A stretch of 64,000 nucleotides of DNA. Origin: Dialister hominis. Lineage in GTDB: Bacteria > Bacillota > Negativicutes > Veillonellales > Dialisteraceae. This document shows, one piece after another, positions 1 through 64,000 of the stretch. Location of the stretch: positions 602,001 through 666,000 of the forward strand of contig NZ_AP019697.1 of NCBI RefSeq assembly GCF_007164725.1, written 5' to 3'. The first letter of the stretch is position 1, and each line of letters starts with the position of its first letter. Position numbers and translations under genes: made by a program. Under the pieces are notes generated by a model. It did no database searches, was not told the origin of the DNA, and saw only the letters and a list, made by a program, of their open reading frames with translations.

Positions 1-198
1 ATTGCAAAACCAGTGACGATCGGGAATGATGTATGGATCGGGGGAAGTGTCATCATCGTTCCAGGCGTCACGATCGGAAACAATGTCGTCATTGCGGCCG
101 GTGCCGTTGTGACGCATGATGTGCCGGATAACTGCCTTGTGGGCGGTGTTCCTGCCAGGAAAATCAAGGATATTCCCAATGATCTTGAAGAGGAATAA
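1..198 (+). CDS. Maltose/galactoside-type O-acetyltransferase, C-terminal part
   Basis: The reading frame is open from the first base, so the gene begins before the window. The visible 65 residues are left-handed beta-helix hexapeptide repeats ([26 protein letters not shown]) followed by the [10 protein letters not shown] tail typical of the LacA/Maa/NodL acetyltransferases, which transfer acetyl from acetyl-CoA to a sugar hydroxyl in the cytoplasm. The IGG and PAR signatures place it in the LacA/Maa group rather than among serine acetyltransferases. The substrate cannot be told from this fragment. A hairpin terminator follows at 241-280. Confidence 0.85.
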
Positions 199-744
199 GC
201 CTCTGATTCATCACTTCTGAATTTGAATATCTGCAAGAAAAAGCTGGGAGCCTCCCCATGGATGGCAGCCCGGCTTTTATTGATGAATCCATTTCTTGAC
301 GGAAACATGGATTTTTCATGATAAATAGTCATTAACCAATATACCTAAATTTTTGTCCTGGAATATGATTCCAGATTTCAGAATCTTCTGAAAGTTAGAT
401 TTTATCGATGAACAAATTGTTCGGCATTGCATAAAATATTATGACCCCCTTGGATAATTCATGAATAAGTGATACCATTATATATAGAAAAACACTTATT
501 TATAAATGGTCGTCTATCGATGAACATAGAGGGAAGATGTTCAGAGAGGTGATGGTTCAGGAAGAGCTGCTGCGGAAAGCTGCGCAGCGCTTTGCTTGTA
601 CTGGATTTGTCAGCAAGAATGTTTCCTGAAATCCGCCGGACAAAAGGCAGTGGATACAGAGATCAGCTGAATAAATGGGGAATACAATGAATGAGGAAGC
701 GCTTATGGCGCGGAGATGGTGATTGACGGAATGGAGGCGTTACT
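199..744. other. 546-bp gap between the acetyltransferase gene and cfa
   Basis: Beyond the terminator at 241-280, two items stand out. A 12-bp direct repeat TATCGATGAACA lies at 403-414 and 515-526. A 30-codon open frame runs from ATG 537 to TGA 629 behind a weak GGGA, with a helix-like sequence containing EELLRKAAQRF. The rest is AT-rich up to about 490 and more GC-rich after it. No tRNA or known riboswitch pattern was recognised. The region probably holds the cfa promoter and leader, but no clear -35/-10 pair was found. Confidence 0.4.
241..280 (+). terminator. Rho-independent terminator after the acetyltransferase gene
   Basis: AAGCTGGG at 241 pairs with the CCCGGCTT copy ending at 276, with one G-T pair. 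GCC/GGC extends the stem past a small internal loop, and CTTTTA follows. Confidence 0.65.
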
Positions 745-1911
745 ATGCATGTTTTAGATGATTTCCTTATTTATTATTTGCAGAGATTTGATAAATACTG
801 TTTCGACGTAGTGATTTGCGGCAAGGAATACAGGATCGGGAAAGGTGAGCCTGTATGCCGCGTTATTTTCCATAAGGATATTCCTAAGAAGGAACTCCTG
901 ACTTCTACGTCCCTTGCTCTTGGGGAAGCGTACATGAGAGGGGACATTGAAGTCGAAGGGGATATGTTCACCGTCCTTAAAGGGCTCCTCGAGCAGATCG
1001 ATCAGTTCTCGCTGGACAGGAATGCCGTTGCCTCCCTTCTCTATCCGCCGGAAGACAAGTCGACACAGAGGGAAGAGGTATGCTCCCATTATGACCTGGG
1101 CAATGATTTCTACAAGCTCTGGCTCGATCCGACGCTGAGTTATTCCTGCGCTTATTTCAAGAATGACAATGACACGCTGGAAGAAGCACAGAAGAACAAG
1201 GTCCATTATATTTTGGAAAAGCTTCATCTTGAAAAGGGCATGAGTCTTCTGGATATCGGATGCGGCTGGGGCTATCTTCTGATTGAGGCCGCCAAGAAGT
1301 ACGGCGTCAAGGGATATGGATGCACGCTCAGCCATGAACAGTGGGAAATGGGCCAGGAAAGGATCAAGGCGCTCGGGCTCGAAGGCCAGGTGCAGATCGA
1401 CCTTCTCGATTACAGGGACCTTCCGAAGAAGGGCATGACATTCGACCGCGCTGTCAGTGTCGGCATGCTGGAACATGTCGGCCGCTCGCAGTATGAACGG
1501 TACATGAGTGTCGTCGAGCAGGTTCTGAAGGACAAAGGACTTTTCCTCCTGCACTTCATCAGCGGCAGGGACAAGGTCAACAGCAATCCGTGGATGAGAA
1601 AGTATATTTTCCCGGGCGGGACGCTTCCTACCATGTATGAAATGCTCGAAATTGCCTACAAGGGCCAGTTCCAGCTTCTGGACGTGGAGAGCCTTCGCCG
1701 CCATTATTACAAGACGCTTTCCTGCTGGTACCATAACTTCCAGAAGGCACGCGGACAGGTGGAAGCCAAGATGGGCAGCGAATTCGTCCGTATGTGGGAT
1801 CTTTACCTCTGCGGCTGCGCTGCTGCCTTCTATATCGGATACATCGATGTGGATCAGATGCTCTTTACCAAGGGAACCAATAACGATCTCCCAATGACAA
1901 GATGGTATTAA
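745..1911 (+). CDS. cfa: Cyclopropane-fatty-acyl-phospholipid synthase
   Basis: This enzyme transfers a methylene group from S-adenosylmethionine to cis double bonds of membrane phospholipid acyl chains, which usually helps cells survive acid and stationary phase. The 388-residue protein shows the family landmarks: HYDLGNDFY at 115-123, SCAYF at 134-138, the SAM-binding glycine loop IGCGWG at 171-176, and VGMLEHVG further on. Its length is normal for the family. ATG 745 follows GGAGG at 733-737. The gene appears monocistronic, with long gaps on both sides. A short AT-rich inverted repeat, not a strong terminator, lies downstream. Confidence 0.93.
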   Translation: MHVLDDFLIYYLQRFDKYCFDVVICGKEYRIGKGEPVCRVIFHKDIPKKELLTSTSLALGEAYMRGDIEVEGDMFTVLKGLLEQIDQFSLDRNAVASLLYPPEDKSTQREEVCSHYDLGNDFYKLWLDPTLSYSCAYFKNDNDTLEEAQKNKVHYILEKLHLEKGMSLLDIGCGWGYLLIEAAKKYGVKGYGCTLSHEQWEMGQERIKALGLEGQVQIDLLDYRDLPKKGMTFDRAVSVGMLEHVGRSQYERYMSVVEQVLKDKGLFLLHFISGRDKVNSNPWMRKYIFPGGTLPTMYEMLEIAYKGQFQLLDVESLRRHYYKTLSCWYHNFQKARGQVEAKMGSEFVRMWDLYLCGCAAAFYIGYIDVDQMLFTKGTNNDLPMTRWY

Positions 1912-1933
1912 GTTCCTTGAGGAAATGTCATAA

Positions 1934-1965
1934 TATATCAAAAATTTTTAATCTATTTTGATATA
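1934..1965. repeat. 10-bp perfect inverted repeat between cfa and dfx
   Basis: TATATCAAAA at 1934-1943 and TTTTGATATA at 1956-1965 are exact reverse complements with a 12-nt AT-rich spacer. The repeat could be a weak cfa terminator or an operator upstream of the desulfoferrodoxin gene. The stem holds only two G-C pairs, which argues against an efficient terminator. Confidence 0.45.
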
Positions 1966-2069
1966 CATTTCCATCTTTTTGTGGGATAATATTTATAGAT
2001 ATGAATAAAGCACAGGGCTTCATTCATATTTTCTACAGTTTTTGGTTATCTCTGAAGGGGGTAAGGAAC

Positions 2070-2444
2070 ATGGCAGTAGAATTTTACAAATGTAACGTAT
2101 GTGGAAATGTTCTTGCGGTGATCACGAACGGCGGCGGCACAAGCCTCACCTGCTGCGGCAAACCGATGGAACACCTGATTCCGGGATCGACAGATGCAGC
2201 TGCTGAAAAGCATGTACCAGTCGTAGAAAAAGGTGAAAAGATGCTCCATGTACAGGTCGGATCCACTCCGCATCCGATGCTGGAAAATCATTACATCGAA
2301 TGGATCGCTATGGAATGTGAAGGCAGACTCCCCTTCAAATATCTGAAACCGGGCGACAAACCGGAAGCAGATTTCCATCTTGTTGAACATGGCACGGTTT
2401 ATGCATACTGCAACCTCCATGGTCTCTGGAAAACTGAATTCTAA
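2070..2444 (+). CDS. dfx: Desulfoferrodoxin (superoxide reductase)
   Basis: This cytoplasmic protein reduces superoxide to hydrogen peroxide without making oxygen, as used by anaerobes. In the 124-residue product, the N-terminal desulforedoxin-type iron site is Cys8, Cys11, Cys28 and Cys29. The catalytic neelaredoxin domain carries the expected ligands: His48 in EKHVPVVEK, the histidines in HPMLENHYIEW, and Cys114/His117 in CNLHGLW. It is therefore a two-iron superoxide reductase. ATG 2070 is chosen because GAAGGGGG at 2054-2061 sits just before it. The frame is open in-frame from 2001, but that earlier start has no ribosome binding site. Confidence 0.95.
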   Translation: MAVEFYKCNVCGNVLAVITNGGGTSLTCCGKPMEHLIPGSTDAAAEKHVPVVEKGEKMLHVQVGSTPHPMLENHYIEWIAMECEGRLPFKYLKPGDKPEADFHLVEHGTVYAYCNLHGLWKTEF

Positions 2445-2455
2445 TCCATCATGAA

Positions 2456-2484
2456 AACGGGCCCCTCAAAGGGGCCCGTTTTTC
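2456..2484 (+). terminator. Strong terminator after dfx
   Basis: AACGGGCCCC at 2456-2465 and GGGGCCCGTT at 2471-2480 form a perfect 10-bp stem with a TCAAA loop, followed by TTT. Confidence 0.95.
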
Positions 2485-2488
2485 GGTC

Positions 2489-2552
2489 TAAACAATAAAA
2501 AAAGAAACAAAATCTGATTTTCAGTCAGCATCTTGTTTCTTTTTTGTTTATA
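2489..2552. terminator. AT-rich hairpin, probable terminator of the minus-strand merR gene
   Basis: TAAACAATAAAAAAAGAAAC pairs with GTTTCTTTTTTGTTTATA across about 25 nt. Either strand gives a stem flanked by U-rich sequence, so it could end transcription from both directions. Confidence 0.55.
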
Positions 2553-2595
2553 CTCTTGAAATATTTCGGGATGGGTACATAATAATGAAAGGGGA

Positions 2596-3066
2596 TTAGA
2601 GATCTTTCCTTTCTTTTCCCGGAACCGCATGGAGATGCACATAGGCATCGCGGAGATAGACAGGGAGCTCGGTTTCATCCATTCCTGCCGGAACTTTTGT
2701 CGTTCCTGCGCGCTTGGCGGTTTCATAGTACCAGATTTTATATTCGACCATGCCCATCATGTCCTCAAGCTCTTCCATTTTCTTTCTGAGGAGTTTCTTC
2801 TGATGGGAGAGGATTTTCAACCGGGTATCGATTGTCTTCTGGCCATCGTTGGGAAGACGGATGAAGTCGCGGATTTCCTTCAGGGGAAGGCCTGCTTTTT
2901 TCAAGCACTGGATGAGCCGCAGGCTCGCAAAATCTGAATCACGGAACATGCGCATGCCTCCGCTGGAACGTTCCAGTTCGGGAAGGAGTCCTTCCTTATC
3001 GTAATAGCGGAGTGTAGAAGCTGGAATTCCTAAAATTTTGGCTGCTTCGCCGGCGGTATAGAGCAT
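2596..3066 (-). CDS. MerR-family transcriptional regulator
   Basis: This is a 156-residue DNA-binding regulator. The N-terminal winged helix-turn-helix (YTAGEAAKILGIPASTLRYY, residues 3-22, with EGLLPELERSSGGMRMF after it) is classic MerR. A dimerising coiled coil follows (KKLLRKKMEELEDMM). The C-terminus shows no CxnC metal-binding pattern, so it is not a CueR/ZntR-type metal sensor; AdhR-like sensors of reactive small molecules are more likely. The start at 3066 has AGGAGGGC just upstream; the frame also opens 10 codons earlier. It is divergent from the alcohol dehydrogenase operon, and a MerR-type promoter with a 19-bp spacer lies between them, so it very probably regulates that operon. 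Confidence 0.9.
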   Translation of the reverse strand: MLYTAGEAAKILGIPASTLRYYDKEGLLPELERSSGGMRMFRDSDFASLRLIQCLKKAGLPLKEIRDFIRLPNDGQKTIDTRLKILSHQKKLLRKKMEELEDMMGMVEYKIWYYETAKRAGTTKVPAGMDETELPVYLRDAYVHLHAVPGKERKDL

Positions 3067-3100
3067 GATGGCCCTCCTGAAAGATTTTTGAATCAAGGTC

Positions 3101-3131
3101 TTGACTTAAAGTCGACTTTAACATTTAGAAT
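3101..3131 (+). promoter_or_regulatory. MerR-type promoter with dyad operator for the adh operon
   Basis: The -35 TTGACT (3101-3106) and -10 TAGAAT (3126-3131) are separated by 19 bp, the over-long spacer used by MerR activators. The 16-bp perfect palindrome TTAAAGTCGACTTTAA (3106-3121) fills the spacer. Confidence 0.85.
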
Positions 3132-3149
3132 AGACTTGAACTTAATTGA

Positions 3150-3179
3150 ATTATAAATCAATTATGTCTATTAAGTCAA
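3150..3179 (-). promoter_or_regulatory. Promoter of the merR gene
   Basis: On the minus strand, TTGACT (3174-3179) and TATAAT (3150-3155) are 18 bp apart. The transcript would pass through the dyad at 3106-3121, so the regulator may repress itself. Confidence 0.7.
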
Positions 3180-3224
3180 TCAGGGACTCTGTGTCCTGTT
3201 ATAGAAAGATAAGGAGGAATTATT

Positions 3225-4406
3225 GTGGAAAGAAATAAGTTATTTCAGGTATTTGTTCCGACTTGCTGGCTTTTTGGTGAAGGGCAGCTGAATCATCTTC
3301 ATGAACAGGCTCTTCCGGGCAAGAAAGCACTGATCATTATTTCCAACGGCAAATCAACAAGAGCCAATGGATACTTGGACAGGACGGAAAAGGAACTGCA
3401 TCAGGCAGGTGTGGAAACATCCGTATTTGACAAGATTCAGGCAAACCCGATCCATACGACTGTCATGGAAGGCGCAAAGGCAGCCCGTGATTTCGGCGCT
3501 GATTTCCTTGTTGCTTTGGGCGGCGGTTCCGTCATGGATGCCACAAAGGCCATTGCCATCATGTCGACAAATGACGGCACGCTTTGGGACTATGTAGCAA
3601 GCGGTACAGGCAAAGGCAAGCCGATTGCGAATAAGCCTCTCCCGATGGTAGACATCACGACGACAGCAGGCACAGGCTCTGAAGTAGACTGCGGCGGCGT
3701 CATCACAAATACTGAAACACACGAAAAGACCGGCATTGTCGATCTTGGCATCTTCCCGGTCCTCTCTATTGTCGATCCGGAACTGATGGCATCTGTCCCA
3801 CCGAAATTCACTGCCTACCAGGGATTTGACGCACTCTTCCACAGCACAGAATGCTACATTTCCAAACCGGCCAATCTGATGAGCAATATGGTCGCATCGA
3901 CTGCCATCAGGAATATCGGCAAGTACCTTCCAAGAGCTGTAGCAGACGGAAGCGATATGGAAGCCAGAGAACATGTGGCATTTGCCAATACCATGTCCGG
4001 CTACTCCATGATGACAGGCAGCTGCACATCCGAGCATTCCCTTGAACATGCACTGAGCGCTTATCATGAATCCCTGCCGCACGGCGCAGGCCTCATCATG
4101 ATTTCCCTTGCTTACTACCGCACTTTCATCAAGTATCACTGCTGCGATGACCGCTTCATCGATATGGCACGTTTCCTTGGTATGGAAAATGCAGACAAGC
4201 CGGAAGATTTCCTGACGGCTCTTGAAAATCTGCAGAAGGCATGCGGTGTAGCTGATCTCAAGATGAGCGACTATGGAATCAAGGAAGAAGAATTCGAAGG
4301 CTTCGTCAAGAATGCAAGAACTGTCATGGGAGCACTCTTCCCGGCAGACCCGTACGTTCTTTCTGATGAAGACTGCGTCAACATTTACAAGGAATCCTAT
4401 AAATAA
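3225..4406 (+). CDS. Iron-containing alcohol dehydrogenase
   Basis: This NAD(P)-dependent oxidoreductase interconverts aldehydes or ketones and alcohols. The 393-residue protein shows the group III alcohol dehydrogenase layout: an N-terminal Rossmann-like half with the nucleotide-binding GGGS at 99-102 (in ALGGGSVMDATKAI), and a C-terminal helical half with metal-ligand histidines in GFDALFHSTECY and EHSLEHALSAYHESLPHGAG. It resembles butanol dehydrogenase/YqhD-like enzymes, but the substrate is not determined. The start is GTG 3225 behind AGGAGG at 3212-3217. It is the first gene of an operon with a cupin gene 38 nt later, read from the MerR-type promoter at 3101-3131. Confidence 0.92.
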   Translation: MERNKLFQVFVPTCWLFGEGQLNHLHEQALPGKKALIIISNGKSTRANGYLDRTEKELHQAGVETSVFDKIQANPIHTTVMEGAKAARDFGADFLVALGGGSVMDATKAIAIMSTNDGTLWDYVASGTGKGKPIANKPLPMVDITTTAGTGSEVDCGGVITNTETHEKTGIVDLGIFPVLSIVDPELMASVPPKFTAYQGFDALFHSTECYISKPANLMSNMVASTAIRNIGKYLPRAVADGSDMEAREHVAFANTMSGYSMMTGSCTSEHSLEHALSAYHESLPHGAGLIMISLAYYRTFIKYHCCDDRFIDMARFLGMENADKPEDFLTALENLQKACGVADLKMSDYGIKEEEFEGFVKNARTVMGALFPADPYVLSDEDCVNIYKESYK

Positions 4407-4444
4407 TAGATAATAAAATAAAGGAATCTTGGGAGGAAAAGGAT

Positions 4445-4849
4445 ATGGATAAGGATCATGTTTCTGCTTTTGCATCGGGAGAGCCCAATACAGCGTATCC
4501 CCAGTATTTTACAGGCCAGAGTTACCTGAAGATGCTGACAAAAGGGAAAATCCCTGTGGCCAATGTCACATTTGAACCGGGCTGCCGCAATCACTGGCAT
4601 ATCCATCATAAAGGCGGCCAGATTCTGCTCTGCGTGGGCGGAGTCGGATATTATCAGGAATGGGGACAGCCTGCGCGCCGTCTTGTTCCCGGAGATGTCG
4701 TTGAGATTGCGCCTGAGGTCAAGCACTGGCACGGTGCTGCGCCGGATTCCTGGTTCTCGCACATTGCCATTGAAGTGCCGGCTGAAGGCTCTTCGAATGA
4801 ATGGTGCGAAGAAGTGAGTGATGAAGAATACAAGAAGGCCGTGAAATGA
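4445..4849 (+). CDS. Cupin-domain protein
   Basis: This 134-residue single-domain cupin has the two metal-binding motifs of the fold: HWHIHHKGGQILLCVGGVG (about 47-65), with two histidines spaced as in HxH plus a downstream partner, and PGDVVEIAPEVKHWHGA. Such small cupins often sit beside flavodoxins and dehydrogenases in stress operons and bind a divalent metal. The enzymatic role of this one is unknown. ATG 4445 follows GGGAGGAAAAG, and the stop overlaps the flavodoxin start (ATGA at 4846), so the two are translationally coupled. Confidence 0.85.
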   Translation: MDKDHVSAFASGEPNTAYPQYFTGQSYLKMLTKGKIPVANVTFEPGCRNHWHIHHKGGQILLCVGGVGYYQEWGQPARRLVPGDVVEIAPEVKHWHGAAPDSWFSHIAIEVPAEGSSNEWCEEVSDEEYKKAVK

Positions 4850-5346
4850 AAACGCTGATTCTTTATTACTCCAAAAGCGGCCATACAAGGGATCTGGCAG
4901 CCGCTATCCACAAGGTGATCGGCGGGGACATGAGCGAGCTTAAATCGCAGAGAAAGTATTCCTCTTCCTATGGCATGACGATCCTGCAGGCAGGCCTGGA
5001 TAAGTTCCGCGGCCGTATTCCTGAAACGGAACCTGTATCTTTTAACCTGAACGATTATGACGTGATCTTCCTGGGATGCCCGACATGGTATTTCACGATG
5101 GCTCCTGCCATGCAGCAGTTCCTCTCACATGCTGATCTTAAAGGGAAGCACGTATTCACATTCTCCACCAGCGGAGGAAGCCCGAAAAAGACACTGGAAG
5201 ATTTGCGCATGGCTGTCGAAAAGAGAGGCGGCACGATGGAAGAGCAGCTTCAGGTATCCTACAAGAAGGAAAACCGCATGACAACCCAGCGCGAAATCGA
5301 TCAGTGGATCAGGAAGGCCGCTGACCGCCTGGAATTTTTGAAGTAA
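4846..5346 (+). CDS. Flavodoxin-family protein
   Basis: A 166-residue FMN-binding electron-transfer protein. The phosphate loop YYSKSGHTRDLA lies at 7-18. The isoalloxazine-contacting loops are GCPTWYFTMAP and FSTSGGSP. It contains only the flavodoxin fold with no fused domain, so it probably carries electrons or reduces a small quinone or aldehyde adduct rather than acting as a large reductase. It overlaps the cupin gene by 4 nt and is 4 nt from the next gene, so it belongs to the same MerR-linked operon. Confidence 0.88.
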   Translation: MKTLILYYSKSGHTRDLAAAIHKVIGGDMSELKSQRKYSSSYGMTILQAGLDKFRGRIPETEPVSFNLNDYDVIFLGCPTWYFTMAPAMQQFLSHADLKGKHVFTFSTSGGSPKKTLEDLRMAVEKRGGTMEEQLQVSYKKENRMTTQREIDQWIRKAADRLEFLK

Positions 5347-5350
5347 TGGA

Positions 5351-6646
5351 ATGAAGGAACAACTATTGAAGAAAACATTGAAAATAGCAGCCTGCGTGAT
5401 GGCGCTCTGCGCAGCAGTATCGATTGCGGGATGCTCATCTTCCGGATCCTCCGGCAAGGCGGCTTCAGGAGAAGTCAAGGAAACGATGCGCCCCTATTCC
5501 GTCCGCCAGGTCGTAGCAGCCGATAATGAGCACGGCCGCACGATCATGTGGCAGATGACAAACGGGAAAGAAGACAGCCTCGAATACAGGAAAGCGGGCA
5601 GCAATGATATCCGTTCTGTCAAAGCCGTGTCCAAGGAGCTCAAGGGAGACAAAGGTGTCAGTGACAGCTTCGTCTATACCGCAAGGCTGGACAACCTGGA
5701 AAAGGGGACCGATTATGAATACCGTACCCGCCAGGGGAATGAAGTCAGCAAATGGTATCCGCTTGCTACTGATAACGGCGGCAAGTTCAAGGCCATCGTG
5801 ACTTCGGATTCCCAGAGCTCGGATTATTCCGACTGGGAGAAATTATTCAAGGATGCTGCATCCAGAAATCCTGATGCCGCTTTCTTTATCGACCTTGGAG
5901 ATATCGTAGATAACGGCCAGGATGAATATCAGTGGCAGGCATGGTTCAAGACAGTCGCTGATACGATTGACAAGATTCCTGTAGCTCCGGCTGTAGGCAA
6001 TCATGAAGCCTATTCCCTTGACTGGAAGGAAACGATGCCGGAAAGGTACCTGACTCATTTCAGCCTTCCGAAGAACGGCGATGACAAGCTTGCCAATCAT
6101 TACTATTCCTTCGACTGGGGCGACGTTCACTTTACGGTGCTTGATACATCCCTGGTAGAAGAGAAGCAGTGGGTGCCGGACCTTTTTGAAAAAGAAAAAG
6201 CATGGGCTGAAAAGGATATCACATCCTCGAAGAAGAAATGGAAGGTCGTCCTGATGCACAAGGATCCTCTCCAGTATTCCTTTGCTGATCCGAGCCGTCC
6301 GGCCCGCGAGGAAGGATTCTCCGATGAAGGAAAGGAATTCATGCCGATCTTTGACAAGACAGGCGTCGACCTTGTTCTCTCGGCACATCTCCACACCTAT
6401 AGGGACAGAGGCCATATTTATGACTTCAAGCGCGCCGATCACGGACCGGTCTATGTCATCCTGGGTCTTGGCGGCAATGTACGCTATCCGGGCCTCTGGA
6501 AGCGCCATGCGCTCGATGAATATGTAGCTCCGCAGCCTGAAACCGACAACTACAACGTGTTTGAGGCAGATGATAACCAGCTTGTTCTGAGCGGATACCT
6601 GCCTGATGGCACGCTCCTGCATCAGACCATTGTCAGAAAGGATTAA
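5351..6646 (+). CDS. Metallophosphoesterase lipoprotein with purple-acid-phosphatase-like N-domain
   Basis: A 431-residue exported phosphoesterase. The N-terminus is a lipoprotein signal peptide (basic MKEQLLKKTLK, hydrophobic core, SIAGC lipobox with Cys at about 28), so it should be membrane-anchored. A fibronectin-III-like domain (about 50-130, RTIMWQMTNG and DYEYRTRQG) precedes the catalytic domain. The dimetal motifs are present: DSQ, GDIVDNG, GNHEAY, MHKDP and AHLHTYRD (usually GHxH). Substrate specificity cannot be read; phosphatase or nucleotidase activity is plausible. It lies 4 nt after the flavodoxin gene and 2 nt before the RibD-like gene. Confidence 0.87.
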   Translation: MKEQLLKKTLKIAACVMALCAAVSIAGCSSSGSSGKAASGEVKETMRPYSVRQVVAADNEHGRTIMWQMTNGKEDSLEYRKAGSNDIRSVKAVSKELKGDKGVSDSFVYTARLDNLEKGTDYEYRTRQGNEVSKWYPLATDNGGKFKAIVTSDSQSSDYSDWEKLFKDAASRNPDAAFFIDLGDIVDNGQDEYQWQAWFKTVADTIDKIPVAPAVGNHEAYSLDWKETMPERYLTHFSLPKNGDDKLANHYYSFDWGDVHFTVLDTSLVEEKQWVPDLFEKEKAWAEKDITSSKKKWKVVLMHKDPLQYSFADPSRPAREEGFSDEGKEFMPIFDKTGVDLVLSAHLHTYRDRGHIYDFKRADHGPVYVILGLGGNVRYPGLWKRHALDEYVAPQPETDNYNVFEADDNQLVLSGYLPDGTLLHQTIVRKD

Positions 6647-6648
6647 TT

Positions 6649-7329
6649 ATGGACAGAGCAAAAGTCATTTTACACATGATGGTATCAATCGATGGAAAAA
6701 TCGAAGGATACTTCGCAGATGCCCCGCTGACCGGCGCATGCGGCGACTATTATGAAGAAGTCATTCCCAAACTGGGAGATGCGCATGGGACCGGCTCTTA
6801 TACGGCATGCCTTTACATGGCGCAGGCCGATGTAGATTACGATGCCTTCAAGGATACCCCGGTTGAAGATGGTGATTTCATCGTCAAGAATGAAGAAGGA
6901 AAGTATCTCTTTGTTTTCGACCGTCATGGCAAGTGCAACTGGGATGATGCATTCTCCGGCGGAATGCAGATCGTGGAAGTTTTGACCCGCACCGTCAGAA
7001 AAGAATATCTGGCTTACCTTAGAAGCAAGAACATCTCTTACATCTTTGCCGGTGAAAATGATCTGGAGCCGGAACACAGCCTTGAAAAAATGAAAGCTTA
7101 CTTCGGCATTCATACACTCGTCCTCTGCGGCGGCGCTACCATCAACGGCGTCTTCTTAAAGGCCGGCATGGTCGATGGCATTTCCGAAGTCATCGTTCCG
7201 CATGTCGAAGGAAACCATGACCAGAAGGGCATTGCAGAAACGAATGTATTCGTTCCTGATTCCTTCCCCCTGAAGAAAGTGACACAGCTTCCAAATGGCG
7301 GCGTTCACCTTGTCTTTGAAAAGAAATAA
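6649..7329 (+). CDS. RibD C-terminal-domain / dihydrofolate-reductase-like protein
   Basis: A 226-residue protein of the RibD C-terminal fold, the NADPH-dependent reductase fold shared by diaminohydroxyphosphoribosylaminopyrimidine reductases and dihydrofolate reductases. The family start is visible (HMMVSIDGKIEGYF), with the later LVLCGGATINGVFLKAGMVD segment that forms the nucleotide-binding loop. There is no deaminase domain and no rib gene nearby, so it is likely a stand-alone reductase of unknown substrate. It is the last gene of the MerR-linked operon and is followed by a strong terminator. Confidence 0.82.
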   Translation: MDRAKVILHMMVSIDGKIEGYFADAPLTGACGDYYEEVIPKLGDAHGTGSYTACLYMAQADVDYDAFKDTPVEDGDFIVKNEEGKYLFVFDRHGKCNWDDAFSGGMQIVEVLTRTVRKEYLAYLRSKNISYIFAGENDLEPEHSLEKMKAYFGIHTLVLCGGATINGVFLKAGMVDGISEVIVPHVEGNHDQKGIAETNVFVPDSFPLKKVTQLPNGGVHLVFEKK

Positions 7330-7341
7330 ATAATGAACTCT

Positions 7342-7384
7342 AAAAGGGGCCGTGACAATGACTGCACTTGTCACAGCCCTTTTT
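7342..7384 (+). terminator. Long palindromic terminator ending the adh operon
   Basis: AAAAGGGGCCGTGACAA pairs with TTGTCACAGCCCTTTT around a 9-nt loop, with a T run. It belongs to the same palindrome family as the copies at 19428, 47636 and 48691. Confidence 0.9.
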
Positions 7385-7641
7385 ATCGCGCATGTTTTAT
7401 TGCCGTCTTGCCCCTAAACGAAGTTCGGAAGAGTTTGTTTACTTTGTCAGAAAATGCGCACTTATGAAATTTTGTGTGGAGTGCGGTCAAAAACGGCAGA
7501 AGATTCGATATTTTCGGATGAAATCTGTATTCATATTTGTATGGCGGATTATGACATATTGTTGTATAATAAACGAAAAACTTTAGTAAAGGGCAGATGA
7601 AGACAGAGTCTGCCGGCAAAACGGAGAGGATTGGTGTTTTT

Positions 7642-9132
7642 ATGGCTGAAACGGTATGGTCGCTCCTGCCGCCTGTGATTACTATCATTCTGGCGTTAGC
7701 GACGAAAGAAGTGTACATGTCCCTTGCCATCGGTATTTTTATCGGTGCGTTCATGTTCGCAGGGTTCAGTTTCCTGGGCGCGATCGACACGATGTTTGCA
7801 ATCATGTCGGATAAGATCGGCTCGAATGTTTACATTCTTGTATTCCTGGTGCTTTTGGGAATCATGGTCGCTGCGATCCAGAAGTCCGGCGCTTCGCAGG
7901 CATATGGTGATTATGCAGCGCGTACGATCAAGGGAAAGAGAAGCGCTCTTTTCGTTACGATGATCCTTGGCATCCTGATTTTCATCGACGACTACTTCAA
8001 CTGTCTGACTGTTGGTACGGTCATGAGACCGGTCACTGACCGTTTCAATATTACAAGAGCCAAACTGGCGTATATCATTGACGCTACGGCAGCTCCTGTC
8101 TGCATCATTGCACCGGTATCGAGCTGGGCAGCAGCTGTTACTTCCTCTCTTCCGGAAAACAGCGGCATTGATGGATTTGCCCTCTTCCTGCAGACCATTC
8201 CGCTCAACCTTTATGCATGGCTGACGATTATTTTCATGATTATTATCATCTGGTCCGGCAAGGATTTCTCCCGCATGGCTGATTTTGAAAAAGAAAGCGG
8301 CGGCACACTTGTCATTCCTGCTGAATATGCAGAAGATGATTCCATGGCTCCTGTCGGCAATGGACGCATCATCGACCTCATTCTTCCTCTTATCGTCCTG
8401 ATCGGCGGCTGTATTTTCGGCATGCTTTATACTGGCGGCATCCTGGAAGGAAAGGGCGTTGCAGAAGCTTTCGCCAACTGCGAATCGGCACGCGGCCTTG
8501 TTATCGGTTCCTTTATGACTCTTATTTTCACCTTCATTCTTTACATCCCGAGAAAAATCCTGAACATGACCACCTTCTGCAGCTGCTTTGTAGAAGGCTT
8601 CAAGCAGATGACTTCCGCTATCATGATCCTTTCTCTGGCATGGACACTCTCCGGTGTTGTTGGTGAAGATTACCTGAATATCGGCAGCTACGTAGGCAGC
8701 GTTGTCAGCGACAATGCAACGATTGCCGTCATGCTTCCGGCTGTATTCTTCCTCGTTGCTATCGGCCTTGCTTTTGCAACCGGTACATCCTGGGGCACCT
8801 TCGGCATCCTGATTCCTATCGTCCTTGCCATTGTTGCCAATGATAACAACCTGATGGTTATGACTGTGGCTGCTGTCCTGGCAGGTGCTGTTGGCGGCGA
8901 CCATGTCTCCCCGATTTCCGATACCACGATTCTGGCATCGGCCGGCGCGCAGTGCCATCATATCGATCATGTCTCCACGCAGATTCCTTATGTGGCAGTT
9001 GTAGTAGTAAGCTGCGTTTTCGGTTATCTCGTTTCCGGCCTGACTGGAAATGGATATATCGGTGATGTAGTAGGACTTGCTGTCATGCTCGTCATCCTCG
9101 GCTACTTCCTGAAATTCAAAGCAGCAAAATAA
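7642..9132 (+). CDS. NhaC-family Na+/H+ antiporter-type transporter
   Basis: An inner-membrane secondary transporter of 496 residues with about 11-12 hydrophobic segments. The conserved FIDDYFNCLTVGTVMRP region with an acidic pair in the membrane, and the repeated ATAAPVCIIAP and VGGDHVSPISDTT segments, mark the NhaC/arginine-ornithine-type ion transporter family. Na+/H+ exchange is the usual role, but some relatives exchange malate and lactate or amino acids. Start 7642 is chosen because MAETVWSLLPP matches the family N-terminus and GGAGAGGA lies at 7623-7630. An in-frame ATG at 7597 is possible but has a poor ribosome binding site. TATAAT at 7565-7570 is a candidate -10. Confidence 0.85.
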   Translation: MAETVWSLLPPVITIILALATKEVYMSLAIGIFIGAFMFAGFSFLGAIDTMFAIMSDKIGSNVYILVFLVLLGIMVAAIQKSGASQAYGDYAARTIKGKRSALFVTMILGILIFIDDYFNCLTVGTVMRPVTDRFNITRAKLAYIIDATAAPVCIIAPVSSWAAAVTSSLPENSGIDGFALFLQTIPLNLYAWLTIIFMIIIIWSGKDFSRMADFEKESGGTLVIPAEYAEDDSMAPVGNGRIIDLILPLIVLIGGCIFGMLYTGGILEGKGVAEAFANCESARGLVIGSFMTLIFTFILYIPRKILNMTTFCSCFVEGFKQMTSAIMILSLAWTLSGVVGEDYLNIGSYVGSVVSDNATIAVMLPAVFFLVAIGLAFATGTSWGTFGILIPIVLAIVANDNNLMVMTVAAVLAGAVGGDHVSPISDTTILASAGAQCHHIDHVSTQIPYVAVVVVSCVFGYLVSGLTGNGYIGDVVGLAVMLVILGYFLKFKAAK

Positions 9133-9143
9133 ACACCAATTGA

Positions 9144-9184
9144 AAAGCGCCCGTATCTGCCAGGCAGATGCGGGCGCTTTTTTG
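9144..9184 (+). terminator. Terminator after the NhaC-family gene
   Basis: AAAGCGCCCG-T-ATCTGCC pairs with GGCAGAT-G-CGGGCGCTTT around a 2-4 nt loop, with a T run. Confidence 0.92.
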
Positions 9185-9194
9185 TTCTTCTAGC

Positions 9195-9506
9195 TTATTG
9201 ATGATTGAAGGAGTCTGTGATTTTCCGAAGCATTGTCACGATGGTGAGGATGACAGTGAGCGCAAGGATTGTCATGGACCAGGCGACGCCTACAGTCATG
9301 TAGCCTGTGAAGGAAAAATCCCAGTTGAAGTACATGACGGTAATGATTGCTGTAGCAATGCATCCGATAGCAATCAGTGTGGCATTGGCCCTGTATGTGA
9401 CAAGGTACAGGATGCCTGCCAGATAGCCGAAAAGCCCGGCAGAGGATAATAGCTCATGATGGTAGAGCACAAGAGAGACAGCAGACGAAATTAAAGAATA
9501 TTTCAT
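9195..9506 (-). CDS. Small membrane protein of unknown function
   Basis: A 103-residue protein with three or four hydrophobic stretches (SSAVSLVLYHH, AGLFGYLAGILYLVTY, TLIAIGCIATAIITVMYF, MTILALTVILTIVTML), so it is an integral membrane protein with a short charged tail. No family was recognised. Start 9506 is chosen because GGAGGT lies 4 nt upstream on the minus strand; the frame also opens 7 codons earlier. It is downstream of the TPR lipoprotein gene on the same strand, 67 nt away, and may be cotranscribed with it. Confidence 0.72.
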   Translation of the reverse strand: MKYSLISSAVSLVLYHHELLSSAGLFGYLAGILYLVTYRANATLIAIGCIATAIITVMYFNWDFSFTGYMTVGVAWSMTILALTVILTIVTMLRKITDSFNHQ

Positions 9507-9573
9507 GAAAACCTCCATATAAAACAAAGGGACTGGTACTCGAAATCCCTTTGGATAAAGAATCGGATTTGCT

Positions 9574-10203
9574 TTAGCTTGTCATGGCTTTGAAATCAGG
9601 ATCGGTTCTGAGCCATGCAAAATGATCCTGCGTCTTTGCAGTCTGTTTTACATCGGCAGGGGATAGATCGATGGCCTTCTTCAGGTATTGAAGAGCATGT
9701 TCCTTATCTCTTTTATCTGCATAGTTGGTAGCGATGCCGTAGTAGGACCATGTGTTTTTAGGGTCGGCTGCGAGAACTTTCTGGAAATAGGCGATGGATT
9801 CATCGTAATGCTTTCCCAGCTTCTGCGCCATGGCCATATCATAAAAAGCCTGCACATAATCAGGATTGATGGCAAGCGATTCCTTAATTGTTGCAATGCC
9901 TTCTTCAGGAGATACGTCAAAGGCCTGTATAATTCCCTTGAGTGAAAGGGCTTTGTAATTTTCAGGGTCGTTTTCAAGTGCCTTTCCGCATGCCTCGAGG
10001 GCAGAAAGGTGATCTCCCTTCCCGTAAGCGATGGCAGCCTTGTGGTACCATTCATCAGATTCCTTTGAAATCTGGTGAAGCGGTGCCTTTGCTGCAGGGG
10101 CAGAGGAAGCCGGAGGCTTTTTGGCGGGCTGGGGCTCTTGCGATCCGCATCCTGCTGTCAAAAAAAGAAGGCCTGCAAGAAGTAAGCCTGCGTATGGTTT
10201 CAC
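9574..10203 (-). CDS. TPR-repeat lipoprotein
   Basis: A 209-residue exported protein. The signal peptide ends in the lipobox LTAGC (Cys19), followed by a Pro/Ala-rich linker (about 24-43). Three to four tetratricopeptide repeats follow (AIAYGKGDHLSALEACGKAL, AFYDMAMAQKLGKHYDESIA, YYGIATNYADKRDKEHALQY). It is probably a membrane-anchored scaffold for protein contacts, like many outer-membrane assembly or envelope TPR lipoproteins; the partner is unknown. It starts at GTG 10203 with GAGGAA upstream. The divergent SDR gene shares the upstream region. Confidence 0.85.
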   Translation of the reverse strand: MKPYAGLLLAGLLFLTAGCGSQEPQPAKKPPASSAPAAKAPLHQISKESDEWYHKAAIAYGKGDHLSALEACGKALENDPENYKALSLKGIIQAFDVSPEEGIATIKESLAINPDYVQAFYDMAMAQKLGKHYDESIAYFQKVLAADPKNTWSYYGIATNYADKRDKEHALQYLKKAIDLSPADVKQTAKTQDHFAWLRTDPDFKAMTS

Positions 10204-10331
10204 AGATGATTCCTCGTTTCCAATCTTAAAAAATCTATGATTTCTTTTTTCTATTTATATTGTATAATATTTATTATAAACCAATCCTATTCATAATGTA
10301 AATTGTATAGGTCATTGAGGGAGGAAATGAA

Positions 10332-11099
10332 ATGAGCAAATATGCATTCATTACAGGCGCAACGAGCGGCATCGGTCTTGCCACAGCAAAAGCACTGGCA
10401 GCAGGCGGTTATGATCTGGCGCTGGCTGCAAGGAACGAAGGGAAGCTTTCTTCTGTGAAGGCTGACATTGAAAAAGAGTTTTCCGTCAAGGTCACTCCAT
10501 ACGTCCTGGATGTCAGGGAACCAGAAGAAATCAGGAAAACCGTTGCCGCATGCCTTGCTGCTTTCGGCGCACCGGATGTTCTTGTCAATGATGCGGGACT
10601 TGCAAGGGGACTTGAACCGTATGCAGAAACAAAGGAAGAAGATATCCTTCAGATGATCGATACGAATATCAAAGGGCTCTTCCTTGTCACTCGTGCATTC
10701 CTTCCGTCCATGCTTGAAAGAAACAGCGGCCACGTCGTCAACCTTGGCTCTACGGCAGGCCTTTATGCGTATGCAGGCGCTGCTGTCTACTGCTCGACAA
10801 AGGCAGCCGTCAAGACATTTAGCGACGGCATCCGCATCGATGTCATTGACAGCGATATCAAGGTGACCACGATCCAGCCGGGCATCGTTCACACGCCTTT
10901 CAGTGAAGTCCGCTTCCATGGCGACAAGAAAAGAGCAGAAGCCGTTTATGAAGGCGTAGATGCGCTTCATGCAGAAGATATCGCAGATATCATTGCTTTT
11001 GCCGTAAGCCGTCCCAAACGCGTGCAGATCAGCGATATCGTCATCATGGCCAATCAGCAGGCGACCGGATTCATGGTCAGCAAGAAGAAAAAGCAGTAA
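10332..11099 (+). CDS. Short-chain dehydrogenase/reductase, YdfG-like
   Basis: A cytoplasmic NAD(P)-dependent oxidoreductase of 255 residues, one classical SDR domain. The cofactor loop GATSGIG is at 9-15, VNDAG (NNAG variant) at 85-89, and the catalytic Ser140, Tyr153 and Lys157 are all present. NTNIKGL and IQPGIVHT(P)F resemble 3-hydroxy acid/serine dehydrogenases of the YdfG group, so reduction or oxidation of 3-hydroxy acids is the likeliest role. It starts behind GAGGGAGG at 10317-10324 and stands alone, with the rpsF operon promoter 34 nt after its stop. Confidence 0.88.
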   Translation: MSKYAFITGATSGIGLATAKALAAGGYDLALAARNEGKLSSVKADIEKEFSVKVTPYVLDVREPEEIRKTVAACLAAFGAPDVLVNDAGLARGLEPYAETKEEDILQMIDTNIKGLFLVTRAFLPSMLERNSGHVVNLGSTAGLYAYAGAAVYCSTKAAVKTFSDGIRIDVIDSDIKVTTIQPGIVHTPFSEVRFHGDKKRAEAVYEGVDALHAEDIADIIAFAVSRPKRVQISDIVIMANQQATGFMVSKKKKQ

Positions 11100-11132
11100 T
11101 TTCCTTTCATCCTGAATATTTCAGGGGAGGGT

Positions 11133-11161
11133 TTGCTTTTTTTGGAATCATCTTGTATAAT
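11133..11161 (+). promoter_or_regulatory. Promoter of the rpsF-ssb-rpsR operon
   Basis: TTGCTT (11133-11138) and TATAAT (11156-11161) are 17 bp apart. The -10 is perfect and the -35 is weak. Confidence 0.6.
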
Positions 11162-11187
11162 ATAAAAGCTTGCTGTTTGGCAAGTAA

Positions 11188-11225
11188 CTTCCTGGCCCGC
11201 GGAGAGCGCGGGACATAGGTCCGAA
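11188..11225 (+). promoter_or_regulatory. Candidate S6:S18-binding leader RNA
   Basis: In the rpsF 5' UTR, CCCGCG (11196-11201) pairs with CGCGGG (11207-11212), ACA follows at 11213, and CCT (11191-11193) can pair with AGG (11217-11219). This resembles the known S6:S18 autoregulatory hairpin upstream of rpsF operons. The match was judged by eye only. Confidence 0.45.
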
Positions 11226-11240
11226 AAGGAGGCGAATTTC

Positions 11241-11525
11241 GTGAAAAAGTATGAAGTTATGTTCATTGTGAATGCAGCTGATGATGAAGTGATTAAGGCT
11301 GCTGTCAAGCTGGTGCAGGACACGATCACAAGAATCGGCGGCACGATTGACAATGTTGATGAATGGGGCAAACGTCATCTTGCGTACGAAGTAAAGCATC
11401 AGAGTGAAGGCTACTACGTAGTAGTAGATTTCCAGGCTGATCCGGCGCAGATTAAAGAACTTGACCGCGTTATCAAGATTCATGAAGAAATTATCCGTCA
11501 TATCATTGTAAAACAGGATGACTAA
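11241..11525 (+). CDS. rpsF: 30S ribosomal protein S6
   Basis: A 94-residue small-subunit ribosomal protein that binds S18 on the platform. The N-terminus YEVMFIVNA and the late VVDFQADPAQIKELDRVIKI-type region match S6. The gene starts with GTG 11241 behind AAAGGAGG. The order rpsF-ssb-rpsR is the conserved bacterial arrangement. A structured leader at about 11188-11225 may mediate feedback by the S6:S18 complex. Confidence 0.95.
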   Translation: MKKYEVMFIVNAADDEVIKAAVKLVQDTITRIGGTIDNVDEWGKRHLAYEVKHQSEGYYVVVDFQADPAQIKELDRVIKIHEEIIRHIIVKQDD

Positions 11526-11537
11526 GAGGTAGAAACG

Positions 11538-11984
11538 ATGAATTCAGTTCAAGTTATGGGTAATCTGGCACGGGACCCCGTGATTCGTGCAACAAAGACG
11601 GGTCGTGCGGTCGCATCATTTACCGTTGCGGTAAATCGTAACTACACAACTCCTCAGGGTGAACAGAAGGAGCTGACTGACTGGATCAACGTTGTTGCCT
11701 GGGGCAATCTCGCAGAGTCTGTCGGCAACCAGCTGAAAAAAGGCATGCGTGTATTCGTTGAAGGCCGCTTAAGCACCCGCTCTTATGACACTCCGGAAGG
11801 ACAGAGAAGATGGGTGACTGAAGTGGTTGCTAATTTCGTAGCACTTCCGCTTGGAAATGCGCATCCTTCACAGCCTCAGGGTCCGTTCGGCGCATCCGGA
11901 AACATGGGTTCACAGGGATCTAGTTCCGGCGGCTTTGGACAATTTGGGAATTCCACACCGGGAGATGAGGACATTCCATTCTGA
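11538..11984 (+). CDS. ssb: Single-stranded DNA-binding protein
   Basis: A 148-residue SSB that coats single-stranded DNA during replication, repair and uptake. The OB-fold domain (1-105) carries VQVMGNLARDP, TDWINVVAWG and the aromatic DNA contacts. A Gly/Ser/Gln-rich linker (110-140) leads to the acidic tail DEDIPF that recruits partner enzymes. It lies 12 nt after rpsF and 30 nt before rpsR. ComEA and ComEC elsewhere in the window suggest that SSB may also act in DNA uptake. Confidence 0.96.
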   Translation: MNSVQVMGNLARDPVIRATKTGRAVASFTVAVNRNYTTPQGEQKELTDWINVVAWGNLAESVGNQLKKGMRVFVEGRLSTRSYDTPEGQRRWVTEVVANFVALPLGNAHPSQPQGPFGASGNMGSQGSSSGGFGQFGNSTPGDEDIPF

Positions 11985-12014
11985 TAAGCAATTGATTTTG
12001 GAGGATAAAGAACC

Positions 12015-12248
12015 ATGTTTAGAAAAGATAGAACAAGAAGACCGAGAAGAAAGGTCTGCCAGTGCTGCGTTGATCACGTAGACACCATTGATTACAAGAA
12101 TATCGCTGCTCTTCGCCGTTTCGTTTCTGAAAGAGGCAAGATTCTGCCGCGTCGTGTTACAGGAACATGCGCAAAGCATCAGCGTAAGATTAACCTCGCT
12201 ATCAAGAGAGCTAGAGCTATCGCTCTTCTTCCTTTCAGCGCTGACTAA
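12015..12248 (+). CDS. rpsR: 30S ribosomal protein S18
   Basis: A 77-residue basic protein whose core ([44 protein letters not shown]) is diagnostic of S18. The Cys pair in CQCC together with the later Cys in TGTC suggests the zinc-binding form, although zinc-free and zinc-binding S18 are hard to separate by eye. It is the last gene of the rpsF operon and is followed by a terminator. The start is ATG 12015 behind GGAGGATAAAG. Confidence 0.96.
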
Positions 12249-12255
12249 TCAAAAC

Positions 12256-12286
12256 GGATCCCCGGCTTATGCTGGGGATTTTTTAT
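12256..12286 (+). terminator. Terminator of the rpsF-ssb-rpsR operon
   Basis: ATCCCCGGC (12258-12266) pairs with GCTGGGGAT (12271-12279) around TTAT, followed by a T run. Confidence 0.9.
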
Positions 12287-12311
12287 TTGCATAAATTTTT
12301 ATTTGCATAAA
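12280..12311. repeat. Tandem 16-bp duplication
   Basis: TTTTTATTTGCATAAA occurs at 12280-12295 and again immediately at 12296-12311, with no mismatch. Confidence 0.8.
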
Positions 12312-12417
12312 TAAGAGGAGAAAGAGGAATCGGAACTGTTTTTTCTCGTTTATTCTTCTAAATTCTCGAGGAATCCCCATACTCCTTTATGATTCTATAT
12401 CATCATTGATTGTGCCA

Positions 12418-12447
12418 TTGACAATATAAGAGCGCGAAGTTTATACT
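12418..12447 (+). promoter_or_regulatory. Promoter of the DASS transporter gene
   Basis: TTGACA (12418-12423) and TATACT (12442-12447) are 18 bp apart. The 160-nt leader contains an imperfect hairpin (AGCT-CCCTA pairing with TAGGG-AGCT at 12479-12516). The rest of the 12249-12611 gap shows only the terminator and the tandem repeat. Confidence 0.65.
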
Positions 12448-12611
12448 TGGTTTAGCAATTTAATACAAAAAGCGACGGAGCTTCCTTTCCCTACGGTACG
12501 CGGAGAATAGGGAGCTTTTACACTTTTTGCAGAGTGCATCATTTTATTTTCAGGCATGACGCGATTCTTGGGGGAATCGGCGCGCGGCCTGCGTTTTTGA
12601 GGAGGCGGCTT

Positions 12612-14093
12612 ATGGATAAGTCGGAGAAAAAAGAAAGCTTTGGGAAGAAGTACGGGCTGATACTGGCATTGATTGCCATGGCTATCGTGTACCTCTTCCC
12701 GACTCCGGTGGATCTCCCCACGCAGGGGCACAGACTCATCGGAATTCTGGTATTTGCGGTTATTATTTGGATGACGGAAGGCGTTTCCTATCCGGTCAGT
12801 GCGTTTGTCATTGTAACGTTTATGGCATTTGCGCTCGGCATGGCGCCTGATCCGGCAAAACACGGCGCACTGCTTGGCACAAGCAAGGCTCTCCAGATGG
12901 GGTTGTCCGGGTTCTCGACTACAGCCTGGGCACTGGTAGCAGCGGCTATGTTTCTGTCAGCGGGCATGATGATCACGGGTCTTGACAAGCGTATCGCTCT
13001 TGTCGTTATGTCCCATGTCGGCGTCAAGTCCAGCCGTCTTGTCATCGGCGTCATTTTCGTTGGTTTCATTCTGAGTTTCTTCGTACCGTCCACAACGGCC
13101 AGAGTTTCCTGCATGGTTCCGATTGTTGTAGGCATCATCCGCGCATTCGGCCTTGAAAAGGGATCCACGTTTGCAGCTGTACTGATGATGGCCGTCGCTC
13201 AGGCAGACAGCCTGTGGAACATCGGCATCAAGACAGCAGCAGCACAGAACATGGTTGCTATCGGATTCATCCAGCAGGTTCTCGGCAAGGATATCAGCTG
13301 GCTGGAATGGTTCATCGCCGCTGCTCCTTATGCAGCAGTTATGTCTGTCATTCTTTATCAGCTCCTGATCCATGTCATGCCACCGGAAATCAAGGAAATG
13401 CCTGGCGGCAAGGAAGCTCTTCAGAAAATGCTGAAGGAAATGGGACCGGTATCCGTCAACGAAAAGAAGCTGCTCATCATTTCCTGTCTGCTTCTCTTCT
13501 TCTGGGTTACAGAAAAGAAACTTCATCCGTTTGATACGACAACAGTCACCATTACAGGCATCATGCTGATGATGCTTCCGCGCATCGGCTTCATGAGCTG
13601 GAAAGATGCTGTTCCGCATATCAACTGGGGTACGGTTGCTCTCTTCGGCGTAGGTATTTCCCTGGGCACAGCCCTTCTGAAATCCGGCGCAGCTATCTGG
13701 CTGGCTAACCACTTTGTTGCCCTCTTCGGCATGGAAACGATGACACCGCTCGTTGTCATTGCCATTCTTGCCTTCTTCCTTACGGTTATCCATCTGGGCT
13801 TTGCAAGTGCGACAGGCCTGGCATCCGCTATGATCCCGATCGTCATTGCCGTTCTTCAGAGCGTCAAGACACCGGGCATCGACGTCCTCGGCATGACCAT
13901 GATTCTCCAGTACACCATCTGCTTCGGTTATATTCTCCCGGTCAATGCACCGCAGAACATGATCGCTTACAGTACCGGATACATTACATCCAAGGACTTC
14001 CTTAAGACTGGTATTCCATTTACCATTATTTCCTACTGCATGATCCTCCTCTTCTCAGCTACCTATTGGCACTGGCTGGGCTATGTAGGCTGA
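12612..14093 (+). CDS. DASS (SLC13) family anion:sodium symporter
   Basis: A 493-residue inner-membrane protein with 12 or more hydrophobic segments, of the divalent anion:Na+ symporter family. LIGILVFAVIIWMTEGVSYP near the start, SFFVPSTTARVSCMVPIV in the first half and the INWGTVALFGVGISLG repeat in the second half match the two-fold repeat of the family. Likely substrates are dicarboxylates, tartrate, citrate or sulfate; which one cannot be told. ATG 12612 follows AGGAGGCGG directly upstream (12600-12608). The frame extends further 5' without a better start. Confidence 0.88.
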   Translation: MDKSEKKESFGKKYGLILALIAMAIVYLFPTPVDLPTQGHRLIGILVFAVIIWMTEGVSYPVSAFVIVTFMAFALGMAPDPAKHGALLGTSKALQMGLSGFSTTAWALVAAAMFLSAGMMITGLDKRIALVVMSHVGVKSSRLVIGVIFVGFILSFFVPSTTARVSCMVPIVVGIIRAFGLEKGSTFAAVLMMAVAQADSLWNIGIKTAAAQNMVAIGFIQQVLGKDISWLEWFIAAAPYAAVMSVILYQLLIHVMPPEIKEMPGGKEALQKMLKEMGPVSVNEKKLLIISCLLLFFWVTEKKLHPFDTTTVTITGIMLMMLPRIGFMSWKDAVPHINWGTVALFGVGISLGTALLKSGAAIWLANHFVALFGMETMTPLVVIAILAFFLTVIHLGFASATGLASAMIPIVIAVLQSVKTPGIDVLGMTMILQYTICFGYILPVNAPQNMIAYSTGYITSKDFLKTGIPFTIISYCMILLFSATYWHWLGYVG

Positions 14094-14111
14094 TTGATGC
14101 GCCTGTAAAAC

Positions 14112-14158
14112 AAAAGAAGCTGCGGGACGATTGGCTGATCCCGCAGCTTCTTTCTTTT
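14112..14158 (+). terminator. Terminator after the DASS transporter gene
   Basis: AGAAGCTGCGGGA pairs perfectly with TCCCGCAGCTTCT around an 11-nt loop, followed by a T-rich stretch. Confidence 0.93.
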
Positions 14159-14181
14159 TTATATAGGAAATTTAATATATA

Positions 14182-14210
14182 TTGAGAGCATAACAAGAAA
14201 GTGCTATAAT
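14182..14210 (+). promoter_or_regulatory. Strong promoter of a short non-coding transcript
   Basis: TTGAGA (14182-14187) and a perfect TATAAT (14205-14210) are exactly 17 bp apart. Confidence 0.75.
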
Positions 14211-14216
14211 TATAAC

Positions 14217-14349
14217 GTAAAGAGGAATCTTTGAGGTGGTAAAATTCGCCGCGGCCACACACCCGACCCGGGTCAGAAGAGATGCAGGAGAGGCGGCGCC
14301 TGCCGAAGGTTCTTCCTTGAAAAGAGACATCCGGCGGGGTGTCTTTTTT
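14217..14349 (+). ncRNA. Candidate small RNA or riboswitch-like leader, about 133 nt
   Basis: A promoter at 14182-14210 and a strong terminator at 14321-14350 delimit a transcript with no credible open frame. It is GC-richer than its surroundings and can form several hairpins: CGCCGC near 14248 with GCGGCG near 14293, GACCCGGGTC near 14266, and GCAGG with CCTGC at about 14284-14303. It did not fit glycine, T-box, SAM, FMN, TPP, cobalamin or guanidine consensus patterns when compared from memory. It could be a free sRNA or a terminated leader controlling hrcA. Confidence 0.5.
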
Positions 14350-14350
14350 C
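14321..14350 (+). terminator. Terminator of the short transcript before hrcA
   Basis: AAAGAGACATCC pairs with GGGTGTCTTTTT around GGCG, about 12 bp with two G-U pairs, ending in a T run. Confidence 0.88.
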
Positions 14351-14471
14351 ATGGAAAAGTCATGCAGCAAAATAAAAAAGGGACGGATTTCCTGCGGAGA
14401 TGCGTTCTTTTTTTGATAGGAAGAAAAGCGGGGGATATCCTGTTTTTCTCCGAAAAAATAAGGGAAAAGTC

Positions 14472-14500
14472 TTGACATTCACAGGAGTGAATGATATTCT
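14472..14500 (+). promoter_or_regulatory. Promoter of the hrcA-grpE-dnaK-dnaJ operon
   Basis: TTGACA (14472-14477) and TATTCT (14495-14500) are 17 bp apart, directly upstream of the CIRCE operator. Confidence 0.85.
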
Positions 14501-14511
14501 AATAACGTAAG

Positions 14512-14538
14512 TTAGCACTCAAAGTTAAAGAGTGCTAA
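14512..14538 (+). promoter_or_regulatory. CIRCE operator (HrcA-binding site)
   Basis: TTAGCACTC (14512-14520), a 9-nt spacer, and GAGTGCTAA (14530-14538) form a perfect CIRCE. It sits just after the promoter and before the hrcA start, so HrcA represses its own operon until heat or misfolded protein titrates GroEL. Known biology supplies the mechanism; the site itself is directly visible. Confidence 0.97.
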
Positions 14539-14552
14539 TAATGGTGATAAAA

Positions 14553-15617
14553 ATGGCTGGAAAAAATAATGATAAGAGAGGCGCCAATCATGGCGCAAAC
14601 GAACTGAATGAAAGAAAGAGAAAGGTACTCTGGGCCGTCGTGCAGGATTACTCGGAAACAGCCGAGCCTGTAGGATCAAGAACCATTGCCCGCAAGTACA
14701 ATCTGGGCGTCAGCAGCGCTACGATCCGTAACGAAATGCAGGACCTGGAAGATGAAGGATACCTGGAACAGCCGCATACATCGGCAGGCAGGATTCCTTC
14801 CATCAAGGGATACCGCTTCTATGTAGACTGGCTGATGCAGCCTTCTCCAGTAACGGATGATGAAAAGTCCATGATCAACCATATCCTGGAAGAACATGTG
14901 ACAAAGCAGGATGAAATCTCCCGTGACATTGCAAGAACGGTGGCATCTCTGACGCATACGCTTTCCGTTGCGACTTCGGCCGGCGGAAAGAGGAAATTCA
15001 ATTACATGAGATTCCTCCCGCTTGATGGGCGGCGCGCTATTATGCTCGTCGTTACGAATCAGGGAGAGGTATCCAATGCAGTGGTGGATATTCCGGCAGA
15101 TTCTTCTCTTGATGAAATGCAGCTGCTGGCAGACAGGATGAATCATTTCCTGCACGGCAGAGAAATAGACAATACGGATGAGCAGCTCATTCTCTCCTCC
15201 CAGAAGGATGTGGAGAGGGATCTGACTCCTTATATGCATGTGTTCAAAGCGCTGCAGAAAACGCTTCAGCCTCCTAAGGAAGTATATGCCGGAGGCGCAT
15301 CGCAGCTGATCGAGCAGCCGGAATTCAAGAATGTCGAAAAAATGCAGGATATACTGAATCTCCTGGAGCAGAGGGATATGCTGGAAAGCATGCTCCTTTC
15401 CTCGTCGGATCAGCCTATCGCTGTTCATATCGGCACGGAGAATCCGGTCAAGTCCCTTTCGGACCTTTCCATTGTCCGCGCGCAGTTTTCCTCGGGCGGC
15501 CGCATTATCGGCTCAGTCGCCGTCCTGGGGCCTACGAGGATGCAGTACAGCAGGATCATCGGAATGATGCGGTTCATGCAGCAGAGACTGGATACTTTAT
15601 TGAAGAAGAATGATTAG
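14553..15617 (+). CDS. hrcA: Heat-inducible transcription repressor HrcA
   Basis: A 354-residue repressor of class I heat-shock genes. The N-terminal winged helix (EPVGSRTIARKYNLGVSSATIRNEMQDLE region, about 25-55) and the following HTSAGRIPSIKGYRFYVDWL segment are diagnostic. The GAF-like dimerisation domain fills the rest. Start 14553 has GGTGAT just upstream; the frame also offers GTG 14532 and ATG 14541, but GTG 14532 lies inside the CIRCE repeat. It is the first gene of the operon, 19 nt before grpE. Confidence 0.95.
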   Translation: MAGKNNDKRGANHGANELNERKRKVLWAVVQDYSETAEPVGSRTIARKYNLGVSSATIRNEMQDLEDEGYLEQPHTSAGRIPSIKGYRFYVDWLMQPSPVTDDEKSMINHILEEHVTKQDEISRDIARTVASLTHTLSVATSAGGKRKFNYMRFLPLDGRRAIMLVVTNQGEVSNAVVDIPADSSLDEMQLLADRMNHFLHGREIDNTDEQLILSSQKDVERDLTPYMHVFKALQKTLQPPKEVYAGGASQLIEQPEFKNVEKMQDILNLLEQRDMLESMLLSSSDQPIAVHIGTENPVKSLSDLSIVRAQFSSGGRIIGSVAVLGPTRMQYSRIIGMMRFMQQRLDTLLKKND

Positions 15618-15636
15618 GTGATTAGGAGGTTTCCGG

Positions 15637-16305
15637 ATGAAGGAAAACGAGAAGGAAAAGACCGGGGGCGCAGCAGGCGCTGCTGCCAAGGCTGCTGAAA
15701 AGGTAGCTGAGGCTTTTGGAAGAAAGAAAAAACCAGAAGATGCTCCGGCAGAAGAAAAGGCTGAAACGATAGAGGAACCGACGGCTGAGGATCTGAAGAA
15801 GCAGGTCGAATTCCTGACAAAGCAGGCTGCCGTTGCTGAAGCAAAAGCCAAGGAAGCCGCTGAAAAGCTGGAGGAGCAGACGAAGAAGGATCTCAATGAT
15901 TATATGAGACTTCAGGCAGACTTTGATAACTTCCGCCGCCGCACCAGAGAAAATGATGCGAAGGCTGCTGATATTTACAAGGCAGAAACACTGAAGAGTT
16001 TTCTTCCTGTTTTAGATAATTTTGAGCTGGCCCTGGCTCATATGAAAAAGGATGAATCGGGTGAAGCGTACATTCAGGGATTTGAACTGCTGCAGAAACA
16101 GCTGGTCAAGATCATGACGGATTATGGAATCAGCGAAATCGAAGCAGCCGGCCAGAAATTTGACCCTCATTTCCATGAAGCGGTCATGATGGTAGAATCC
16201 AATGACAAGGAAGATGAAACTGTTCTGGCAGTATTCCAGAAGGGATACATGTATAAAGATACGGTTCTGCGTCCTGCCAAAGTCCAGGTTGTCCACAACA
16301 ACTGA
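15637..16305 (+). CDS. grpE: GrpE nucleotide-exchange factor
   Basis: A 222-residue cochaperone that releases ADP from DnaK. The N-terminal 70 residues are Ala/Lys/Glu-rich and disordered. A long coiled coil (about 50-90) leads to DYMRLQADFDNFRRRTREN, the family signature. The C-terminal beta domain ends in GYMYKDTVLRPAKVQVVHN. It is slightly longer than E. coli GrpE because of the N-terminal tail. The start is ATG 15637 behind AGGAGG. It lies between hrcA and dnaK as usual in Firmicutes. Confidence 0.96.
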   Translation: MKENEKEKTGGAAGAAAKAAEKVAEAFGRKKKPEDAPAEEKAETIEEPTAEDLKKQVEFLTKQAAVAEAKAKEAAEKLEEQTKKDLNDYMRLQADFDNFRRRTRENDAKAADIYKAETLKSFLPVLDNFELALAHMKKDESGEAYIQGFELLQKQLVKIMTDYGISEIEAAGQKFDPHFHEAVMMVESNDKEDETVLAVFQKGYMYKDTVLRPAKVQVVHNN

Positions 16306-16365
16306 TTTTGGCACTAACATAGAAATTAAGACCTGTTAAAGAATATAAGAAAGGGGACATTTTAA

Positions 16366-18222
16366 ATGTCAAAAGTAATCGGTATTGATTTAGGTACTAC
16401 CAACTCTGTAGTCGCAGTTATGGAAGGCGGCGAACCTGTCGTTATTCCGAATGCGGAAGGTTCCCGTCTGACACCATCCGTTGTCGGCTTCTCCAAGACC
16501 GGCGAAAGACTCGTCGGCCAGCTGGCTAAGCGCCAGGCTGTATCCAACCCGTCCCGTACCATCGTTTCCATCAAACGTCATATGGGCAGTGATTACACCG
16601 TTGATATCGACGGCAAGAAATACACACCACAGGAAATTTCCGCTATGATCCTTCAGAAGCTGAAGGTCGATGCAGAAGCATACCTCGGTGAAAAGGTAAC
16701 CGATGCAGTTATTACCTGCCCGGCATACTTCACAGATGCTCAGCGTCAGGCAACCAAGGACGCAGGCAAGATTGCAGGACTGAATGTCCTCCGTATCATC
16801 AACGAACCGACCGCATCCTCTCTGGCTTACGGCCTTGACAAGATCAAAGACGGCAAGGAACACTGCTTCCTCGTTTATGATCTGGGCGGCGGCACATTCG
16901 ATGTATCCATCCTCGATCTGGCTGACGGCGTATTCGAAGTAAGAGCTTCCAACGGCAACGGCCATCTGGGCGGCGATGACTTCGATAACCGTGTCATGGA
17001 CTGGATTGCTGATAAATTCAAGGCACAGAACGGCTTTGAACTGAAGCGTGACCCGATGACAAACCAGAGACTGAAGGAAGCCGGCGAAAAGGCAAAGATC
17101 GAACTTTCCAGCGTTATGTCCACCGATATCAACCTTCCATTCATTACCATGGATTCCAACGGACAGCCGGTACACTTCGATGCAACACTGACCCGTGCTG
17201 AATTCGACAAGATCACTGACGACCTCGTTCAGGCTACTGTCGAACCGATTGATCTGGCTATGAGAGATGCAGGCGTTACCGTTTCCGATATTGATAAGGT
17301 TCTCCTCGTCGGCGGTTCTTCCCGTATCCCGGCAGTACAGACACTGATCCGCAACAAGTTCGGCAAGGAACCATCCAAGGGAGTCAACCCGGATGAATCC
17401 GTTGCAGTCGGCGCAGCTATTCAGGCCGGCGTACTCAAAGGCGAAGTCAAGGACGTTCTCCTCCTCGACGTTACCCCGCTTTCCCTGGGTATTGAAACCC
17501 TGGGCGGCGTATTCACAACCATGATCAAGAGAAATACCACCATCCCGACTTCCAAGTCCCAGGTATTCTCCACAGCAGCTGACAACCAGCCTTCTGTTGA
17601 CATCCATGTTCTTCAGGGTGAAAGACCGATGGCTGCCGACAACAAGACACTCGGCCGCTTCGAACTGAGCGACATTCCTCCGGCTCCGCGCGGAGTACCG
17701 CAGATCCAGGTAACATTTGATATCGATGCCAACGGCATTGTTCACGTATCCGCTAAGGATCTTGGCACAGGCAAGGAACAGAAGATCGATATTACTTCTT
17801 CCACAGGCCTTTCCGATGAAGAAATCCAGAAGATGCAGGATGATGCCAAGGCTCATGAAGCAGAAGACCAGAAACGCAAGGAAGCTATCACTGCAAAGAA
17901 CAATGCAGAAGCTCTGATTTATCAGGCTGAAAAGACCGTCAAGGATCTTGGCGACAAGGCAGATCCGGCTAAGGTCAAGGAAATCAATGATGCTGTTGCA
18001 AAACTTAAGGAAACCCTTAAGGGCGACGACACTGAAAAGATCAAAGCTGATGCAGATGCTCTGACAAAACCGCTGCATGAACTGACCGAAAACCTGTACA
18101 AGCAGGCACAGCAGCAGGCTGCCGGCCAGCAGGGCGCACAGCAGCAGTCCGCTGGAAAACAGGACAAAGACAATGTAGTCGACGCAGATTATAAAGTCGT
18201 CGATGACGATGATAAGAAATAA
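16366..18222 (+). CDS. dnaK: Chaperone protein DnaK (Hsp70)
   Basis: A 618-residue ATP-dependent chaperone. The N-terminal [32 protein letters not shown] and [11 protein letters not shown] segments form the ATPase domain. The linker [15 protein letters not shown] (about 366-380) leads to the substrate-binding domain and a Gln/Ala-rich lid with an acidic tail (about 585-618). The length lacks the 24-residue loop of proteobacterial DnaK, as in Gram-positives. The start is ATG 16366 behind AAAGGGGAC. A 60-nt gap separates it from grpE. Codon use is strongly biased, consistent with high expression. Confidence 0.98.
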
Positions 18223-18244
18223 TAAGGAATAGTGTGGATTCTTT

Positions 18245-19423
18245 ATGGCAAACAGCAAGGATTACTATGATATCCTTGGCGTAAGCAAAAGCGCCTCGGA
18301 AGATGATATAAAAAGGGCATACAGAAAACTTGCACGTAAGTATCATCCTGACCTGAATAAGGATAATCCCAAAGAGGCAGAGGAGAAGTTCAAGGAAGTC
18401 AATGAGGCTTACCATGTCCTCTCCGATGCCGACAAGAGGGCTCAGTATGACCAGATGGGACCGGATGCTTTCCAGCAGGCGTCCCAGGGCGGCGGAGCCG
18501 GATACGGCGGATTCGGTGGATTCGGACAGGGCGGTTTCAACGGGCAGGGATTTGACTTCGGCGGTTTTGACATGGGTGACATCTTTGATATGTTCACCGG
18601 CGGAAGCCGCCGCCAGCCAAACGGACCGGAACAAGGCGCTGATCTTCGTTATGACTTAAGGATTACACTCAGGGAAGCATTCACAGGCGTGAAGAAGAAA
18701 TTCTCCATACCGAAGAATGAAACCTGCGATCATTGTCATGGTTCCGGAGCAGAACCCGGATCCCAGATCGATGAATGCCCGGACTGCCACGGTACCGGTC
18801 AGCAGAGGATCGTCAGGAACGGCCCCTTCGGACAGATGGTGAATATCGTCACCTGTCAGCAGTGCGGCGGCACAGGGAAGATTATCAAAAACAAGTGCAA
18901 GGAATGCCATGGCAGCGGTACTGTCAGAGCGTCCAAGACCATTGAAGTCAATATCCCTGCCGGTGCCGACAGCGGCGTCCGCATGAGGGTGGCCGGCGAA
19001 GGAGAGCCCGGCAGGAGAGGCGGTCCGAAAGGAGACCTCTATGTCTACATTTATGTGGAAGACGATCCGGACTTTGAAAGAGAAGGCGACGACCTTTACA
19101 AGACCGTCAATATTTCCTATCCCGTAGCAGCCTTGGGCTCCACCATCAAAGTGAAGACCCTGGACAAGGAAGTGGAACTTAAGGTTCCAGCCGGTACCCA
19201 GACAGGCACCCGGTTCCGCATCTCCGGCGAAGGCATGCCTCATCTGCAGTCCTCCCGCAAAGGGAACCTCTATGTGGAAGTGAAGGTGACCGTCCCGAAG
19301 AAACTCAACGAGGATCAGAAGGAAGCACTTTTGAACTATGCCCATGTATGCGGAGAAGATGTGAAACAGTTCAAGGGCAAGGGCTCCTGGCTGGATAAGA
19401 TCATCGACAAGATTATGAATTGA
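18245..19423 (+). CDS. dnaJ: Chaperone protein DnaJ (Hsp40)
   Basis: A 392-residue type I J-protein that delivers clients to DnaK. The J domain (about 5-70) contains [20 protein letters not shown] and the HPD motif in KYHPDLN. A Gly/Phe-rich region (about 80-120) follows. The zinc domain has four CxxCxGxG repeats: [24 protein letters not shown] and CKECHGSG. The C-terminal substrate-binding domains complete it. It starts 22 nt after dnaK and is the last gene of the CIRCE-controlled operon, followed by a long palindromic terminator. Confidence 0.98.
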
Positions 19424-19427
19424 ATAT

Positions 19428-19476
19428 AAAAAGGGCTGTGACAAAATGTACAATCATTTTGCCATAGCTCTTTTTT
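19428..19476 (+). terminator. Long palindromic terminator after dnaJ
   Basis: AAAAGGGCTGTGACAAAATG pairs with CATTTTGCCATAGCTCTTTT around a 6-nt loop, followed by a T run. It is a member of the dispersed palindrome family also seen at 7342, 47636 and 48691. Confidence 0.88.
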
Positions 19477-19495
19477 GCTGTATGAAGAAACGATT

Positions 19496-19525
19496 TCCCA
19501 TGAATGTTTGCTATTCGTCATGGGA
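19496..19525. repeat. Inverted repeat upstream of the AAA+ operon
   Basis: TCCCATGA (19496-19503) and TCATGGGA (19518-19525) are perfect inverted copies separated by 14 nt, followed by TAATCTATATTAAT. This could be an operator overlapping the operon promoter. No convincing -35/-10 pair was assigned. The 19477-19645 gap shows nothing else. Confidence 0.4.
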
Positions 19526-19645
19526 TAATCTATATTAATAATGAGAGATTTTATTTTCTGTTTTTAATTTGTTTATGAATCAGCGGAATGAAATTTCCCT
19601 GTTCATCTTCAGAAGGTCACAGGATCGGGGTGGTGATGGTATAAA

Positions 19646-19776
19646 ATGGGGATTGGCAGAAGAATCAAAGAAACGGATGATGTGCAGATGAAAGAAACAA
19701 AACCAGCCAGGGCAGAAATTACTTTTTTCCGGAAGATCCCAAGTACACGCTGGATGATCTTATTCTTCCATCGCGC
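19646..19776 (+). other. Out-of-frame 5' part of the AAA+ gene with slippery heptamer
   Basis: A frame starting at ATG 19646 behind GGTGATGG encodes MGIGRRIKETDDVQM and KETKPARAEIT, then leaves the ATPase frame. The ATPase frame itself is open upstream of GTG 19777 and encodes PEDPKYTLDDLILPSR, which looks like the family's usual lead-in to the AAA+ core, but it has no start codon back to the stop at 19678-19680. The two frames join by a -1 shift at T-TTT-TTC (19723-19729), a canonical slippery heptamer in exactly the right phase. The joined protein would be about 310 residues. A single-base loss in the T run, real or from sequencing, would look the same. Confidence 0.55.
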
Positions 19777-20577
19777 GTGAGGGAGCAGATCCTTGATATT
19801 GCCGATTATGCGAATAACTGCAGGGTCGTCTATGAAAAGTGGGGACTGGAGGAGACACATAAGTATGCCAAGAGGCTCGGCATCAATTTATACGGGCCAT
19901 CAGGCACGGGCAAGACCATGGCGGCTCATGCGATTGCCTCATACCTCCACAGAAGGATACTAATCGTCAATTATGCGGATATTGAATCCAAGTTTGTCGG
20001 GAAAACGCCAAAGAATATCCGGCGCGCTTTTGAAGCCGCGGCAGAAACAGGGAGCATTCTCTTTTTTGATGAGGCGGATGCCATACTGAGCCGGAGGGTC
20101 ACTTCCATGACAAGCTCGACGGATGTGAGCGTCAATCAGACGCGCTCGGTCATGCTGATGCTCCTCAATGATTATCAGGATTTTGTCATTTTTGCGACGA
20201 ACTTCATTGAGAATTTCGATCCTGCGTTCATGAGGAGAATTTCCACGCATATTAAGTTTGAACTGCCGGATTATGACTGCCGTCTTAAGCTGTGGAAGAA
20301 GTATATTCCTGCCAAGATGCCTCATGATATACAGGTTGAAAAACTGGCAGAAAAATATGCAGGGATTACAGGAAGCGACATTTCCAATGCCGTGCTCATG
20401 GCCGCTTTCAAAGCCGCCCGCCATCATGATGACTATGTGAAAGAGGCATATGTGGAAGAAATGATTGAAAATGTGCTGGAAAGCAAGGCGGCCGATGAGA
20501 AGAATCAGGAGGTAACGACAAGGAAAGTCGTTTCCAAAGAGTATGTCGATCATGCGCTGCATGGAGACAAAGAGTGA
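19777..20577 (+). CDS. AAA+ ATPase of an unrecognised four-gene operon
   Basis: A classical AAA ATPase core. Numbered from GTG 19777 (266 residues), Walker A GPSGTGKT is at 40-47, Walker B ILFFDE at 94-99, sensor-1 Asn142 in FATNF, and the arginine fingers in MRRIS (153-154). The C-terminal helical lid (ELPDYDCRLKLWKKY onward) is complete. No protease, membrane or other domain is fused, so it should act as an unfoldase or remodelling ATPase on partner proteins. GTG 19777 has no ribosome binding site, and the true start is probably 19646 through a -1 shift at 19723-19729. The C-terminus carries TTRKV, echoed in two neighbours. The next gene starts 19 nt downstream. Confidence 0.8.
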   Translation: MREQILDIADYANNCRVVYEKWGLEETHKYAKRLGINLYGPSGTGKTMAAHAIASYLHRRILIVNYADIESKFVGKTPKNIRRAFEAAAETGSILFFDEADAILSRRVTSMTSSTDVSVNQTRSVMLMLLNDYQDFVIFATNFIENFDPAFMRRISTHIKFELPDYDCRLKLWKKYIPAKMPHDIQVEKLAEKYAGITGSDISNAVLMAAFKAARHHDDYVKEAYVEEMIENVLESKAADEKNQEVTTRKVVSKEYVDHALHGDKE

Positions 20578-20596
20578 TTCCAGGGAGGGAAATCAT

Positions 20597-20959
20597 ATGA
20601 TTCCATTTTTAGTAGGACTCGGGCTGGTGATTGGCGGGACACTTCTCGTTAAGTACTGGAAGAATATCGTAGACTGGCTGAAGGATTTCATACCGAAGCT
20701 TAAAATGGCATGGAAAAGGGTAAGGCCGATGCTGCCATATGCCGCCATTATCGTCGGGGACAAGCTCTGGGAGGCAGGCTCTGCGCTTGTGGCCGTCATG
20801 CACAGGCTTTATTACAAGGAAAACGGGGAATGGATCGAGCAGACGACGACGCGGAAGGTCGAAGAAAGTGAAGTGCCTGCCCACATCCGGGACCGCTTGA
20901 AGAATGAAGAAACAAATATCACTCACGAGATAGAAGAAGAACTTGAGTTAACTGTGTAA
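20597..20959 (+). CDS. Small membrane-anchored protein, unknown function
   Basis: A 120-residue protein with one N-terminal membrane segment (FLVGLGLVIGGTLLVKYW, residues 3-20), amphipathic basic helices (DWLKDFIPKLKMAWKRVRP), a second weakly hydrophobic stretch (YAAIIVGDKLWEAGSALVAV) and an acidic C-terminal tail. No family was recognised. The tail contains TTRKVEESEVPAHIRDRL, closely matched at the end of the zinc-ribbon protein of the same operon and in part at the end of the ATPase. ATG 20597 follows GGGAGGGA at 20583-20590. It could be a membrane receptor or substrate for the ATPase; this is inference. Confidence 0.78.
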   Translation: MIPFLVGLGLVIGGTLLVKYWKNIVDWLKDFIPKLKMAWKRVRPMLPYAAIIVGDKLWEAGSALVAVMHRLYYKENGEWIEQTTTRKVEESEVPAHIRDRLKNEETNITHEIEEELELTV

Positions 20960-20973
20960 ATGGGGGAGTCAAG

Positions 20974-21366
20974 ATGGAATCAGGTACCTTCAATCAGCTT
21001 TTCAAAGGATTCGTCAATGAAGTCATTTCACCGTTCTTTCCAAAGACGCTCGAGCAGCTGGCAGAGGGATGCGAGAAGAAAATAGACCGCATCATCCTGA
21101 AGGAAGAAGTGGAAAATGATTATGATTTTGCCGGCGGGGAATTTACAATTTCCTATTACAATAAGAATTCTTTCCTTTTGAGCGCGTCGCTTTACTTCAA
21201 GGACACCAATGAGGATTGGGTGGAAGTGAAGTCGGAAAGCCAGCCAAGGGATATGAAATATCTTACGGGCGAAGCGGCCGAAGAACTCCGCGCCAAGGGA
21301 AAAGCCATATTCAATATCGATGCGCCCAAGTTCAATGCGGACGGAAGCATCGATGTTTCAAAATGA
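20974..21366 (+). CDS. Small soluble protein, unknown function
   Basis: A 130-residue protein with no signal peptide or membrane segment. The first half is helical (TLEQLAEGCEKKIDRIILKEE) and the middle has alternating beta-like strands (GGEFTISYYNKNSFLLSASL). No family was recognised. Unlike its neighbours it lacks the RKV tail. ATG 20974 follows GGGGGAG at 20962-20968, 14 nt after the previous stop, so it is clearly part of the operon. The small size and lack of catalytic motifs suggest an adaptor or binding subunit. Confidence 0.75.
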   Translation: MESGTFNQLFKGFVNEVISPFFPKTLEQLAEGCEKKIDRIILKEEVENDYDFAGGEFTISYYNKNSFLLSASLYFKDTNEDWVEVKSESQPRDMKYLTGEAAEELRAKGKAIFNIDAPKFNADGSIDVSK

Positions 21367-21411
21367 CGGGATGCTTTTCAAAAGAATGTCTGGAGCGGAG
21401 GCGGAAAAGTC

Positions 21412-22752
21412 ATGTCAGTCGTTTTTGATATTGTCATAGCGTTCGTTGTCCTTGTCATTGCCGTCGTTGTCATCAAGTACGCTCTTATTCTGGGAGCCGC
21501 CGTCCTGGCTGTCCTCTGGAACGGAGTCGTCATCCTTTTGAGAAATAGATGGATCACGGCTTTCTTCTTATGGGAGGCGCTGTCGCTGTTTCCGCCGACT
21601 GCGCCCTATGTCCTTGGATTTGAAGGAAACTTTGCGCCGTCCCTGAGGGGCATCCTTCCCTGGCAGATCATGATGGCTCTCTGGGGCGGCTTCTGCTTTG
21701 CCATCCTTCAGTGGAGCGTCAAAAGAAGGCCGCGGAAACTGATTATCAAGAATCTGAAGAAAATCTTCCGCGAAAAAGGGGCAATCATCGGAGACGGAAG
21801 GACAACGCGTTCATTTATTGATGACTATAATGAGTCCGGGCTGATGTTCCTCGATCATTTCTTTATGAATGCATGGGGAAATGAAAATCTGGAGTCCGAA
21901 TACCTGGCAGAGGGTCTCCAAAGCGGGGAACTGAAGAAAGTTCTGTATCCGGATCCTATTTTCGGCAAAAATGCGGAATGGTATGTTTCCATAAGAAAAC
22001 TGAAGGAACTCAAAATTCAGGCCGGGGATGATGCTAGGGAGAGGATAGAGGCCCGTCTGGCATCGTTTGGCGTGCTGACGCCTGATTTTTTTGATGAAAG
22101 AAACAGAAAATCAAAGGGAAATCTTTTCTATGAGGAAGATTCCCTGGGCTCGCTGATGGATATGCAGAGGGAGAGTTTCCTGAAGGAAAGCTGCGATGAA
22201 TACATGCGCGCGCATGTAGGAAGCTTTATTGCTGAGACAATGGAGGGATACCAGTACTTTTTTAGCGCTCCGGCGCTTGGAGCCTGCGGAAAAAGATGGC
22301 TGGTACAAGATTTCCTTTCCAGAAGCTTTCTTGGGATGGAAATGAGCGAATCTCTCTTCTTGAAGATGGTTCAGGAAATTGAACGGATTGCGCCCTCTAT
22401 CAATCTTTCGGGGGCCTTTCTGCTTGCAACGAATCCTCTTGAAGGGGCTTTCCTGATCCGGAAAGGAAGGGAAGGGGCCTGTGCCTGCGAGCGGTGCGGA
22501 GAGATCTTCATGCATCGTGAACTGCTTGACGGCCATAAGTACTGCAGCACCTGCGCAGCCTATATCAGGAATCATACCTGCAGCCAGTGCGGAAATTACT
22601 TCGATTTCGAACTGAACAGGCATGGAAGCCGTATTCTCTGCGATGAATGCCTTGCTATGATTGAGGAGGCAGAAGAAAACGGGACGCCTGTTTTAAGAAA
22701 AGTGAAGGCAGAAGATGTACCGCCTGCCATACGGGAAAAACTCGGAGGATAG
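21412..22752 (+). CDS. Membrane protein with C-terminal double zinc ribbon, unknown function
   Basis: A 446-residue protein. Two or three hydrophobic segments open it (VIAFVVLVIAVVVIKYALIL, LILGAAVLAVLWNGVVILL and a third near 90-110). A long soluble region (about 115-355) follows with no recognised fold. Four CxxC pairs then make two zinc ribbons (CERC, CSTC, CSQC, CDEC, about 365-420). The last residues read LRKVKAEDVPPAIREKL, matching the tail of the 20597-20959 protein. ATG 21412 follows GGAGGCGG. It is the last gene of the AAA+ operon. It may be the membrane platform of a complex with the ATPase; this is inference from linkage and shared tails only. Confidence 0.78.
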   Translation: MSVVFDIVIAFVVLVIAVVVIKYALILGAAVLAVLWNGVVILLRNRWITAFFLWEALSLFPPTAPYVLGFEGNFAPSLRGILPWQIMMALWGGFCFAILQWSVKRRPRKLIIKNLKKIFREKGAIIGDGRTTRSFIDDYNESGLMFLDHFFMNAWGNENLESEYLAEGLQSGELKKVLYPDPIFGKNAEWYVSIRKLKELKIQAGDDARERIEARLASFGVLTPDFFDERNRKSKGNLFYEEDSLGSLMDMQRESFLKESCDEYMRAHVGSFIAETMEGYQYFFSAPALGACGKRWLVQDFLSRSFLGMEMSESLFLKMVQEIERIAPSINLSGAFLLATNPLEGAFLIRKGREGACACERCGEIFMHRELLDGHKYCSTCAAYIRNHTCSQCGNYFDFELNRHGSRILCDECLAMIEEAEENGTPVLRKVKAEDVPPAIREKLGG

Positions 22753-22788
22753 AAAAACCGCGAGATCTGATCGATTCCGCGGCTTTTT
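22753..22788 (+). terminator. Terminator after the AAA+ operon
   Basis: AACCGCGA and TCCGCGGC form a CCGCG/CGCGG stem around a 12-nt loop, followed by TTTTT. The right flank (CTTTTTACCGGG, 22783-22794) is duplicated beyond the insertion element at 24142-24153. Confidence 0.8.
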
Positions 22789-22794
22789 ACCGGG
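22783..22794. repeat. 12-bp direct repeat, left copy, flanking the insertion
   Basis: CTTTTTACCGGG occurs here and at 24142-24153, bracketing the IS1249-like region. It looks like a target duplication, though it is longer than the 8-9 bp usual for IS256-type elements. Confidence 0.6.
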
Positions 22795-22799
22795 TTATA

Positions 22800-24045
22800 G
22801 GACAAAACGTGTTGGTAATTAATCCCAGTCATGGCTGGGATTAAATCCAGAATTATGTAATTCGTCCCACATTATGGCATCACCCCAAGCTGGGATTGAA
22901 TCTGCCAGTCTTTGTTGTGAGCTTATGCTATTATAGATAGTAGAAATGCTTTTATCGGTCGGCATAACCTTGAGTATTTCTGAGAGTGAAAGCGGTTTCG
23001 GTGAGTGCATGTAACACCACCAGAGAACCGCTTTTATTCGTCTTTCAACGAATAATCCACGATGGTTTCTGAGCATCGCTCGAAGCTGTGCATTTACACC
23101 GCCCTCTATGAGATTATTTGTCGCCGGATAAGGACTTGGGAATTCATCAGCCTCTTTCAGATAGGTGAAAAGATTCCCGGATTTTATCAGACTAATGAGC
23201 GATGTTTTTGCCTTTATGAGGCGTTCGTGGGTGTGTCGCATTACGCCTCTATCGTCCATTGTCATTTCTTTTAGAAATTCCTTATGCTTCATTGTCCAAG
23301 ATTCAAATCGGCTTACCTATTTTTCTGCTTTTTTAAGAGTTTTTATCTCTAACAAATCCCTGGCAAGCATATACAGCTGGGCACCGGCAAGGGTTCTTGG
23401 ACGAGTCGTTGTGTAACGTCGTACCTGGCAAAATACATGAAATATGCAGCGCTGCAGTCTGGCATTTGGCCAGACTTTTTTAATGCCTTTTAAAAACCCG
23501 GACCACCGTCAGAAACGACTATACGTGGTTCAGCAATACGACTCATCAAGGCTTCCCAGGCAAAAGCACGTTCATATCTACATAAATACCATCCTAATAC
23601 ATGATGCTCATCACAACGGATCAGAATGCAGGCTTTTCTGGCAAGATAAATGCCATCAACATATACAGTTTCCCTCAGTTCTTCAATCTTCGGCGGCATG
23701 GCCCAGATATCCCAAAATTTCGCTGTTTTTCTTCGGAAATTACGCCCTTCACCTGTCATATCCTTCTGTGTATCCTTGCTGAATAACCAATCAAGAAACA
23801 TACTGAAATCCTTCGCATCACGATTAATAGGAAGAGTAAATACATTCCCACATTCTCGGCACTTCCAGCGTTGTGTTCCTGCCCGTGTTTTTCCATATTT
23901 GTAGCAGGTAAAACCACAATAACGACATCTAACTTCTTTCATAAAATAACCTCCTAGAAAATAATTCATTTCCTAGGAAAGATAAAATACCATTTTAGCT
24001 CGTATTTACAAGGTGTTTGAGACTTTTTACCAACACGTTTTGTCC
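22800..24045 (-). mobile_element. Decayed IS1249-like (IS256-family) insertion sequence
   Basis: Perfect 19-bp terminal inverted repeats GGACAAAACGTGTTGGTAA (22800-22818) and its reverse complement (24027-24045) enclose one transposase gene on the minus strand. A second, related end (ACCAACACGAAATGTCCTATAA, 24118-24139) lies 73 bp outside the right end and mirrors TTATAGGACA at the left, suggesting nested or overlapping insertion of a relative. The immediate flanks of the 19-bp repeats are not duplicated; the outer 12-bp repeats are. The element is inactive because its transposase is broken. Confidence 0.8.
22819..23942 (-). pseudogene. IS1249-family transposase, frameshifted and with an internal stop
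   Basis: The first part (23942 to about 23490) has an N-terminal zinc-ribbon pair (CRYCGF and CRECGNVF) and the catalytic-region motifs VYVDGIYLARKACILI, VLGWYLCRYERAFAWEAL and VSDGGPGF. The frame then hits TAA at 23490-23492, but one base out of phase it continues as KKVWPNARLQRCIFHVF, so a base was lost in the CCGGG run near 23495-23500. A second lesion is TAG at 23317-23319 inside the continued frame (a Trp or similar codon in AEK-VSRFESW). The tail resumes as TMKHKEFLKEMT and runs to NPSHDWD at 22819. The start at 23942 has AGGAGGT upstream. Confidence 0.85.
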
Positions 24046-24073
24046 ACCCTTTAAGAATCACTGAAAATCTTAG

Positions 24074-24114
24074 AATGCCGATGGATCCCGATAAATACGG
24101 GTTCCATCGGCATT
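24074..24114. repeat. Long hairpin outside the IS right end
   Basis: AATGCCGATGGA (24074-24085) pairs with TCCATCGGCATT (24103-24114), and CCCG with CGGG inside, around a 7-nt loop and one T-T mismatch. There is no T run on either side, so it does not look like a terminator. It may be part of a small non-autonomous element ending at 24139. Confidence 0.6.
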
Positions 24115-24141
24115 AAAACCAACACGAAATGTCCTATAAGC

Positions 24142-24153
24142 CTTTTTACCGGG
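24142..24153. repeat. 12-bp direct repeat, right copy
   Basis: This is a perfect copy of CTTTTTACCGGG at 22783-22794, just before the rpsD terminator hairpin. Confidence 0.6.
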
Positions 24154-24160
24154 CACAATA

Positions 24161-24196
24161 AAAAACCGTGAGTTCCGAATGGAATTCACGGTTTTT
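24161..24196 (-). terminator. Bidirectional terminator after rpsD
   Basis: AAAAACCGTGAGTTCC pairs with GGAATTCACGGTTTTT around GAAT. Both strands end in T runs, so it serves rpsD on the minus strand. Confidence 0.9.
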
Positions 24197-24230
24197 CCGA
24201 CAGATACCAGAGGCTTCTGTATTCGTCTTA

Positions 24231-24824
24231 TTACTTGGAGTACAGTTCGACGATGTTGGTTTCGTTGACTTCGTCTTTGTACGGAAGTTCATCTCTCTGC
24301 GGGAATCTGGTCAGAGTAGCTGTCCAGTTGTCGAAGCTCTTTTCGATGTATGGAAGATCGAAGGGCTTCAGTTCCTGGAAGGACTGCTTGAACATTTCGT
24401 TAGCTCTGTAAGCTTCGCGGAGGGAGATAACCTGGCCGGCACGTACCGGATAGGACGGGATATCAACTCTCTTGCCGTCAACGTTGATCAGTCCATGGGT
24501 TACCATCTGACGAGCCTGACGGATGGAACGTGCAAAGCCTGCACGGTATACAAGGTTGTCCAGTCTTGTTTCCAACAGGAACAGCAGGTTTTCGCCTACG
24601 ACGCCGGACATTCTCCTTGCTTTATCATAATAGCGGTAGAACTGCTTTTCAAGCAGGTTGTACATCGCTTTAACCTTCTGTTTTTCTGCGAGCTGAACGC
24701 CGTATTCAGACTGTTTTTTCTGACGGGTTTCAGCTACCTGCCGTTTTAACGCTTTCGGATGGCCGTAAATGTTTACGCCGAAACGTCTGCTGGTCTTAAA
24801 ACGGAGATTTCTGTTAGTTGCCAT
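24231..24824 (-). CDS. rpsD: 30S ribosomal protein S4
   Basis: A 197-residue primary rRNA-binding protein that starts 16S assembly. The C-terminal S4 domain carries [20 protein letters not shown] and [15 protein letters not shown]. The N-terminus lacks the four-cysteine zinc knuckle of the classical form, so this is the zinc-free type. It is monocistronic here rather than in the alpha operon, as in B. subtilis. Start 24824 is chosen over the in-frame GTG 24836 because GAGGTGA lies 8 nt upstream and [14 protein letters not shown] fits. A consensus promoter precedes it. Confidence 0.94.
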
Positions 24825-24876
24825 TGTGTGAGTCACCTCTCTAAAAAATTAGCTGCATATTCGAAACAGCTTTTAT

Positions 24877-24905
24877 ATTATAATTTGTTTCTGCTTATCT
24901 GTCAA
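24877..24905 (-). promoter_or_regulatory. Promoter of rpsD
   Basis: On the minus strand, TTGACA (24900-24905) and TATAAT (24877-24882) are 17 bp apart, a perfect sigma-A promoter. Confidence 0.92.
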
Positions 24906-24971
24906 TGAAATTTCTCTGTATAGAGTGTATTTTCCCTGTTCCTTTCAGTTTAGGGGAAAATCCATGGATAT

Positions 24972-26819
24972 TCATCCCCTGTCTTTGGATAATACCCATA
25001 CATAAGGCTTTCCATCCTGCTTGTGAAGACCGACGACTTCAGGCATGAAGGAGGGGAATTCCCTGCCGTATTCCTCGAGGAAGAGGAAGTAGGAAAGGAT
25101 GTCCTTTGTCCATGTTTCTCCGGCCGCCAGAAGGCAGATGCCCGGAGGATAGGGAAGGACGGCTTCAAGAGCAGTTCTTCCTTCGGCCTCTGCAAGCGGG
25201 CATTTTTCGCCTTTTCCTGAGAGCCATAATTGATTGGCTTTCCTGCCTGTCATTGGCGCATCCGGGAAATGCTCAGAGGAAAAGAGGGTATTGAGGAGAG
25301 AAAAAACATTCTTTTCATGAAGGAAATGGAAGAAGCGGGAAGAAAGGTCCCGGATGTCTTCTTCCGGAAGGGAAGAACATTCCGGAAGGATTTCAGAAAC
25401 CGGCCTGTTTTCCTCGAAGGCCTTTTCCAGATCGGCCAGGGCAGAAACCAATCTCTTTGCCTTTCCTTCCTTGTCGCCTGGCTCGGCAAGAAAGAGAATT
25501 GTGCAGAAATCGGACTTCTCCGGCGTGATGCCTTTGGATTTAAGGTACATAGAAATAAGAGGCGCAGGGATTCCTTCCTTGTATTCCTTCAGGGATCCGC
25601 TTGTCAGAAGGATCTTGCAGGGATCGATCATCGAAAGTCCGTCTTCTGCGTGAGAGAATCCATGCCACGCGTAGTCTTTGGAAATAGAGGAGAAAGCAGG
25701 ATCATTCATGATTTCCTTATCATCTGCTTCTTCCCATTTCCTTCCATGGACGATCGGGGGTAGGAAGGGGCGGATGAAGCGGAGGTTTTTGAGAAGCTTT
25801 TTCCTTAAATGGATGGAGAAGCGGAAGGCTTCTTCCCATAGCTCTTTTCCATACTTCCTGTGAATGAGCGCATTCATTTCAAGCCCTGCAAAAAGAGGAT
25901 AGTAGGGGGAAGTCGATATATTCATGAGGAAAGCACTGTCCAAAATATCATCGGGAAGGCAGCGCTTCTCGCCTTTGATATGACTGTCTTTCTTGTGGAT
26001 CTGGGACGTCTGGGAAAATCCTGCAAGCTGCTTGTGGACGGACTGCGTGACAAGGATTCCGGGGTCCTCGGGCCCAAGGGGAAACGTCAGGACAGCACTG
26101 TCTTTCAAAAGCGGGATGAAATTTTCATATCCTGCCCATGCGCCGTCGAAAAGAATGTAGTCACAGAGCGGGCCCAGCTTTTCCAGTATCATTTTTGCAT
26201 TGAGGAAAAGCCCGTCGTATGTGGCAAGCTGCAGGCAGGCAAGGCGGAAAGGCCGCTCCTTTTGGGCAAGGGAAGGATCGATGGCTGCCGCCTTTTTCCT
26301 GAGGAAATCCGAATCAAGGAAGGCAGGGTCAAGCGTATCTATGACGCCTTCCCCGTTTCTTTCCGATCCCAGGTATACTGCTCTTGCACCTGCCTGGATG
26401 AGGGCGCCCTGATACGTGGATTTATGGTTGTTCCTGTCAAAGAGGACGAGATCATTCTCGGAAAGAAGGGCAGAGGCACAGATCCGGTTTGACGTGGATG
26501 TCCCTTCCAGGACGAAGCGGCAAAGGTCGCTCTGCCAGGTGCGGGCGGCCATTTCTTCAGCCATTCCGGATACGCCCTCATGGGAGAAAGGATCTCCTAT
26601 AAGGGAAGAGGAATCGGAGATATCGGCGAGGAATGCATTTTTTCCAAGGCCTTTTGTAAATATATTTCCTTCTTCTGTCATTTCATAAAAAGCGCCGCTG
26701 TGATGGCCCGGCGTATCAAAGTCGTCTCTTTCATGCAGGGCATGGGATAGAAGAGACTGCGTGAACGGAGGAAGCTTTTTAAGCTCATTTTCCGTGAGTG
26801 TATGTTCTTTATTTTCCAT
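24972..26819 (-). CDS. Orn/Lys/Arg decarboxylase family protein
   Basis: A 615-residue PLP enzyme of the fold-I basic amino acid decarboxylases, making a diamine such as cadaverine, putrescine or agmatine. The domain starts with FDTPGHHSGAFY at 34-45, the PLP-contacting FVLEGTSTSN follows, FDGAWAGYE is at 224-232, and the Schiff-base lysine is Lys263 in TQSVHKQ. The C-terminal domain is present. It lacks the roughly 120-residue N-terminal wing domain of inducible E. coli enzymes, so length and oligomer control differ. The specific substrate is not clear. It is monocistronic; its start faces the scpA promoter region. Confidence 0.88.
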   Translation of the reverse strand: MENKEHTLTENELKKLPPFTQSLLSHALHERDDFDTPGHHSGAFYEMTEEGNIFTKGLGKNAFLADISDSSSLIGDPFSHEGVSGMAEEMAARTWQSDLCRFVLEGTSTSNRICASALLSENDLVLFDRNNHKSTYQGALIQAGARAVYLGSERNGEGVIDTLDPAFLDSDFLRKKAAAIDPSLAQKERPFRLACLQLATYDGLFLNAKMILEKLGPLCDYILFDGAWAGYENFIPLLKDSAVLTFPLGPEDPGILVTQSVHKQLAGFSQTSQIHKKDSHIKGEKRCLPDDILDSAFLMNISTSPYYPLFAGLEMNALIHRKYGKELWEEAFRFSIHLRKKLLKNLRFIRPFLPPIVHGRKWEEADDKEIMNDPAFSSISKDYAWHGFSHAEDGLSMIDPCKILLTSGSLKEYKEGIPAPLISMYLKSKGITPEKSDFCTILFLAEPGDKEGKAKRLVSALADLEKAFEENRPVSEILPECSSLPEEDIRDLSSRFFHFLHEKNVFSLLNTLFSSEHFPDAPMTGRKANQLWLSGKGEKCPLAEAEGRTALEAVLPYPPGICLLAAGETWTKDILSYFLFLEEYGREFPSFMPEVVGLHKQDGKPYVWVLSKDRG

Positions 26820-26956
26820 GGTGCCTCCTGTCTAATGGTTTATTATACAATATGAAAAGCTGTTGTGGCGCGGATGTCCGTTTTCTTGTATAATATCTTA
26901 TTCTTATGTTAATATGTAATGATAAGACGAGATGAAAAATGGGAGGTCCTGACAGG

Positions 26957-27679
26957 ATGGCTGATTCGGTCAATACGGAATATCAAGTGAATATCCCTGT
27001 TTTTGAGGGACCGATGGATCTGCTTCTCCATCTGGTTACGAAGAATCGAATTGATATCCATGATATACCGATTCAGAGCATTACCAGCCAGTACCTGGAC
27101 TACCTCAATGCAGCCAGTGAATTCGACCTGGAGCTTGGGAGCAGTTTCTTTGCCATGGCATCCACACTGCTTCTTATCAAATCCAGAGTGCTCCTTCCAA
27201 AGAGAAGGCAGGAGGAAACGGGAGATGAGAGTGAGCAGGAAGATCCCCGCGGGGAACTGGCAAGGTCTCTGGAAACGTTCCAGATGATCAAGGAAGTGAG
27301 AAGGCGTATTTCCGAACTCATGGAAGAGGAACGCCCCTACCATGGGAAGGAGCCGGAAGATGTCAGGAACGCTGCGTTTACCGGTAGTATTCCTGTTGCC
27401 CGGCTGCAGGCCGCTTTCTTTGCCCTTTATGATGCGATTCATGAAGAGGAGGCACGCTGGGTGCCTCCGGAAGAGGTTTCCCTTGAAGCGGAGATTGAAA
27501 CGCTGGGAAGCACGCTGAAAAGACAGGGGAAAGTGGAATTTCGTTCTTATTTTGCAAAACAGAAGACAAGGCTGCGGCTGGCTGTGACGCTGATGGCTCT
27601 TTTGGAGCTGATGCGCCTTGGCAAAGCCAGACTCAGGGATACCGCTAAAGGTCTTGTCATTGAAGGGGGAATACAATGA
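26957..27679 (+). CDS. scpA: Segregation and condensation protein A
   Basis: The kleisin subunit of the SMC-ScpAB complex that compacts and segregates the chromosome. The 240-residue protein begins with the diagnostic FEGPMDLLLHLVTKNRIDIH and has an acidic Glu-rich middle (about 85-110) and the C-terminal winged helix that contacts SMC. ATG 26957 follows GGGAGGT at 26941-26947; an upstream in-frame ATG at 26939 overlaps that site. TATAAT at 26889-26894 is a candidate -10. It overlaps scpB by 4 nt, so the two are coupled. Confidence 0.95.
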   Translation: MADSVNTEYQVNIPVFEGPMDLLLHLVTKNRIDIHDIPIQSITSQYLDYLNAASEFDLELGSSFFAMASTLLLIKSRVLLPKRRQEETGDESEQEDPRGELARSLETFQMIKEVRRRISELMEEERPYHGKEPEDVRNAAFTGSIPVARLQAAFFALYDAIHEEEARWVPPEEVSLEAEIETLGSTLKRQGKVEFRSYFAKQKTRLRLAVTLMALLELMRLGKARLRDTAKGLVIEGGIQ

Positions 27680-28209
27680 GCAGTCTTGACCGTATGGCCG
27701 GCCTTTTGGAAGCATTTCTTTTTGCCAAGGGAGATCCCGTCTCCCTGAAGGAAATGGCAGAGGCGCTGGAAGAAGACTCATTGAAAATAGAGGAAGCACT
27801 TCATGTGCTTCAGGAAAAATACGACAAGCCTGATTCAGGCATTACGCTCCATCATACGGGAGCGGGCTGGTCACTCACGACGAAGAAGATGTATGACGAA
27901 TGGCTCTCCTCCCTTCTGGGGAAACAGAGCCCGCTTTCCTCTTCTGCGCTTGAAACGCTGGCTGTCGTAGCATTCAAGGAACCGGTCACCCGCACAGAAA
28001 TCGAGAAAATCCGCGGAGTTTCTGCAGGAAGAGTCCTGGCAGGACTCCTTGAAAAGGGACTGATCGAAGAACGAGGGCGTCTGGATGTGCCCGGAAGACC
28101 TATTTTATACGGCACGACAAAACGGTTCCTGCAGTGTACGGGTCTTAGTGATATCAGCGAACTTCGGACAAGATGGTCCGGGAAGCTGGATGAAGGAGAA
28201 TTATTTTGA
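27676..28209 (+). CDS. scpB: Segregation and condensation protein B
   Basis: A 177-residue partner of ScpA with two winged-helix domains. LLEAFLFAKGDPVSLKEMAE near the start and ETLAVVAFKEPVTRTEIEKI plus GRPILYGTTKRFLQ later match ScpB. It overlaps scpA (ATGA at 27676) and the next gene by 4 nt, a tightly coupled scpA-scpB-rluB arrangement that is common in Firmicutes. Confidence 0.95.
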   Translation: MSSLDRMAGLLEAFLFAKGDPVSLKEMAEALEEDSLKIEEALHVLQEKYDKPDSGITLHHTGAGWSLTTKKMYDEWLSSLLGKQSPLSSSALETLAVVAFKEPVTRTEIEKIRGVSAGRVLAGLLEKGLIEERGRLDVPGRPILYGTTKRFLQCTGLSDISELRTRWSGKLDEGELF

Positions 28210-28928
28210 AAGAACGCTTACAGAAAATTTTAGCACGCGCCGGTATTTGCTCCCGCCGCAAGGCAGAAGAGCTGATCGTTTCCGGCAAGGTGCGCGTCAA
28301 CGGCAAAGTTGTCAAAGAACTCGGGTCGGAAGCCGATCCGTTCTCTGACAGGATCGAGGCGCTTGGCGAGACTGTAAAGCCGGAGAAGAAGCGCTGGTTC
28401 CTCTTTTACAAGCCGGACGGCGTCATTACTTCGGTGGCTGATCCGGAAGGAAGAAGGACGGTCATGGATTACTTCAGGAACATCAGGGAAAGAATATTCC
28501 CTGTAGGCCGTCTCGATTATCATTCGGAAGGTCTCCTTATCATGACCAATGACGGAGAACTCGACAATATCCTGACGCATCCGAAGCATGAAGTGAAGAA
28601 GGTGTACGAAGTCACCGTCAGGGGCAGGTATTCCCCGAAACTGGCGGAAAAAATGTCCAAAGGCGTCCGCATCGATACCGGTGTGACAGCGCCCTGCGAA
28701 ATCGAAGTCATCGGTTATGACAAGGAAAAGAACAAAACGCAGGTCCGCATGACGCTTCATGAAGGAAAGAACCGCGAAATCAGAAAGATGATGGCAGCTT
28801 ACCATTATCCGGTATTTGAACTGAAACGTGTCAAGTATGCATTCCTGACGCTGGACGGGCTTTCCAGAGGAAGCTACCGCCGTCTGACGAATGAGGAGGT
28901 GCAGAAGTTATATGAGCTCGGGAAATAA
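28206..28928 (+). CDS. rluB: RluB/RsuA-family rRNA pseudouridine synthase
   Basis: A 240-residue enzyme that isomerises a specific uridine in ribosomal RNA. The N-terminal S4 RNA-binding domain (1-60, KILARAGICSRRKAEELI) precedes the catalytic domain with GRLDYHSEGLLIMTND, whose Asp104 is the nucleophile. EGKNREIRKMMAA later is the family's second motif. Position next to scpAB supports RluB (23S) rather than RsuA (16S). The start codon is TTG 28206 behind GGAGAA, overlapping scpB. Confidence 0.9.
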   Translation: MKERLQKILARAGICSRRKAEELIVSGKVRVNGKVVKELGSEADPFSDRIEALGETVKPEKKRWFLFYKPDGVITSVADPEGRRTVMDYFRNIRERIFPVGRLDYHSEGLLIMTNDGELDNILTHPKHEVKKVYEVTVRGRYSPKLAEKMSKGVRIDTGVTAPCEIEVIGYDKEKNKTQVRMTLHEGKNREIRKMMAAYHYPVFELKRVKYAFLTLDGLSRGSYRRLTNEEVQKLYELGK

Positions 28929-30171
28929 GACAATCTGCATCATAGGGGGCGGCGTAGCCGGCCTTCTGGCGGCTGTGACTGCAGCTGACGAGGGAGCTTC
29001 TGTCAAGCTCTTTGAGAAAATGTCCAAAGTGGGCCTCAAGATGGGCATCACGGGAAAAGGGCGCTGCAATCTGACAAACAGCGCGCCGATCATGGACTTC
29101 ATTGCAAAGACACCCGGAAACGGCAAGTTCCTGTACAGCGCTTATGAAAAATTCAATAATGAAGACCTTCTGGACCTGCTTCACGGCTGGGGCCTCAAGA
29201 CGAAAGTGGAACGCGGCGGAAGAGTATTTCCAGCAAGCGATGATGCGCAGGAAGTCCGTCATCTTTTCATGGACCTTTTAAGAAAGAAGAAGGTAGAGCT
29301 CCATCTGGATGAATCTGTCACCCGCATCCTGACAAAGGACGGGGAAGTATCCGGAATCGTGACTGACAAGGGAAGCTATGGCGCCGGTGCCGTTATCCTC
29401 TGTACGGGCGGCTCCTCTTATCCGCGCACCGGCTCGACCGGCGACGGCTACCGAATGGCAAGAGAGCTTGGCCACAAGGTCACGGCAATCCGCCCTGCGC
29501 TGATTCCTCTTGTCTGCAAGGAATCCTACGGCAAGGAACTTCAGGGACTTTCCCTGAAGAATGTATCCTTTTCCATTGATGCAGGCGGAAGAAGGAAGGC
29601 CAGCGAATTCGGCGAGATGCTTTTCACGCATTTCGGCGTAAGCGGCCCGATCGTCCTGATGCTTTCCGACAAGGCATCGCTCTGGCTGTCACAGGGCCAT
29701 GAGATCAAGGCATCCATCGACCTGAAACCGGCCCTGACGGAAGACGTACTCGACAAGCGAGTCCTTCGCGATCTGGAAACGTACCATCTGAAACAGATGG
29801 CAGGCGCTCTCCAGGATCTGATGCCGCACAGGATGATCGACGTCATCCTTTCCCTTGCCGGCATCGAAAGAGACCTTACTGTCAGCGATCTCAAGAAGGC
29901 GCAGAGAATTGCGCTTGTCAAAACGATGAAAGCCATGCCGCTCACCGTGACGGGGACGCGTCCGATTTCGGAAGCCATCGTTACGGCAGGGGGCGTTTCC
30001 GTCAAGGAAATCAATCCGTCCACGATGGAATCCAAAGTGGTTAAAAAATTATATATGGCGGGCGAAGTGCTTGATGTCCATGCATTTACTGGCGGCTACA
30101 ATCTGCAGGCTGCTTTCTCCACAGGGCATCTGGCGGCGCTTTCCGCAGTAAGGAGTCTGGAAAATGCGTAA
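28912..30171 (+). CDS. NAD(P)/FAD-dependent oxidoreductase, HI0933/BaiN type
   Basis: A 419-residue flavoprotein of the HI0933-like family (COG2081). The FAD-binding GGGVAGLLAAVTAA is near the start, followed by GITGKGRCNLTNS, VILCTGGSSYPRTGSTGDGY and the C-terminal AGEVLDVHAFTGGYNLQ. Relatives include BaiN, a bile-acid-related reductase, but most are uncharacterised, so no substrate is claimed. Start 28912 has AGGAGGTG 10 nt upstream and overlaps the end of rluB by 17 nt. It overlaps cmk by 8 nt. Confidence 0.88.
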   Translation: MSSGNKTICIIGGGVAGLLAAVTAADEGASVKLFEKMSKVGLKMGITGKGRCNLTNSAPIMDFIAKTPGNGKFLYSAYEKFNNEDLLDLLHGWGLKTKVERGGRVFPASDDAQEVRHLFMDLLRKKKVELHLDESVTRILTKDGEVSGIVTDKGSYGAGAVILCTGGSSYPRTGSTGDGYRMARELGHKVTAIRPALIPLVCKESYGKELQGLSLKNVSFSIDAGGRRKASEFGEMLFTHFGVSGPIVLMLSDKASLWLSQGHEIKASIDLKPALTEDVLDKRVLRDLETYHLKQMAGALQDLMPHRMIDVILSLAGIERDLTVSDLKKAQRIALVKTMKAMPLTVTGTRPISEAIVTAGGVSVKEINPSTMESKVVKKLYMAGEVLDVHAFTGGYNLQAAFSTGHLAALSAVRSLENA

Positions 30172-30841
30172 ATTATCTATTGCGATCGACGGACCTGCAG
30201 GTGCAGGCAAGAGTTCTGTCTCCAAAATTCTGGCAGCAAGGCTCGGGTATGCCTATCTTGATACCGGCGCCATGTACAGGGCTGTCACATACGAAGTCCT
30301 CAGCAAAGGGATTTTTGATGAAATGGAAATCGTCCTCATGACCAATAAGATTGATATGGAAGTGAAACCTGACAAGGATGCCATGCTTGTCTTTGTCGAT
30401 GGGGAAGATGTAACGCCTTTCTTAAGGACAGCTGACGTTTCTGCCCATGTTTCCTGGGTGTCTGCCATGGCAGGCGTCAGAAGAGCCATGGTCAAGATCC
30501 AGAGAAAGCAGGCAGAAAAGGGCGGAATTGTCCTTGATGGAAGAGATATAGGAACGACAGTCCTTCCCAATGCCGATGTGAAGATTTTCCTGACGGCTTC
30601 TGCTCATACAAGAGCCATCCGCCGCTGCATGGAGCTTGCTGCTGCCGGACAGGATGTAACACCGGAAGGCATTGAGGAAGATATCAAAAAGAGAGATTAT
30701 CAGGACAGCCACAGAGCTGTTTCTCCTCTCCGCCAGGCCGACGATGCCGTTCTTCTTGATAACGGGGATCTGACACTCGAAGAGACCGCAGATGCCATCA
30801 TCAGCATCTGCAGGGAAAAATTTCCCGGATTTGATGCGTAA
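30164..30841 (+). CDS. cmk: Cytidylate kinase
   Basis: A 225-residue cytoplasmic kinase that phosphorylates CMP and dCMP from ATP. The P-loop IDGPAGAGKSSVSK is at 7-20, LDTGAMYRAVTYE follows, and DGRDIGTTVLPNADVKIFLT is the CMP-site region. KRDYQDSHRAVSPL forms the lid. The length is normal. It overlaps the preceding flavoprotein gene and precedes plsC by 15 nt; cmk-plsC-ispH-rpsA is a conserved order in Clostridia and Negativicutes. Confidence 0.96.
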   Translation: MRKLSIAIDGPAGAGKSSVSKILAARLGYAYLDTGAMYRAVTYEVLSKGIFDEMEIVLMTNKIDMEVKPDKDAMLVFVDGEDVTPFLRTADVSAHVSWVSAMAGVRRAMVKIQRKQAEKGGIVLDGRDIGTTVLPNADVKIFLTASAHTRAIRRCMELAAAGQDVTPEGIEEDIKKRDYQDSHRAVSPLRQADDAVLLDNGDLTLEETADAIISICREKFPGFDA

Positions 30842-30856
30842 GCAGGCGGTATTCAA

Positions 30857-31465
30857 ATGGGATACAAAATTGTAAGGGCTATACTCGATTTCTTTTTCTT
30901 CATCGTATTCCGCCTCCATGTGGAAGGCAGGGAAAACGTGCCGGAAAAAGGCGCCATCATTGTAGCGCCCAATCATAAGAGCTACTGGGATCCGCCGATG
31001 ATAGGCGTAGCTTTCAAGACGCGTATCGTGCACTTCATGGCCAAGGAAGAACTTTTCAAGAATCCTGTTTTCGGCTGGGTCATCCGCCAGCTCGGTACTT
31101 TTCCGGTCCGCCGCGGCGTGACGGACAGGGCTGCCATCCGCCAGGCTGTCAAAGTTTTGAAGGATGGTTATCCGCTTGGCATATTTGCAGAAGGCACCCG
31201 TATCAGAAGAGAAGGCCTTGGCAAGTTCCATTCAGGCATGGCTTCTCTGGCTCTGATGACAGGGACGCCCATTCTTCCGGTAGCCATTGTCGGATCCATG
31301 CATATGCCGAAATGGAGTGCGCATCCGGCTGTCCTCATCGGGAAACCGATCCCGGTCAAAAAGGAAAAGGCAACAAAAGAAAAAATCGAAGCCCTGAATG
31401 AACTGGTCAAAAAAGAAATTCTAACTATGGCCGAAGAATACAAGGCAAGATTCCAGAAACATTAA
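30857..31465 (+). CDS. plsC: 1-acylglycerol-3-phosphate acyltransferase
   Basis: A 202-residue membrane-associated enzyme that makes phosphatidic acid from lysophosphatidic acid. The catalytic NHKSYWDPP at about 35-43 is the NHx4D motif. FAEGTRIRREG at about 113-123 is the substrate-binding motif and ILPVAIVGS the last conserved block. A hydrophobic N-terminus (AILDFFFFIVFRL) anchors it. It lies 15 nt after cmk and 69 nt before the ispH-rpsA fusion gene. Confidence 0.93.
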   Translation: MGYKIVRAILDFFFFIVFRLHVEGRENVPEKGAIIVAPNHKSYWDPPMIGVAFKTRIVHFMAKEELFKNPVFGWVIRQLGTFPVRRGVTDRAAIRQAVKVLKDGYPLGIFAEGTRIRREGLGKFHSGMASLALMTGTPILPVAIVGSMHMPKWSAHPAVLIGKPIPVKKEKATKEKIEALNELVKKEILTMAEEYKARFQKH

Positions 31466-31534
31466 TTTTGGTCATTAACCATATCGAACTTTTTTATACA
31501 TAACATCGATTTCAATCTATAGCGAAAGCGGGGA

Positions 31535-33445
31535 ATGAAGAAAAAACATATGGAAATTTATAGAGCTGATGTCATGGGATTCTGCTACGGCGTCAAAAGG
31601 GCAATGAAAATTGCTGAAAAAGCCGCAAAAGACGGAGTAAAAGCCGTAACGTACGGCCCTATTATCCATAATCCGCAGGTAGTCGGAAGACTAGCCGAAG
31701 CAGGCGTTCCTGCGGTTAATGAACTGGATGAAGTCAAAGATGAGATTGTTATAATTCGCTCGCACGGAGTGGGCCCTTCGTGTTATAATACACTTAAGTG
31801 CAAAAATCTAGCCCTAATGGACGCAACCTGTCCATACGTCAAACGCAATCAGGAAATCACAAGGCAGCTTGTTGCGGACGGAAAGCAGGTTGTACTCATC
31901 GGTGAAAAGAAGCACCCGGAAATGAAAAGCGTGGCTGAATGGGCGGTGGGACATTCTTACATGGTGGAAACGATGGAGGATGTAGACGCACTCCCGCCAA
32001 TGCAGGAAGCCCACATAGTCATACAGACTACGTTTTCGGTTGCTCTTGCTGACAGGCTGATCACTGCCATCAAACAGAAGGTACCCGTGGTACACGTCAA
32101 CAAATCCATTTGTGACGCAACGATGCAGAGACAGCAGGCAGCGCGTGAGCTGGCGCGGAAAGTAGATGTGATGATCGTCATAGGCGGGTGCAACAGCGCA
32201 AATACCGGACGATTGGCAGAAGTCTGCCGCAGTGAAGGCGCCGTAACGCATCACATTGAAACGGCTGAAGAGCTAAAACCAGAATGGTTCCGCAGTCAGG
32301 ACAAGATTGGCATCACCGCCGGTGCATCCACACCGGACTGGATCATAGAGGAGGTAGTTGGTATTATGGAAAACATGAAGGAAATGCTGGATCAGGAGGA
32401 AATGAACCTGGATGTACACAAAGGCAGCGTAGTTGAGGGTAAGGTTATCGAAGTTCTCGATGACAAAGCTTACATCTCCTTTGGCTACAAGACCGAAGCT
32501 GTGCTTCAGGCTCATGAATATTCCTACCCGGCACCGGCATCCCTCAAGGATGTGCTGAAAGTCGGAGATACACTCCGTGTTCAGGTAGTAAGCGGAGTTA
32601 AGGAAGACAGCACGATTTATGTGTCTAAGATTAAAGTAGACCGTCTGGCTGACTGGGATGTCGTTGAAGAAGCATTCCAGAAGGGCGAACCTGTTGAATG
32701 CGAAGGCATTGAAGCAATTAAAGTCGGACTGCTCGTTCAGATTAAGTCTCTGCGCGGTTTCATTCCGCTGTCCCAGGGGGATCTGCGTTTCGTACATTCC
32801 CTGCAGGGTCTTGTTGGACAGAAGTTCCCGGCTAAGATTCTCGAAGTAGACCGCACAAAGAACAGACTGGTTCTTTCCCGCAAAGCTGTACTGGAAGACC
32901 AGAAAAATACAGAAATGGACGAAATCGAAGAAGCTTACCAGAACGGCACCGTTCTGCAGGGCACCGTTAAGAAGATCATGCCATACGGCGCATTCATCGG
33001 AATCAACGGCGTGGAAGGACTGCTCCACATCTCCGATATTTCCTGGAAGAAGATTGGCAAAGTAGAAGACGTTCTCAAACCAGATCAGGTCATTGATGTC
33101 AAGATCAAATCCTTCGATCGTGAAAAACAGAGAATCTCCTTCACACACAAAGACTGCCTCCCGAACCCATGGGAAACCGCTGTACATGATCATCAGATCG
33201 ATGATGTAGTAGACGCTAAAGTCGTTAAGATCCTTGAATTCGGCGTAATCGTTGAACTCGAAGACGGACTGACCGGCCTGCTCCACATCAACGAAATGAC
33301 CGATGACCACAACAAGAAACCGGGCGATATCTGCCAGGTAGGCGACGATCTGAAAGTCCGCATCATCAACATTGATGAAGGACGCAGAAGAATCTCCTTC
33401 AGCCTCGTAGAAGCTCCCGTTCATGACGCTCCGGAAGAAACTTAA
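31535..33445 (+). CDS. ispH-rpsA: IspH-S1 fusion: HMBPP reductase joined to ribosomal protein S1
   Basis: A 636-residue bifunctional protein. Residues 1-285 are 4-hydroxy-3-methylbut-2-enyl diphosphate reductase, the last step of the MEP isoprenoid pathway; its iron-sulfur cysteines are Cys17 (GFCYGVKRA), Cys99 (DATCPYV) and Cys219 (GGCNSANT). Residues about 295-630 are four S1 RNA-binding repeats (starting VVEGKVIEVLDDKAYISFGY, then three more, the last VVDAKVVKILEFGVIVELED). Such fusions are known in Clostridia and Negativicutes. ATG 31535 follows AGCGGGG; ATG 31550 is an alternative. A strong terminator follows. Confidence 0.95.
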   Translation: MKKKHMEIYRADVMGFCYGVKRAMKIAEKAAKDGVKAVTYGPIIHNPQVVGRLAEAGVPAVNELDEVKDEIVIIRSHGVGPSCYNTLKCKNLALMDATCPYVKRNQEITRQLVADGKQVVLIGEKKHPEMKSVAEWAVGHSYMVETMEDVDALPPMQEAHIVIQTTFSVALADRLITAIKQKVPVVHVNKSICDATMQRQQAARELARKVDVMIVIGGCNSANTGRLAEVCRSEGAVTHHIETAEELKPEWFRSQDKIGITAGASTPDWIIEEVVGIMENMKEMLDQEEMNLDVHKGSVVEGKVIEVLDDKAYISFGYKTEAVLQAHEYSYPAPASLKDVLKVGDTLRVQVVSGVKEDSTIYVSKIKVDRLADWDVVEEAFQKGEPVECEGIEAIKVGLLVQIKSLRGFIPLSQGDLRFVHSLQGLVGQKFPAKILEVDRTKNRLVLSRKAVLEDQKNTEMDEIEEAYQNGTVLQGTVKKIMPYGAFIGINGVEGLLHISDISWKKIGKVEDVLKPDQVIDVKIKSFDREKQRISFTHKDCLPNPWETAVHDHQIDDVVDAKVVKILEFGVIVELEDGLTGLLHINEMTDDHNKKPGDICQVGDDLKVRIINIDEGRRRISFSLVEAPVHDAPEET

Positions 33446-33455
33446 TTAAAACTGA

Positions 33456-33484
33456 AAAAGACCGCCGCCGGCGGTCTTTTTTTG
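33456..33484 (+). terminator. Terminator after ispH-rpsA
   Basis: AAAAGACCGCC and GGCGGTCTTTT pair perfectly around GCC, followed by a T run. The gap to 33746 otherwise holds only the der promoter. Confidence 0.95.
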
Positions 33485-33614
33485 TATGCCACGTGAAAAT
33501 GGAGAAATCAGGGGATAATCCGCGTATTCTTTATCATTTCCTGCTTTATCGCAGCTTTTCTTTGCTTTATGACTTCTCATAGACGGAAAGGGGCTCTTAT
33601 GGTAAACTATAAAC

Positions 33615-33643
33615 TTGACATCTATAAGGGCAGGGCATACAAT
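33615..33643 (+). promoter_or_regulatory. Promoter of the der-plsY-gpsA operon
   Basis: TTGACA (33615-33620) and TACAAT (33638-33643) are 17 bp apart, about 100 nt before the der start. Confidence 0.8.
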
Positions 33644-33746
33644 TTTTTATAAGGATAAAAATGGGAAAGTGTTGCTATCCTGAATAGAATTTTACATAAG
33701 AAGATTACTGGACCAATGACAGGTCCAAAGGAAAGGACAGGGAATC

Positions 33747-35075
33747 ATGAGTAAACCTCTCGTAGCCATTGTAGGCAGACCGAATGTAGGAAAATCGACA
33801 CTCATTAATGGTCTGGCGCAGCGGCGCGTTTCCATTGTAGAGGACATCCCCGGCGTAACAAGAGACAGAATTTATTGCGATGTAAAGTGGCTCGACAGAG
33901 AGTTCACATTGATCGATACGGGCGGAATTGAATTCAAGGACGAAAGGGACCAGATCTCCAGCGGCATCCGCCAGCAGGCAGAACTGGCCATAGATGAAGC
34001 CGACGTTATTCTTTTCGTTGTGGATGCAAGGACAGGAATGACAGCAGACGATGAAACAATCGCAGGACTTCTCAGAAGGACAGGCAAACCGGTTGTTCTC
34101 TGCGTCAACAAAGTAGACAGTGAAAACCAGGAAATGGATGTCTATGAATTTTATTCGCTCGGACTCGGGGATCCGGTCGGAATTTCTGCCGTCAACCGTC
34201 TGGGCTTCGGCGAACTTCTCGACCGCATCACGGAAGGCTTCCCGGCAAGAACGGAAGAGTCTTCCGAAGACATTATCCGTACTGCCATCGTAGGCCGTCC
34301 GAATGTCGGGAAATCCACGCTGATCAATTCGCTTCTCGGATACCAGAGATCCCTTGTAGCTGACGAAATGGGAACGACGCGCGACGCAGTCGATTCCGTA
34401 TGGAAGTTCAAGGGCAAGACATTCGTGCTGGTCGATACAGCCGGCATGAGAAAGAAGAGCAAGATTGATGAGCCTGTTGAAAAATACAGCGTCATCCGCT
34501 CAATCCGCGCTATCGACAACTGCGACGTAGCCATCTTCATTCTGGATGCCGAGGATATGCTGACAGAGCAGGATAAGAAGATCATAGGCTACATCCATGA
34601 AGCAGGGAAGGGCCTGATCCTTTTCGTCAATAAATGGGATACCATTGAAAAAGGAAATACAACAAACGTTGAGTTTGAAAAGGAAATCAGAAAAGGACTT
34701 CCTTTTGCATCCTATGCGCCGGTTCTTTTCGGATCGGCTCTTACCAAGCAGAGAATCCATCGTCTTGGCGACATGATCTATGCAGTGGCAGAACAGGCAA
34801 GCCTTCGTGTTCCGACCGCTGTTCTCAATGACCTTCTCGAAGATGCCAAGATGGTCAATCCGCCGCCGGCACATTCCGGCCGCGTAGCAAAGATTTACTA
34901 CATGACGCAGGTAGGGATTCGTCCGCCAACGTTTGTCATGTTTGTGAATGACGCCAACCTGATCCACTTCTCCTATGTCCGTTTCATGGAAAACAGGCTG
35001 AGAGAAGCGTTCAGCTTTGAAGGGACGCCTATCCGCATTGTTATCAGAAGCAAGAAGGATGGTGGAGACGACTGA
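33747..35075 (+). CDS. der: Ribosome-assembly GTPase Der
   Basis: A 442-residue GTPase needed for 50S subunit maturation. It has the diagnostic tandem G domains, each starting with GRPNVGKST (residues about 9-17 and 185-193), each with DTxG and NKxD motifs, plus a C-terminal KH-like domain (KIYYMTQVGIRPPTFVMF). The start is ATG 33747 behind AAAGGACAGGG. Its TGA overlaps the plsY ATG by one base. Confidence 0.96.
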   Translation: MSKPLVAIVGRPNVGKSTLINGLAQRRVSIVEDIPGVTRDRIYCDVKWLDREFTLIDTGGIEFKDERDQISSGIRQQAELAIDEADVILFVVDARTGMTADDETIAGLLRRTGKPVVLCVNKVDSENQEMDVYEFYSLGLGDPVGISAVNRLGFGELLDRITEGFPARTEESSEDIIRTAIVGRPNVGKSTLINSLLGYQRSLVADEMGTTRDAVDSVWKFKGKTFVLVDTAGMRKKSKIDEPVEKYSVIRSIRAIDNCDVAIFILDAEDMLTEQDKKIIGYIHEAGKGLILFVNKWDTIEKGNTTNVEFEKEIRKGLPFASYAPVLFGSALTKQRIHRLGDMIYAVAEQASLRVPTAVLNDLLEDAKMVNPPPAHSGRVAKIYYMTQVGIRPPTFVMFVNDANLIHFSYVRFMENRLREAFSFEGTPIRIVIRSKKDGGDD

Positions 35076-35659
35076 TGGAATCATTCCGATGGATTGTGCT
35101 CTCCTATTTTATCGGCGCAATCCCAAGCGGGTATATCATTGGCAAAGTATTTTACCATGTCGATCTTAAGAAGACGGGAAGCGGCAATATCGGTGCAACG
35201 AATGCATATCGCGAGCTTGGCGTTGTTGCCGGCTTTTCCGTATTTATCTGTGACTTTTTGAAAGGATTCATCGCCGTTCATCTGGGGATGCCTGATCCGC
35301 TCATCGTTCTGGCATGCGCTATCGCAGCCATCGTAGGGAATGACTGGTCCATTTTCCTGCACTTCAAGAGCGGGAAGGGCGTTGCCTGCGGCGTTGGCGC
35401 CTTTGCTTATATTTCAGCTCCGGCTGTCCTTTGTGCCTTTGCCGTGTGGCTTCTTGTCTTCAAGGCAAAGCACATCGTGTCTTTAAGTTCCATCATAGCT
35501 GCCCCTGTCGTAGCTCTTGTCCTTCTCATTGAAGGCGCTTCTGCCGAATATGTCATATTCGCAGCTCTGGCAGCCGTGATTGTTATCGGGAAGCACAAAG
35601 ATAACATCAAAAGGCTCCTGAAAGGGGAAGAAAAGCCGATTATCAGAGAAAAGAGGTAA
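35075..35659 (+). CDS. plsY: Acyl-phosphate:glycerol-3-phosphate acyltransferase
   Basis: A 194-residue polytopic membrane enzyme that starts phospholipid synthesis by acylating glycerol-3-phosphate from acyl phosphate. GAIPSGYIIGK (about 14-24), KKTGSGNIGATNAYRELG and HFKSGKGVACGVG are the three conserved motifs of the family. About five hydrophobic segments are present. It is coupled to der by a one-base overlap and is 5 nt before gpsA, a conserved der-plsY-gpsA order. Confidence 0.95.
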   Translation: MESFRWIVLSYFIGAIPSGYIIGKVFYHVDLKKTGSGNIGATNAYRELGVVAGFSVFICDFLKGFIAVHLGMPDPLIVLACAIAAIVGNDWSIFLHFKSGKGVACGVGAFAYISAPAVLCAFAVWLLVFKAKHIVSLSSIIAAPVVALVLLIEGASAEYVIFAALAAVIVIGKHKDNIKRLLKGEEKPIIREKR

Positions 35660-35664
35660 GTCTT

Positions 35665-36684
35665 GTGAAAATAGCCATGATAGGTGCTGGCGGCTGGGGT
35701 ACAGCTATGATGATTTCCCTTGCCGGCCGTCATAAAGACCTTGTCTTGTACTGCAGGAAGCCGGAAACGGCAGAAAAGCTCAATCGCGAGAGGGAAAATA
35801 AGGAATACCTGCCCGGAGTTCATCTTCCGGAGGTTATCCGTATTACCAGTGATCTGAAGGAAGCAGTGGAAGGCGCGGGCTGCGTCGTCATCTGCACGCC
35901 GTCAAAGGCTGTGGCTGATACGGCAGGCAAAATTGCCAAATGGCTTGAAAAAGATGCAGTCGTCGTTTCTGCATCCAAGGGCCTTGCCGATGATGAAGGC
36001 CACCGCCTTTCCGAGGTCATTGCCCAAAAGGTGGCAGGGATTACGGACAGGATTGTTGCTTTGTCCGGACCGAACCACGCCGAAGAAGTCGGCGCCGGCC
36101 TTCCATGCGCAACCGTTGCTGCCTCTGAAGTGCCTGAGGCAGTCCAGATCGTCCAGGATCTTTTCATGAGCCCTGTATTCAGGGTGTACAGAAGTGATGA
36201 TATCCGCGGCGTCGAATACGGCGGAGCTTTGAAGAATATCATGGCTCTTGCCTGCGGCGTGCTTGACGGAATCAAACTGGGCGACAACAGCCGCGCTGCC
36301 CTGATGACACGCGGACTTGTTGAAATGACAAGATTCGGTGTCAGATTCGGTGCCAAGATGAATACATTCTTCGGCCTTTCCGGCATGGGAGACCTTGTCG
36401 TTACCTGCACGAGCTCGCACAGCCGCAACCATACGGCCGGCGTCATGATGGGCGAGGGAAAGACAGCGAAGGAAATCGTTGAAGGAACGAATATGGTCGT
36501 TGAAGGAATGCGTACAGCGCTCCTTGTCCATGAAATTGCCAAAAGAGAACATATTGACATGCCGATCACAGAAGAAGTATGCTGCCTGATCAATGGGGAG
36601 CATACAGCAAGAAAGGCATTGGAAGTACTGATGGCAAGAGCCAAGAAAGCAGAGTCTGAAACGTATCCGACGGAATCTCTTTAA
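35665..36684 (+). CDS. gpsA: Glycerol-3-phosphate dehydrogenase (NAD(P)+)
   Basis: A 339-residue cytoplasmic enzyme that makes glycerol-3-phosphate for the lipid pathway of the upstream plsY. The N-terminal Rossmann loop IGAGGWGTAM is at 5-14. Catalytic GALKNIMALACGVLDG and the substrate-binding GLSGMGDLVVTC follow, along with EGMRTALLVHEI. The start is GTG 35665 behind AGAGGTAAG. It ends the operon, and an imperfect hairpin follows at 36713-36750. Confidence 0.96.
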   Translation: MKIAMIGAGGWGTAMMISLAGRHKDLVLYCRKPETAEKLNRERENKEYLPGVHLPEVIRITSDLKEAVEGAGCVVICTPSKAVADTAGKIAKWLEKDAVVVSASKGLADDEGHRLSEVIAQKVAGITDRIVALSGPNHAEEVGAGLPCATVAASEVPEAVQIVQDLFMSPVFRVYRSDDIRGVEYGGALKNIMALACGVLDGIKLGDNSRAALMTRGLVEMTRFGVRFGAKMNTFFGLSGMGDLVVTCTSSHSRNHTAGVMMGEGKTAKEIVEGTNMVVEGMRTALLVHEIAKREHIDMPITEEVCCLINGEHTARKALEVLMARAKKAESETYPTESL

Positions 36685-36712
36685 TCCATACGAATTCATC
36701 AGTCTGCCTTGA

Positions 36713-36750
36713 TGTTACCCTTACCGGATGCCGGTAGGGGTAATGCTGTT
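36713..36750 (+). terminator. Terminator after gpsA
   Basis: TTACCCTTACCGG pairs with CCGGTAGGGGTAA around ATG, followed by a short TTTT. The gap to 36949 shows nothing else notable. Confidence 0.75.
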
Positions 36751-36949
36751 TTAAAGGATTCCTGTGTTTTCGGCATCTGGCGGAAGAAATTACGCGGAGA
36801 AATATAAATTCTTTATGCATGAATGGAATATCTTTCTGAAGAAAGCATAAAAAATTTTATTTCAATATAGTCCGTTTATGCTATAATCTAGCTAAGTGCG
36901 GATTGACGGGCTGCCCGTTTGATCCAGATCACTATAAGGAAAATTAAGA

Positions 36950-37516
36950 ATGAGAATTGTAGGCGGCAAAGCAAAAGGTACGATTTTACTGTCCCCGGCA
37001 GGTAAGAATACAACAAGGCCCACTCTTGGAAGAGTGAGGGAGAGCATTTTCAATGTTCTTGCTAATGTGGGACTGGAAGAAGCGAAGGTTCTGGATATTT
37101 TCGCCGGAACCGGAGCCATGGGGCTTGAAGCCTTGAGCCGCGGAGCGGCAGAAGCTGTCTTCATAGACAGGACAACAAGTGATATTATCAGGAAGAATGC
37201 AGAGCGCTGCCATATGAGCGGGCAGGTGAAGGTCATCGTAAGAGACGTCACGCCGGCCTTGAAGCTCTTAGGTGGCAAAAGCTTTGATTATATCTTCATG
37301 GATCCGCCATACCGCAAGGGGTATATCAATGAGATCCTGAAGGAGATACTATCTTGCGGGATCTGCAGTGATGATGCTATTATTGTTGCGGAACACTCCG
37401 TGTCCGAAGCACCGGACCTTTCCCTTTTCGAAGACAGGCTCGACCTCTGGAAAGAGAAGAAATCCGGCGCCATTGTTGTTACTTATCTGCGTTGCAGAAC
37501 TACAGAGGGAGTTTAA
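36950..37516 (+). CDS. rsmD: 16S rRNA (guanine(966)-N(2))-methyltransferase
   Basis: A 188-residue SAM-dependent methyltransferase. MRIVGGKAKGTILLSP and RPTLGRVRESIFN open it, VLDIFAGTGAMGLEALSRG is the SAM-binding loop, and MDPPYRKG is the catalytic DPPY motif. This modifies G966 near the decoding head. It lies 3 nt before coaD, the usual rsmD-coaD pair in bacteria. Confidence 0.94.
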   Translation: MRIVGGKAKGTILLSPAGKNTTRPTLGRVRESIFNVLANVGLEEAKVLDIFAGTGAMGLEALSRGAAEAVFIDRTTSDIIRKNAERCHMSGQVKVIVRDVTPALKLLGGKSFDYIFMDPPYRKGYINEILKEILSCGICSDDAIIVAEHSVSEAPDLSLFEDRLDLWKEKKSGAIVVTYLRCRTTEGV

Positions 37517-37519
37517 TCC

Positions 37520-38008
37520 ATGAAATTAGCTATATGCCCGGGAAGTTTTGATCCGGTAACCTATGGTCATCTTGATATTATAAAAAGAAGCGCGCAGATG
37601 GTCGATAAACTGATCGTCGCCGCTTTTCTGAACCCGACAAAACATTACATGTTCACCACCGAGGAGCGTCTGGATATGCTTAGGGAAACAACCAAGGATA
37701 TTCCTAACGTGGAAGTGGATGCCTTCGACGGTCTTCTTAATGAATACGCAGCAAAGAGAGACTGCCATCTTCTGATCAGAGGCCTCAGAGCGTTCAGCGA
37801 TTTCGAATATGAATTCCAGCGCGCGCTGATGATCAAGCAGATTGCACCGACTCTGGAAACTGCCTTCTTTATGACGGACGGCCGCTATTCCTTCCTTTCC
37901 TCAACCGGTGTCCGCGAGCTGGCCCATTTTAACGGGGATGTGAGCAAAATGGTGCCGCCATACGTACAGGAAATGATACACAGGAAAATGAATTCTATTA
38001 AGAAATGA
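37520..38008 (+). CDS. coaD: Phosphopantetheine adenylyltransferase
   Basis: A 162-residue enzyme that joins ATP and 4'-phosphopantetheine to give dephospho-CoA. CPGSFDPVTYGHLDIIKRSA (6-25) holds the HxGH nucleotidyltransferase motif, here TYGH. LIRGLRAFSDFEYEFQRA and FLSSTGVRELA are the other conserved blocks. Length is normal. It follows rsmD by 3 nt and precedes a coiled-coil protein gene by 13 nt. Confidence 0.96.
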   Translation: MKLAICPGSFDPVTYGHLDIIKRSAQMVDKLIVAAFLNPTKHYMFTTEERLDMLRETTKDIPNVEVDAFDGLLNEYAAKRDCHLLIRGLRAFSDFEYEFQRALMIKQIAPTLETAFFMTDGRYSFLSSTGVRELAHFNGDVSKMVPPYVQEMIHRKMNSIKK

Positions 38009-38021
38009 GAGGCTGCTTGTT

Positions 38022-38522
38022 ATGGATACGAGAAAACTTCTGGAAGAACTTGAAAATGTAATTAACAGTGCAAATGAAGTGCCGTTCACCAATAAGAAAA
38101 TGGTGGACAAGGACGAAATTGAAAGACTGATTGATGCCATCAACCAGTCCCTGCCAAACGAGCTTGAAAGTGCCCGCCGCATTGTGGCTGATAAGGAAAG
38201 AATCATGCTCGATGCTGAAAAGAAGGCAGAAGACACCGTTGCCCAGGCAAAGGACTATATCGCCCGCATTACAGAAGAAAGCGAACTGGTCAAGCAGGCA
38301 CAGGAAAGAGCCAATGAAGTGATTTCCTCTGCCAATAAGTCTGCAGAAGAACTGCGCACCAGCTCTGTTACTTATGCAACCGATGTGCTGAAGTACGTGG
38401 AAACTAACATGGAAAACGTACTGGACAGCCTGAAGAAGAACCGTCAGAGCCTGATTGATTCCAACTCTGCAGCTGCACGCCAGCAGCAGGAACGGGCTGA
38501 AGACAACGGAAATAAAAAGTAA
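38022..38522 (+). CDS. Coiled-coil protein of unknown function downstream of coaD
   Basis: A 166-residue soluble protein, almost wholly helical. A long coiled coil (about 45-135) contains AEKKAEDTVAQAKDYIARI and QERANEVISSANKSAEEL. The C-terminus is Gln/Ala-rich and charged. There is no signal peptide or membrane segment. The layout resembles ATP synthase b-subunit stalks or DivIVA-like scaffolds, but no family was assigned. It is cotranscribed with rsmD-coaD and ends at a hairpin (38543-38575), so it may have a structural role. Confidence 0.75.
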   Translation: MDTRKLLEELENVINSANEVPFTNKKMVDKDEIERLIDAINQSLPNELESARRIVADKERIMLDAEKKAEDTVAQAKDYIARITEESELVKQAQERANEVISSANKSAEELRTSSVTYATDVLKYVETNMENVLDSLKKNRQSLIDSNSAAARQQQERAEDNGNKK

Positions 38523-38542
38523 GAAATTACGAAGGAGCAGCA

Positions 38543-38575
38543 AAAGAGTTCCAGGCGCTCCTGGGACTCTTCTTT
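38543..38575 (+). terminator. Terminator after the coiled-coil gene
   Basis: AAGAGTTCCAGG pairs with CCTGGGACTCTT around CGCT, followed by CTTT. Confidence 0.8.
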
Positions 38576-38623
38576 GGTATGGATGCAGGCAATGCCTGAA
38601 GGATTGAAACAAGGAGCAATCCC

Positions 38624-39187
38624 ATGGAACAGGATCATGAAGAAAGCAGAAGGATGACTATACTCTGCCTATGCATAGGGCTTATTCTTTTAGGGACGGC
38701 GCTTTTTGTATTCGATCCTTTTTCATTGCGTGAAGAGGAGAAGCCGGTCGTCGTGACTGCCGAGGCAGGGAACAATGAAAAGGATGACAAGCTTCTCGTG
38801 TATGTCGTAGGCGCTGTAAAGGAACCAGGCGTCTATGAACTCCCGAAGGGAAGCCATTACTATGATGCCGTCAAGGCAGCAGGCGATGTCCTTCCCTATG
38901 CAGAAGTGGAAGCTGTCAATATGGCAGCGCCCATAGAAAACAGCATGAAGATTTACATCCCGCTCAACCCTGACCGCAGCGATCCCGCAGCAAGAGGTCT
39001 CATCAATATCAATACGGCCGGAGCGAAGGAACTGGAAGCACTCCCCGGAGTCGGCGCAGTGACGGCTGAAAAGATTGTGAAGTACAGGCAGGAAAACGGG
39101 TACTTCACCGAGAAGCAGGATCTGAAGAAGGTTCCATCCATCAGCGATGGAAGATATGCGAAACTGGCGGATAAAATTACTCTATGA
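38624..39187 (+). CDS. comEA: Competence protein ComEA
   Basis: A 187-residue membrane-anchored DNA receptor for transformation. One membrane segment (TILCLCIGLILLGTALFVF, about 12-30) holds it in the membrane. An SLBB domain (VYVVGAVKEPGVYEL, about 58-115) and a helix-hairpin-helix pair (ININTAGAKELEALPGVGAV and the second half up to 187) bind DNA. Its stop overlaps comEC by 4 nt, so the two are coupled. The window thus encodes the DNA-uptake core. Confidence 0.93.
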   Translation: MEQDHEESRRMTILCLCIGLILLGTALFVFDPFSLREEEKPVVVTAEAGNNEKDDKLLVYVVGAVKEPGVYELPKGSHYYDAVKAAGDVLPYAEVEAVNMAAPIENSMKIYIPLNPDRSDPAARGLININTAGAKELEALPGVGAVTAEKIVKYRQENGYFTEKQDLKKVPSISDGRYAKLADKITL

Positions 39188-41445
39188 GTATGAAGTACGG
39201 CCTGTTCTGGAGTGCTCTCTGTCTTTCATTCGGCATATTCCTCTACGGCAGTCTTCCTCTTTATGAGGGAATCGCAGCTGCTGCCGTCTTTTTTGTGCTG
39301 CCTGCCTTAGCAGCCATAAAAATAACACATAAAAAAGAAGCCGTCCTTATTTTGTGCGGCGCTTTTTTTATTTCCCTTTGCGGAATGGGCCGCATGCATC
39401 TTGCTGACGAAGTATGGAAGGCGCAGTCCTCCTGGGCGCTTCATGCCGAAGGGACGTATACGGCTGTCGTGACAGAGCCTCCTGTCGTCAACCGGGAAGG
39501 GGAAGGGTATGCCAGGTATACTGCTGAATTAAGAGATATCCGTTACAAAGACGGCACAGAAAAGCCGCTTAAGGGGTTCGCCTATGTTTATGAGACAAAT
39601 CCTAAGGAGATTTACGGGCCGGGCGTGAAACTCTCCGTCAAAGGGGAAATGACGCCGATCAGGATTTATGACAACCCCGGGAAAATCGATCTGGAAAGCA
39701 GGTACAGAAGCCGCCGCATCATAGGGCGCATCTATACCGAGGATGAAAAGTCAGTCAGATCTCTGGGCGATTCCGGAGAATACCGGGCCGAAAAGGCAGC
39801 CGAACTCATCAAGGGAAAGGTCATGGATACCTTTGCTCCCTACATGGATCCCGTCAGGCTCCACATCATGATGACGCTCCTTTTTGGAGGCAGCTATAAT
39901 GAAATCCCGGAATCAGTCATGAGCTCTTTTTCCGCGACAGGGATCGTCCATATCCTTTCCGTTTCGGGATCGCATGTGGCGCTTCTCTTCGGCTTCCTTT
40001 ACTTCCTGGGAAAATGGATGCACCTTCCAAAGAAGCTTGTTATTGGCGGAGCCATCATTCTGGTCCTTTTCTATTCAGGGCTTGCCGGATTTGTCCCTCC
40101 TGTCCTGAGAGCCGCCATCATGGGGATCCTTTCTGTGGCCGGACTTTTCTTTGACAGGGAGAAAACAGCCGTCAATATTTTAGGCGCTGCTGTTACAGGG
40201 ATGCTTTTGTGGGATCCATTTTTCCTCTTTGATGTGAGCTTCCAGCTTTCCGTCGGCGCATCTGCCGGTATCCTGATATTTTACAAGCCGCTTCTTTACT
40301 TCTTCAAAAGATTTCCCCGCCTTCCCGTGCAGGTGCGGGAAGGAACGGCGCTTTCCACGGCGGCGCAGGTATTTACGATGCCCATCGTGCTCTATGACTT
40401 TCATGTATTTCCGCTGTTTTTCATTCCTGCCAATCTCATTGTGACGCCGTTCCTTGAATGGGTTATCATTGCAGGGCTCATGGCATCCGTCATCGCATTG
40501 ATCTTTACGCCCCTTGCGGCCGGGATTCTCTACGTTTCGGATTACCTCTTATGGGCAGGCATCCGGATGAACCAGTGGATGTCAGGCTGGCCGAAGGCGT
40601 CGATCGGCATCGGAGGACTCAATGCTGCAGAGACGGCCTGCTATTATATCACAGTCGCCTTTCTTTATTTCAGGGAGAAAATCCTTGCATCTAAAATATG
40701 GAGAAGAATTTTTATGCTGATTCTTCCCTTAAGTACTGCAATCGTCATTATTCTCTGGATTTCTGCGCCGTCCACATACGTGCTTGTCCCCGAGCTTGGT
40801 CCGGATCAGGGGGCTGTTCTTGTAAAAGACGGCAGAAAAATACTATACTATAAGAGCGGCAGCCTTGCTTCAAGGACTTCCGTCTGGGAATGGAACTCCC
40901 TTCTCGGGTATGAGGGCATTTTTGCAGCCGACATCCTTCTGCTGAATCTGGAAGACGCCAAAAACCCTATTCCGCTGTCCATGACGATTCCGATCAAGGA
41001 AATCTGGGTGACGGGAGGCGATCCGGAAAAAATCTGCCGCGAGCTTTTAGCTGGTCAGCAGGCTCACGTCCGCATGATCCAGGGCGGCAGCGCAAAAGTG
41101 GATGATATGATTTTCAGGACAAACGGAAGCAGCTGGCTTGTTTCCTTTGATGAGGCCGGCGTCCTTTTTTCAGGAAATAAACTGCTTACGGATACAAAGT
41201 ATCCGCCTGGCCTCTTCTGGATGGCAGGGAGCAGAAAACAGGCAGATTCTCTGACTGAGGAAGAGGTTTCCGCGATTCATCCAGAGGCAGCCGTCTATGC
41301 AGGAAGCAGGTTGACCAAATCCTATGAGGATGCGGAAATTTTTGAATATATGGGAATCCCTGCAGCCAATGTCTATGAAGATGGAATGCGGACGGCGGTT
41401 TTCAGGGAAAAATGGGAATTAAAAGGTAAAGGTCTATGGCGCTGA
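39184..41445 (+). CDS. comEC: Competence membrane channel ComEC, with degenerate C-terminal domain
   Basis: A 753-residue polytopic membrane protein that forms the DNA-uptake channel. The N-terminal DUF4131 region (about 20-180) and the competence domain (VHILSVSGSHVALLFGFLYF, LAGFVPPVLRAAIMGIL) are intact. The C-terminal 220 residues occupy the place of the metallo-beta-lactamase-like domain (LVPELGPDQGAVLVKDG stands where DVGQGDA normally is), but no HxHxDH motif is present, so any nuclease activity is probably lost. It overlaps comEA and holA. Confidence 0.92.
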   Translation: MSMKYGLFWSALCLSFGIFLYGSLPLYEGIAAAAVFFVLPALAAIKITHKKEAVLILCGAFFISLCGMGRMHLADEVWKAQSSWALHAEGTYTAVVTEPPVVNREGEGYARYTAELRDIRYKDGTEKPLKGFAYVYETNPKEIYGPGVKLSVKGEMTPIRIYDNPGKIDLESRYRSRRIIGRIYTEDEKSVRSLGDSGEYRAEKAAELIKGKVMDTFAPYMDPVRLHIMMTLLFGGSYNEIPESVMSSFSATGIVHILSVSGSHVALLFGFLYFLGKWMHLPKKLVIGGAIILVLFYSGLAGFVPPVLRAAIMGILSVAGLFFDREKTAVNILGAAVTGMLLWDPFFLFDVSFQLSVGASAGILIFYKPLLYFFKRFPRLPVQVREGTALSTAAQVFTMPIVLYDFHVFPLFFIPANLIVTPFLEWVIIAGLMASVIALIFTPLAAGILYVSDYLLWAGIRMNQWMSGWPKASIGIGGLNAAETACYYITVAFLYFREKILASKIWRRIFMLILPLSTAIVIILWISAPSTYVLVPELGPDQGAVLVKDGRKILYYKSGSLASRTSVWEWNSLLGYEGIFAADILLLNLEDAKNPIPLSMTIPIKEIWVTGGDPEKICRELLAGQQAHVRMIQGGSAKVDDMIFRTNGSSWLVSFDEAGVLFSGNKLLTDTKYPPGLFWMAGSRKQADSLTEEEVSAIHPEAAVYAGSRLTKSYEDAEIFEYMGIPAANVYEDGMRTAVFREKWELKGKGLWR

Positions 41446-42437
41446 ATGAAGTGAAGAAGAACTGCTACTTCCTTTACGGGGACGACCCGGTTCTTCTTAA
41501 TGAGAGAAAGTCAGACATATTAAATACATACTTTAAGGGAAACCCGCCGGAACCCGCTTACTTTGAGGGTAAGGGAAGCTTTGAGGAATACAGGAATGCC
41601 CTTTGCGGGCAGTCCCTTTTTTCATCAGATACGGCAGTCCTGATCCAGAATCCATTCTTCCTGAAAAAGGCTGTAAAATCAGAAAAGGAAGAAGAGCAGC
41701 AGAAGGAATTTCTGGAAACAGCAAGAGAAATCCCTGAAGAGACGCTTCTTATCATCCTTTTTGAAGGAAAGCCGGACGCAAGGACGAAGGTTGTCAAAAA
41801 GTTGAAAAAATTCTGCGTGGCAGAAGAGATGGGCTTCATCAAGCCGGATCAGGCAGCCGGCATCATGGCGCAGATCCTGGGGGAACGGGGAAAGCGCTTT
41901 GAACCGGAAGCAAGGGAATATCTGGAAGAAGTCCTGTCCACATGGGAAAATGTTTCCCGGCCTCTTCTTGAGGTCGAGGTTGAAAAAATCGACCTGATGA
42001 CGGGAAAACGGGTGACGGTGCCCAAGCGTGTTCTGGAGTTTTCACTTCCGGGATACGTGAATCAGGGCGTCTTTGCCTTTGCAGACGCACTCCTTTCCAA
42101 GAAGGTCAAGCAGATCCTGGAAAGCACGGACAAGGTGTTCAAAGACACTTCGACAGAAATCAGCGGGCTGGGCCTTATTTCTTCCAAATTCAGGAATATA
42201 AAGATCCTGAAGGAAATGGAAAGAGCAAGGATGCCTGAATCGAAAATCAGGGAAGCGCTCGGCATGCGCTCTCCTTATGCATACCGTTATCTGAAACGGG
42301 ATGCGGATAAAGTCACCGAGAAGGATGCAGAATGGATGCTTCTTGGAATTTTTAATTACCAACTGAAAAAGAGAATGGGGGACAGAGACATGAGTCTCAA
42401 AGATCTTTTTCTGAAATATTGTATGGAACGAAGGTAG
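41436..42437 (+). CDS. holA: DNA polymerase III delta subunit
   Basis: A 333-residue clamp-loader subunit. YFLYGDDPVLLNERKSDIL at the start and the AAA+-like but Walker-less core match HolA. ALGMRSPYAYRYLKRDADK near the C-terminus is the collar domain. It loads the sliding clamp for PolC and DnaE, both in this window. The position after comEC and the 10-nt overlap follow the common comEA-comEC-holA order. Confidence 0.92.
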   Translation: MALNEVKKNCYFLYGDDPVLLNERKSDILNTYFKGNPPEPAYFEGKGSFEEYRNALCGQSLFSSDTAVLIQNPFFLKKAVKSEKEEEQQKEFLETAREIPEETLLIILFEGKPDARTKVVKKLKKFCVAEEMGFIKPDQAAGIMAQILGERGKRFEPEAREYLEEVLSTWENVSRPLLEVEVEKIDLMTGKRVTVPKRVLEFSLPGYVNQGVFAFADALLSKKVKQILESTDKVFKDTSTEISGLGLISSKFRNIKILKEMERARMPESKIREALGMRSPYAYRYLKRDADKVTEKDAEWMLLGIFNYQLKKRMGDRDMSLKDLFLKYCMERR

Positions 42438-42441
42438 AATA

Positions 42442-43827
42442 GTGAGCCGGCTTAGAATAAAAAGAATAGCGGGGGCTGTTTGCGCTGTCATAATCCTCAC
42501 AGCAGGAGCAGCGCCTTTCCTTTGGGCCGGAACGGACAGAGTCATTCCGGGCGTAAGGATCAATGGAACTCCGGCAGGGGGAATGAGCAGGGAAGAACTG
42601 GAAACTCTCATGCATGAGAAAAATGAGGAACTGAAGACGGACGTGCTGGCTGTGAAAAGCGCAGACGGCGTCATTGACGAAGCATGGAAGTTTTCTGATT
42701 TTTCTGTTCATTATAAAGACGATGAAATCGATAAGGCACTCAAAGCAGGCCGTGATGGGAATATAGCGAAAATCTGGTATGACCGCTGGCATGCCCTTGT
42801 CATGGGAGATGCTGTGCACTGGATGGCATCGTATGATGATGGGGCGCTCGGGAATAAGGTCAAAGCACTGGCTTCTGAATACGGAAAGCCTCCTGTCAAT
42901 GCAGAGCCTTCTTTCCATGGAGACGGGTCCGTCACCTTCTCCGGAGGCCGCCCTTATCTCAAGTTTGACGAAAAGGCGCTCCTGGCAGATGCAGGAAGGA
43001 TCCTGTCAAACGGAACAAGCGGAGAAGCAGATGTTTCCGTCCTTGATGAGAAGAAACCGGATCTGACGGAAAAGGAAGCCAAGGAGGTCAATGTTGTCCT
43101 TGGATGGTACACCACGGAATTTGGGATCGACGGAAGCCGCGACAAGAACATTGAAATTGCGGCCAAGAGCATTAAAGGCGTCTACGTGAAGCCAGGGGAG
43201 TCATTCTCCTATAATCAGGCGACAGGCGCAAGGTCGAAGGAAAACGGCTATCAGGAAGCGCCGGTCATCATCAATGGCAAGCTTGAACCCGGCATAGGCG
43301 GAGGCGTCTGCCAGGTAAGTACGACGCTCTTCAATGCGGCGCTTCTTTCAGGCCTTGAAATTACGCAGAGAGCCAACCATTATTCGCCCATCCACTATGC
43401 ACCAATCGGCAGGGATGCGACAGTCGCTGAAGGCATCATTGATTTTGCCTTCCACAATGATCTGAAGCACGGTGTTTATCTCTATTCAGACTATACGCCC
43501 GGAAGCGTCACGATTTATATCCTTGGAAACAGGGAGGACAAGCCGTCTTATGTGGATATTTCCACAGACAAGAACGATGTGATTCCGAATAAGACGAAAA
43601 CGAAAATAGATCCGTCACAGAAGGAAAACAAAAAGACAGACGAGGGACATGACGGACGCCATGTCGTCGTCACACAGAATGTCAAATGGGCTGACGGAAG
43701 GACGTATCACGATACGTTCTACTCCGATTATGATCCCGTAGATACAGTCATCACCTACAAGAGCGAATCTGACCGAAAAGCTGATGAGGATAAAGCAAAG
43801 TCTGAAGGTAATGACAAAACGGAATAA
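42442..43827 (+). CDS. VanW-family protein with peptidoglycan-binding-like domain
   Basis: A 461-residue envelope protein. A single N-terminal membrane segment (AGAVCAVIILTAGAAPFLWA, about 11-30) anchors it. A PG_binding_4-like region (about 40-215) precedes the VanW domain with FSYNQATGARSKENGYQEAP and GGGVCQVSTTLFNAALLSGL. A Lys/Asp-rich tail (about 385-461) follows. VanW proteins occur in vancomycin clusters, but the domain is common in ordinary Firmicutes genomes, so resistance is not implied. GTG 42442 lies 4 nt after holA. Confidence 0.85.
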   Translation: MSRLRIKRIAGAVCAVIILTAGAAPFLWAGTDRVIPGVRINGTPAGGMSREELETLMHEKNEELKTDVLAVKSADGVIDEAWKFSDFSVHYKDDEIDKALKAGRDGNIAKIWYDRWHALVMGDAVHWMASYDDGALGNKVKALASEYGKPPVNAEPSFHGDGSVTFSGGRPYLKFDEKALLADAGRILSNGTSGEADVSVLDEKKPDLTEKEAKEVNVVLGWYTTEFGIDGSRDKNIEIAAKSIKGVYVKPGESFSYNQATGARSKENGYQEAPVIINGKLEPGIGGGVCQVSTTLFNAALLSGLEITQRANHYSPIHYAPIGRDATVAEGIIDFAFHNDLKHGVYLYSDYTPGSVTIYILGNREDKPSYVDISTDKNDVIPNKTKTKIDPSQKENKKTDEGHDGRHVVVTQNVKWADGRTYHDTFYSDYDPVDTVITYKSESDRKADEDKAKSEGNDKTE

Positions 43828-43890
43828 ACCCTTCCGCATGAAATGCGGTATAATGATAGGCGATTTTCTATTGAAGGAGGAGCAGGGTTA

Positions 43891-46800
43891 ATGGGCAAGT
43901 ACCAGCTGAAATCAAGAAAGGAAGGTTCCGTCATCACGCTTCTTGAAGTGGATACGGAATGCAGAGCCTGGTATGTCAAAGCTGATGATAAAGATGCTGC
44001 TGTCAAAACGCTGATATCCATGGGTGAATCGATCCGCTGCCTGGAGTCCATCTACGTCAACGGGGATGATATGACCGAAGATATATTAAGCGCTTTTTCA
44101 GCTGCCAGAAAGACTTCATATCCCGAAGAATTCATGCCTGAGAGCGAGACGGATGATTTTGCGCCGCAGGGCTCATACATGCCGCCTGAAGAAATGATGC
44201 CGGATGATGTGCCGCCTCCGGATGAATACGGATATGAGGAAGCGGGCGCGGCTCCTCTTTCGCCTCTCCCTTCGGCAGAGGAAATAGAGGCAGCTGCTTC
44301 ACAAAGCGGCAGGGAGGAGGCATCTATCGCAGATGAGAGGCCTTCTGAATTTGCAATGCCTGATATTCTTCCCGACCTTGCAAGCGTTCTTCCGAAGACT
44401 GCATTTGTTTCCTCTCCAAAGAAGAATGCTTCAGGGGCTGTCAATGGCATGTACCTTGGCAAGAAGCATATTACCGGAAATCCCGTTGAAATCCGCACAA
44501 TCACTGATGAGGCAGACGGGGTCGTTTTTGTGGGCACTGTCATTAATTGTGAAATGAGGGAACTTAGGAGCAAGAAGAAGCTCTTTTTGATGAGCCTTGC
44601 CGATGAAACGAACGGCATTTCCTGCAAGAAATTCTTCGACCGCCCGGAAGAAGCAGGCGGACTGGAAGAACTGAAGGCAGGGATGGCAGTCAAGGTGCGC
44701 GGCAACGTACGCTTTGACAAGTATTCCGGCGGCCTTGTCCTTGAACTGCAGCAGGTGGAAAAAGGAGAAATCATCAAGATCGATCATGAAGACGATTATC
44801 CGACGCCCCGCGTCGAGCTCCATCTCCATACGAAGATGAGCCTGGACGGACTGATCGATAATGAGGAAATCATCAAGACGGCTGCCAAGTGGCATCATCC
44901 GGCCGTTGCAATTACAGACCACGGCGTCATACAGGCTTTCCCAAAGATCCAGGATCTGGCGGACAAGTACAAGCAGAAGGTCATCTACGGCATGGAAGGG
45001 TACATGATTGAAGATATCCCTGCCGATCCCGATACGGACAGGCAGCAGTACAACCATATCATCATCCTGGCCAAGAACGTCACGGGCCTTAGAAATCTCT
45101 ACCGCATGGTCACGCTTTCCCATCTGAAGTTCTACAGGAAGCGTCCTCTGATACCAAAACCAATCTTAAAGGAACTCCACGAAGGGCTGATTTACGGTTC
45201 GGCCTGCGTCATGGGCGAATTCTTCCGCGCAGTTCTTACAGGAAAGAGTGATGAAGAACTGATCGAGATGGCGAAGTTCTATGACTATCTGGAAGTGCAG
45301 CCTCTTGGAAATAATGAATTCCTGATCAATGACGACAAGTTTGCCGAAGTCAATTCGGAAAAGGATCTGCAGGATCTGAACCGGAAGGTCATTGAAATCG
45401 GCGAAAAGGCTGGACGGCCTGTCTGCGCTACGTCTGATGCGCATTATATGTTTGCCGAGGATCAGAGAAACCGCGACATCCTTCTTTCCAACTGGGAAAA
45501 ACCGGGGAAGATTGAATCCCATCCGCCGGTCTACATCAGGACGACACAGGAAATGCTGGATGAATTCAGCTATCTCCCCAAGGAAAAAGCGCTTGAAATC
45601 GTCGTGGAAAATACGAGAAGGATTGCAGACGAATGCGAAGTCCTCCATCCTCTTGCCGAGGAATGGAAGTCTTACAACCCGAAAATTTCCGGCGCCGATG
45701 AAAAACTGGTGGAAATGTGCTATTCCAATGCCAAGGCCATTTACGGAGACCCGCTTCCCAAAGAAGTGCAGGAGCGCCTGACACTGGAACTGACGCCTAT
45801 TATCAAGCACGGCTACGGCGTCCTCTACTACATTGCGCACAAGCTTGTAAAACATTCCAATGACAGAGGATACCTGGTAGGTTCACGAGGATCCGTCGGT
45901 TCATCCTTCGTTGCTACCATGTCCGGCATTACGGAAGTCAATCCGCTTCCGCCGCACTATGTCTGCCCGAACTGCCACTGGACGCATTTCTATACCGACG
46001 GCTCCGTCGGCGGCGGTTTCGACCTTCCTGACAAGGCATGCCCGGAATGCGGCCATCCGCTCAACAAGAACGGCCATAATATTCCGTTTGCCGTTTTCCT
46101 CGGGTTCGACGGTGATAAGGTCCCTGATATCGATCTTAACTTCTCCTCAGGGGATGATCAGGGCGTTGCCCATAAGTACACGGAAGAACTCTTCGGCCGT
46201 GACAATGTTTTCCGCGCAGGGACCATTGCAGGCATCCAGGACAAGACAGCCTACGGTTTCGTCAAGAAGTATGCGGAAAACAGAGGACTCACCTTCAACG
46301 ATATCTTCATTGAAAAGCTCTCTGCCGGCGTGGCAGGCGTCAAGAGGACGACGGGCCAGCATCCGGCAGGCATCATGGTCTGCCCGAGGGATATGGACAT
46401 CCATAACTTCACGCCTCTGCAGTATGCGGCCAACAAGAAGTACCTGAAGGATGAAGAAGGAAACCGCATCCCCGGAACCATTACCACCCATTTCGATTAC
46501 CATTCCATCTCGGGCCGTATGCTCAAGCTGGATATCCTGGGCCACGATGATCCTAAGGTTATCCGCATGCTCCAGGATATTACGGGCATCGATCCGCTTA
46601 AGATTCCATTTGATGACAAGAAGACATTGTCTCTCTTCAGCTCCACTGAAGCACTGGGCCTTACGCCGCAGCAGCTTGGAGCCGTGATCGGGAACAAGGG
46701 GATTACCGTAGGAGCCCTCGGGCTTCCTGAATACGGGACGCCTTTCGTCCGCGGCATGCTGGAAGATACCAGGCCGAAGAACTTCTCCGAACTGGTACGA

Positions 46801-47610
46801 ATTTCCGGATTCTCCCACGGGACCGACGTATGGCTGAACAATGCGCAGGATCTGATTCGAAGCGGCACAGTCAAACTGGAAGAAGCCATTTCCACCCGAG
46901 ACGACGTCATGAACTATTTGATTGAACATGGCGTAAGACCCCTGACTGCATTCAAGGTCATGGAAAATGTCCGTAAGGGCAAGGGGCTTGAAAAGGGCGG
47001 TTTTAATAACAAGGCAGAACTTGATGCTGCCCATGTACCGCAGTGGTTTATCGATTCCTGCCTGAAGATCGGATACCTCTTTCCGAGAGCCCATGCTGTC
47101 GCTTACGTTATGATGGCATTCCGCATCGCATGGTTCAAGGTGTACCAGCCGCTTGCTTATTATGCGGCGTACTTTACCATCCGCGCAGAAGGGTCTTTCA
47201 ATGCACCGGTCATCCTGAAGGGGCTTGAATCGCAGAAGGCGGAACTCGCCCGCATTGCAGCGCTTGAACATTCGACAGCCGTCGAGAAGGGCAATGCCAC
47301 TGTCATTGAAGTCGCCGCGGAAATGTACCTTCGCGGCATGGAATTCCTTCCCATCGATCTTGACCGCTCGGATGCATCCGAATTCAAGATGGTGGACGGA
47401 AAGCTCCTTCCTCCTTTCAACTGTATTCCTGCCTTAGGGGATGCTGTGGCAAAGGAAATTGTACGTGCCAGGGGCGAGCATCTTTTCACATCGAAGGAGG
47501 ATCTGAAGAAACGCGGCAAGGTCAGCCAGAGTATCATCGACACCATGGATTCCATGGGCATTCTGAAAAATATGCCTGATGAGGAACAGATCAGCCTGTT
47601 CTCTTTCTAA
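43891..47610 (+). CDS. polC: DNA polymerase III PolC lacking the exonuclease domain
   Basis: The replicative polymerase of Firmicutes. The 1239-residue protein has an acidic Pro-rich linker (about 85-165), an OB domain (VVFVGTVINCEMRELRSKK, about 210-235), a PHP domain (LHLHTKMSLDG, about 310-320) and the polymerase core with GSRGSVGSSFVAT (about 664-676), a zinc-type CPNC/CPEC and catalytic PDIDLNFSSG (about 745-754). Standard PolC is about 1430 residues and carries a DEDD exonuclease inside the PHP domain. Here YGMEGYMIEDIP runs straight into NHIIILAKNVTGLRNLY, so the exonuclease is absent. ATG 43891 follows AAGGAGGAG at 43873; ATG 43843 is upstream in-frame with no such site. Confidence 0.95.
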   Translation: MGKYQLKSRKEGSVITLLEVDTECRAWYVKADDKDAAVKTLISMGESIRCLESIYVNGDDMTEDILSAFSAARKTSYPEEFMPESETDDFAPQGSYMPPEEMMPDDVPPPDEYGYEEAGAAPLSPLPSAEEIEAAASQSGREEASIADERPSEFAMPDILPDLASVLPKTAFVSSPKKNASGAVNGMYLGKKHITGNPVEIRTITDEADGVVFVGTVINCEMRELRSKKKLFLMSLADETNGISCKKFFDRPEEAGGLEELKAGMAVKVRGNVRFDKYSGGLVLELQQVEKGEIIKIDHEDDYPTPRVELHLHTKMSLDGLIDNEEIIKTAAKWHHPAVAITDHGVIQAFPKIQDLADKYKQKVIYGMEGYMIEDIPADPDTDRQQYNHIIILAKNVTGLRNLYRMVTLSHLKFYRKRPLIPKPILKELHEGLIYGSACVMGEFFRAVLTGKSDEELIEMAKFYDYLEVQPLGNNEFLINDDKFAEVNSEKDLQDLNRKVIEIGEKAGRPVCATSDAHYMFAEDQRNRDILLSNWEKPGKIESHPPVYIRTTQEMLDEFSYLPKEKALEIVVENTRRIADECEVLHPLAEEWKSYNPKISGADEKLVEMCYSNAKAIYGDPLPKEVQERLTLELTPIIKHGYGVLYYIAHKLVKHSNDRGYLVGSRGSVGSSFVATMSGITEVNPLPPHYVCPNCHWTHFYTDGSVGGGFDLPDKACPECGHPLNKNGHNIPFAVFLGFDGDKVPDIDLNFSSGDDQGVAHKYTEELFGRDNVFRAGTIAGIQDKTAYGFVKKYAENRGLTFNDIFIEKLSAGVAGVKRTTGQHPAGIMVCPRDMDIHNFTPLQYAANKKYLKDEEGNRIPGTITTHFDYHSISGRMLKLDILGHDDPKVIRMLQDITGIDPLKIPFDDKKTLSLFSSTEALGLTPQQLGAVIGNKGITVGALGLPEYGTPFVRGMLEDTRPKNFSELVRISGFSHGTDVWLNNAQDLIRSGTVKLEEAISTRDDVMNYLIEHGVRPLTAFKVMENVRKGKGLEKGGFNNKAELDAAHVPQWFIDSCLKIGYLFPRAHAVAYVMMAFRIAWFKVYQPLAYYAAYFTIRAEGSFNAPVILKGLESQKAELARIAALEHSTAVEKGNATVIEVAAEMYLRGMEFLPIDLDRSDASEFKMVDGKLLPPFNCIPALGDAVAKEIVRARGEHLFTSKEDLKKRGKVSQSIIDTMDSMGILKNMPDEEQISLFSF

Positions 47611-47635
47611 AACAGGATACAAAACAGAGTACATA

Positions 47636-47682
47636 AAAGGGGCTTTAGCAAAATGAACAGTCATTTTGCTAAAGCCCCTTTC
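47636..47682. terminator. Long bidirectional palindromic terminator between polC and queG
   Basis: AAAAGGGGCTTTAGCAAAATG and its complement CATTTTGCTAAAGCCCCTTT pair around a 6-nt loop with A and T runs on the two sides. It is a member of the dispersed palindrome family. Confidence 0.9.
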
Positions 47683-47689
47683 TGTTGAA

Positions 47690-48583
47690 TTATTTTCCGG
47701 AATCTTTTTCTGTAAGATCCAGATTTCTAAGAAGCACTTTTCTTCCTCTCCATGCAAAAGCATATTCCCTCATTTCCTTGTCAAAGGAACGGTTGGAATA
47801 GGATTCCAGTTTCTCACGGGTAAGGAAGGGAAGCCTGTTTTCCCTGATTTCGGGAAGAGGGGAGACGGCGGCGTTCTTGTTGAACGGGCAGCAGAGCTGG
47901 CATTCATCACAGCCGAAAATAAGAGGCGTCCTTGCGATGATTTTTTCCTCTTCTTCAGTCAGCGCTTCCTTTTTCTGCGTCAGGTAGGATTTGCAGTGCC
48001 ATACATCGAAGGAATCCTCGCGGATGACGTGGCCCGGGCAGTGGTAGAAGCACTCCCTGCATTCGCCGCAGGAAAGATCGAGCGGGGAATCAGGCGAAAG
48101 CTCAAGGGTCGTCAGTATGGATCCGATGGTGAAGAAGGAGCCGTACTTTGGATTGATGATGCAGTGATTCTTCCCGAAAAATCCAAGCCCTGCAGCATAG
48201 GCAAGCCAGCGGTCGACCATGGGGGACGTATCGGCAAGGCCCCTGAATCTTGCTTCCAGATATGCATTTCTCATCACGCCGATAATGCGGTCAAGGTAGG
48301 ACTGGATCATTTTGTGATAATCAAGCCCTCTTGCATACAGCGCAATATTTCCCTCCTCCTTGTGGGATGGGCGGTAGGGGAAAAGGATGACAAAAAAGGA
48401 GCGGCTCCCCGGAAGGAGGGCTTCCGTATCTATCCGTTCCTTTATGTCAGCGGGCGCAAGGGGAATGGTTCCTGCTTCAGTAAGCCTTTCTGAAAGTTTT
48501 TCAGAAAAATTCACTGATGCTGCGCCGCAGGCATCGAGTTGCAAGGACGCAGCCGTTTTGACTAAAAGTTCTTTCGCATTCAT
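47690..48583 (-). CDS. queG: Epoxyqueuosine reductase QueG
   Basis: A 297-residue iron-sulfur and cobalamin enzyme that finishes queuosine in tRNA. PMVDRWLAYAAGLGFFGKNH (about 121-140) is the family's substrate region. Two 4Fe-4S sites are CGECRECFYHCP (about 171-182) and CDECQLCCPFN (about 226-236). Canonical QueG is somewhat longer and ends with a HEAT-like domain; this one ends near residue 297, so it is a short form. It starts at ATG 48583 with no strong Shine-Dalgarno. It depends on cobalamin, and cbiZ lies 2 kb away. Confidence 0.88.
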   Translation of the reverse strand: MNAKELLVKTAASLQLDACGAASVNFSEKLSERLTEAGTIPLAPADIKERIDTEALLPGSRSFFVILFPYRPSHKEEGNIALYARGLDYHKMIQSYLDRIIGVMRNAYLEARFRGLADTSPMVDRWLAYAAGLGFFGKNHCIINPKYGSFFTIGSILTTLELSPDSPLDLSCGECRECFYHCPGHVIREDSFDVWHCKSYLTQKKEALTEEEEKIIARTPLIFGCDECQLCCPFNKNAAVSPLPEIRENRLPFLTREKLESYSNRSFDKEMREYAFAWRGRKVLLRNLDLTEKDSGK

Positions 48584-48690
48584 TCATAACCTCATGAAAA
48601 AGGGACGGAATACAGTCATGCTGCCTGCCTTTTTTTCAGGCCTTCAGCAATGCGGGGTCGTTCCCTTCCTCGTGTCATTCAATAAAAAGA

Positions 48691-48733
48691 AGGCTGTGAA
48701 TAAATGATTGCACATTTTGTCACAGCCTCTGTG
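48691..48733 (-). terminator. Terminator after the zeta-toxin-like gene
   Basis: Read on the minus strand, AGGCTGTGACAAAATG pairs with CATTTATTCACAGCCT, followed by TCTTTTTA. It is a member of the dispersed palindrome family. Confidence 0.8.
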
Positions 48734-48734
48734 T

Positions 48735-49778
48735 TTATTTAACCATGCGCTTGGAAAGAAGTTCGCTGACTTTTTCCGTCGGCATGTCGTCACTGTCGTA
48801 AAGGAGCCCTTTCGGACTTTTTATGATGAGCCTGTCCATCAGATTCTGGGCAACAAGATCATTCGTTGCAGAAAGGAAGGAGAGGCATGCTTTATCATGA
48901 AATTCCTTGGTGATCAGGCGGGAGAGTCCAGGCGCTTTGAGTCTCTGCTGGAGGAAGAGCTGATGGATGGCCTTCCAGCTTTCCTTCTTGGGGCAGGCCC
49001 TTAGAAGAACGCAGATGGTGTAACCCTTTTCCTTCAGGTAGCTGATGTAATTCATCGTGTGGGCTACATTTTCCAGCGATCCTTCCTGAAGGATGTTGTA
49101 GCCTTCTTCTCTCGCTTTCTTCATCGTAAGGTCAGACAGGTACTGGCCCTGCGCCATGGAGAAGCAGGCAGCGTACTGTCCGTATTTCTTCAGAAGCTGT
49201 TTGTAGCGCGGATGGAAACCGCGGAAGTTGTCGCTCATGGACTGGATGATATCGCCGTCATAGTCTTCAATGATCATGGATGACATGCGGGTTTTTCCTG
49301 ATCCGGGCTGGCCTGCGATGATAAAGGCAGTGGGATGTTTTTTGTGGCCCGTCTTTCCTTCAGTGACAGAAGGCCAGACCGTCTTTTCAAAAAAATCATC
49401 CATTTCAGCAGGATCGAACCTGCTTTCCTTTTCAATCACCTGGCGCGTCAGCTTGGCGCTTGTCACAGGACGGAATATCTGATCCTGCACGTATTTCGTT
49501 TCGATGGCATAAGCTTCCCTGAGCATGCCGACTTGCGCAGACATAGCAAGTCCATGTCCCTTGCGGAGTTCGATCAGAGACATTTCATGGATGGTCATAC
49601 GCCAGAGCTTATAAAGGCGCGCTTCATCTGCCGGCTGTATGGCCTTCTCACCTTTCAGAGTGCAGAGCAGGTTGTGAATGGTCTGGAATATTTCTGCATT
49701 CACCTCAAGCTGTATCCCCATAGGGGTAATTTCTGCCGATTCACTTAGTTCTTCGATGGTCCGCTCGTCATAGGGCAT
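48735..49778 (-). CDS. Zeta-toxin-family protein
   Basis: A 347-residue protein. The C-terminal half is a zeta-toxin fold: P-loop AGQPGSGKTRMSS (about 154-166), SDNFRGFHPRYKQLLKKYG (about 180-198) and ILQEGSLENVAHTMNYISY. Zeta toxins phosphorylate UDP-N-acetylglucosamine and block wall synthesis. The N-terminal 140 residues are helical (EIFQTIHNLLCTLKGEKA, MSLIELRKGHGLAMSAQVGM) and unrecognised. No epsilon/PezA-type antitoxin gene lies on either side. Catalytic residues are present in outline, but activity is unproven. The start is ATG 49778 with AAGGAGTTGG upstream. Confidence 0.82.
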   Translation of the reverse strand: MPYDERTIEELSESAEITPMGIQLEVNAEIFQTIHNLLCTLKGEKAIQPADEARLYKLWRMTIHEMSLIELRKGHGLAMSAQVGMLREAYAIETKYVQDQIFRPVTSAKLTRQVIEKESRFDPAEMDDFFEKTVWPSVTEGKTGHKKHPTAFIIAGQPGSGKTRMSSMIIEDYDGDIIQSMSDNFRGFHPRYKQLLKKYGQYAACFSMAQGQYLSDLTMKKAREEGYNILQEGSLENVAHTMNYISYLKEKGYTICVLLRACPKKESWKAIHQLFLQQRLKAPGLSRLITKEFHDKACLSFLSATNDLVAQNLMDRLIIKSPKGLLYDSDDMPTEKVSELLSKRMVK

Positions 49779-49889
49779 AGCCTTACCAACTCCTTTTATT
49801 CATTACATGGAATCATCTTTTCCAATCATAGCAAAGCATGGTGCTTTTGTCTAATATTACTTATGCTCTGTAAATGGAAGCCTGCCGGA

Positions 49890-50675
49890 TCAGCTTTTTT
49901 CAGAGAGTTTTCTCAAGCGGTCAATGTCCTGGGCAGGAGGCGTCCTTAGCAGGGAAGAGGCATTCCAGGGATGGTCATATGTTTCTATGCAGTCCCTGAC
50001 CGACTCATAGGCGGCCTTTGAAAGAAGAGAGCCCAGGAGGGAAAAAGATCCGGCATCCGTGTATTTTTTCCCTTCTGGATCACAGATGAGGGTAATGCCG
50101 TCTGTGCATGTTCCTGTTGCAGGAAGGCCGTTATTGACATCAGCGATCCCAAGGTCCTGAAGGGCAGCGGATTTTCCTTCCGTCAGTGTAATCAGGGCTC
50201 TTGCCATGACACATTCGGGAAGGAAGCCGCTGGCAATGATCATCATGTTGATTGTTCCGACCGGAAAGAAATGCTCGTCTTCTTCCCTGTAAAGGGCAGG
50301 GGAAGAAGCGCGGCAGGCTGTCTTTTCAACACCGCCTGTTGTAACGGCCTCTATGGTCATGCCGCCCGCGGAAAGCACTTTATGGGAATAGAGCCTGACG
50401 CGGGCAGCGGTCAGAAGGGAAGGACATTTCTCAGGGCTTTCTGTGACTTCTTCTGCGCAGATCTTCAGGTATGACTCAACCGACCCTCCCGGGAAATCCT
50501 GAAGGGATTCATAATACCCGGTCAGCTTCTGATTAAGAGCAGACCGTATGCTTCTGTATCCGCCTGCCCAGAGGGCGGTGGAAAGGGAATTCATGTCCCT
50601 GTCGAATTCTATCAGCAGTTTCTCATCCGAAATGGAAAGGCTCGCGCCTTTGGAAACAAGAGTGATTTTATCCAT
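49890..50675 (-). CDS. cbiZ: Adenosylcobinamide amidohydrolase CbiZ
   Basis: A 261-residue enzyme that hydrolyses adenosylcobinamide to cobyric acid so that scavenged cobinamides can enter cobalamin synthesis. ALITLTEGKSAALQDLGIAD and LPATGTCTDGITLICDPEG, followed by YTDAGSFSLLGSLLSKAAYE, are the diagnostic CbiZ blocks. No other cobalamin gene is nearby. Cobalamin-dependent QueG is two genes away. ATG 50675 follows AAAGGACC. The upstream gap (50676-50849) carries TATAAT-like sequence on the minus strand. Confidence 0.8.
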   Translation of the reverse strand: MDKITLVSKGASLSISDEKLLIEFDRDMNSLSTALWAGGYRSIRSALNQKLTGYYESLQDFPGGSVESYLKICAEEVTESPEKCPSLLTAARVRLYSHKVLSAGGMTIEAVTTGGVEKTACRASSPALYREEDEHFFPVGTINMMIIASGFLPECVMARALITLTEGKSAALQDLGIADVNNGLPATGTCTDGITLICDPEGKKYTDAGSFSLLGSLLSKAAYESVRDCIETYDHPWNASSLLRTPPAQDIDRLRKLSEKS

Positions 50676-50772
50676 AATGGGTCCTTTCTAATTTCTACCT
50701 TATATAATTTAATTATACCATTGGGAAAAGAATGAAAAGTCATGACCGGTTTTCCTGATTTTTATCCCTTAT

Positions 50773-50801
50773 TTGAAGTCGATGGCAAAGTATGATACCA
50801 T
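50773..50801 (+). promoter_or_regulatory. Candidate promoter of the 50850 gene
   Basis: TTGAAG (50773-50778) and TACCAT (50796-50801) are 17 bp apart; both boxes are weak matches. Confidence 0.4.
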
Positions 50802-50849
50802 GTAACTGAATTTTGTGTAATCGAATGTAATGGAAAATCAGGTGAATTC

Positions 50850-52199
50850 ATGTTTATAATCCCGTATCTCGTACTGGCAGCTGTCGCGCTGCTTTTCTCC
50901 TTTATTTGCTACATGATGTTTTTCGGCGTGCCGGGAAGGAAGAAAACGGCTGATCACCGTGAAATAGAAAAGAAGGCATCCGAAGTTCCTTCACGGGAAG
51001 ACATTGTAAAGAAGGTGCCTCTCCCCAAGAGCGAACCGCATAAGGAAAAGAAGCTCTATACGGATGAGAAGACGCAGATTCTTCCACCAAGGCTTGGAAA
51101 GACGAAGAAAGCCGAAGCCGATGAGGAGAAGACGAAAATTTTCTCCAAGGAAGAACTGGAAAAAACGGCAGAAAGGGATCCTGTGCCGCATGCCAAGGGA
51201 CCGTTCCCGCCAGAACCCAATCCTGTCATCCTCAATGAGGAACCGGATGTGGATTTCCTTGAAGAATACTTTGTCAAACATTTCCTGAACCGCTACGGCG
51301 CCGTTTCCCATACGGTTGAGCAGGATACAAGGAAAGTGACGCACCGCCTGATCGACGGGCTCCATATGAGAAGAAAAGAAGCTGTGGATACGCTGACGCA
51401 TATCATGGTGCAGGAAGCGCTCCAGAATGCACAGCGCACCTATGTCATGATGCCGACCGACACCGTTCTTGAAATGGTGAATGACGCATTCTATGATGTA
51501 GCGCATGGCAGCCGTTCCGATACGAAGACCATTCTTGCCTATGATGCGCTCCGCGCTATGCCGCGCATGGATGAGAGCGAATTCCATGCCCTTGCGCTCC
51601 TTCTTCTTATCCATTACTCTAGAAATACAGACAATTACGATGCAGGCCACCTCAAATCCTACACCGAGAAGTATGTCGTTCCGTTTGTCGGAAAGCTTCC
51701 CGATGAATACAGCGGTTATCAGCAGCTTGAATACCTGCACTGCGTATCCCTTGAAAACAAGGATATCGCATTCGGACAGGTACTGCATGATTCCTACCCG
51801 CTCATTTTCGCATTCAGGGGCTGCATGAAGGCAGAACTCCTTTCCGTCTATCCGTCATGGCCGGAAGGGTCCATCGTCTCCAGCTTGTATAATTCTTACT
51901 ACAAGCCGGCTGCTGTCGATGAATCCATGCTTTCCGAACTGATGAATGATATGGGAATCGAGGATACGGGCCGCAGGGAAGGCATCCTGGCCATCGTGGA
52001 ATCAAGACCGGTTCCTTATGACAAGAAGGAAATGGAATACACGCTTGGCAAAATTTCTCCTGAACTGGAAAAAATGCGCGAAGCCTGGGATAACAGCATG
52101 CTGAGACGCTCGTCCCTGACACTCATGGGCATGTACATCGCAAAGATCTGCATCAGGGAAACCATCGGCGAAGATTTTGATTTAAGCCACTGGATGTAA
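50850..52199 (+). CDS. Membrane-anchored protein of unknown function
   Basis: A 449-residue protein with one N-terminal membrane segment (YLVLAAVALLFSFICYMMFF, about 5-24), a charged disordered linker (25-130) and a helical C-terminal domain (about 135-449; LNRYGAVSHTVEQDTRKVTH and RRSSLTLMGMYIAKICIRET are typical stretches). The linker has two similar Thr sites, DEKTQIL (about 72-78) and EEKTKIF (about 96-102), which look like phospho-Thr/FHA-binding sequences; this is inference. No catalytic motif was seen. It may be a Veillonella-type conserved family. It is monocistronic, with a long gap before the sdaAB leader. Confidence 0.75.
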   Translation: MFIIPYLVLAAVALLFSFICYMMFFGVPGRKKTADHREIEKKASEVPSREDIVKKVPLPKSEPHKEKKLYTDEKTQILPPRLGKTKKAEADEEKTKIFSKEELEKTAERDPVPHAKGPFPPEPNPVILNEEPDVDFLEEYFVKHFLNRYGAVSHTVEQDTRKVTHRLIDGLHMRRKEAVDTLTHIMVQEALQNAQRTYVMMPTDTVLEMVNDAFYDVAHGSRSDTKTILAYDALRAMPRMDESEFHALALLLLIHYSRNTDNYDAGHLKSYTEKYVVPFVGKLPDEYSGYQQLEYLHCVSLENKDIAFGQVLHDSYPLIFAFRGCMKAELLSVYPSWPEGSIVSSLYNSYYKPAAVDESMLSELMNDMGIEDTGRREGILAIVESRPVPYDKKEMEYTLGKISPELEKMREAWDNSMLRRSSLTLMGMYIAKICIRETIGEDFDLSHWM

Positions 52200-52271
52200 A
52201 TACCAAATGGAAATGAGAATATGTCATTTTCAGAAGAATATCGATGTAGTGAACAAGAACTATAACTTATA

Positions 52272-52300
52272 TAGACAATTCAATGATAAAAATATATAAT
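52272..52300 (+). promoter_or_regulatory. Promoter of the sdaAB-sdaAA operon
   Basis: TAGACA (52272-52277) and a perfect TATAAT (52295-52300) are 17 bp apart. Confidence 0.75.
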
Positions 52301-52301
52301 A

Positions 52302-52398
52302 GTGACAGCCTTAAACGATTTATGGTCGATGCAGGATCCCATAGAGGGCAGACTGTCACGAGGTCAAGGGAGATCTGCTGGAAACGGCAGATTTTTTC
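52302..52398 (+). promoter_or_regulatory. Attenuator-like leader before sdaAB
   Basis: GTGACAG (52302-52308) pairs with CTGTCAC (52353-52359), enclosing TATGG/CCATA. Then AGATCTGC pairs with GCAGATTT (52371-52394) around an 8-nt loop and runs into TTTTTT (52392-52397), an intrinsic terminator placed 21 nt before the sdaAB start. A terminator between promoter and first gene implies conditional read-through. The class is not recognised. Confidence 0.6.
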
Positions 52399-52418
52399 TT
52401 TCCAAAAAAGGGGGAAAC

Positions 52419-53081
52419 ATGGGTATTTTTGATATTATCGGACCAATCATGGTTGGTCCTTCGAGTTCTCACACGGCAGGAGCAGCGCGCATAGGCCTGA
52501 TCGCCAGCCGCATCCTGGGAGAACCATTGAAGAAAGCGCACATTACTTTGTACGGCTCTTTTGCAAAGACAGGAAAGGGCCACGGTACGAACCGCGCTCT
52601 GGCGGCCGGCCTTATGGGCTATGCGCCTGACAGCGAAATCATAAGGACTGCGCTTGAAACGGCAAAGGAGAAGGGAATCGATATTGCATTCTCCCTTTCC
52701 AATGAAGTTGCAGGGCATCCCAATGTAGCAAAAATTGATGCGGAAGGCGTAAACGGTACAAAGGTCTCCGTTGTGGGAAGATCCCTTGGGGGCGGCCGCG
52801 TCATGATTACTGAAATAGACGGTTATGATGTGGAAATCAACGGCGAGGAATATACATTCCTGACACGCCATCATGATGTGCCGGGCATTGTAGCCGATGT
52901 ATCCGCTATCATGGCTCAAGAAAACATCAATATTTCAACTATGCGCCTTTTCCGCAAGGGAAAGGGAACGGAAGCTGTCATGATCATCCATACGGACCAG
53001 TATGTACCAAAAGAGCTGGCCGCACGTATCGAAAAGGCAAATCCGAATATATCCTGCGCAATGACGCTTGAAATTATATAG
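52419..53081 (+). CDS. sdaAB: L-serine dehydratase, iron-sulfur dependent, beta subunit
   Basis: With the alpha subunit this 220-residue protein deaminates serine to pyruvate. DIIGPIMVGPSSSHTAGAAR (5-24) is the family start. An ACT domain ends it (about 145-215, MIIHTDQYVPKELA). ATG 52419 follows AAAAGGGGG at 52407-52414; the frame is open from 52302, but that part overlaps the leader hairpins. It is separated from sdaAA by 11 nt. Confidence 0.93.
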   Translation: MGIFDIIGPIMVGPSSSHTAGAARIGLIASRILGEPLKKAHITLYGSFAKTGKGHGTNRALAAGLMGYAPDSEIIRTALETAKEKGIDIAFSLSNEVAGHPNVAKIDAEGVNGTKVSVVGRSLGGGRVMITEIDGYDVEINGEEYTFLTRHHDVPGIVADVSAIMAQENINISTMRLFRKGKGTEAVMIIHTDQYVPKELAARIEKANPNISCAMTLEII

Positions 53082-53092
53082 AGGAGGTTATT

Positions 53093-53974
53093 GTGTATAC
53101 TTATCATTCTCTGAAAGAATTGTTTGATTTGGCAGATAAAGCGGAATGCTCCCCGGGCATCATTGCCTGCCGGGCAGAAGCAGAAGAGAGCGGAAAAAGC
53201 TGTGAGGAAGTCTGGAACCGCATGAAAAAGACGATTCCTGTATTCAGGAATGCAATTCGTCAGGGACTGTCTGATACAGGAAAATCGGCAAGCGGCCTCG
53301 TCGGAGGAGATGCAAGCCGTCTCTATCACGGGAAGATGCGTTTCTTAAGCCCCATCTGCCAGAGGGCTGCTTCTTATGCGCTGGCAACCGCGGAATCGAA
53401 TGCGAAGATGCACAGGGTCGTTGCCTGCCCGACAGCAGGTGCCTGCGGCATACTTCCGGCTGTCATTGCTGCAGTTTCCGAAGAAGAAAACTCCGGTGAG
53501 GAAGATATTACAAGAGCTCTCTTTACGGCAGGTGCCGTAGGAAGAATCGTTGCCGAGAAAGCATCGATTGCCGGCGCTGTCGGCGGATGCCAGGCAGAAT
53601 GCGGGACGGCCTGCGGAATGGCAGCGGCGGCCGCTGTCGATCTGATCGGCGGCACGACCGAGGAAATGGGGCATGCCTTTGCCCTTGCCGTCAAGAACAT
53701 TTTAGGCCTTGTCTGCGATCCGGTGGGCGGTCTTGTCGAAGTCCCCTGCGTGAAGAGAAATGCATTCCATGCCGTACACGCCCTGACATCGGTTGAAATG
53801 GTCATGAGCGGCATCAGAAGCGTCATACCTCCCGACGAAGTCATTGAAGCTTTGAACGATGTGGGCAGGAGACTTCCTGTGGAACTCAGGGAAACGAGTC
53901 TGGCGGGCCTTGCCATGACGGCAACCGGCAGAAGAATCAATAAGAGGCTGGAAGAATGCGCCCGCAAGGTGTGA
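53093..53974 (+). CDS. sdaAA: L-serine dehydratase, iron-sulfur dependent, alpha subunit
   Basis: The catalytic 293-residue subunit. CPTAGACGILPAV and CDPVGGLVEVPCVKRNAFHA hold the cysteines of the oxygen-sensitive 4Fe-4S cluster that binds serine. GGCQAECGTACGMAAAAAVD and AVKNILGLVCDPVGG are conserved. The start is GTG 53093 behind GAGGAGG. Two-subunit forms are typical of Gram-positive anaerobes. A strong terminator follows. Confidence 0.94.
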   Translation: MYTYHSLKELFDLADKAECSPGIIACRAEAEESGKSCEEVWNRMKKTIPVFRNAIRQGLSDTGKSASGLVGGDASRLYHGKMRFLSPICQRAASYALATAESNAKMHRVVACPTAGACGILPAVIAAVSEEENSGEEDITRALFTAGAVGRIVAEKASIAGAVGGCQAECGTACGMAAAAAVDLIGGTTEEMGHAFALAVKNILGLVCDPVGGLVEVPCVKRNAFHAVHALTSVEMVMSGIRSVIPPDEVIEALNDVGRRLPVELRETSLAGLAMTATGRRINKRLEECARKV

Positions 53975-53990
53975 TCATATAGCAATAAAG

Positions 53991-54032
53991 AAGCTGCGGA
54001 AAGCGAACTCGCGTGGATCCGCAGCTTTTTTG
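53991..54032 (+). terminator. Terminator after sdaAA
   Basis: AAGCTGCGGA pairs perfectly with TCCGCAGCTT around a 17-nt loop, followed by a T run. Confidence 0.92.
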
Positions 54033-54115
54033 CTGAAGAAATAGACGTTTTCTTTTACAAATCGCCAAAACTGTGCCAAAATAAGTGAAGAATATATTCC
54101 TCTTTGGAGGCTCAC

Positions 54116-54511
54116 ATGGACTTTTTAATGATATTTCTTGCCATAGGATTTCTTGAGACCATCTGGATGTGGTCTGCTTCCCGAAAAAAATCACCAACCG
54201 TTATTTATCCGGTCAGGTATCGTCCTCTCCGGTTTCTTCTGATGGCAATTATTTTCCTTCCCTGCCTTCTGATTGCTTTCGATCTTTTTCCTTCCGAGGA
54301 ATCTTTGCGTATGGCCGTTGCCGTTGAACTGGCTGCGCTTGTCCTCCTTTTCATGCTTGGCCGCGTGAAGGGGAAGAGAGTGGAAACAAGACCTGAAACG
54401 GAAGAAGAAAAAAATGCAAGGTGGAAAGCGCAGCGCTCGCAGGCAGGAAGCCTCTGGCTCATTACCTTTGCCGCATCGCTTGCCGCAGTCTATTTCATTT
54501 ATTTCCGATAA
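54116..54511 (+). CDS. Small membrane protein, unknown function
   Basis: A 131-residue protein with three or four hydrophobic segments (MIFLAIGFLETIWMW, FLLMAIIFLPCLLIAF, ALVLLFMLGR, LITFAASLAAVYFIYF) and a charged loop (KGKRVETRPETEEEKNARWK). No family was recognised. ATG 54116 follows TTGGAGG at 54103-54109. It lies between the serine dehydratase terminator and cdaA, about 105 nt from the latter. Confidence 0.7.
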   Translation: MDFLMIFLAIGFLETIWMWSASRKKSPTVIYPVRYRPLRFLLMAIIFLPCLLIAFDLFPSEESLRMAVAVELAALVLLFMLGRVKGKRVETRPETEEEKNARWKAQRSQAGSLWLITFAASLAAVYFIYFR

Positions 54512-54617
54512 ATCAATGGTGCAATCGATATTTCACTATTGGTTTCATCCATGCTAAAATAAAAGAGTCAATCTAATTTATTCGTTTACTATTGTATACA
54601 GCTTAAAAGGAGTTTTT

Positions 54618-55442
54618 ATGCTGAGTCAGATTCAAGGCTTGTTCATGACGATGCGCCTGTGGGATGTCCTGGATATCCTGGTCGTTGCATTTTTCTTATA
54701 CCGTATATATATCCTCATCCGCAATACACGCGCGACAGCTCTTCTGAAAGGGCTCATTTTCCTGGGAATTTTCACTGTCCTGGCCGGATGGCTGCAGCTC
54801 CATGTCGTCAGCTGGATCCTGGACAAACTCATGACGGTCCTTATTGTCGCCCTCCCCGTCGTATTCCAGCCGGAACTCCGCCGTGCCCTTGAACAGATCG
54901 GCCGAGGCAAGTTCTACGTTTCCTCACGCATGATGAATGATGTGGAATGGGATCATGTCATCGGGGATGTCGTAGAAGCAGCCATGATCATGTCAGCCAA
55001 TAAGATCGGTGCTCTTATCGTTTTTGAAAGAAGCGTCGGCCTTGATGACAGGATTGATACGGGCATCCGTATCGAGGGCCTTGTCTCCAAGGAACTTCTC
55101 GGAAATATTTTCATCGTCAATACACCGCTTCATGACGGAGCGGTCATCATCAGGGAAAACAGGGTCATGGCAGCAGGATGCCTTCTTCCTCTGACAAGAG
55201 ACCATAGTCTTTCTTCCGAACTGGGCACGCGCCACCGCGCTGCTATCGGCATGTCTGAGCAGGCAGACTGCGTTGTCGTCGTCGTCAGTGAAGAAACAGG
55301 GATCGTTTCCTACACCTATGGCGGCAATATCCATCGCGGCCAGGATGCAGAGAGCCTCAGGAATGTCCTTAGAAATTACCTGATGCGCAGCAAGCCGAAG
55401 GGCGTCAGTGATGTGCTGCAGAAATGGAGTCCGCTTAAATGA
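54618..55442 (+). CDS. cdaA: Diadenylate cyclase CdaA
   Basis: A 274-residue membrane enzyme that makes cyclic di-AMP from two ATP. Three N-terminal hydrophobic segments (about 15-80) precede the DisA_N catalytic domain with HDGAVIIRENRVMAAGCLLP (about 171-190) and GTRHRAAIG (about 203-211). It controls potassium and wall homeostasis. The start is ATG 54618 behind AAAAGGAG. Its stop overlaps the cdaR start by 4 nt; glmM follows, the conserved cdaA-cdaR-glmM cluster. Confidence 0.95.
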   Translation: MLSQIQGLFMTMRLWDVLDILVVAFFLYRIYILIRNTRATALLKGLIFLGIFTVLAGWLQLHVVSWILDKLMTVLIVALPVVFQPELRRALEQIGRGKFYVSSRMMNDVEWDHVIGDVVEAAMIMSANKIGALIVFERSVGLDDRIDTGIRIEGLVSKELLGNIFIVNTPLHDGAVIIRENRVMAAGCLLPLTRDHSLSSELGTRHRAAIGMSEQADCVVVVVSEETGIVSYTYGGNIHRGQDAESLRNVLRNYLMRSKPKGVSDVLQKWSPLK

Positions 55443-56359
55443 AATATTCAAGAACGCAGTGGTGGCTGCCTAAGCTTCTTTGTTTAATAGCAGCCTGTGC
55501 TTTTTGGGTTTATGTCATGAATGAACAGAACCCTGTCATGGAAAACACATATACGATTCCTGTCGAGGTCAGAAACCTGGACCGTTCGCTTGTTGCAACG
55601 AATGTGCCTTCGAAGGTGCGCGTAAAAATCAGGATGTCCAGAAGCGATATGATATCTCTCCGTACGGATGATATCAAAGCCTACGTGGATCTTTCCGGTG
55701 TGACGGCCGGCGATCATCCCAATACGCAGATCCATGTTTCCGTTCCGGGCGATGAGACAGTCCTCTCCGTATCCCCGCAGTTCTTCAATCTGAATGTGGA
55801 TACGTACGCAGTGAAATCCCTGCCGGCTACGGTTGAGATCTTCGGCAACCCTGACCCGAACTTCACCGTGGGGGAAAATAAGGTAACGCCCGGGTCCATC
55901 ATGATTGCAGGCAGCTCTTCCAAGATTTCTGAAGCCAACAGAGCCGTTGTTTCTGTCAATATTGCAGGAAAAGACAAGAACTTCACCGAGTTTGATTCCG
56001 TCAATATTCTGGATGCTGACGGAAATACAGTGACCGGCCTTGAAATCATGCCAAGCCAGGTCAAGGTTTCTGTGAACGTCAAGGAAAACCAGAAGGTCGG
56101 GAACCTTCAGGTAAAGGCATCGACGAAGGGTGAAGTAGCCAAAGGCTACCGTATTACGGATGTCATCGTTACGCCTCCGGTTGCAACGGTAACGGCTCCG
56201 ATCAGTTACTTTGACAAGAACAAGGCCATCGAGCTCGATCCCATCGACGTGACGGGAGCAAGCAAGGATGTCGTTCAGACGGTGAATGTACCGGCTCCTC
56301 TGGGAGGAAGCGTGGCTGTGCCGCAGGTAACGGTTACCATCAAGATAGAGAAGGATTGA
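55439..56359 (+). CDS. cdaR: YbbR-domain regulator CdaR
   Basis: A 306-residue extracytoplasmic protein with one membrane segment (LLCLIAACAFWVYVM, about 11-26) and three or four YbbR repeats (strands such as YTIPVEVRNLDRSLVATNVP and PATVEIFGNPDPNFTVGENK). It binds CdaA and adjusts c-di-AMP production. It overlaps cdaA by 4 nt. A 129-nt gap with a promoter separates it from glmM. Confidence 0.93.
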   Translation: MKYSRTQWWLPKLLCLIAACAFWVYVMNEQNPVMENTYTIPVEVRNLDRSLVATNVPSKVRVKIRMSRSDMISLRTDDIKAYVDLSGVTAGDHPNTQIHVSVPGDETVLSVSPQFFNLNVDTYAVKSLPATVEIFGNPDPNFTVGENKVTPGSIMIAGSSSKISEANRAVVSVNIAGKDKNFTEFDSVNILDADGNTVTGLEIMPSQVKVSVNVKENQKVGNLQVKASTKGEVAKGYRITDVIVTPPVATVTAPISYFDKNKAIELDPIDVTGASKDVVQTVNVPAPLGGSVAVPQVTVTIKIEKD

Positions 56360-56423
56360 CAGGCAGTACCTTTCGGGCAGGTTTACCCTCCTTTACTGCA
56401 AAATAAAGTATGAATCGTACATC

Positions 56424-56452
56424 TTGACGAAATGATACTTTAGGGGTATGCT
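56424..56452 (+). promoter_or_regulatory. Promoter of glmM
   Basis: TTGACG (56424-56429) and TATGCT (56447-56452) are 17 bp apart. Confidence 0.55.
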
Positions 56453-56488
56453 TGTTAGGTTATTTGTATGATTTTGGGAGGAACTTAA

Positions 56489-57838
56489 ATGGTTACTTTA
56501 TTTGGGACGGACGGCGTCCGCGGACTGGTCAATTCTACACTCATGCCGGAACTGGCATACCAGCTGGGACGCGCGGCTGGCGCTTATTTCTGTAAATCAG
56601 GCAAAAGTCATCGTTTCCTGATCGGCATGGACACACGTGTTTCCGGTCCGATGCTGACCGCTGCCATTTCTGCCGGATTATGCGCATCCGGAATCGATGT
56701 TGATATCGTCGGCGTGATTCCAACGCCTGGTGTTGCTTATCTGACAAAAACGGAAGGCTATGATGCAGGCGTCGTTATTTCTGCTTCACACAATCCGTTC
56801 CCGGATAATGGGATCAAGTTCTTTGACAAGAGAGGGTACAAACTGCCGGACCGTACGGAAGAAGAAATTGAAAATATTCTCCGTCATGATGAAGAAATCA
56901 TCCGCCCGACAGGCGACGGCATCGGAACGATCCGCCAGAGACCTGAACTGGCTGCCAAGTACAGGGATTACGTCAAATCTACTGTCACCTGCAGCTTTGA
57001 AGGAATGAAGATCGTAACAGATTCCGCCAATGGCGCAGCCAGCGATTTCCTGCCGGAAATCTTAAGAGAACTCGGCGCTGACGTGACTGCCATTTTCCGT
57101 GAACCCAACGGCGTGAATATCAATAACGGCTGCGGTTCCACGCATATGGAAACACTGCAGAAGACCGTCGTTGAACTCGGTGCTGACTGCGGCATTGCCA
57201 ATGACGGCGATGCAGATCGTTGCCTTTTCGTTGATGAAAAGGGCGAAGTCCTGGACGGCGATCATCTGATGCTGATCAATGCCCTTGAGATGAAGGAAGA
57301 AGGAAGACTCAATGATTCCATGGTTGTCGGAACTGTCATGAGCAACCTTGGATTTGGCAAAGCGCTCAGAGAGCATGGATGCAGGACCGTATCCACACAG
57401 GTCGGCGACCGTTACGTTCTTGAAGAAATGATGAAGCACAATTACTCCATCGGCGGAGAACAGTCCGGCCACATCATTTTCCCGGAATTCAATACGACAG
57501 GCGACGGTCTCATTACGGCTGTCCAGACACTTAAAGTCATGAAGAAGTGGAACAAGCCGCTTTCGGAAATGAATCATCTGATGGTGACCTATCCGCAGAT
57601 CTTGAAAAATGTCAGGGTGTACAGCAAGAACGGCTGGCAGGATAATGAACTGATCAGCGATTCCATCAAGGCCGGCGAAGAGGAAATGGGAAGCGACGGG
57701 CGCATCCTCGTCCGTGCATCCGGTACGGAACCTTTGATCCGCGTCATGGGCGAAGGGAAAGAAATCAACCAGCTCGAAAGAATCATTGATGATATCGCAT
57801 CCGTGATCGAACACGAACTCGGCGTTGAAAATAATTAA
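56489..57838 (+). CDS. glmM: Phosphoglucosamine mutase
   Basis: A 449-residue cytoplasmic enzyme converting glucosamine-6-phosphate to glucosamine-1-phosphate for UDP-GlcNAc and wall synthesis. FGTDGVRGLVNS at 5-16, the phosphoserine loop VISASHNPFPDNGIKFF (about 96-112), the metal site DGDADRCLFVDE and the C-terminal RASGTEPLIRVM are all present. It may be inhibited by CdaA/c-di-AMP signalling, as in related Firmicutes. ATG 56489 follows GGGAGG. Confidence 0.97.
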   Translation: MVTLFGTDGVRGLVNSTLMPELAYQLGRAAGAYFCKSGKSHRFLIGMDTRVSGPMLTAAISAGLCASGIDVDIVGVIPTPGVAYLTKTEGYDAGVVISASHNPFPDNGIKFFDKRGYKLPDRTEEEIENILRHDEEIIRPTGDGIGTIRQRPELAAKYRDYVKSTVTCSFEGMKIVTDSANGAASDFLPEILRELGADVTAIFREPNGVNINNGCGSTHMETLQKTVVELGADCGIANDGDADRCLFVDEKGEVLDGDHLMLINALEMKEEGRLNDSMVVGTVMSNLGFGKALREHGCRTVSTQVGDRYVLEEMMKHNYSIGGEQSGHIIFPEFNTTGDGLITAVQTLKVMKKWNKPLSEMNHLMVTYPQILKNVRVYSKNGWQDNELISDSIKAGEEEMGSDGRILVRASGTEPLIRVMGEGKEINQLERIIDDIASVIEHELGVENN

Positions 57839-57841
57839 TGG

Positions 57842-57866
57842 GAAAGCTGCTTCGGCAGCTTTTTCT
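57842..57866 (+). terminator. Terminator after glmM
   Basis: GAAAGCTGC and GCAGCTTTTTC pair around a TTCG tetraloop with a T run. Confidence 0.95.
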
Positions 57867-57905
57867 AATGGAATCCCCGATTTGCTTTTGTGAAATGAAA
57901 TATCT

Positions 57906-57935
57906 TTGTCGCGCATAATGGGGATGTGGTATACT
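57906..57935 (+). promoter_or_regulatory. Promoter of the CydB-like gene
   Basis: TTGTCG (57906-57911) and TATACT (57930-57935) are 18 bp apart. Confidence 0.55.
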
Positions 57936-57994
57936 TTCAATGTGTATGGAAATGATTTTTCCGGCAGGTGCCGGCACATTGACGGAGGGGATTT

Positions 57995-58933
57995 ATGGAA
58001 TCGAATGCATTATTGCTGCCATTGTGTTTCTTTGGACTATATATGATATTGGAGGCAGCGGACTGGGGCCTTTGCCTTGCGGCTCCGATTGTCAGCAGGA
58101 ACCGTGAAGAAAATAAAGCCATCATCGGTCTTTTAAGGCCTGGCCTTGATGGCAATGAACTTTGGTTTTTCCTTGGATTATTCATGCTGAGCGCTGCCAT
58201 TCCGACGGCTTCGGAAACGCCGATCCATTCGGGAAATATCGTGCTCTGCGTGTTCGTCGTACTGGGGGCTTTGCTCCGGCTGGCTGCATCGTTCCTTCAG
58301 GATGCTTTTTCGTCTCCCATTGTTGTGAAGGCATTCAGCATCTTCTCATTCCTGGGTCTGGGCCTCATGGGGCTTTCCGGTTCATCCTTCATCATGGATG
58401 ATGGATCCTTTGTGACAGTCCTTGGTATTTTCTGCGCATTATGGATGATCCTTGCCGCATTCCAGCTTGGATGCCTCTACGGCGCTGTCAAAGTGGTGAA
58501 TCCTTTGGGTGAGCGCTTCCGCGCTGCATTCCTTGTGGCAAGCGTCCTGACGGTTGTCGTTTACATTATTCTGGCGATACTTCTCAAATCTAACGTGGGA
58601 AGTTCCCATATGTACGGAAGCTTCTTCTGGATGGGCCTTGTCGCAACAGCTATCCTTTTCCTCGTTGCTTTCTTCTTTACAAGAAGCAGGCATGTGAAGG
58701 TAGGACTTGCCGCTGCTTATCTATCTTCATTCTTTGCCATTTCCATTTACCTTTCTGCCTATGCCGTGAAGATCCCGCTTCTTTATAAAGTAGAAGTAGG
58801 GGCTTTGAAGAGCGCAATGGCGGCAGCACCTGGAACGGCACTGCTTGTCCTTGCCATCGTCTGGTCGCTTGGCGCATTTGTCTGGAGGCAGATCAGGAAA
58901 AAGCAGGAATATGAATGGCGTGACCATATTTAA
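57995..58933 (+). CDS. CydB-like protein (cytochrome bd subunit II homologue)
   Basis: A 312-residue membrane protein with eight or so hydrophobic segments. LYMILEAADWGLCLAAPIV (about 14-32) and DGNELWFFLGLFMLSAAIP match the CydB start and its DGNEVW block, although GFDLG is replaced by AADWG. Subunit II pairs with the heme-bearing CydA to reduce oxygen; no cydA is nearby, so this is an orphan or divergent copy. It is shorter than most CydB (about 330-380). ATG 57995 follows GGAGGGG. Confidence 0.7.
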   Translation: MESNALLLPLCFFGLYMILEAADWGLCLAAPIVSRNREENKAIIGLLRPGLDGNELWFFLGLFMLSAAIPTASETPIHSGNIVLCVFVVLGALLRLAASFLQDAFSSPIVVKAFSIFSFLGLGLMGLSGSSFIMDDGSFVTVLGIFCALWMILAAFQLGCLYGAVKVVNPLGERFRAAFLVASVLTVVVYIILAILLKSNVGSSHMYGSFFWMGLVATAILFLVAFFFTRSRHVKVGLAAAYLSSFFAISIYLSAYAVKIPLLYKVEVGALKSAMAAAPGTALLVLAIVWSLGAFVWRQIRKKQEYEWRDHI

Positions 58934-58956
58934 AGGGGAATCCCTGGAGGCATATT

Positions 58957-59142
58957 ATGGGCGAATTATACAAAACACAGCATACCATCGATGAAATGCT
59001 TGACCGCATGGGCGTCAAGATTGTTCTTGATTCCGAACATTTATCGGAAGAAGACAAGTTTGAAGCTGAGAAAAACGGTGCATCCGTCGTTCTGAAGAAG
59101 GTTTCCGACAAGGAAGACAAAAAAGACGGAAAAGACGAGTAA
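58957..59142 (+). CDS. Small charged protein, unknown function
   Basis: A 61-residue soluble protein, rich in Lys, Asp and Glu, with a C-terminus of alternating charged residues (KVSDKEDKKDGKDE). No motif was recognised. ATG 58957 follows CTGGAGG at 58944-58950, a good ribosome binding site, and the gene is 23 nt after the CydB-like gene, so it is probably cotranscribed. A hairpin terminator follows. Confidence 0.65.
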   Translation: MGELYKTQHTIDEMLDRMGVKIVLDSEHLSEEDKFEAEKNGASVVLKKVSDKEDKKDGKDE

Positions 59143-59150
59143 GCAATAAG

Positions 59151-59176
59151 GCTGCGGGGAAACCTGCAGCTTTTTT
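59151..59176 (+). terminator. Terminator after the small charged protein gene
   Basis: GCTGCGGG pairs with CCTGCAGC (one bulge) around GAAA, followed by TTTTTT. Confidence 0.85.
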
Positions 59177-59253
59177 GTGTTTTCTTTCAGGCGGCCTGCC
59201 TTTATGCGTATGGTAAAATGATAAAAACAGCTTTTTAAATTACCGAAAGTGAA

Positions 59254-62200
59254 GTGAAGAGATTGGATCCTTTCGTACATCTGCATTCGCATACTGAATA
59301 CAGCCTCTTTGACGGAATCAGCCGCATCGGAGAGCTCGTTTCCCATGTGAAGGAAATGGGACAGACCGCGCTTGCCATTACCGACCACGGCGTGATGTAC
59401 GGCGCCGTTTACTTATATAAGGAATGCATCAAGCAGGGAATCAAGCCGATTATCGGCTGTGAGATCTATGTCACGAGGGGAAGCCGCTTTGACAAGTCCG
59501 GAAACGGGAAGGAAAAACTGGCCCACCTGATCCTGCTTGCTGAAAATAATGAAGGATATCAGAATCTGATCAAGATATGCTCGAAAGCATGGACGGAAGG
59601 CTATTACCACCGCCCGCGAGCCGATCATGAGCTCCTTGAAAAGTATCATGAAGGCCTTATCGTGACATCTGCCTGCGTAGGCGGGGAAGTGCCGCAGGCT
59701 ATCCTGAATGGCGATATGGATGAGGCAAGGAAGGTCATTGAATTCTACATCAATACGTTTGGCAAGGATAACTACTTCCTTGAAATCCAGAACCACGGTC
59801 TTCCTGAAGAAGCGGCTGTCCGTCCTGTACTGGCAAGTCTTGCCAAAGAATACGGACTTGGGCTGGTTGCGACAAACGATTTCCATTATACGAAAAAGGA
59901 AGATGCAAGAAGCCAGGAAATCAAGCTTTGCATTTCCACGGGAAAGACGCTGGATGATCCGTATCATTTCCATTTTGCCAATGATGAATTCTACTGCAAG
60001 AGCGGGGATGAGATGCGCGCCATTTTAGGAAATTTCCCCGGCGCTATTGAAAATACGAGGGTCATTGCGGACCGCTGCAATGTGGAGCTTACTTTCGGTG
60101 AGCACAAGCTCCCTTCCTTTGACGTGCCTGAAGGAGAGACTGCTGCATCGTATTTGAGAAAGCTCTGCGAAAAAGCACTTCCCGAGAGGTACGCTGTCGT
60201 TACTGACAAGGAAAGAAGCCGCATGGATTATGAGCTCGGCGTCATCGACAAGATGGGATTTTCCGACTACTTCCTGATTGTCATGGATTTCATCCATTAT
60301 GCAAAATCCCATGGTATTCCGATAGGCCCTGGAAGGGGAAGTGCGGCAGGAAGCATCGTTTCCTACCTCCTTCATATTACGGAAGTCGATCCGCTCCGCT
60401 TCGACCTCCTGTTTGAACGATTCCTGAATCCGGCCCGCGTTTCCATGCCTGATATTGATACGGACCTCTGCTACAGGAGAAGGGGCGAGGTCATTGAGTA
60501 TCTTGCAAGGAAGTACGGCTCCGATCAGGTGGCGCAGATCATTACATTCGGCACTCTGGCGGCAAGGGCCGTCATCAGGGATGTAGGCCGAGTAACGAAT
60601 ATGCCGCTTCGCGAAGTGGACAGGATTGCAAAGATGGTGCCGGTCGGCCCGGGCGTCACTTTGAAGAAGACGATGGAAGGATCCCGCGAGTTCAGGGATC
60701 TCTATGATTCTGATACGACGGTCCACCGCCTAATCGATCACTGCCTTGACCTGGAAGGGATTTCAAGGAACTCCGGCACGCATGCAGCCGGCGTCGTCAT
60801 CTGCTCCAAGCCTGTAGAAGAATATGTGCCGATCCAGCTGACGCAGGACGGGTTCATCCAGACGCAGTATGAAAAGGACCAGGTCGAACAGCTTGGGCTT
60901 TTGAAAATGGATCTTCTGGGCCTCAGGAACCTGACAGTCATCCATGATGCACTTGAAATGATCAGAGAAAACAGGGGCATCGATCTTGATATCAACAAGA
61001 TACCGAGCGAAGATGAAGAAACATGCAAAATGCTCTGCGACGGTGATACGATCGGCGTATTCCAGTCAGAATCCTCCGGCTTTACAAGCCTTCTCATGCA
61101 GCTTCATCCGGAGCGTTTCGAAGACCTGATCCCGATGGTTGCACTTTACCGTCCGGGGCCTCTTGGAAGCGGCATGGCAGAAGATTTCATCAAGAGAAAA
61201 CACGGCAAGATTCCTGTCGAATATCCGCATCCTTCACTGGAACCGATTTTGAAGGAAACGTACGGGGTCATCCTTTATCAGGAACAGGTCATGCAGATTG
61301 CATCCGTCATGGGCGGGTTCAGCCTTGGACAGGCAGATATGCTCCGCCGTGCTATGGGCCATAAGGAACCTGAAATCCTGCAGCAGAACAGGGAAACGTT
61401 CGTCGACGGCGCTGTTGCCAACGGCGTCGATGACCGCACGGCCAACTATGTCTTCGATCTCATGGTGCACTTTGCCGGTTACGGTTTCAATAAATCTCAC
61501 AGCGTGTGCTATGGATGGATTGCCTGGCAGACGGCTTACCTGAAGGCGCATTACCGTCCAGAATTCATGGCGGCCATGATGACCTGCTACAACGGAGACC
61601 GCGACAAGGTCAGCCGCTATATTTCAGACACCCGCCGCGCAGGCGTTGTGATTGCTGCGCCTGATGTCAACTTGTCAGAGGCTTATTTCTCCGTCAAAGG
61701 CGATAAGATTCTCTTCGGCCTTGATGGCATACAGAATGTGGGCGAAGGCGCTGTCCGTTCTATCATCGAAGCAAGGAAACAGGGCGGCCCGTTCAAATCG
61801 CTTTCTGATTTCGTAGAAAGGGCAGACAACAGGGGACTTAACAGCCGCGCCTGTGAAAGCCTTATCCGCTGCGGCGCGCTGGATTCCCTGGGAGCCAACC
61901 GCTCGCAGCTTCTGGCGGCGCTTCCTGAAGCGCTTGGAGATGCGCAGTCGATCAGGAATGAACGCGCATCCGGGCAGCTCAACTTGTTCGGAGGAGAAGA
62001 AACGCCGGAGACGATCGTCTATCCGGACCTTCCTGATATGGACCCGAAAGAGAAAATCGAATGGGAAAGAAAACTTCTGGGATTTTATGTCAGCGGCCAT
62101 CCGCTGGATTCCTATAAGGAACAGCTCAAAGCCTGCACGCCTCTTTACCATCTGACGGCAGAAGGAAATCAGTACGACGGCAGGATGGTGACGATAGGCG

Positions 62201-62700
62201 GAACGATTTCCCGCATCAAGGGCACGATGACAAAGAAGGGACAGCCCATGGGCTATGTCACGATTGAGGATTATGACGGCGAAGTGGAAACCGTCGTATT
62301 CCCGTCTGTTTGGGAAACAGTAAGGCCGATTCTTGCTGAAGATGCCGCTGTTGCCATCCGCGGGCGCGTGCAGGCCAACGAAAGAGATGTCAGGGTACTG
62401 GCTGAAGAAATCATCCCGCTTGACAAGCTTCGTGCATCCGCGCCGTCTCCGGCCGGAGTCCTTCACCTTTACATCGATGCCGCCCATGATTCCAATGAGG
62501 TCAGCCAGAGACTGGCAGGGCTTTTCCAGAAGCACCATGGCAAAACGCCGGTCATCATGCATATGATGCGGACCGGGCAGGAAATCCATGCAGCTCCGAA
62601 ATTCTATGTTAACTACTCATCAGAGGCCGAAAGGGACTTCAGGATGCTTCTTGGAGAAAGAGCCGTTGCCCTTAGGAATTCCGGATCAGGGAATATTTGA
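59254..62700 (+). CDS. dnaE: DNA polymerase III alpha subunit DnaE
   Basis: A 1148-residue polymerase. The N-terminal PHP domain keeps all its metal-site signatures (HLHSHTEYSLFDG, ITDHGVMYG, GCEIYV, SACVGGE, NDFHYT). Catalytic PDIDTDLCYRRRGEVIEYLA is near residues 395-414. GPGRGSAAGSIVSYLL, the helix-hairpin-helix region, and a C-terminal OB domain (MVTIGGTISRIKGTMTKKG) complete it. No exonuclease domain is fused. Coexistence with PolC is typical of Firmicutes, where DnaE extends primers. GTG 59254 has only a weak ribosome binding site. The downstream 92-nt gap to etfB shows no terminator. Confidence 0.96.
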   Translation: MKRLDPFVHLHSHTEYSLFDGISRIGELVSHVKEMGQTALAITDHGVMYGAVYLYKECIKQGIKPIIGCEIYVTRGSRFDKSGNGKEKLAHLILLAENNEGYQNLIKICSKAWTEGYYHRPRADHELLEKYHEGLIVTSACVGGEVPQAILNGDMDEARKVIEFYINTFGKDNYFLEIQNHGLPEEAAVRPVLASLAKEYGLGLVATNDFHYTKKEDARSQEIKLCISTGKTLDDPYHFHFANDEFYCKSGDEMRAILGNFPGAIENTRVIADRCNVELTFGEHKLPSFDVPEGETAASYLRKLCEKALPERYAVVTDKERSRMDYELGVIDKMGFSDYFLIVMDFIHYAKSHGIPIGPGRGSAAGSIVSYLLHITEVDPLRFDLLFERFLNPARVSMPDIDTDLCYRRRGEVIEYLARKYGSDQVAQIITFGTLAARAVIRDVGRVTNMPLREVDRIAKMVPVGPGVTLKKTMEGSREFRDLYDSDTTVHRLIDHCLDLEGISRNSGTHAAGVVICSKPVEEYVPIQLTQDGFIQTQYEKDQVEQLGLLKMDLLGLRNLTVIHDALEMIRENRGIDLDINKIPSEDEETCKMLCDGDTIGVFQSESSGFTSLLMQLHPERFEDLIPMVALYRPGPLGSGMAEDFIKRKHGKIPVEYPHPSLEPILKETYGVILYQEQVMQIASVMGGFSLGQADMLRRAMGHKEPEILQQNRETFVDGAVANGVDDRTANYVFDLMVHFAGYGFNKSHSVCYGWIAWQTAYLKAHYRPEFMAAMMTCYNGDRDKVSRYISDTRRAGVVIAAPDVNLSEAYFSVKGDKILFGLDGIQNVGEGAVRSIIEARKQGGPFKSLSDFVERADNRGLNSRACESLIRCGALDSLGANRSQLLAALPEALGDAQSIRNERASGQLNLFGGEETPETIVYPDLPDMDPKEKIEWERKLLGFYVSGHPLDSYKEQLKACTPLYHLTAEGNQYDGRMVTIGGTISRIKGTMTKKGQPMGYVTIEDYDGEVETVVFPSVWETVRPILAEDAAVAIRGRVQANERDVRVLAEEIIPLDKLRASAPSPAGVLHLYIDAAHDSNEVSQRLAGLFQKHHGKTPVIMHMMRTGQEIHAAPKFYVNYSSEAERDFRMLLGERAVALRNSGSGNI

Positions 62701-62792
62701 ACGAAATGATAATTTCATGCGGATTTATGCGCCGTATGGTATACTAAGACGAATGATTATTTTCAGATATAAGCTTGTTAAAGGGGGCTATT

Positions 62793-63584
62793 ATGAGGTT
62801 TCTGGTTTGCGTAAAACAGGTTGTGGACACCTCCAAAATGGAAGTTGACCCGAATACGGGTCGTTTGAACAGGAATAATGCAAACAGCATTATCAACCCG
62901 CTGGACCTTCATGCATTGGAAGCGGCTCTCGCTCTTCGCGATCAGGTTGGCGGCACAGTAACGGTTCTGACGATGGGACCGCCGCAGGCTGAACATGTAC
63001 TCCAGTATGCAGTTTCCATGGGTGCTGATGACGTATATCTGGCAACAGACCGCGCATTTGGCGGCGCTGATACGCTGGCTACGAGCTATACTCTGGCAGC
63101 AGCCATCCGCAAATTGGGCAGCTTTGACCTGATTTTCTGCGGACAGGAGTCCCTGGACAGCAACACGGCCCAGATCGGACCGGAAGTCGCTGCAATGCTC
63201 AGCATGCCTGATGTAAGCGGCGCTGTCGATATTTCTTATGAAAGAGAAGGATATATCACAGTCAGAAGACAGCTCTCTGATGAGGATGAAGTGCTCGAAA
63301 TGAAGCTGCCGGCTCTCATTACCACGGCTGAATCGCTGAATCGTCCCCGCTATCCAAGCGTTTTGGGAATCATGAAGAAAGATCATGTTGAAATCCATAA
63401 ACTGACATCTGCTGATCTGGATGTCGATCCTTCCCGCATCGGCCTTACAGGTTCTCCGACACGCGTAAAGCAGGTCCGTCCTGTCGTTCCGCCGAAGAAG
63501 GAAAACCTCCGCATTGAAGGAAAGACGACGGATGAAGCAGTTGATTTGCTCTGCACGGCTATGCAGAAAATACATGTTATTTAA
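62793..63584 (+). CDS. etfB: Electron transfer flavoprotein beta subunit
   Basis: A 263-residue subunit that, with EtfA, moves electrons between acyl-CoA dehydrogenases and a partner. RFLVCVKQVVDTSKMEVDPN opens it, VTVLTMGPPQAEHVLQYAVS and FCGQESLDSNTAQIGPEVAA follow, and the AMP-binding and FAD-contact regions are in place. ATG 62793 follows AAGGGGGC. The two genes form an operon (12 nt to etfA). The context may be butyryl-CoA or lactate metabolism, not resolvable here. Confidence 0.93.
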   Translation: MRFLVCVKQVVDTSKMEVDPNTGRLNRNNANSIINPLDLHALEAALALRDQVGGTVTVLTMGPPQAEHVLQYAVSMGADDVYLATDRAFGGADTLATSYTLAAAIRKLGSFDLIFCGQESLDSNTAQIGPEVAAMLSMPDVSGAVDISYEREGYITVRRQLSDEDEVLEMKLPALITTAESLNRPRYPSVLGIMKKDHVEIHKLTSADLDVDPSRIGLTGSPTRVKQVRPVVPPKKENLRIEGKTTDEAVDLLCTAMQKIHVI

Positions 63585-63595
63585 GGAGGGCAGCT

Positions 63596-64000
63596 ATGGA
63601 TTTTTCTGATTATAAGGGCATTTATGTCGTTGGCGCCCTCTTTGATGGTCATATCCGCAAGTTTACCGGCGAATTCACAGGCGAAGCCAGAGCACTGGCA
63701 GACAAGAGCGGAGAAGAAGTATCCGTTGTTCTTCTGGGAAGCGATCTGAAAGATGATCCGCAGTCTCTCATTGCATTAGGCGCTGATCATGTGTACGTGA
63801 TGGATGATCCGCTCCTTGCACATTATGACGGACAGGCTTACCAGAAGGTTCTTGTCAAATTCTTCAGGGAAAAGAAACCGAGCACAGTCATTTTCGGCGC
63901 AACACCGAAAGGACGCGATCTGGCACCGCGCATTGCCGCTGATCTTGTCTGCGGCGTAACCGCTGATGTCACTGAACTTGACATCGATCAGGATACGGGC
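63596..64000 (+). CDS. etfA: Electron transfer flavoprotein alpha subunit, N-terminal part
   Basis: The 135 residues visible before the window ends begin MDFSDYKGIYVVGALFDGHI and include VSVVLLGSDLKDDPQSLIAL and STVIFGATPKGRDLAPRIAA, the EtfA N-terminal domain. The C-terminal FAD-binding domain lies outside the window. ATG 63596 follows AAGGAGGGC, 12 nt after etfB. Confidence 0.92.
   Translation, partial: MDFSDYKGIYVVGALFDGHIRKFTGEFTGEARALADKSGEEVSVVLLGSDLKDDPQSLIALGADHVYVMDDPLLAHYDGQAYQKVLVKFFREKKPSTVIFGATPKGRDLAPRIAADLVCGVTADVTELDIDQDTG

What the first reader, a model, noticed from the sequence alone, without database searches (positions are those of the whole stretch)
19646..22752. Unrecognised operon: AAA+ ATPase, two small proteins and a membrane zinc-ribbon protein
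Four genes with gaps of 14-45 nt on one strand, ended by one terminator, encode an AAA ATPase with intact Walker A, Walker B, sensor-1 and arginine fingers but no effector domain, a single-pass protein, a small soluble protein and a membrane protein ending in two zinc ribbons. None of the three partners matched a family I could name. The ATPase may remodel a membrane complex made of its neighbours. The layout is not that of FtsH, Clp, MoxR-VWA or known toxin systems.
Basis: partly seen in the sequence, partly recalled or inferred. Interest (0 to 1): 0.72.

Follow-up and report, generated by a model that had tools for sequence, protein, structure and literature searches.

The report
Tag-sharing AAA ATPase membrane gene cassette
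A small, apparently mobile bacterial gene cassette pairs an ATP-driven ring motor with membrane proteins that carry the same short peptide tag as the motor; in relatives the tag sits on many different cargo domains, suggesting an unreported plug-in machine for recruiting proteins to the membrane.

Summary
The four-gene operon is real. Genes 1-3 (classical AAA ATPase P1, membrane-anchored P2, small soluble P3) form a conserved cassette. Of 29 loci found by P2 alone, 28 have P3 next to it and 21 have P1. P2 occurs in 78/380 Negativicutes genomes, and the trio also lies on two proteobacterial plasmids. P4 is not conserved; it fills a variable payload slot.

New finding: a ~22-residue peptide (RxVxExEVPxxIR, or RxVSEEYVKxQ on the ATPase) is shared by P1, P2 and P4, and by nothing else in this genome. 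In relatives it is attached to EIIA-Glc, HPr, Sel1, TPR/NTF2-like and other proteins. The ATPase tail carrying it tracks with P2/P3. P2 and P3 share a domain, and P3 is fused to an Eleos-like dynamin in two loci.

Best explanation: an ATPase-driven membrane scaffold that recruits swappable payloads through a shared docking peptide. It works like the "effector-associated domains" of bacterial conflict systems but is not one of them. Docking and ATP-driven remodelling are inferred; the biological role (defence or envelope stress) is open. The operon is inserted between dnaJ and rpsD, where two congeners have nothing. In this genome the ATPase start codon is one base out of frame.

The parts
19647..20577 (+). 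P1: classical AAA ATPase (open frame 19681-20577; ATG 19647 lies in a frame offset by one base at the T-run 19723-19728)
   Evidence: Pfam AAA 9e-28; nearest solved relatives Cdc48/p97; catalytic motifs and pore-loop aromatic conserved in 74 relatives; relatives start MGIG[RK]RI and continue FxPEEPKY in one frame
20509..20571 (+). A-type tag at the ATPase C-terminus (EVTTRKVVSKEYVDHALHGD)
   Evidence: motif model hit E 2.9e-5 in own genome; tail present in 41/50 loci with P2+P3 against 5/35 without, p 4e-10 with a regex written after inspection; 1.6e-6 with a model trained on P2 only
20597..20959 (+). P2: MIP... Gly-rich hydrophobic anchor plus C-terminal domain containing the B-type tag
   Evidence: 44-row alignment; model pLDDT 86, helix 21-42 then three strands
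20837..20902 (+). B-type tag in P2 (EQTTTRKVEESEVPAHIRDRLK); third strand and short helix of the predicted fold
20974..21366 (+). P3: small soluble alpha+beta protein, homologous in its C-terminal half to P2; carries no tag; candidate tag reader
   Evidence: profile comparison prob 90, E 1.4e-6; model pLDDT 78; 0 of 43 P3 with motif at 8 bits or more
21412..22752 (+). P4: membrane protein with two C-terminal zinc ribbons; payload of the variable slot
   Evidence: analogues L008, L013, L017, L038 share the zinc ribbon...RYVxxPPPG layout, three of them with N-terminal membrane segments
22684..22746 (+). B-type tag at the P4 C-terminus (TPVLRKVKAEDVPPAIREKLG)
   Evidence: 20.5 bits with a matrix trained on P2 only, 0 of 3560 shuffles at 14 bits or more; E 8e-6 in own genome
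22752..22788 (+). terminator-like hairpin with T-run

Best explanation
A mobile cassette encodes a hexameric AAA motor (P1), a membrane-anchored scaffold protein (P2) and a homologous soluble adaptor (P3). A short strand-turn-helix peptide, present on the motor's C-terminal tail, in P2 and on the payload (here P4), docks these proteins onto a common reader, most likely P3 or a P2/P3 sheet, by strand addition. ATP hydrolysis, with substrate gripped by the intact aromatic pore loop, then loads, remodels or releases the payload at the membrane. The payload is exchangeable, so the cassette is a general recruitment machine. Shown: the genes, their linkage, the shared tag and its restriction to the operon, P2-P3 homology, payload diversity, insertion at this site. 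Inferred: hexamer, docking, reader identity, ATP-driven remodelling, and a role in defence or envelope stress.
For: P1-P2-P3 linkage in loci found through P1 and independently through P2. Tag model trained on P2 finds P4 and many accessory proteins; a model trained on ATPase tails finds 11 small accessory proteins at 13.5-36 bits, shuffle maximum 5.2 in 3820, all in P2/P3 loci. In the own genome only P2, P4 and P1 carry the tag. ATPase tail tracks P2/P3. 22 of 34 core loci with an accessory gene in the operon have a tagged, P2/P3-fused, zinc-ribbon or CxxCxxCC protein. Hydrophobic MIP-type anchor plus tag fused to EIIA-Glc (L036), tag-like N-terminus fused to HPr (L032); P3 domain fused to an Eleos LeoBC-like dynamin (L010, L011). 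Distant parallel: in Planktothrix a 98-aa domain is shared (53%) by a small membrane protein and the C-terminus of an Hsp70-TPR protein in the same gene row.
Against: No interaction was tested; complexes could not be predicted. Tag matches in P1 tails are weak with the P2-trained matrix (2 of 47 at 8 bits or more) and partly follow ATPase phylogeny. 12 of 34 core loci with an accessory gene show no recognisable payload mark. Nine loci have P2 and P3 with a tail-less ATPase. Only the best of five P2 models is confident (86 against 55-63).
Confidence: 0.45

Rival explanations
1. Membrane-protein quality control: P1 is an Msp1/FtsH-like extractor, and P2, P4 and the tagged accessory proteins are its substrates, the tag being a degron or extraction signal; a host protease finishes the job.
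For: Classical AAA domain with KYVG pore loop; FtsH- and Cdc48-type models match the ATPase domain; tagged proteins are often membrane-anchored.
Against: The ATPase carries the tag itself; no protease in the cassette; a patchy cassette that varies from locus to locus does not look like housekeeping.
Confidence: 0.2
2. Anti-phage or abortive-infection system: the payload (zinc ribbon, dynamin, CHAT protease, NTF2/TPR) is an effector that damages or seals the membrane when the ATPase senses infection.
For: Cassette on two plasmids and an ATPase with the tail at the edge of a prophage record; WYL regulators next to it in L038 and L088; Eleos-type dynamin payloads; a PbeC-like gene upstream in L019; CHAT protein beside the ATPase in Streptomyces; best NCBIfam hit of P1 is anti-phage ATPase IteA (IetA), far below its cut-off.
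Against: Most Selenomonad copies sit among housekeeping genes; payloads such as EIIA-Glc, HPr and Sel1 are not known toxins; no PADLOC family for P2-P4.
Confidence: 0.35
3. ESCRT-like membrane remodelling: P2 polymerises on the membrane and P1 disassembles it as Vps4 does with Snf7, the tag playing the part of a MIT-interacting motif.
For: Single classical AAA domain, membrane-anchored small partner, tail peptide; dynamin payloads imply membrane work.
Against: No MIT domain in P1; P2 is predicted as helix plus beta-sheet, not an Snf7/PspA helical hairpin; the tag is on the ATPase too.
Confidence: 0.12
4. Decaying passenger DNA: the ATPase is frame-broken here and the cassette is no longer functional in this strain.
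For: One-base frame offset at a T-run; insertion beside an IS with a broken transposase frame.
Against: All four frames are otherwise open and all motifs intact; the offset lies on a slippery T TTT TTC and could be bypassed by -1 frameshifting, or could be a homopolymer sequencing error.
Confidence: 0.25

Closest known systems
Effector-associated domains (EADs) of NTPase-centred conflict systems (Kaur et al. 2020, PMC7159879; PMC8195603)
   Same: A small module is repeated on the core protein and, at N- or C-termini, on diverse payloads in neighbouring genes
   Different: Here it is a ~22-residue peptide, the core is a classical AAA ATPase with P2/P3 (no MoxR-vWA, GTPase or STAND), and payloads include PTS proteins and dynamins
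IetAS anti-phage system
   Same: IetA-type AAA ATPase is among the best library matches to P1
   Different: No IetS protease; score 119 against a curated cut-off of 510; different partners
Eleos (LeoA/LeoBC dynamins)
   Same: LeoBC-like dynamin is a payload in L010, L011, L031 and L041, fused to a P3 domain in L010/L011
   Different: No dynamin in this operon; Eleos has no AAA-P2-P3 core (own knowledge)
Vps4-ESCRT-III / PspA-AAA systems
   Same: Classical AAA ATPase working with a small membrane partner through a peptide motif
   Different: No MIT, no Snf7/PspA; different P2 fold; tag also on the ATPase
FtsH and Msp1
   Same: AAA domain and pore loop
   Different: No peptidase domain, no membrane segment in P1

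Membership tests
EAD-coupled conflict system | one copy of the module at the N- or C-terminus of the core component | tested here: met
   ATPase C-terminal tail in 41/50 loci that have P2 and P3
EAD-coupled conflict system | further copies fused to effector or signalling domains encoded nearby | tested here: met
   Sel1, TPR/NTF2-like, EIIA-Glc and zinc-ribbon proteins
EAD-coupled conflict system | module is a small folded domain of the described EAD families | tested here: not met
   ~22-residue peptide; no Pfam or other library match in P2 or P4
EAD-coupled conflict system | MoxR-vWA, GTPase or STAND core | tested here: not met
   classical AAA (Pfam AAA 9e-28; Cdc48-like), no vWA in the operon
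EAD-coupled conflict system | homotypic interaction recruits effectors | not testable with these tools
   no complex prediction or binding data
IetAS | IetA equivalog score | tested here: not met
   118.6 bits against cut-off 510
IetAS | adjacent protease gene ietS | tested here: not met
   no protease in the operon
FtsH | M41 peptidase domain and membrane segment on the ATPase | tested here: not met
   P1 ends after the AAA lid
MoxR-vWA ternary systems | MoxR ATPase with vWA partner | tested here: not met
Vps4/ESCRT | MIT domain on the ATPase and an Snf7/PspA partner | tested here: not met
   no such Pfam match in the four proteins
Eleos | LeoA and LeoBC dynamins | tested here: not met
   none of the four proteins matches; present only in related loci
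P2/P3 fold relatives in the PDB | significant structural match | tested here: inconclusive
   Foldseek best E 0.02 and 0.07; VIA Z at most 5.7 and 5.2

The most novel reading that the evidence does not exclude
A new class of AAA machine in which one short strand-helix peptide, present on the motor, on a membrane scaffold and on interchangeable payloads, plugs unrelated domains (zinc ribbons, dynamins, PTS phosphocarriers, proteases) into a single ATP-driven membrane complex, spread by mobile elements as a polymorphic defence or stress platform.
Probability: 0.35. Interest if true: 0.85.

Novelty: new variant of a known kind. Interest (0 to 1): 0.62.

Why it matters
If true, it shows that bacterial effector recruitment need not use folded adaptor domains: a 20-residue tag shared by the motor and its cargo would suffice. 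It would give uncharacterised protein families in rumen, gut and oral Negativicutes a common function, and supply a sequence signature for finding further payloads. It would also offer a natural modular targeting tag for an AAA motor.

Tried and rejected
Fold searches of P3 and P2 against the PDB and of P3 against viral models gave nothing significant. IMG/VR scan with P1: no relative; P2 in phages: none. P4 in 380 Negativicutes: two doubtful fragments only. Programmed frameshifting as a family trait was rejected: relatives encode FFPE or its equivalent at the same site in one continuous frame; for this genome alone it stays open. Moraxella phage Mcat5 as proof that phages carry the cassette was downgraded: its ends are undefined (N/A in PMC4619438) and the ATPase ends at the last base of the record. 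Treating the ~570-620-aa genes next to the orphan ATPases as partners was rejected after two examples (L061, L075) proved to be prolyl-tRNA-synthetase-like housekeeping genes (identified by eye). The tag tally by regex was written after seeing the tails; the matrix test is the fairer one. Literature searches found no description of the cassette in the held library, which lacks most subscription journals.

Full report
Observation. Four + strand genes occupy 19647-22752 with gaps of 19, 14 and 45 nt and a terminator-like hairpin behind them. P1 is a classical AAA ATPase, nearest among solved proteins to Cdc48/p97, with invariant catalytic residues and an aromatic pore loop. P2, P3 and P4 match no Pfam, NCBIfam, PADLOC or PHROGs family convincingly. 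One correction: the family start MGIGRRI at 19647 and the ATPase body are in frames offset by one base at a run of six T. Relatives encode the same stretch in one frame. Sequencing error, mutation and -1 slippage cannot be told apart here.

Insertion. Two congeners have rpsD directly behind dnaJ. In the window the operon and an IS element lie between them. The own genome has one P2 and none of the 11 other genomes of the family has any. The operon was therefore probably acquired.

Conserved cassette. The 80 best ATPase relatives in GTDB genomes are mainly Selenomonadaceae, and more than half carry P2 and P3 directly downstream in this order. Starting from P2 instead, 28 of 29 loci have P3 next to it and 21 have P1 within the 1.5-kb flank (counted from its listing). 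P2 occurs in 78 of 380 Negativicutes genomes but is rare in the wider phylum. The trio also lies on Moraxella and Comamonas plasmids. P4 is not conserved. Four of the nearest loci have a protein of the same plan in its place (zinc ribbon ending RYVxxPPPG; membrane segments in three of them); others have different proteins.

Shared tag. P1 tail, P2 and the P4 C-terminus share RxVxExEVPxxIR or its ATPase form RxVSEEYVKxQ. A matrix trained only on P2 gives P4 20.5 bits and finds nine further accessory operon proteins at 14 bits or more, against none of 3560 shuffles. A matrix trained on ATPase tails finds 11 accessory proteins at 13.5 bits or more, with a shuffle maximum of 5.2. In the own genome only the three operon proteins carry it (the model includes them, so the informative part is that nothing else matches). 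The tag stands at N-termini (Sel1 and TPR/NTF2-like proteins; a tag-like stretch before HPr), behind a MIP-type hydrophobic anchor (EIIA-Glc, small membrane proteins) or at C-termini (P1, P4). ATPases in loci without P2/P3 mostly lack the tail.

P2 and P3. Their C-terminal halves are homologous (probability 90, E 1.4e-6). The models agree in order: helix, three strands, helix. In P2 the tag is the third strand and following turn-helix. P3 has no tag. Hence the inference that isolated tags are read by P3 or a P2/P3 sheet, by strand addition.

Payloads. Besides zinc ribbons: CxxCxxCC proteins, CAP-associated/NTF2-like membrane proteins, DUF1232, TerB, and dynamins of the Eleos LeoBC type, two of them fused to a P3 domain. 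More distant ATPases lie beside a CHAT protein in Streptomyces and beside an Hsp70-TPR protein in Planktothrix; the latter shares its C-terminal domain with a small membrane protein of the same gene row.

Interpretation. The architecture follows the EAD principle (PMC7159879) in using one module on core and payloads, but with a peptide instead of a domain and a classical AAA motor instead of MoxR-vWA, GTPase or STAND. It works like an EAD system and is not a member. Docking and ATP-driven remodelling are inferred. A defence role is plausible from plasmid carriage, WYL neighbours and Eleos-type payloads, but untested; envelope stress is the alternative.

Noticed in passing
window 19647-19777: Start codon and body of the ATPase are in frames offset by one base at T6 (19723-19728); the heptamer T TTT TTC is slippery.
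   Followed up: partly
window 22800-24134: IS element with inverted repeats GGACAAAACGTGTTGG (22800, 24030) and a third variant copy near 24119; the transposase appears split over two frames.
   Followed up: partly
L041, L035, L037, L031: Tandem expansions with several P2-like and up to two P3-like genes, and small proteins that carry both tag types.
   Followed up: partly
L061, L075, L078 and about 25 other loci: Orphan ATPases without tail, P2 or P3; those looked at lie next to housekeeping genes.
   Followed up: partly
L036:1683-2309; L032:7655-8008: EIIA-Glc and HPr domains fused to a tag or tag-like N-terminus: possible PTS phosphocarriers tethered to the complex.
   Followed up: partly
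L145:2892-8385: Streptomyces plasmid: related ATPase, two small proteins and a 1197-aa CHAT-domain protein.
   Followed up: no
L144:1941-3722: Planktothrix plasmid: five small proteins in a row before the ATPase, one sharing a domain with an Hsp70-TPR protein.
   Followed up: partly
L019:23-8637: PbeC-like protein, dynamin-like protein, ATPase, two P2, P3 and a CxxCxxCC gene in one stretch: possible defence island.
   Followed up: no
L046:5284-5877: Hydrophobic upstream protein without Pfam match ends EDVPPYIREKIKS, a tag-like C-terminus outside the downstream operon.
   Followed up: no
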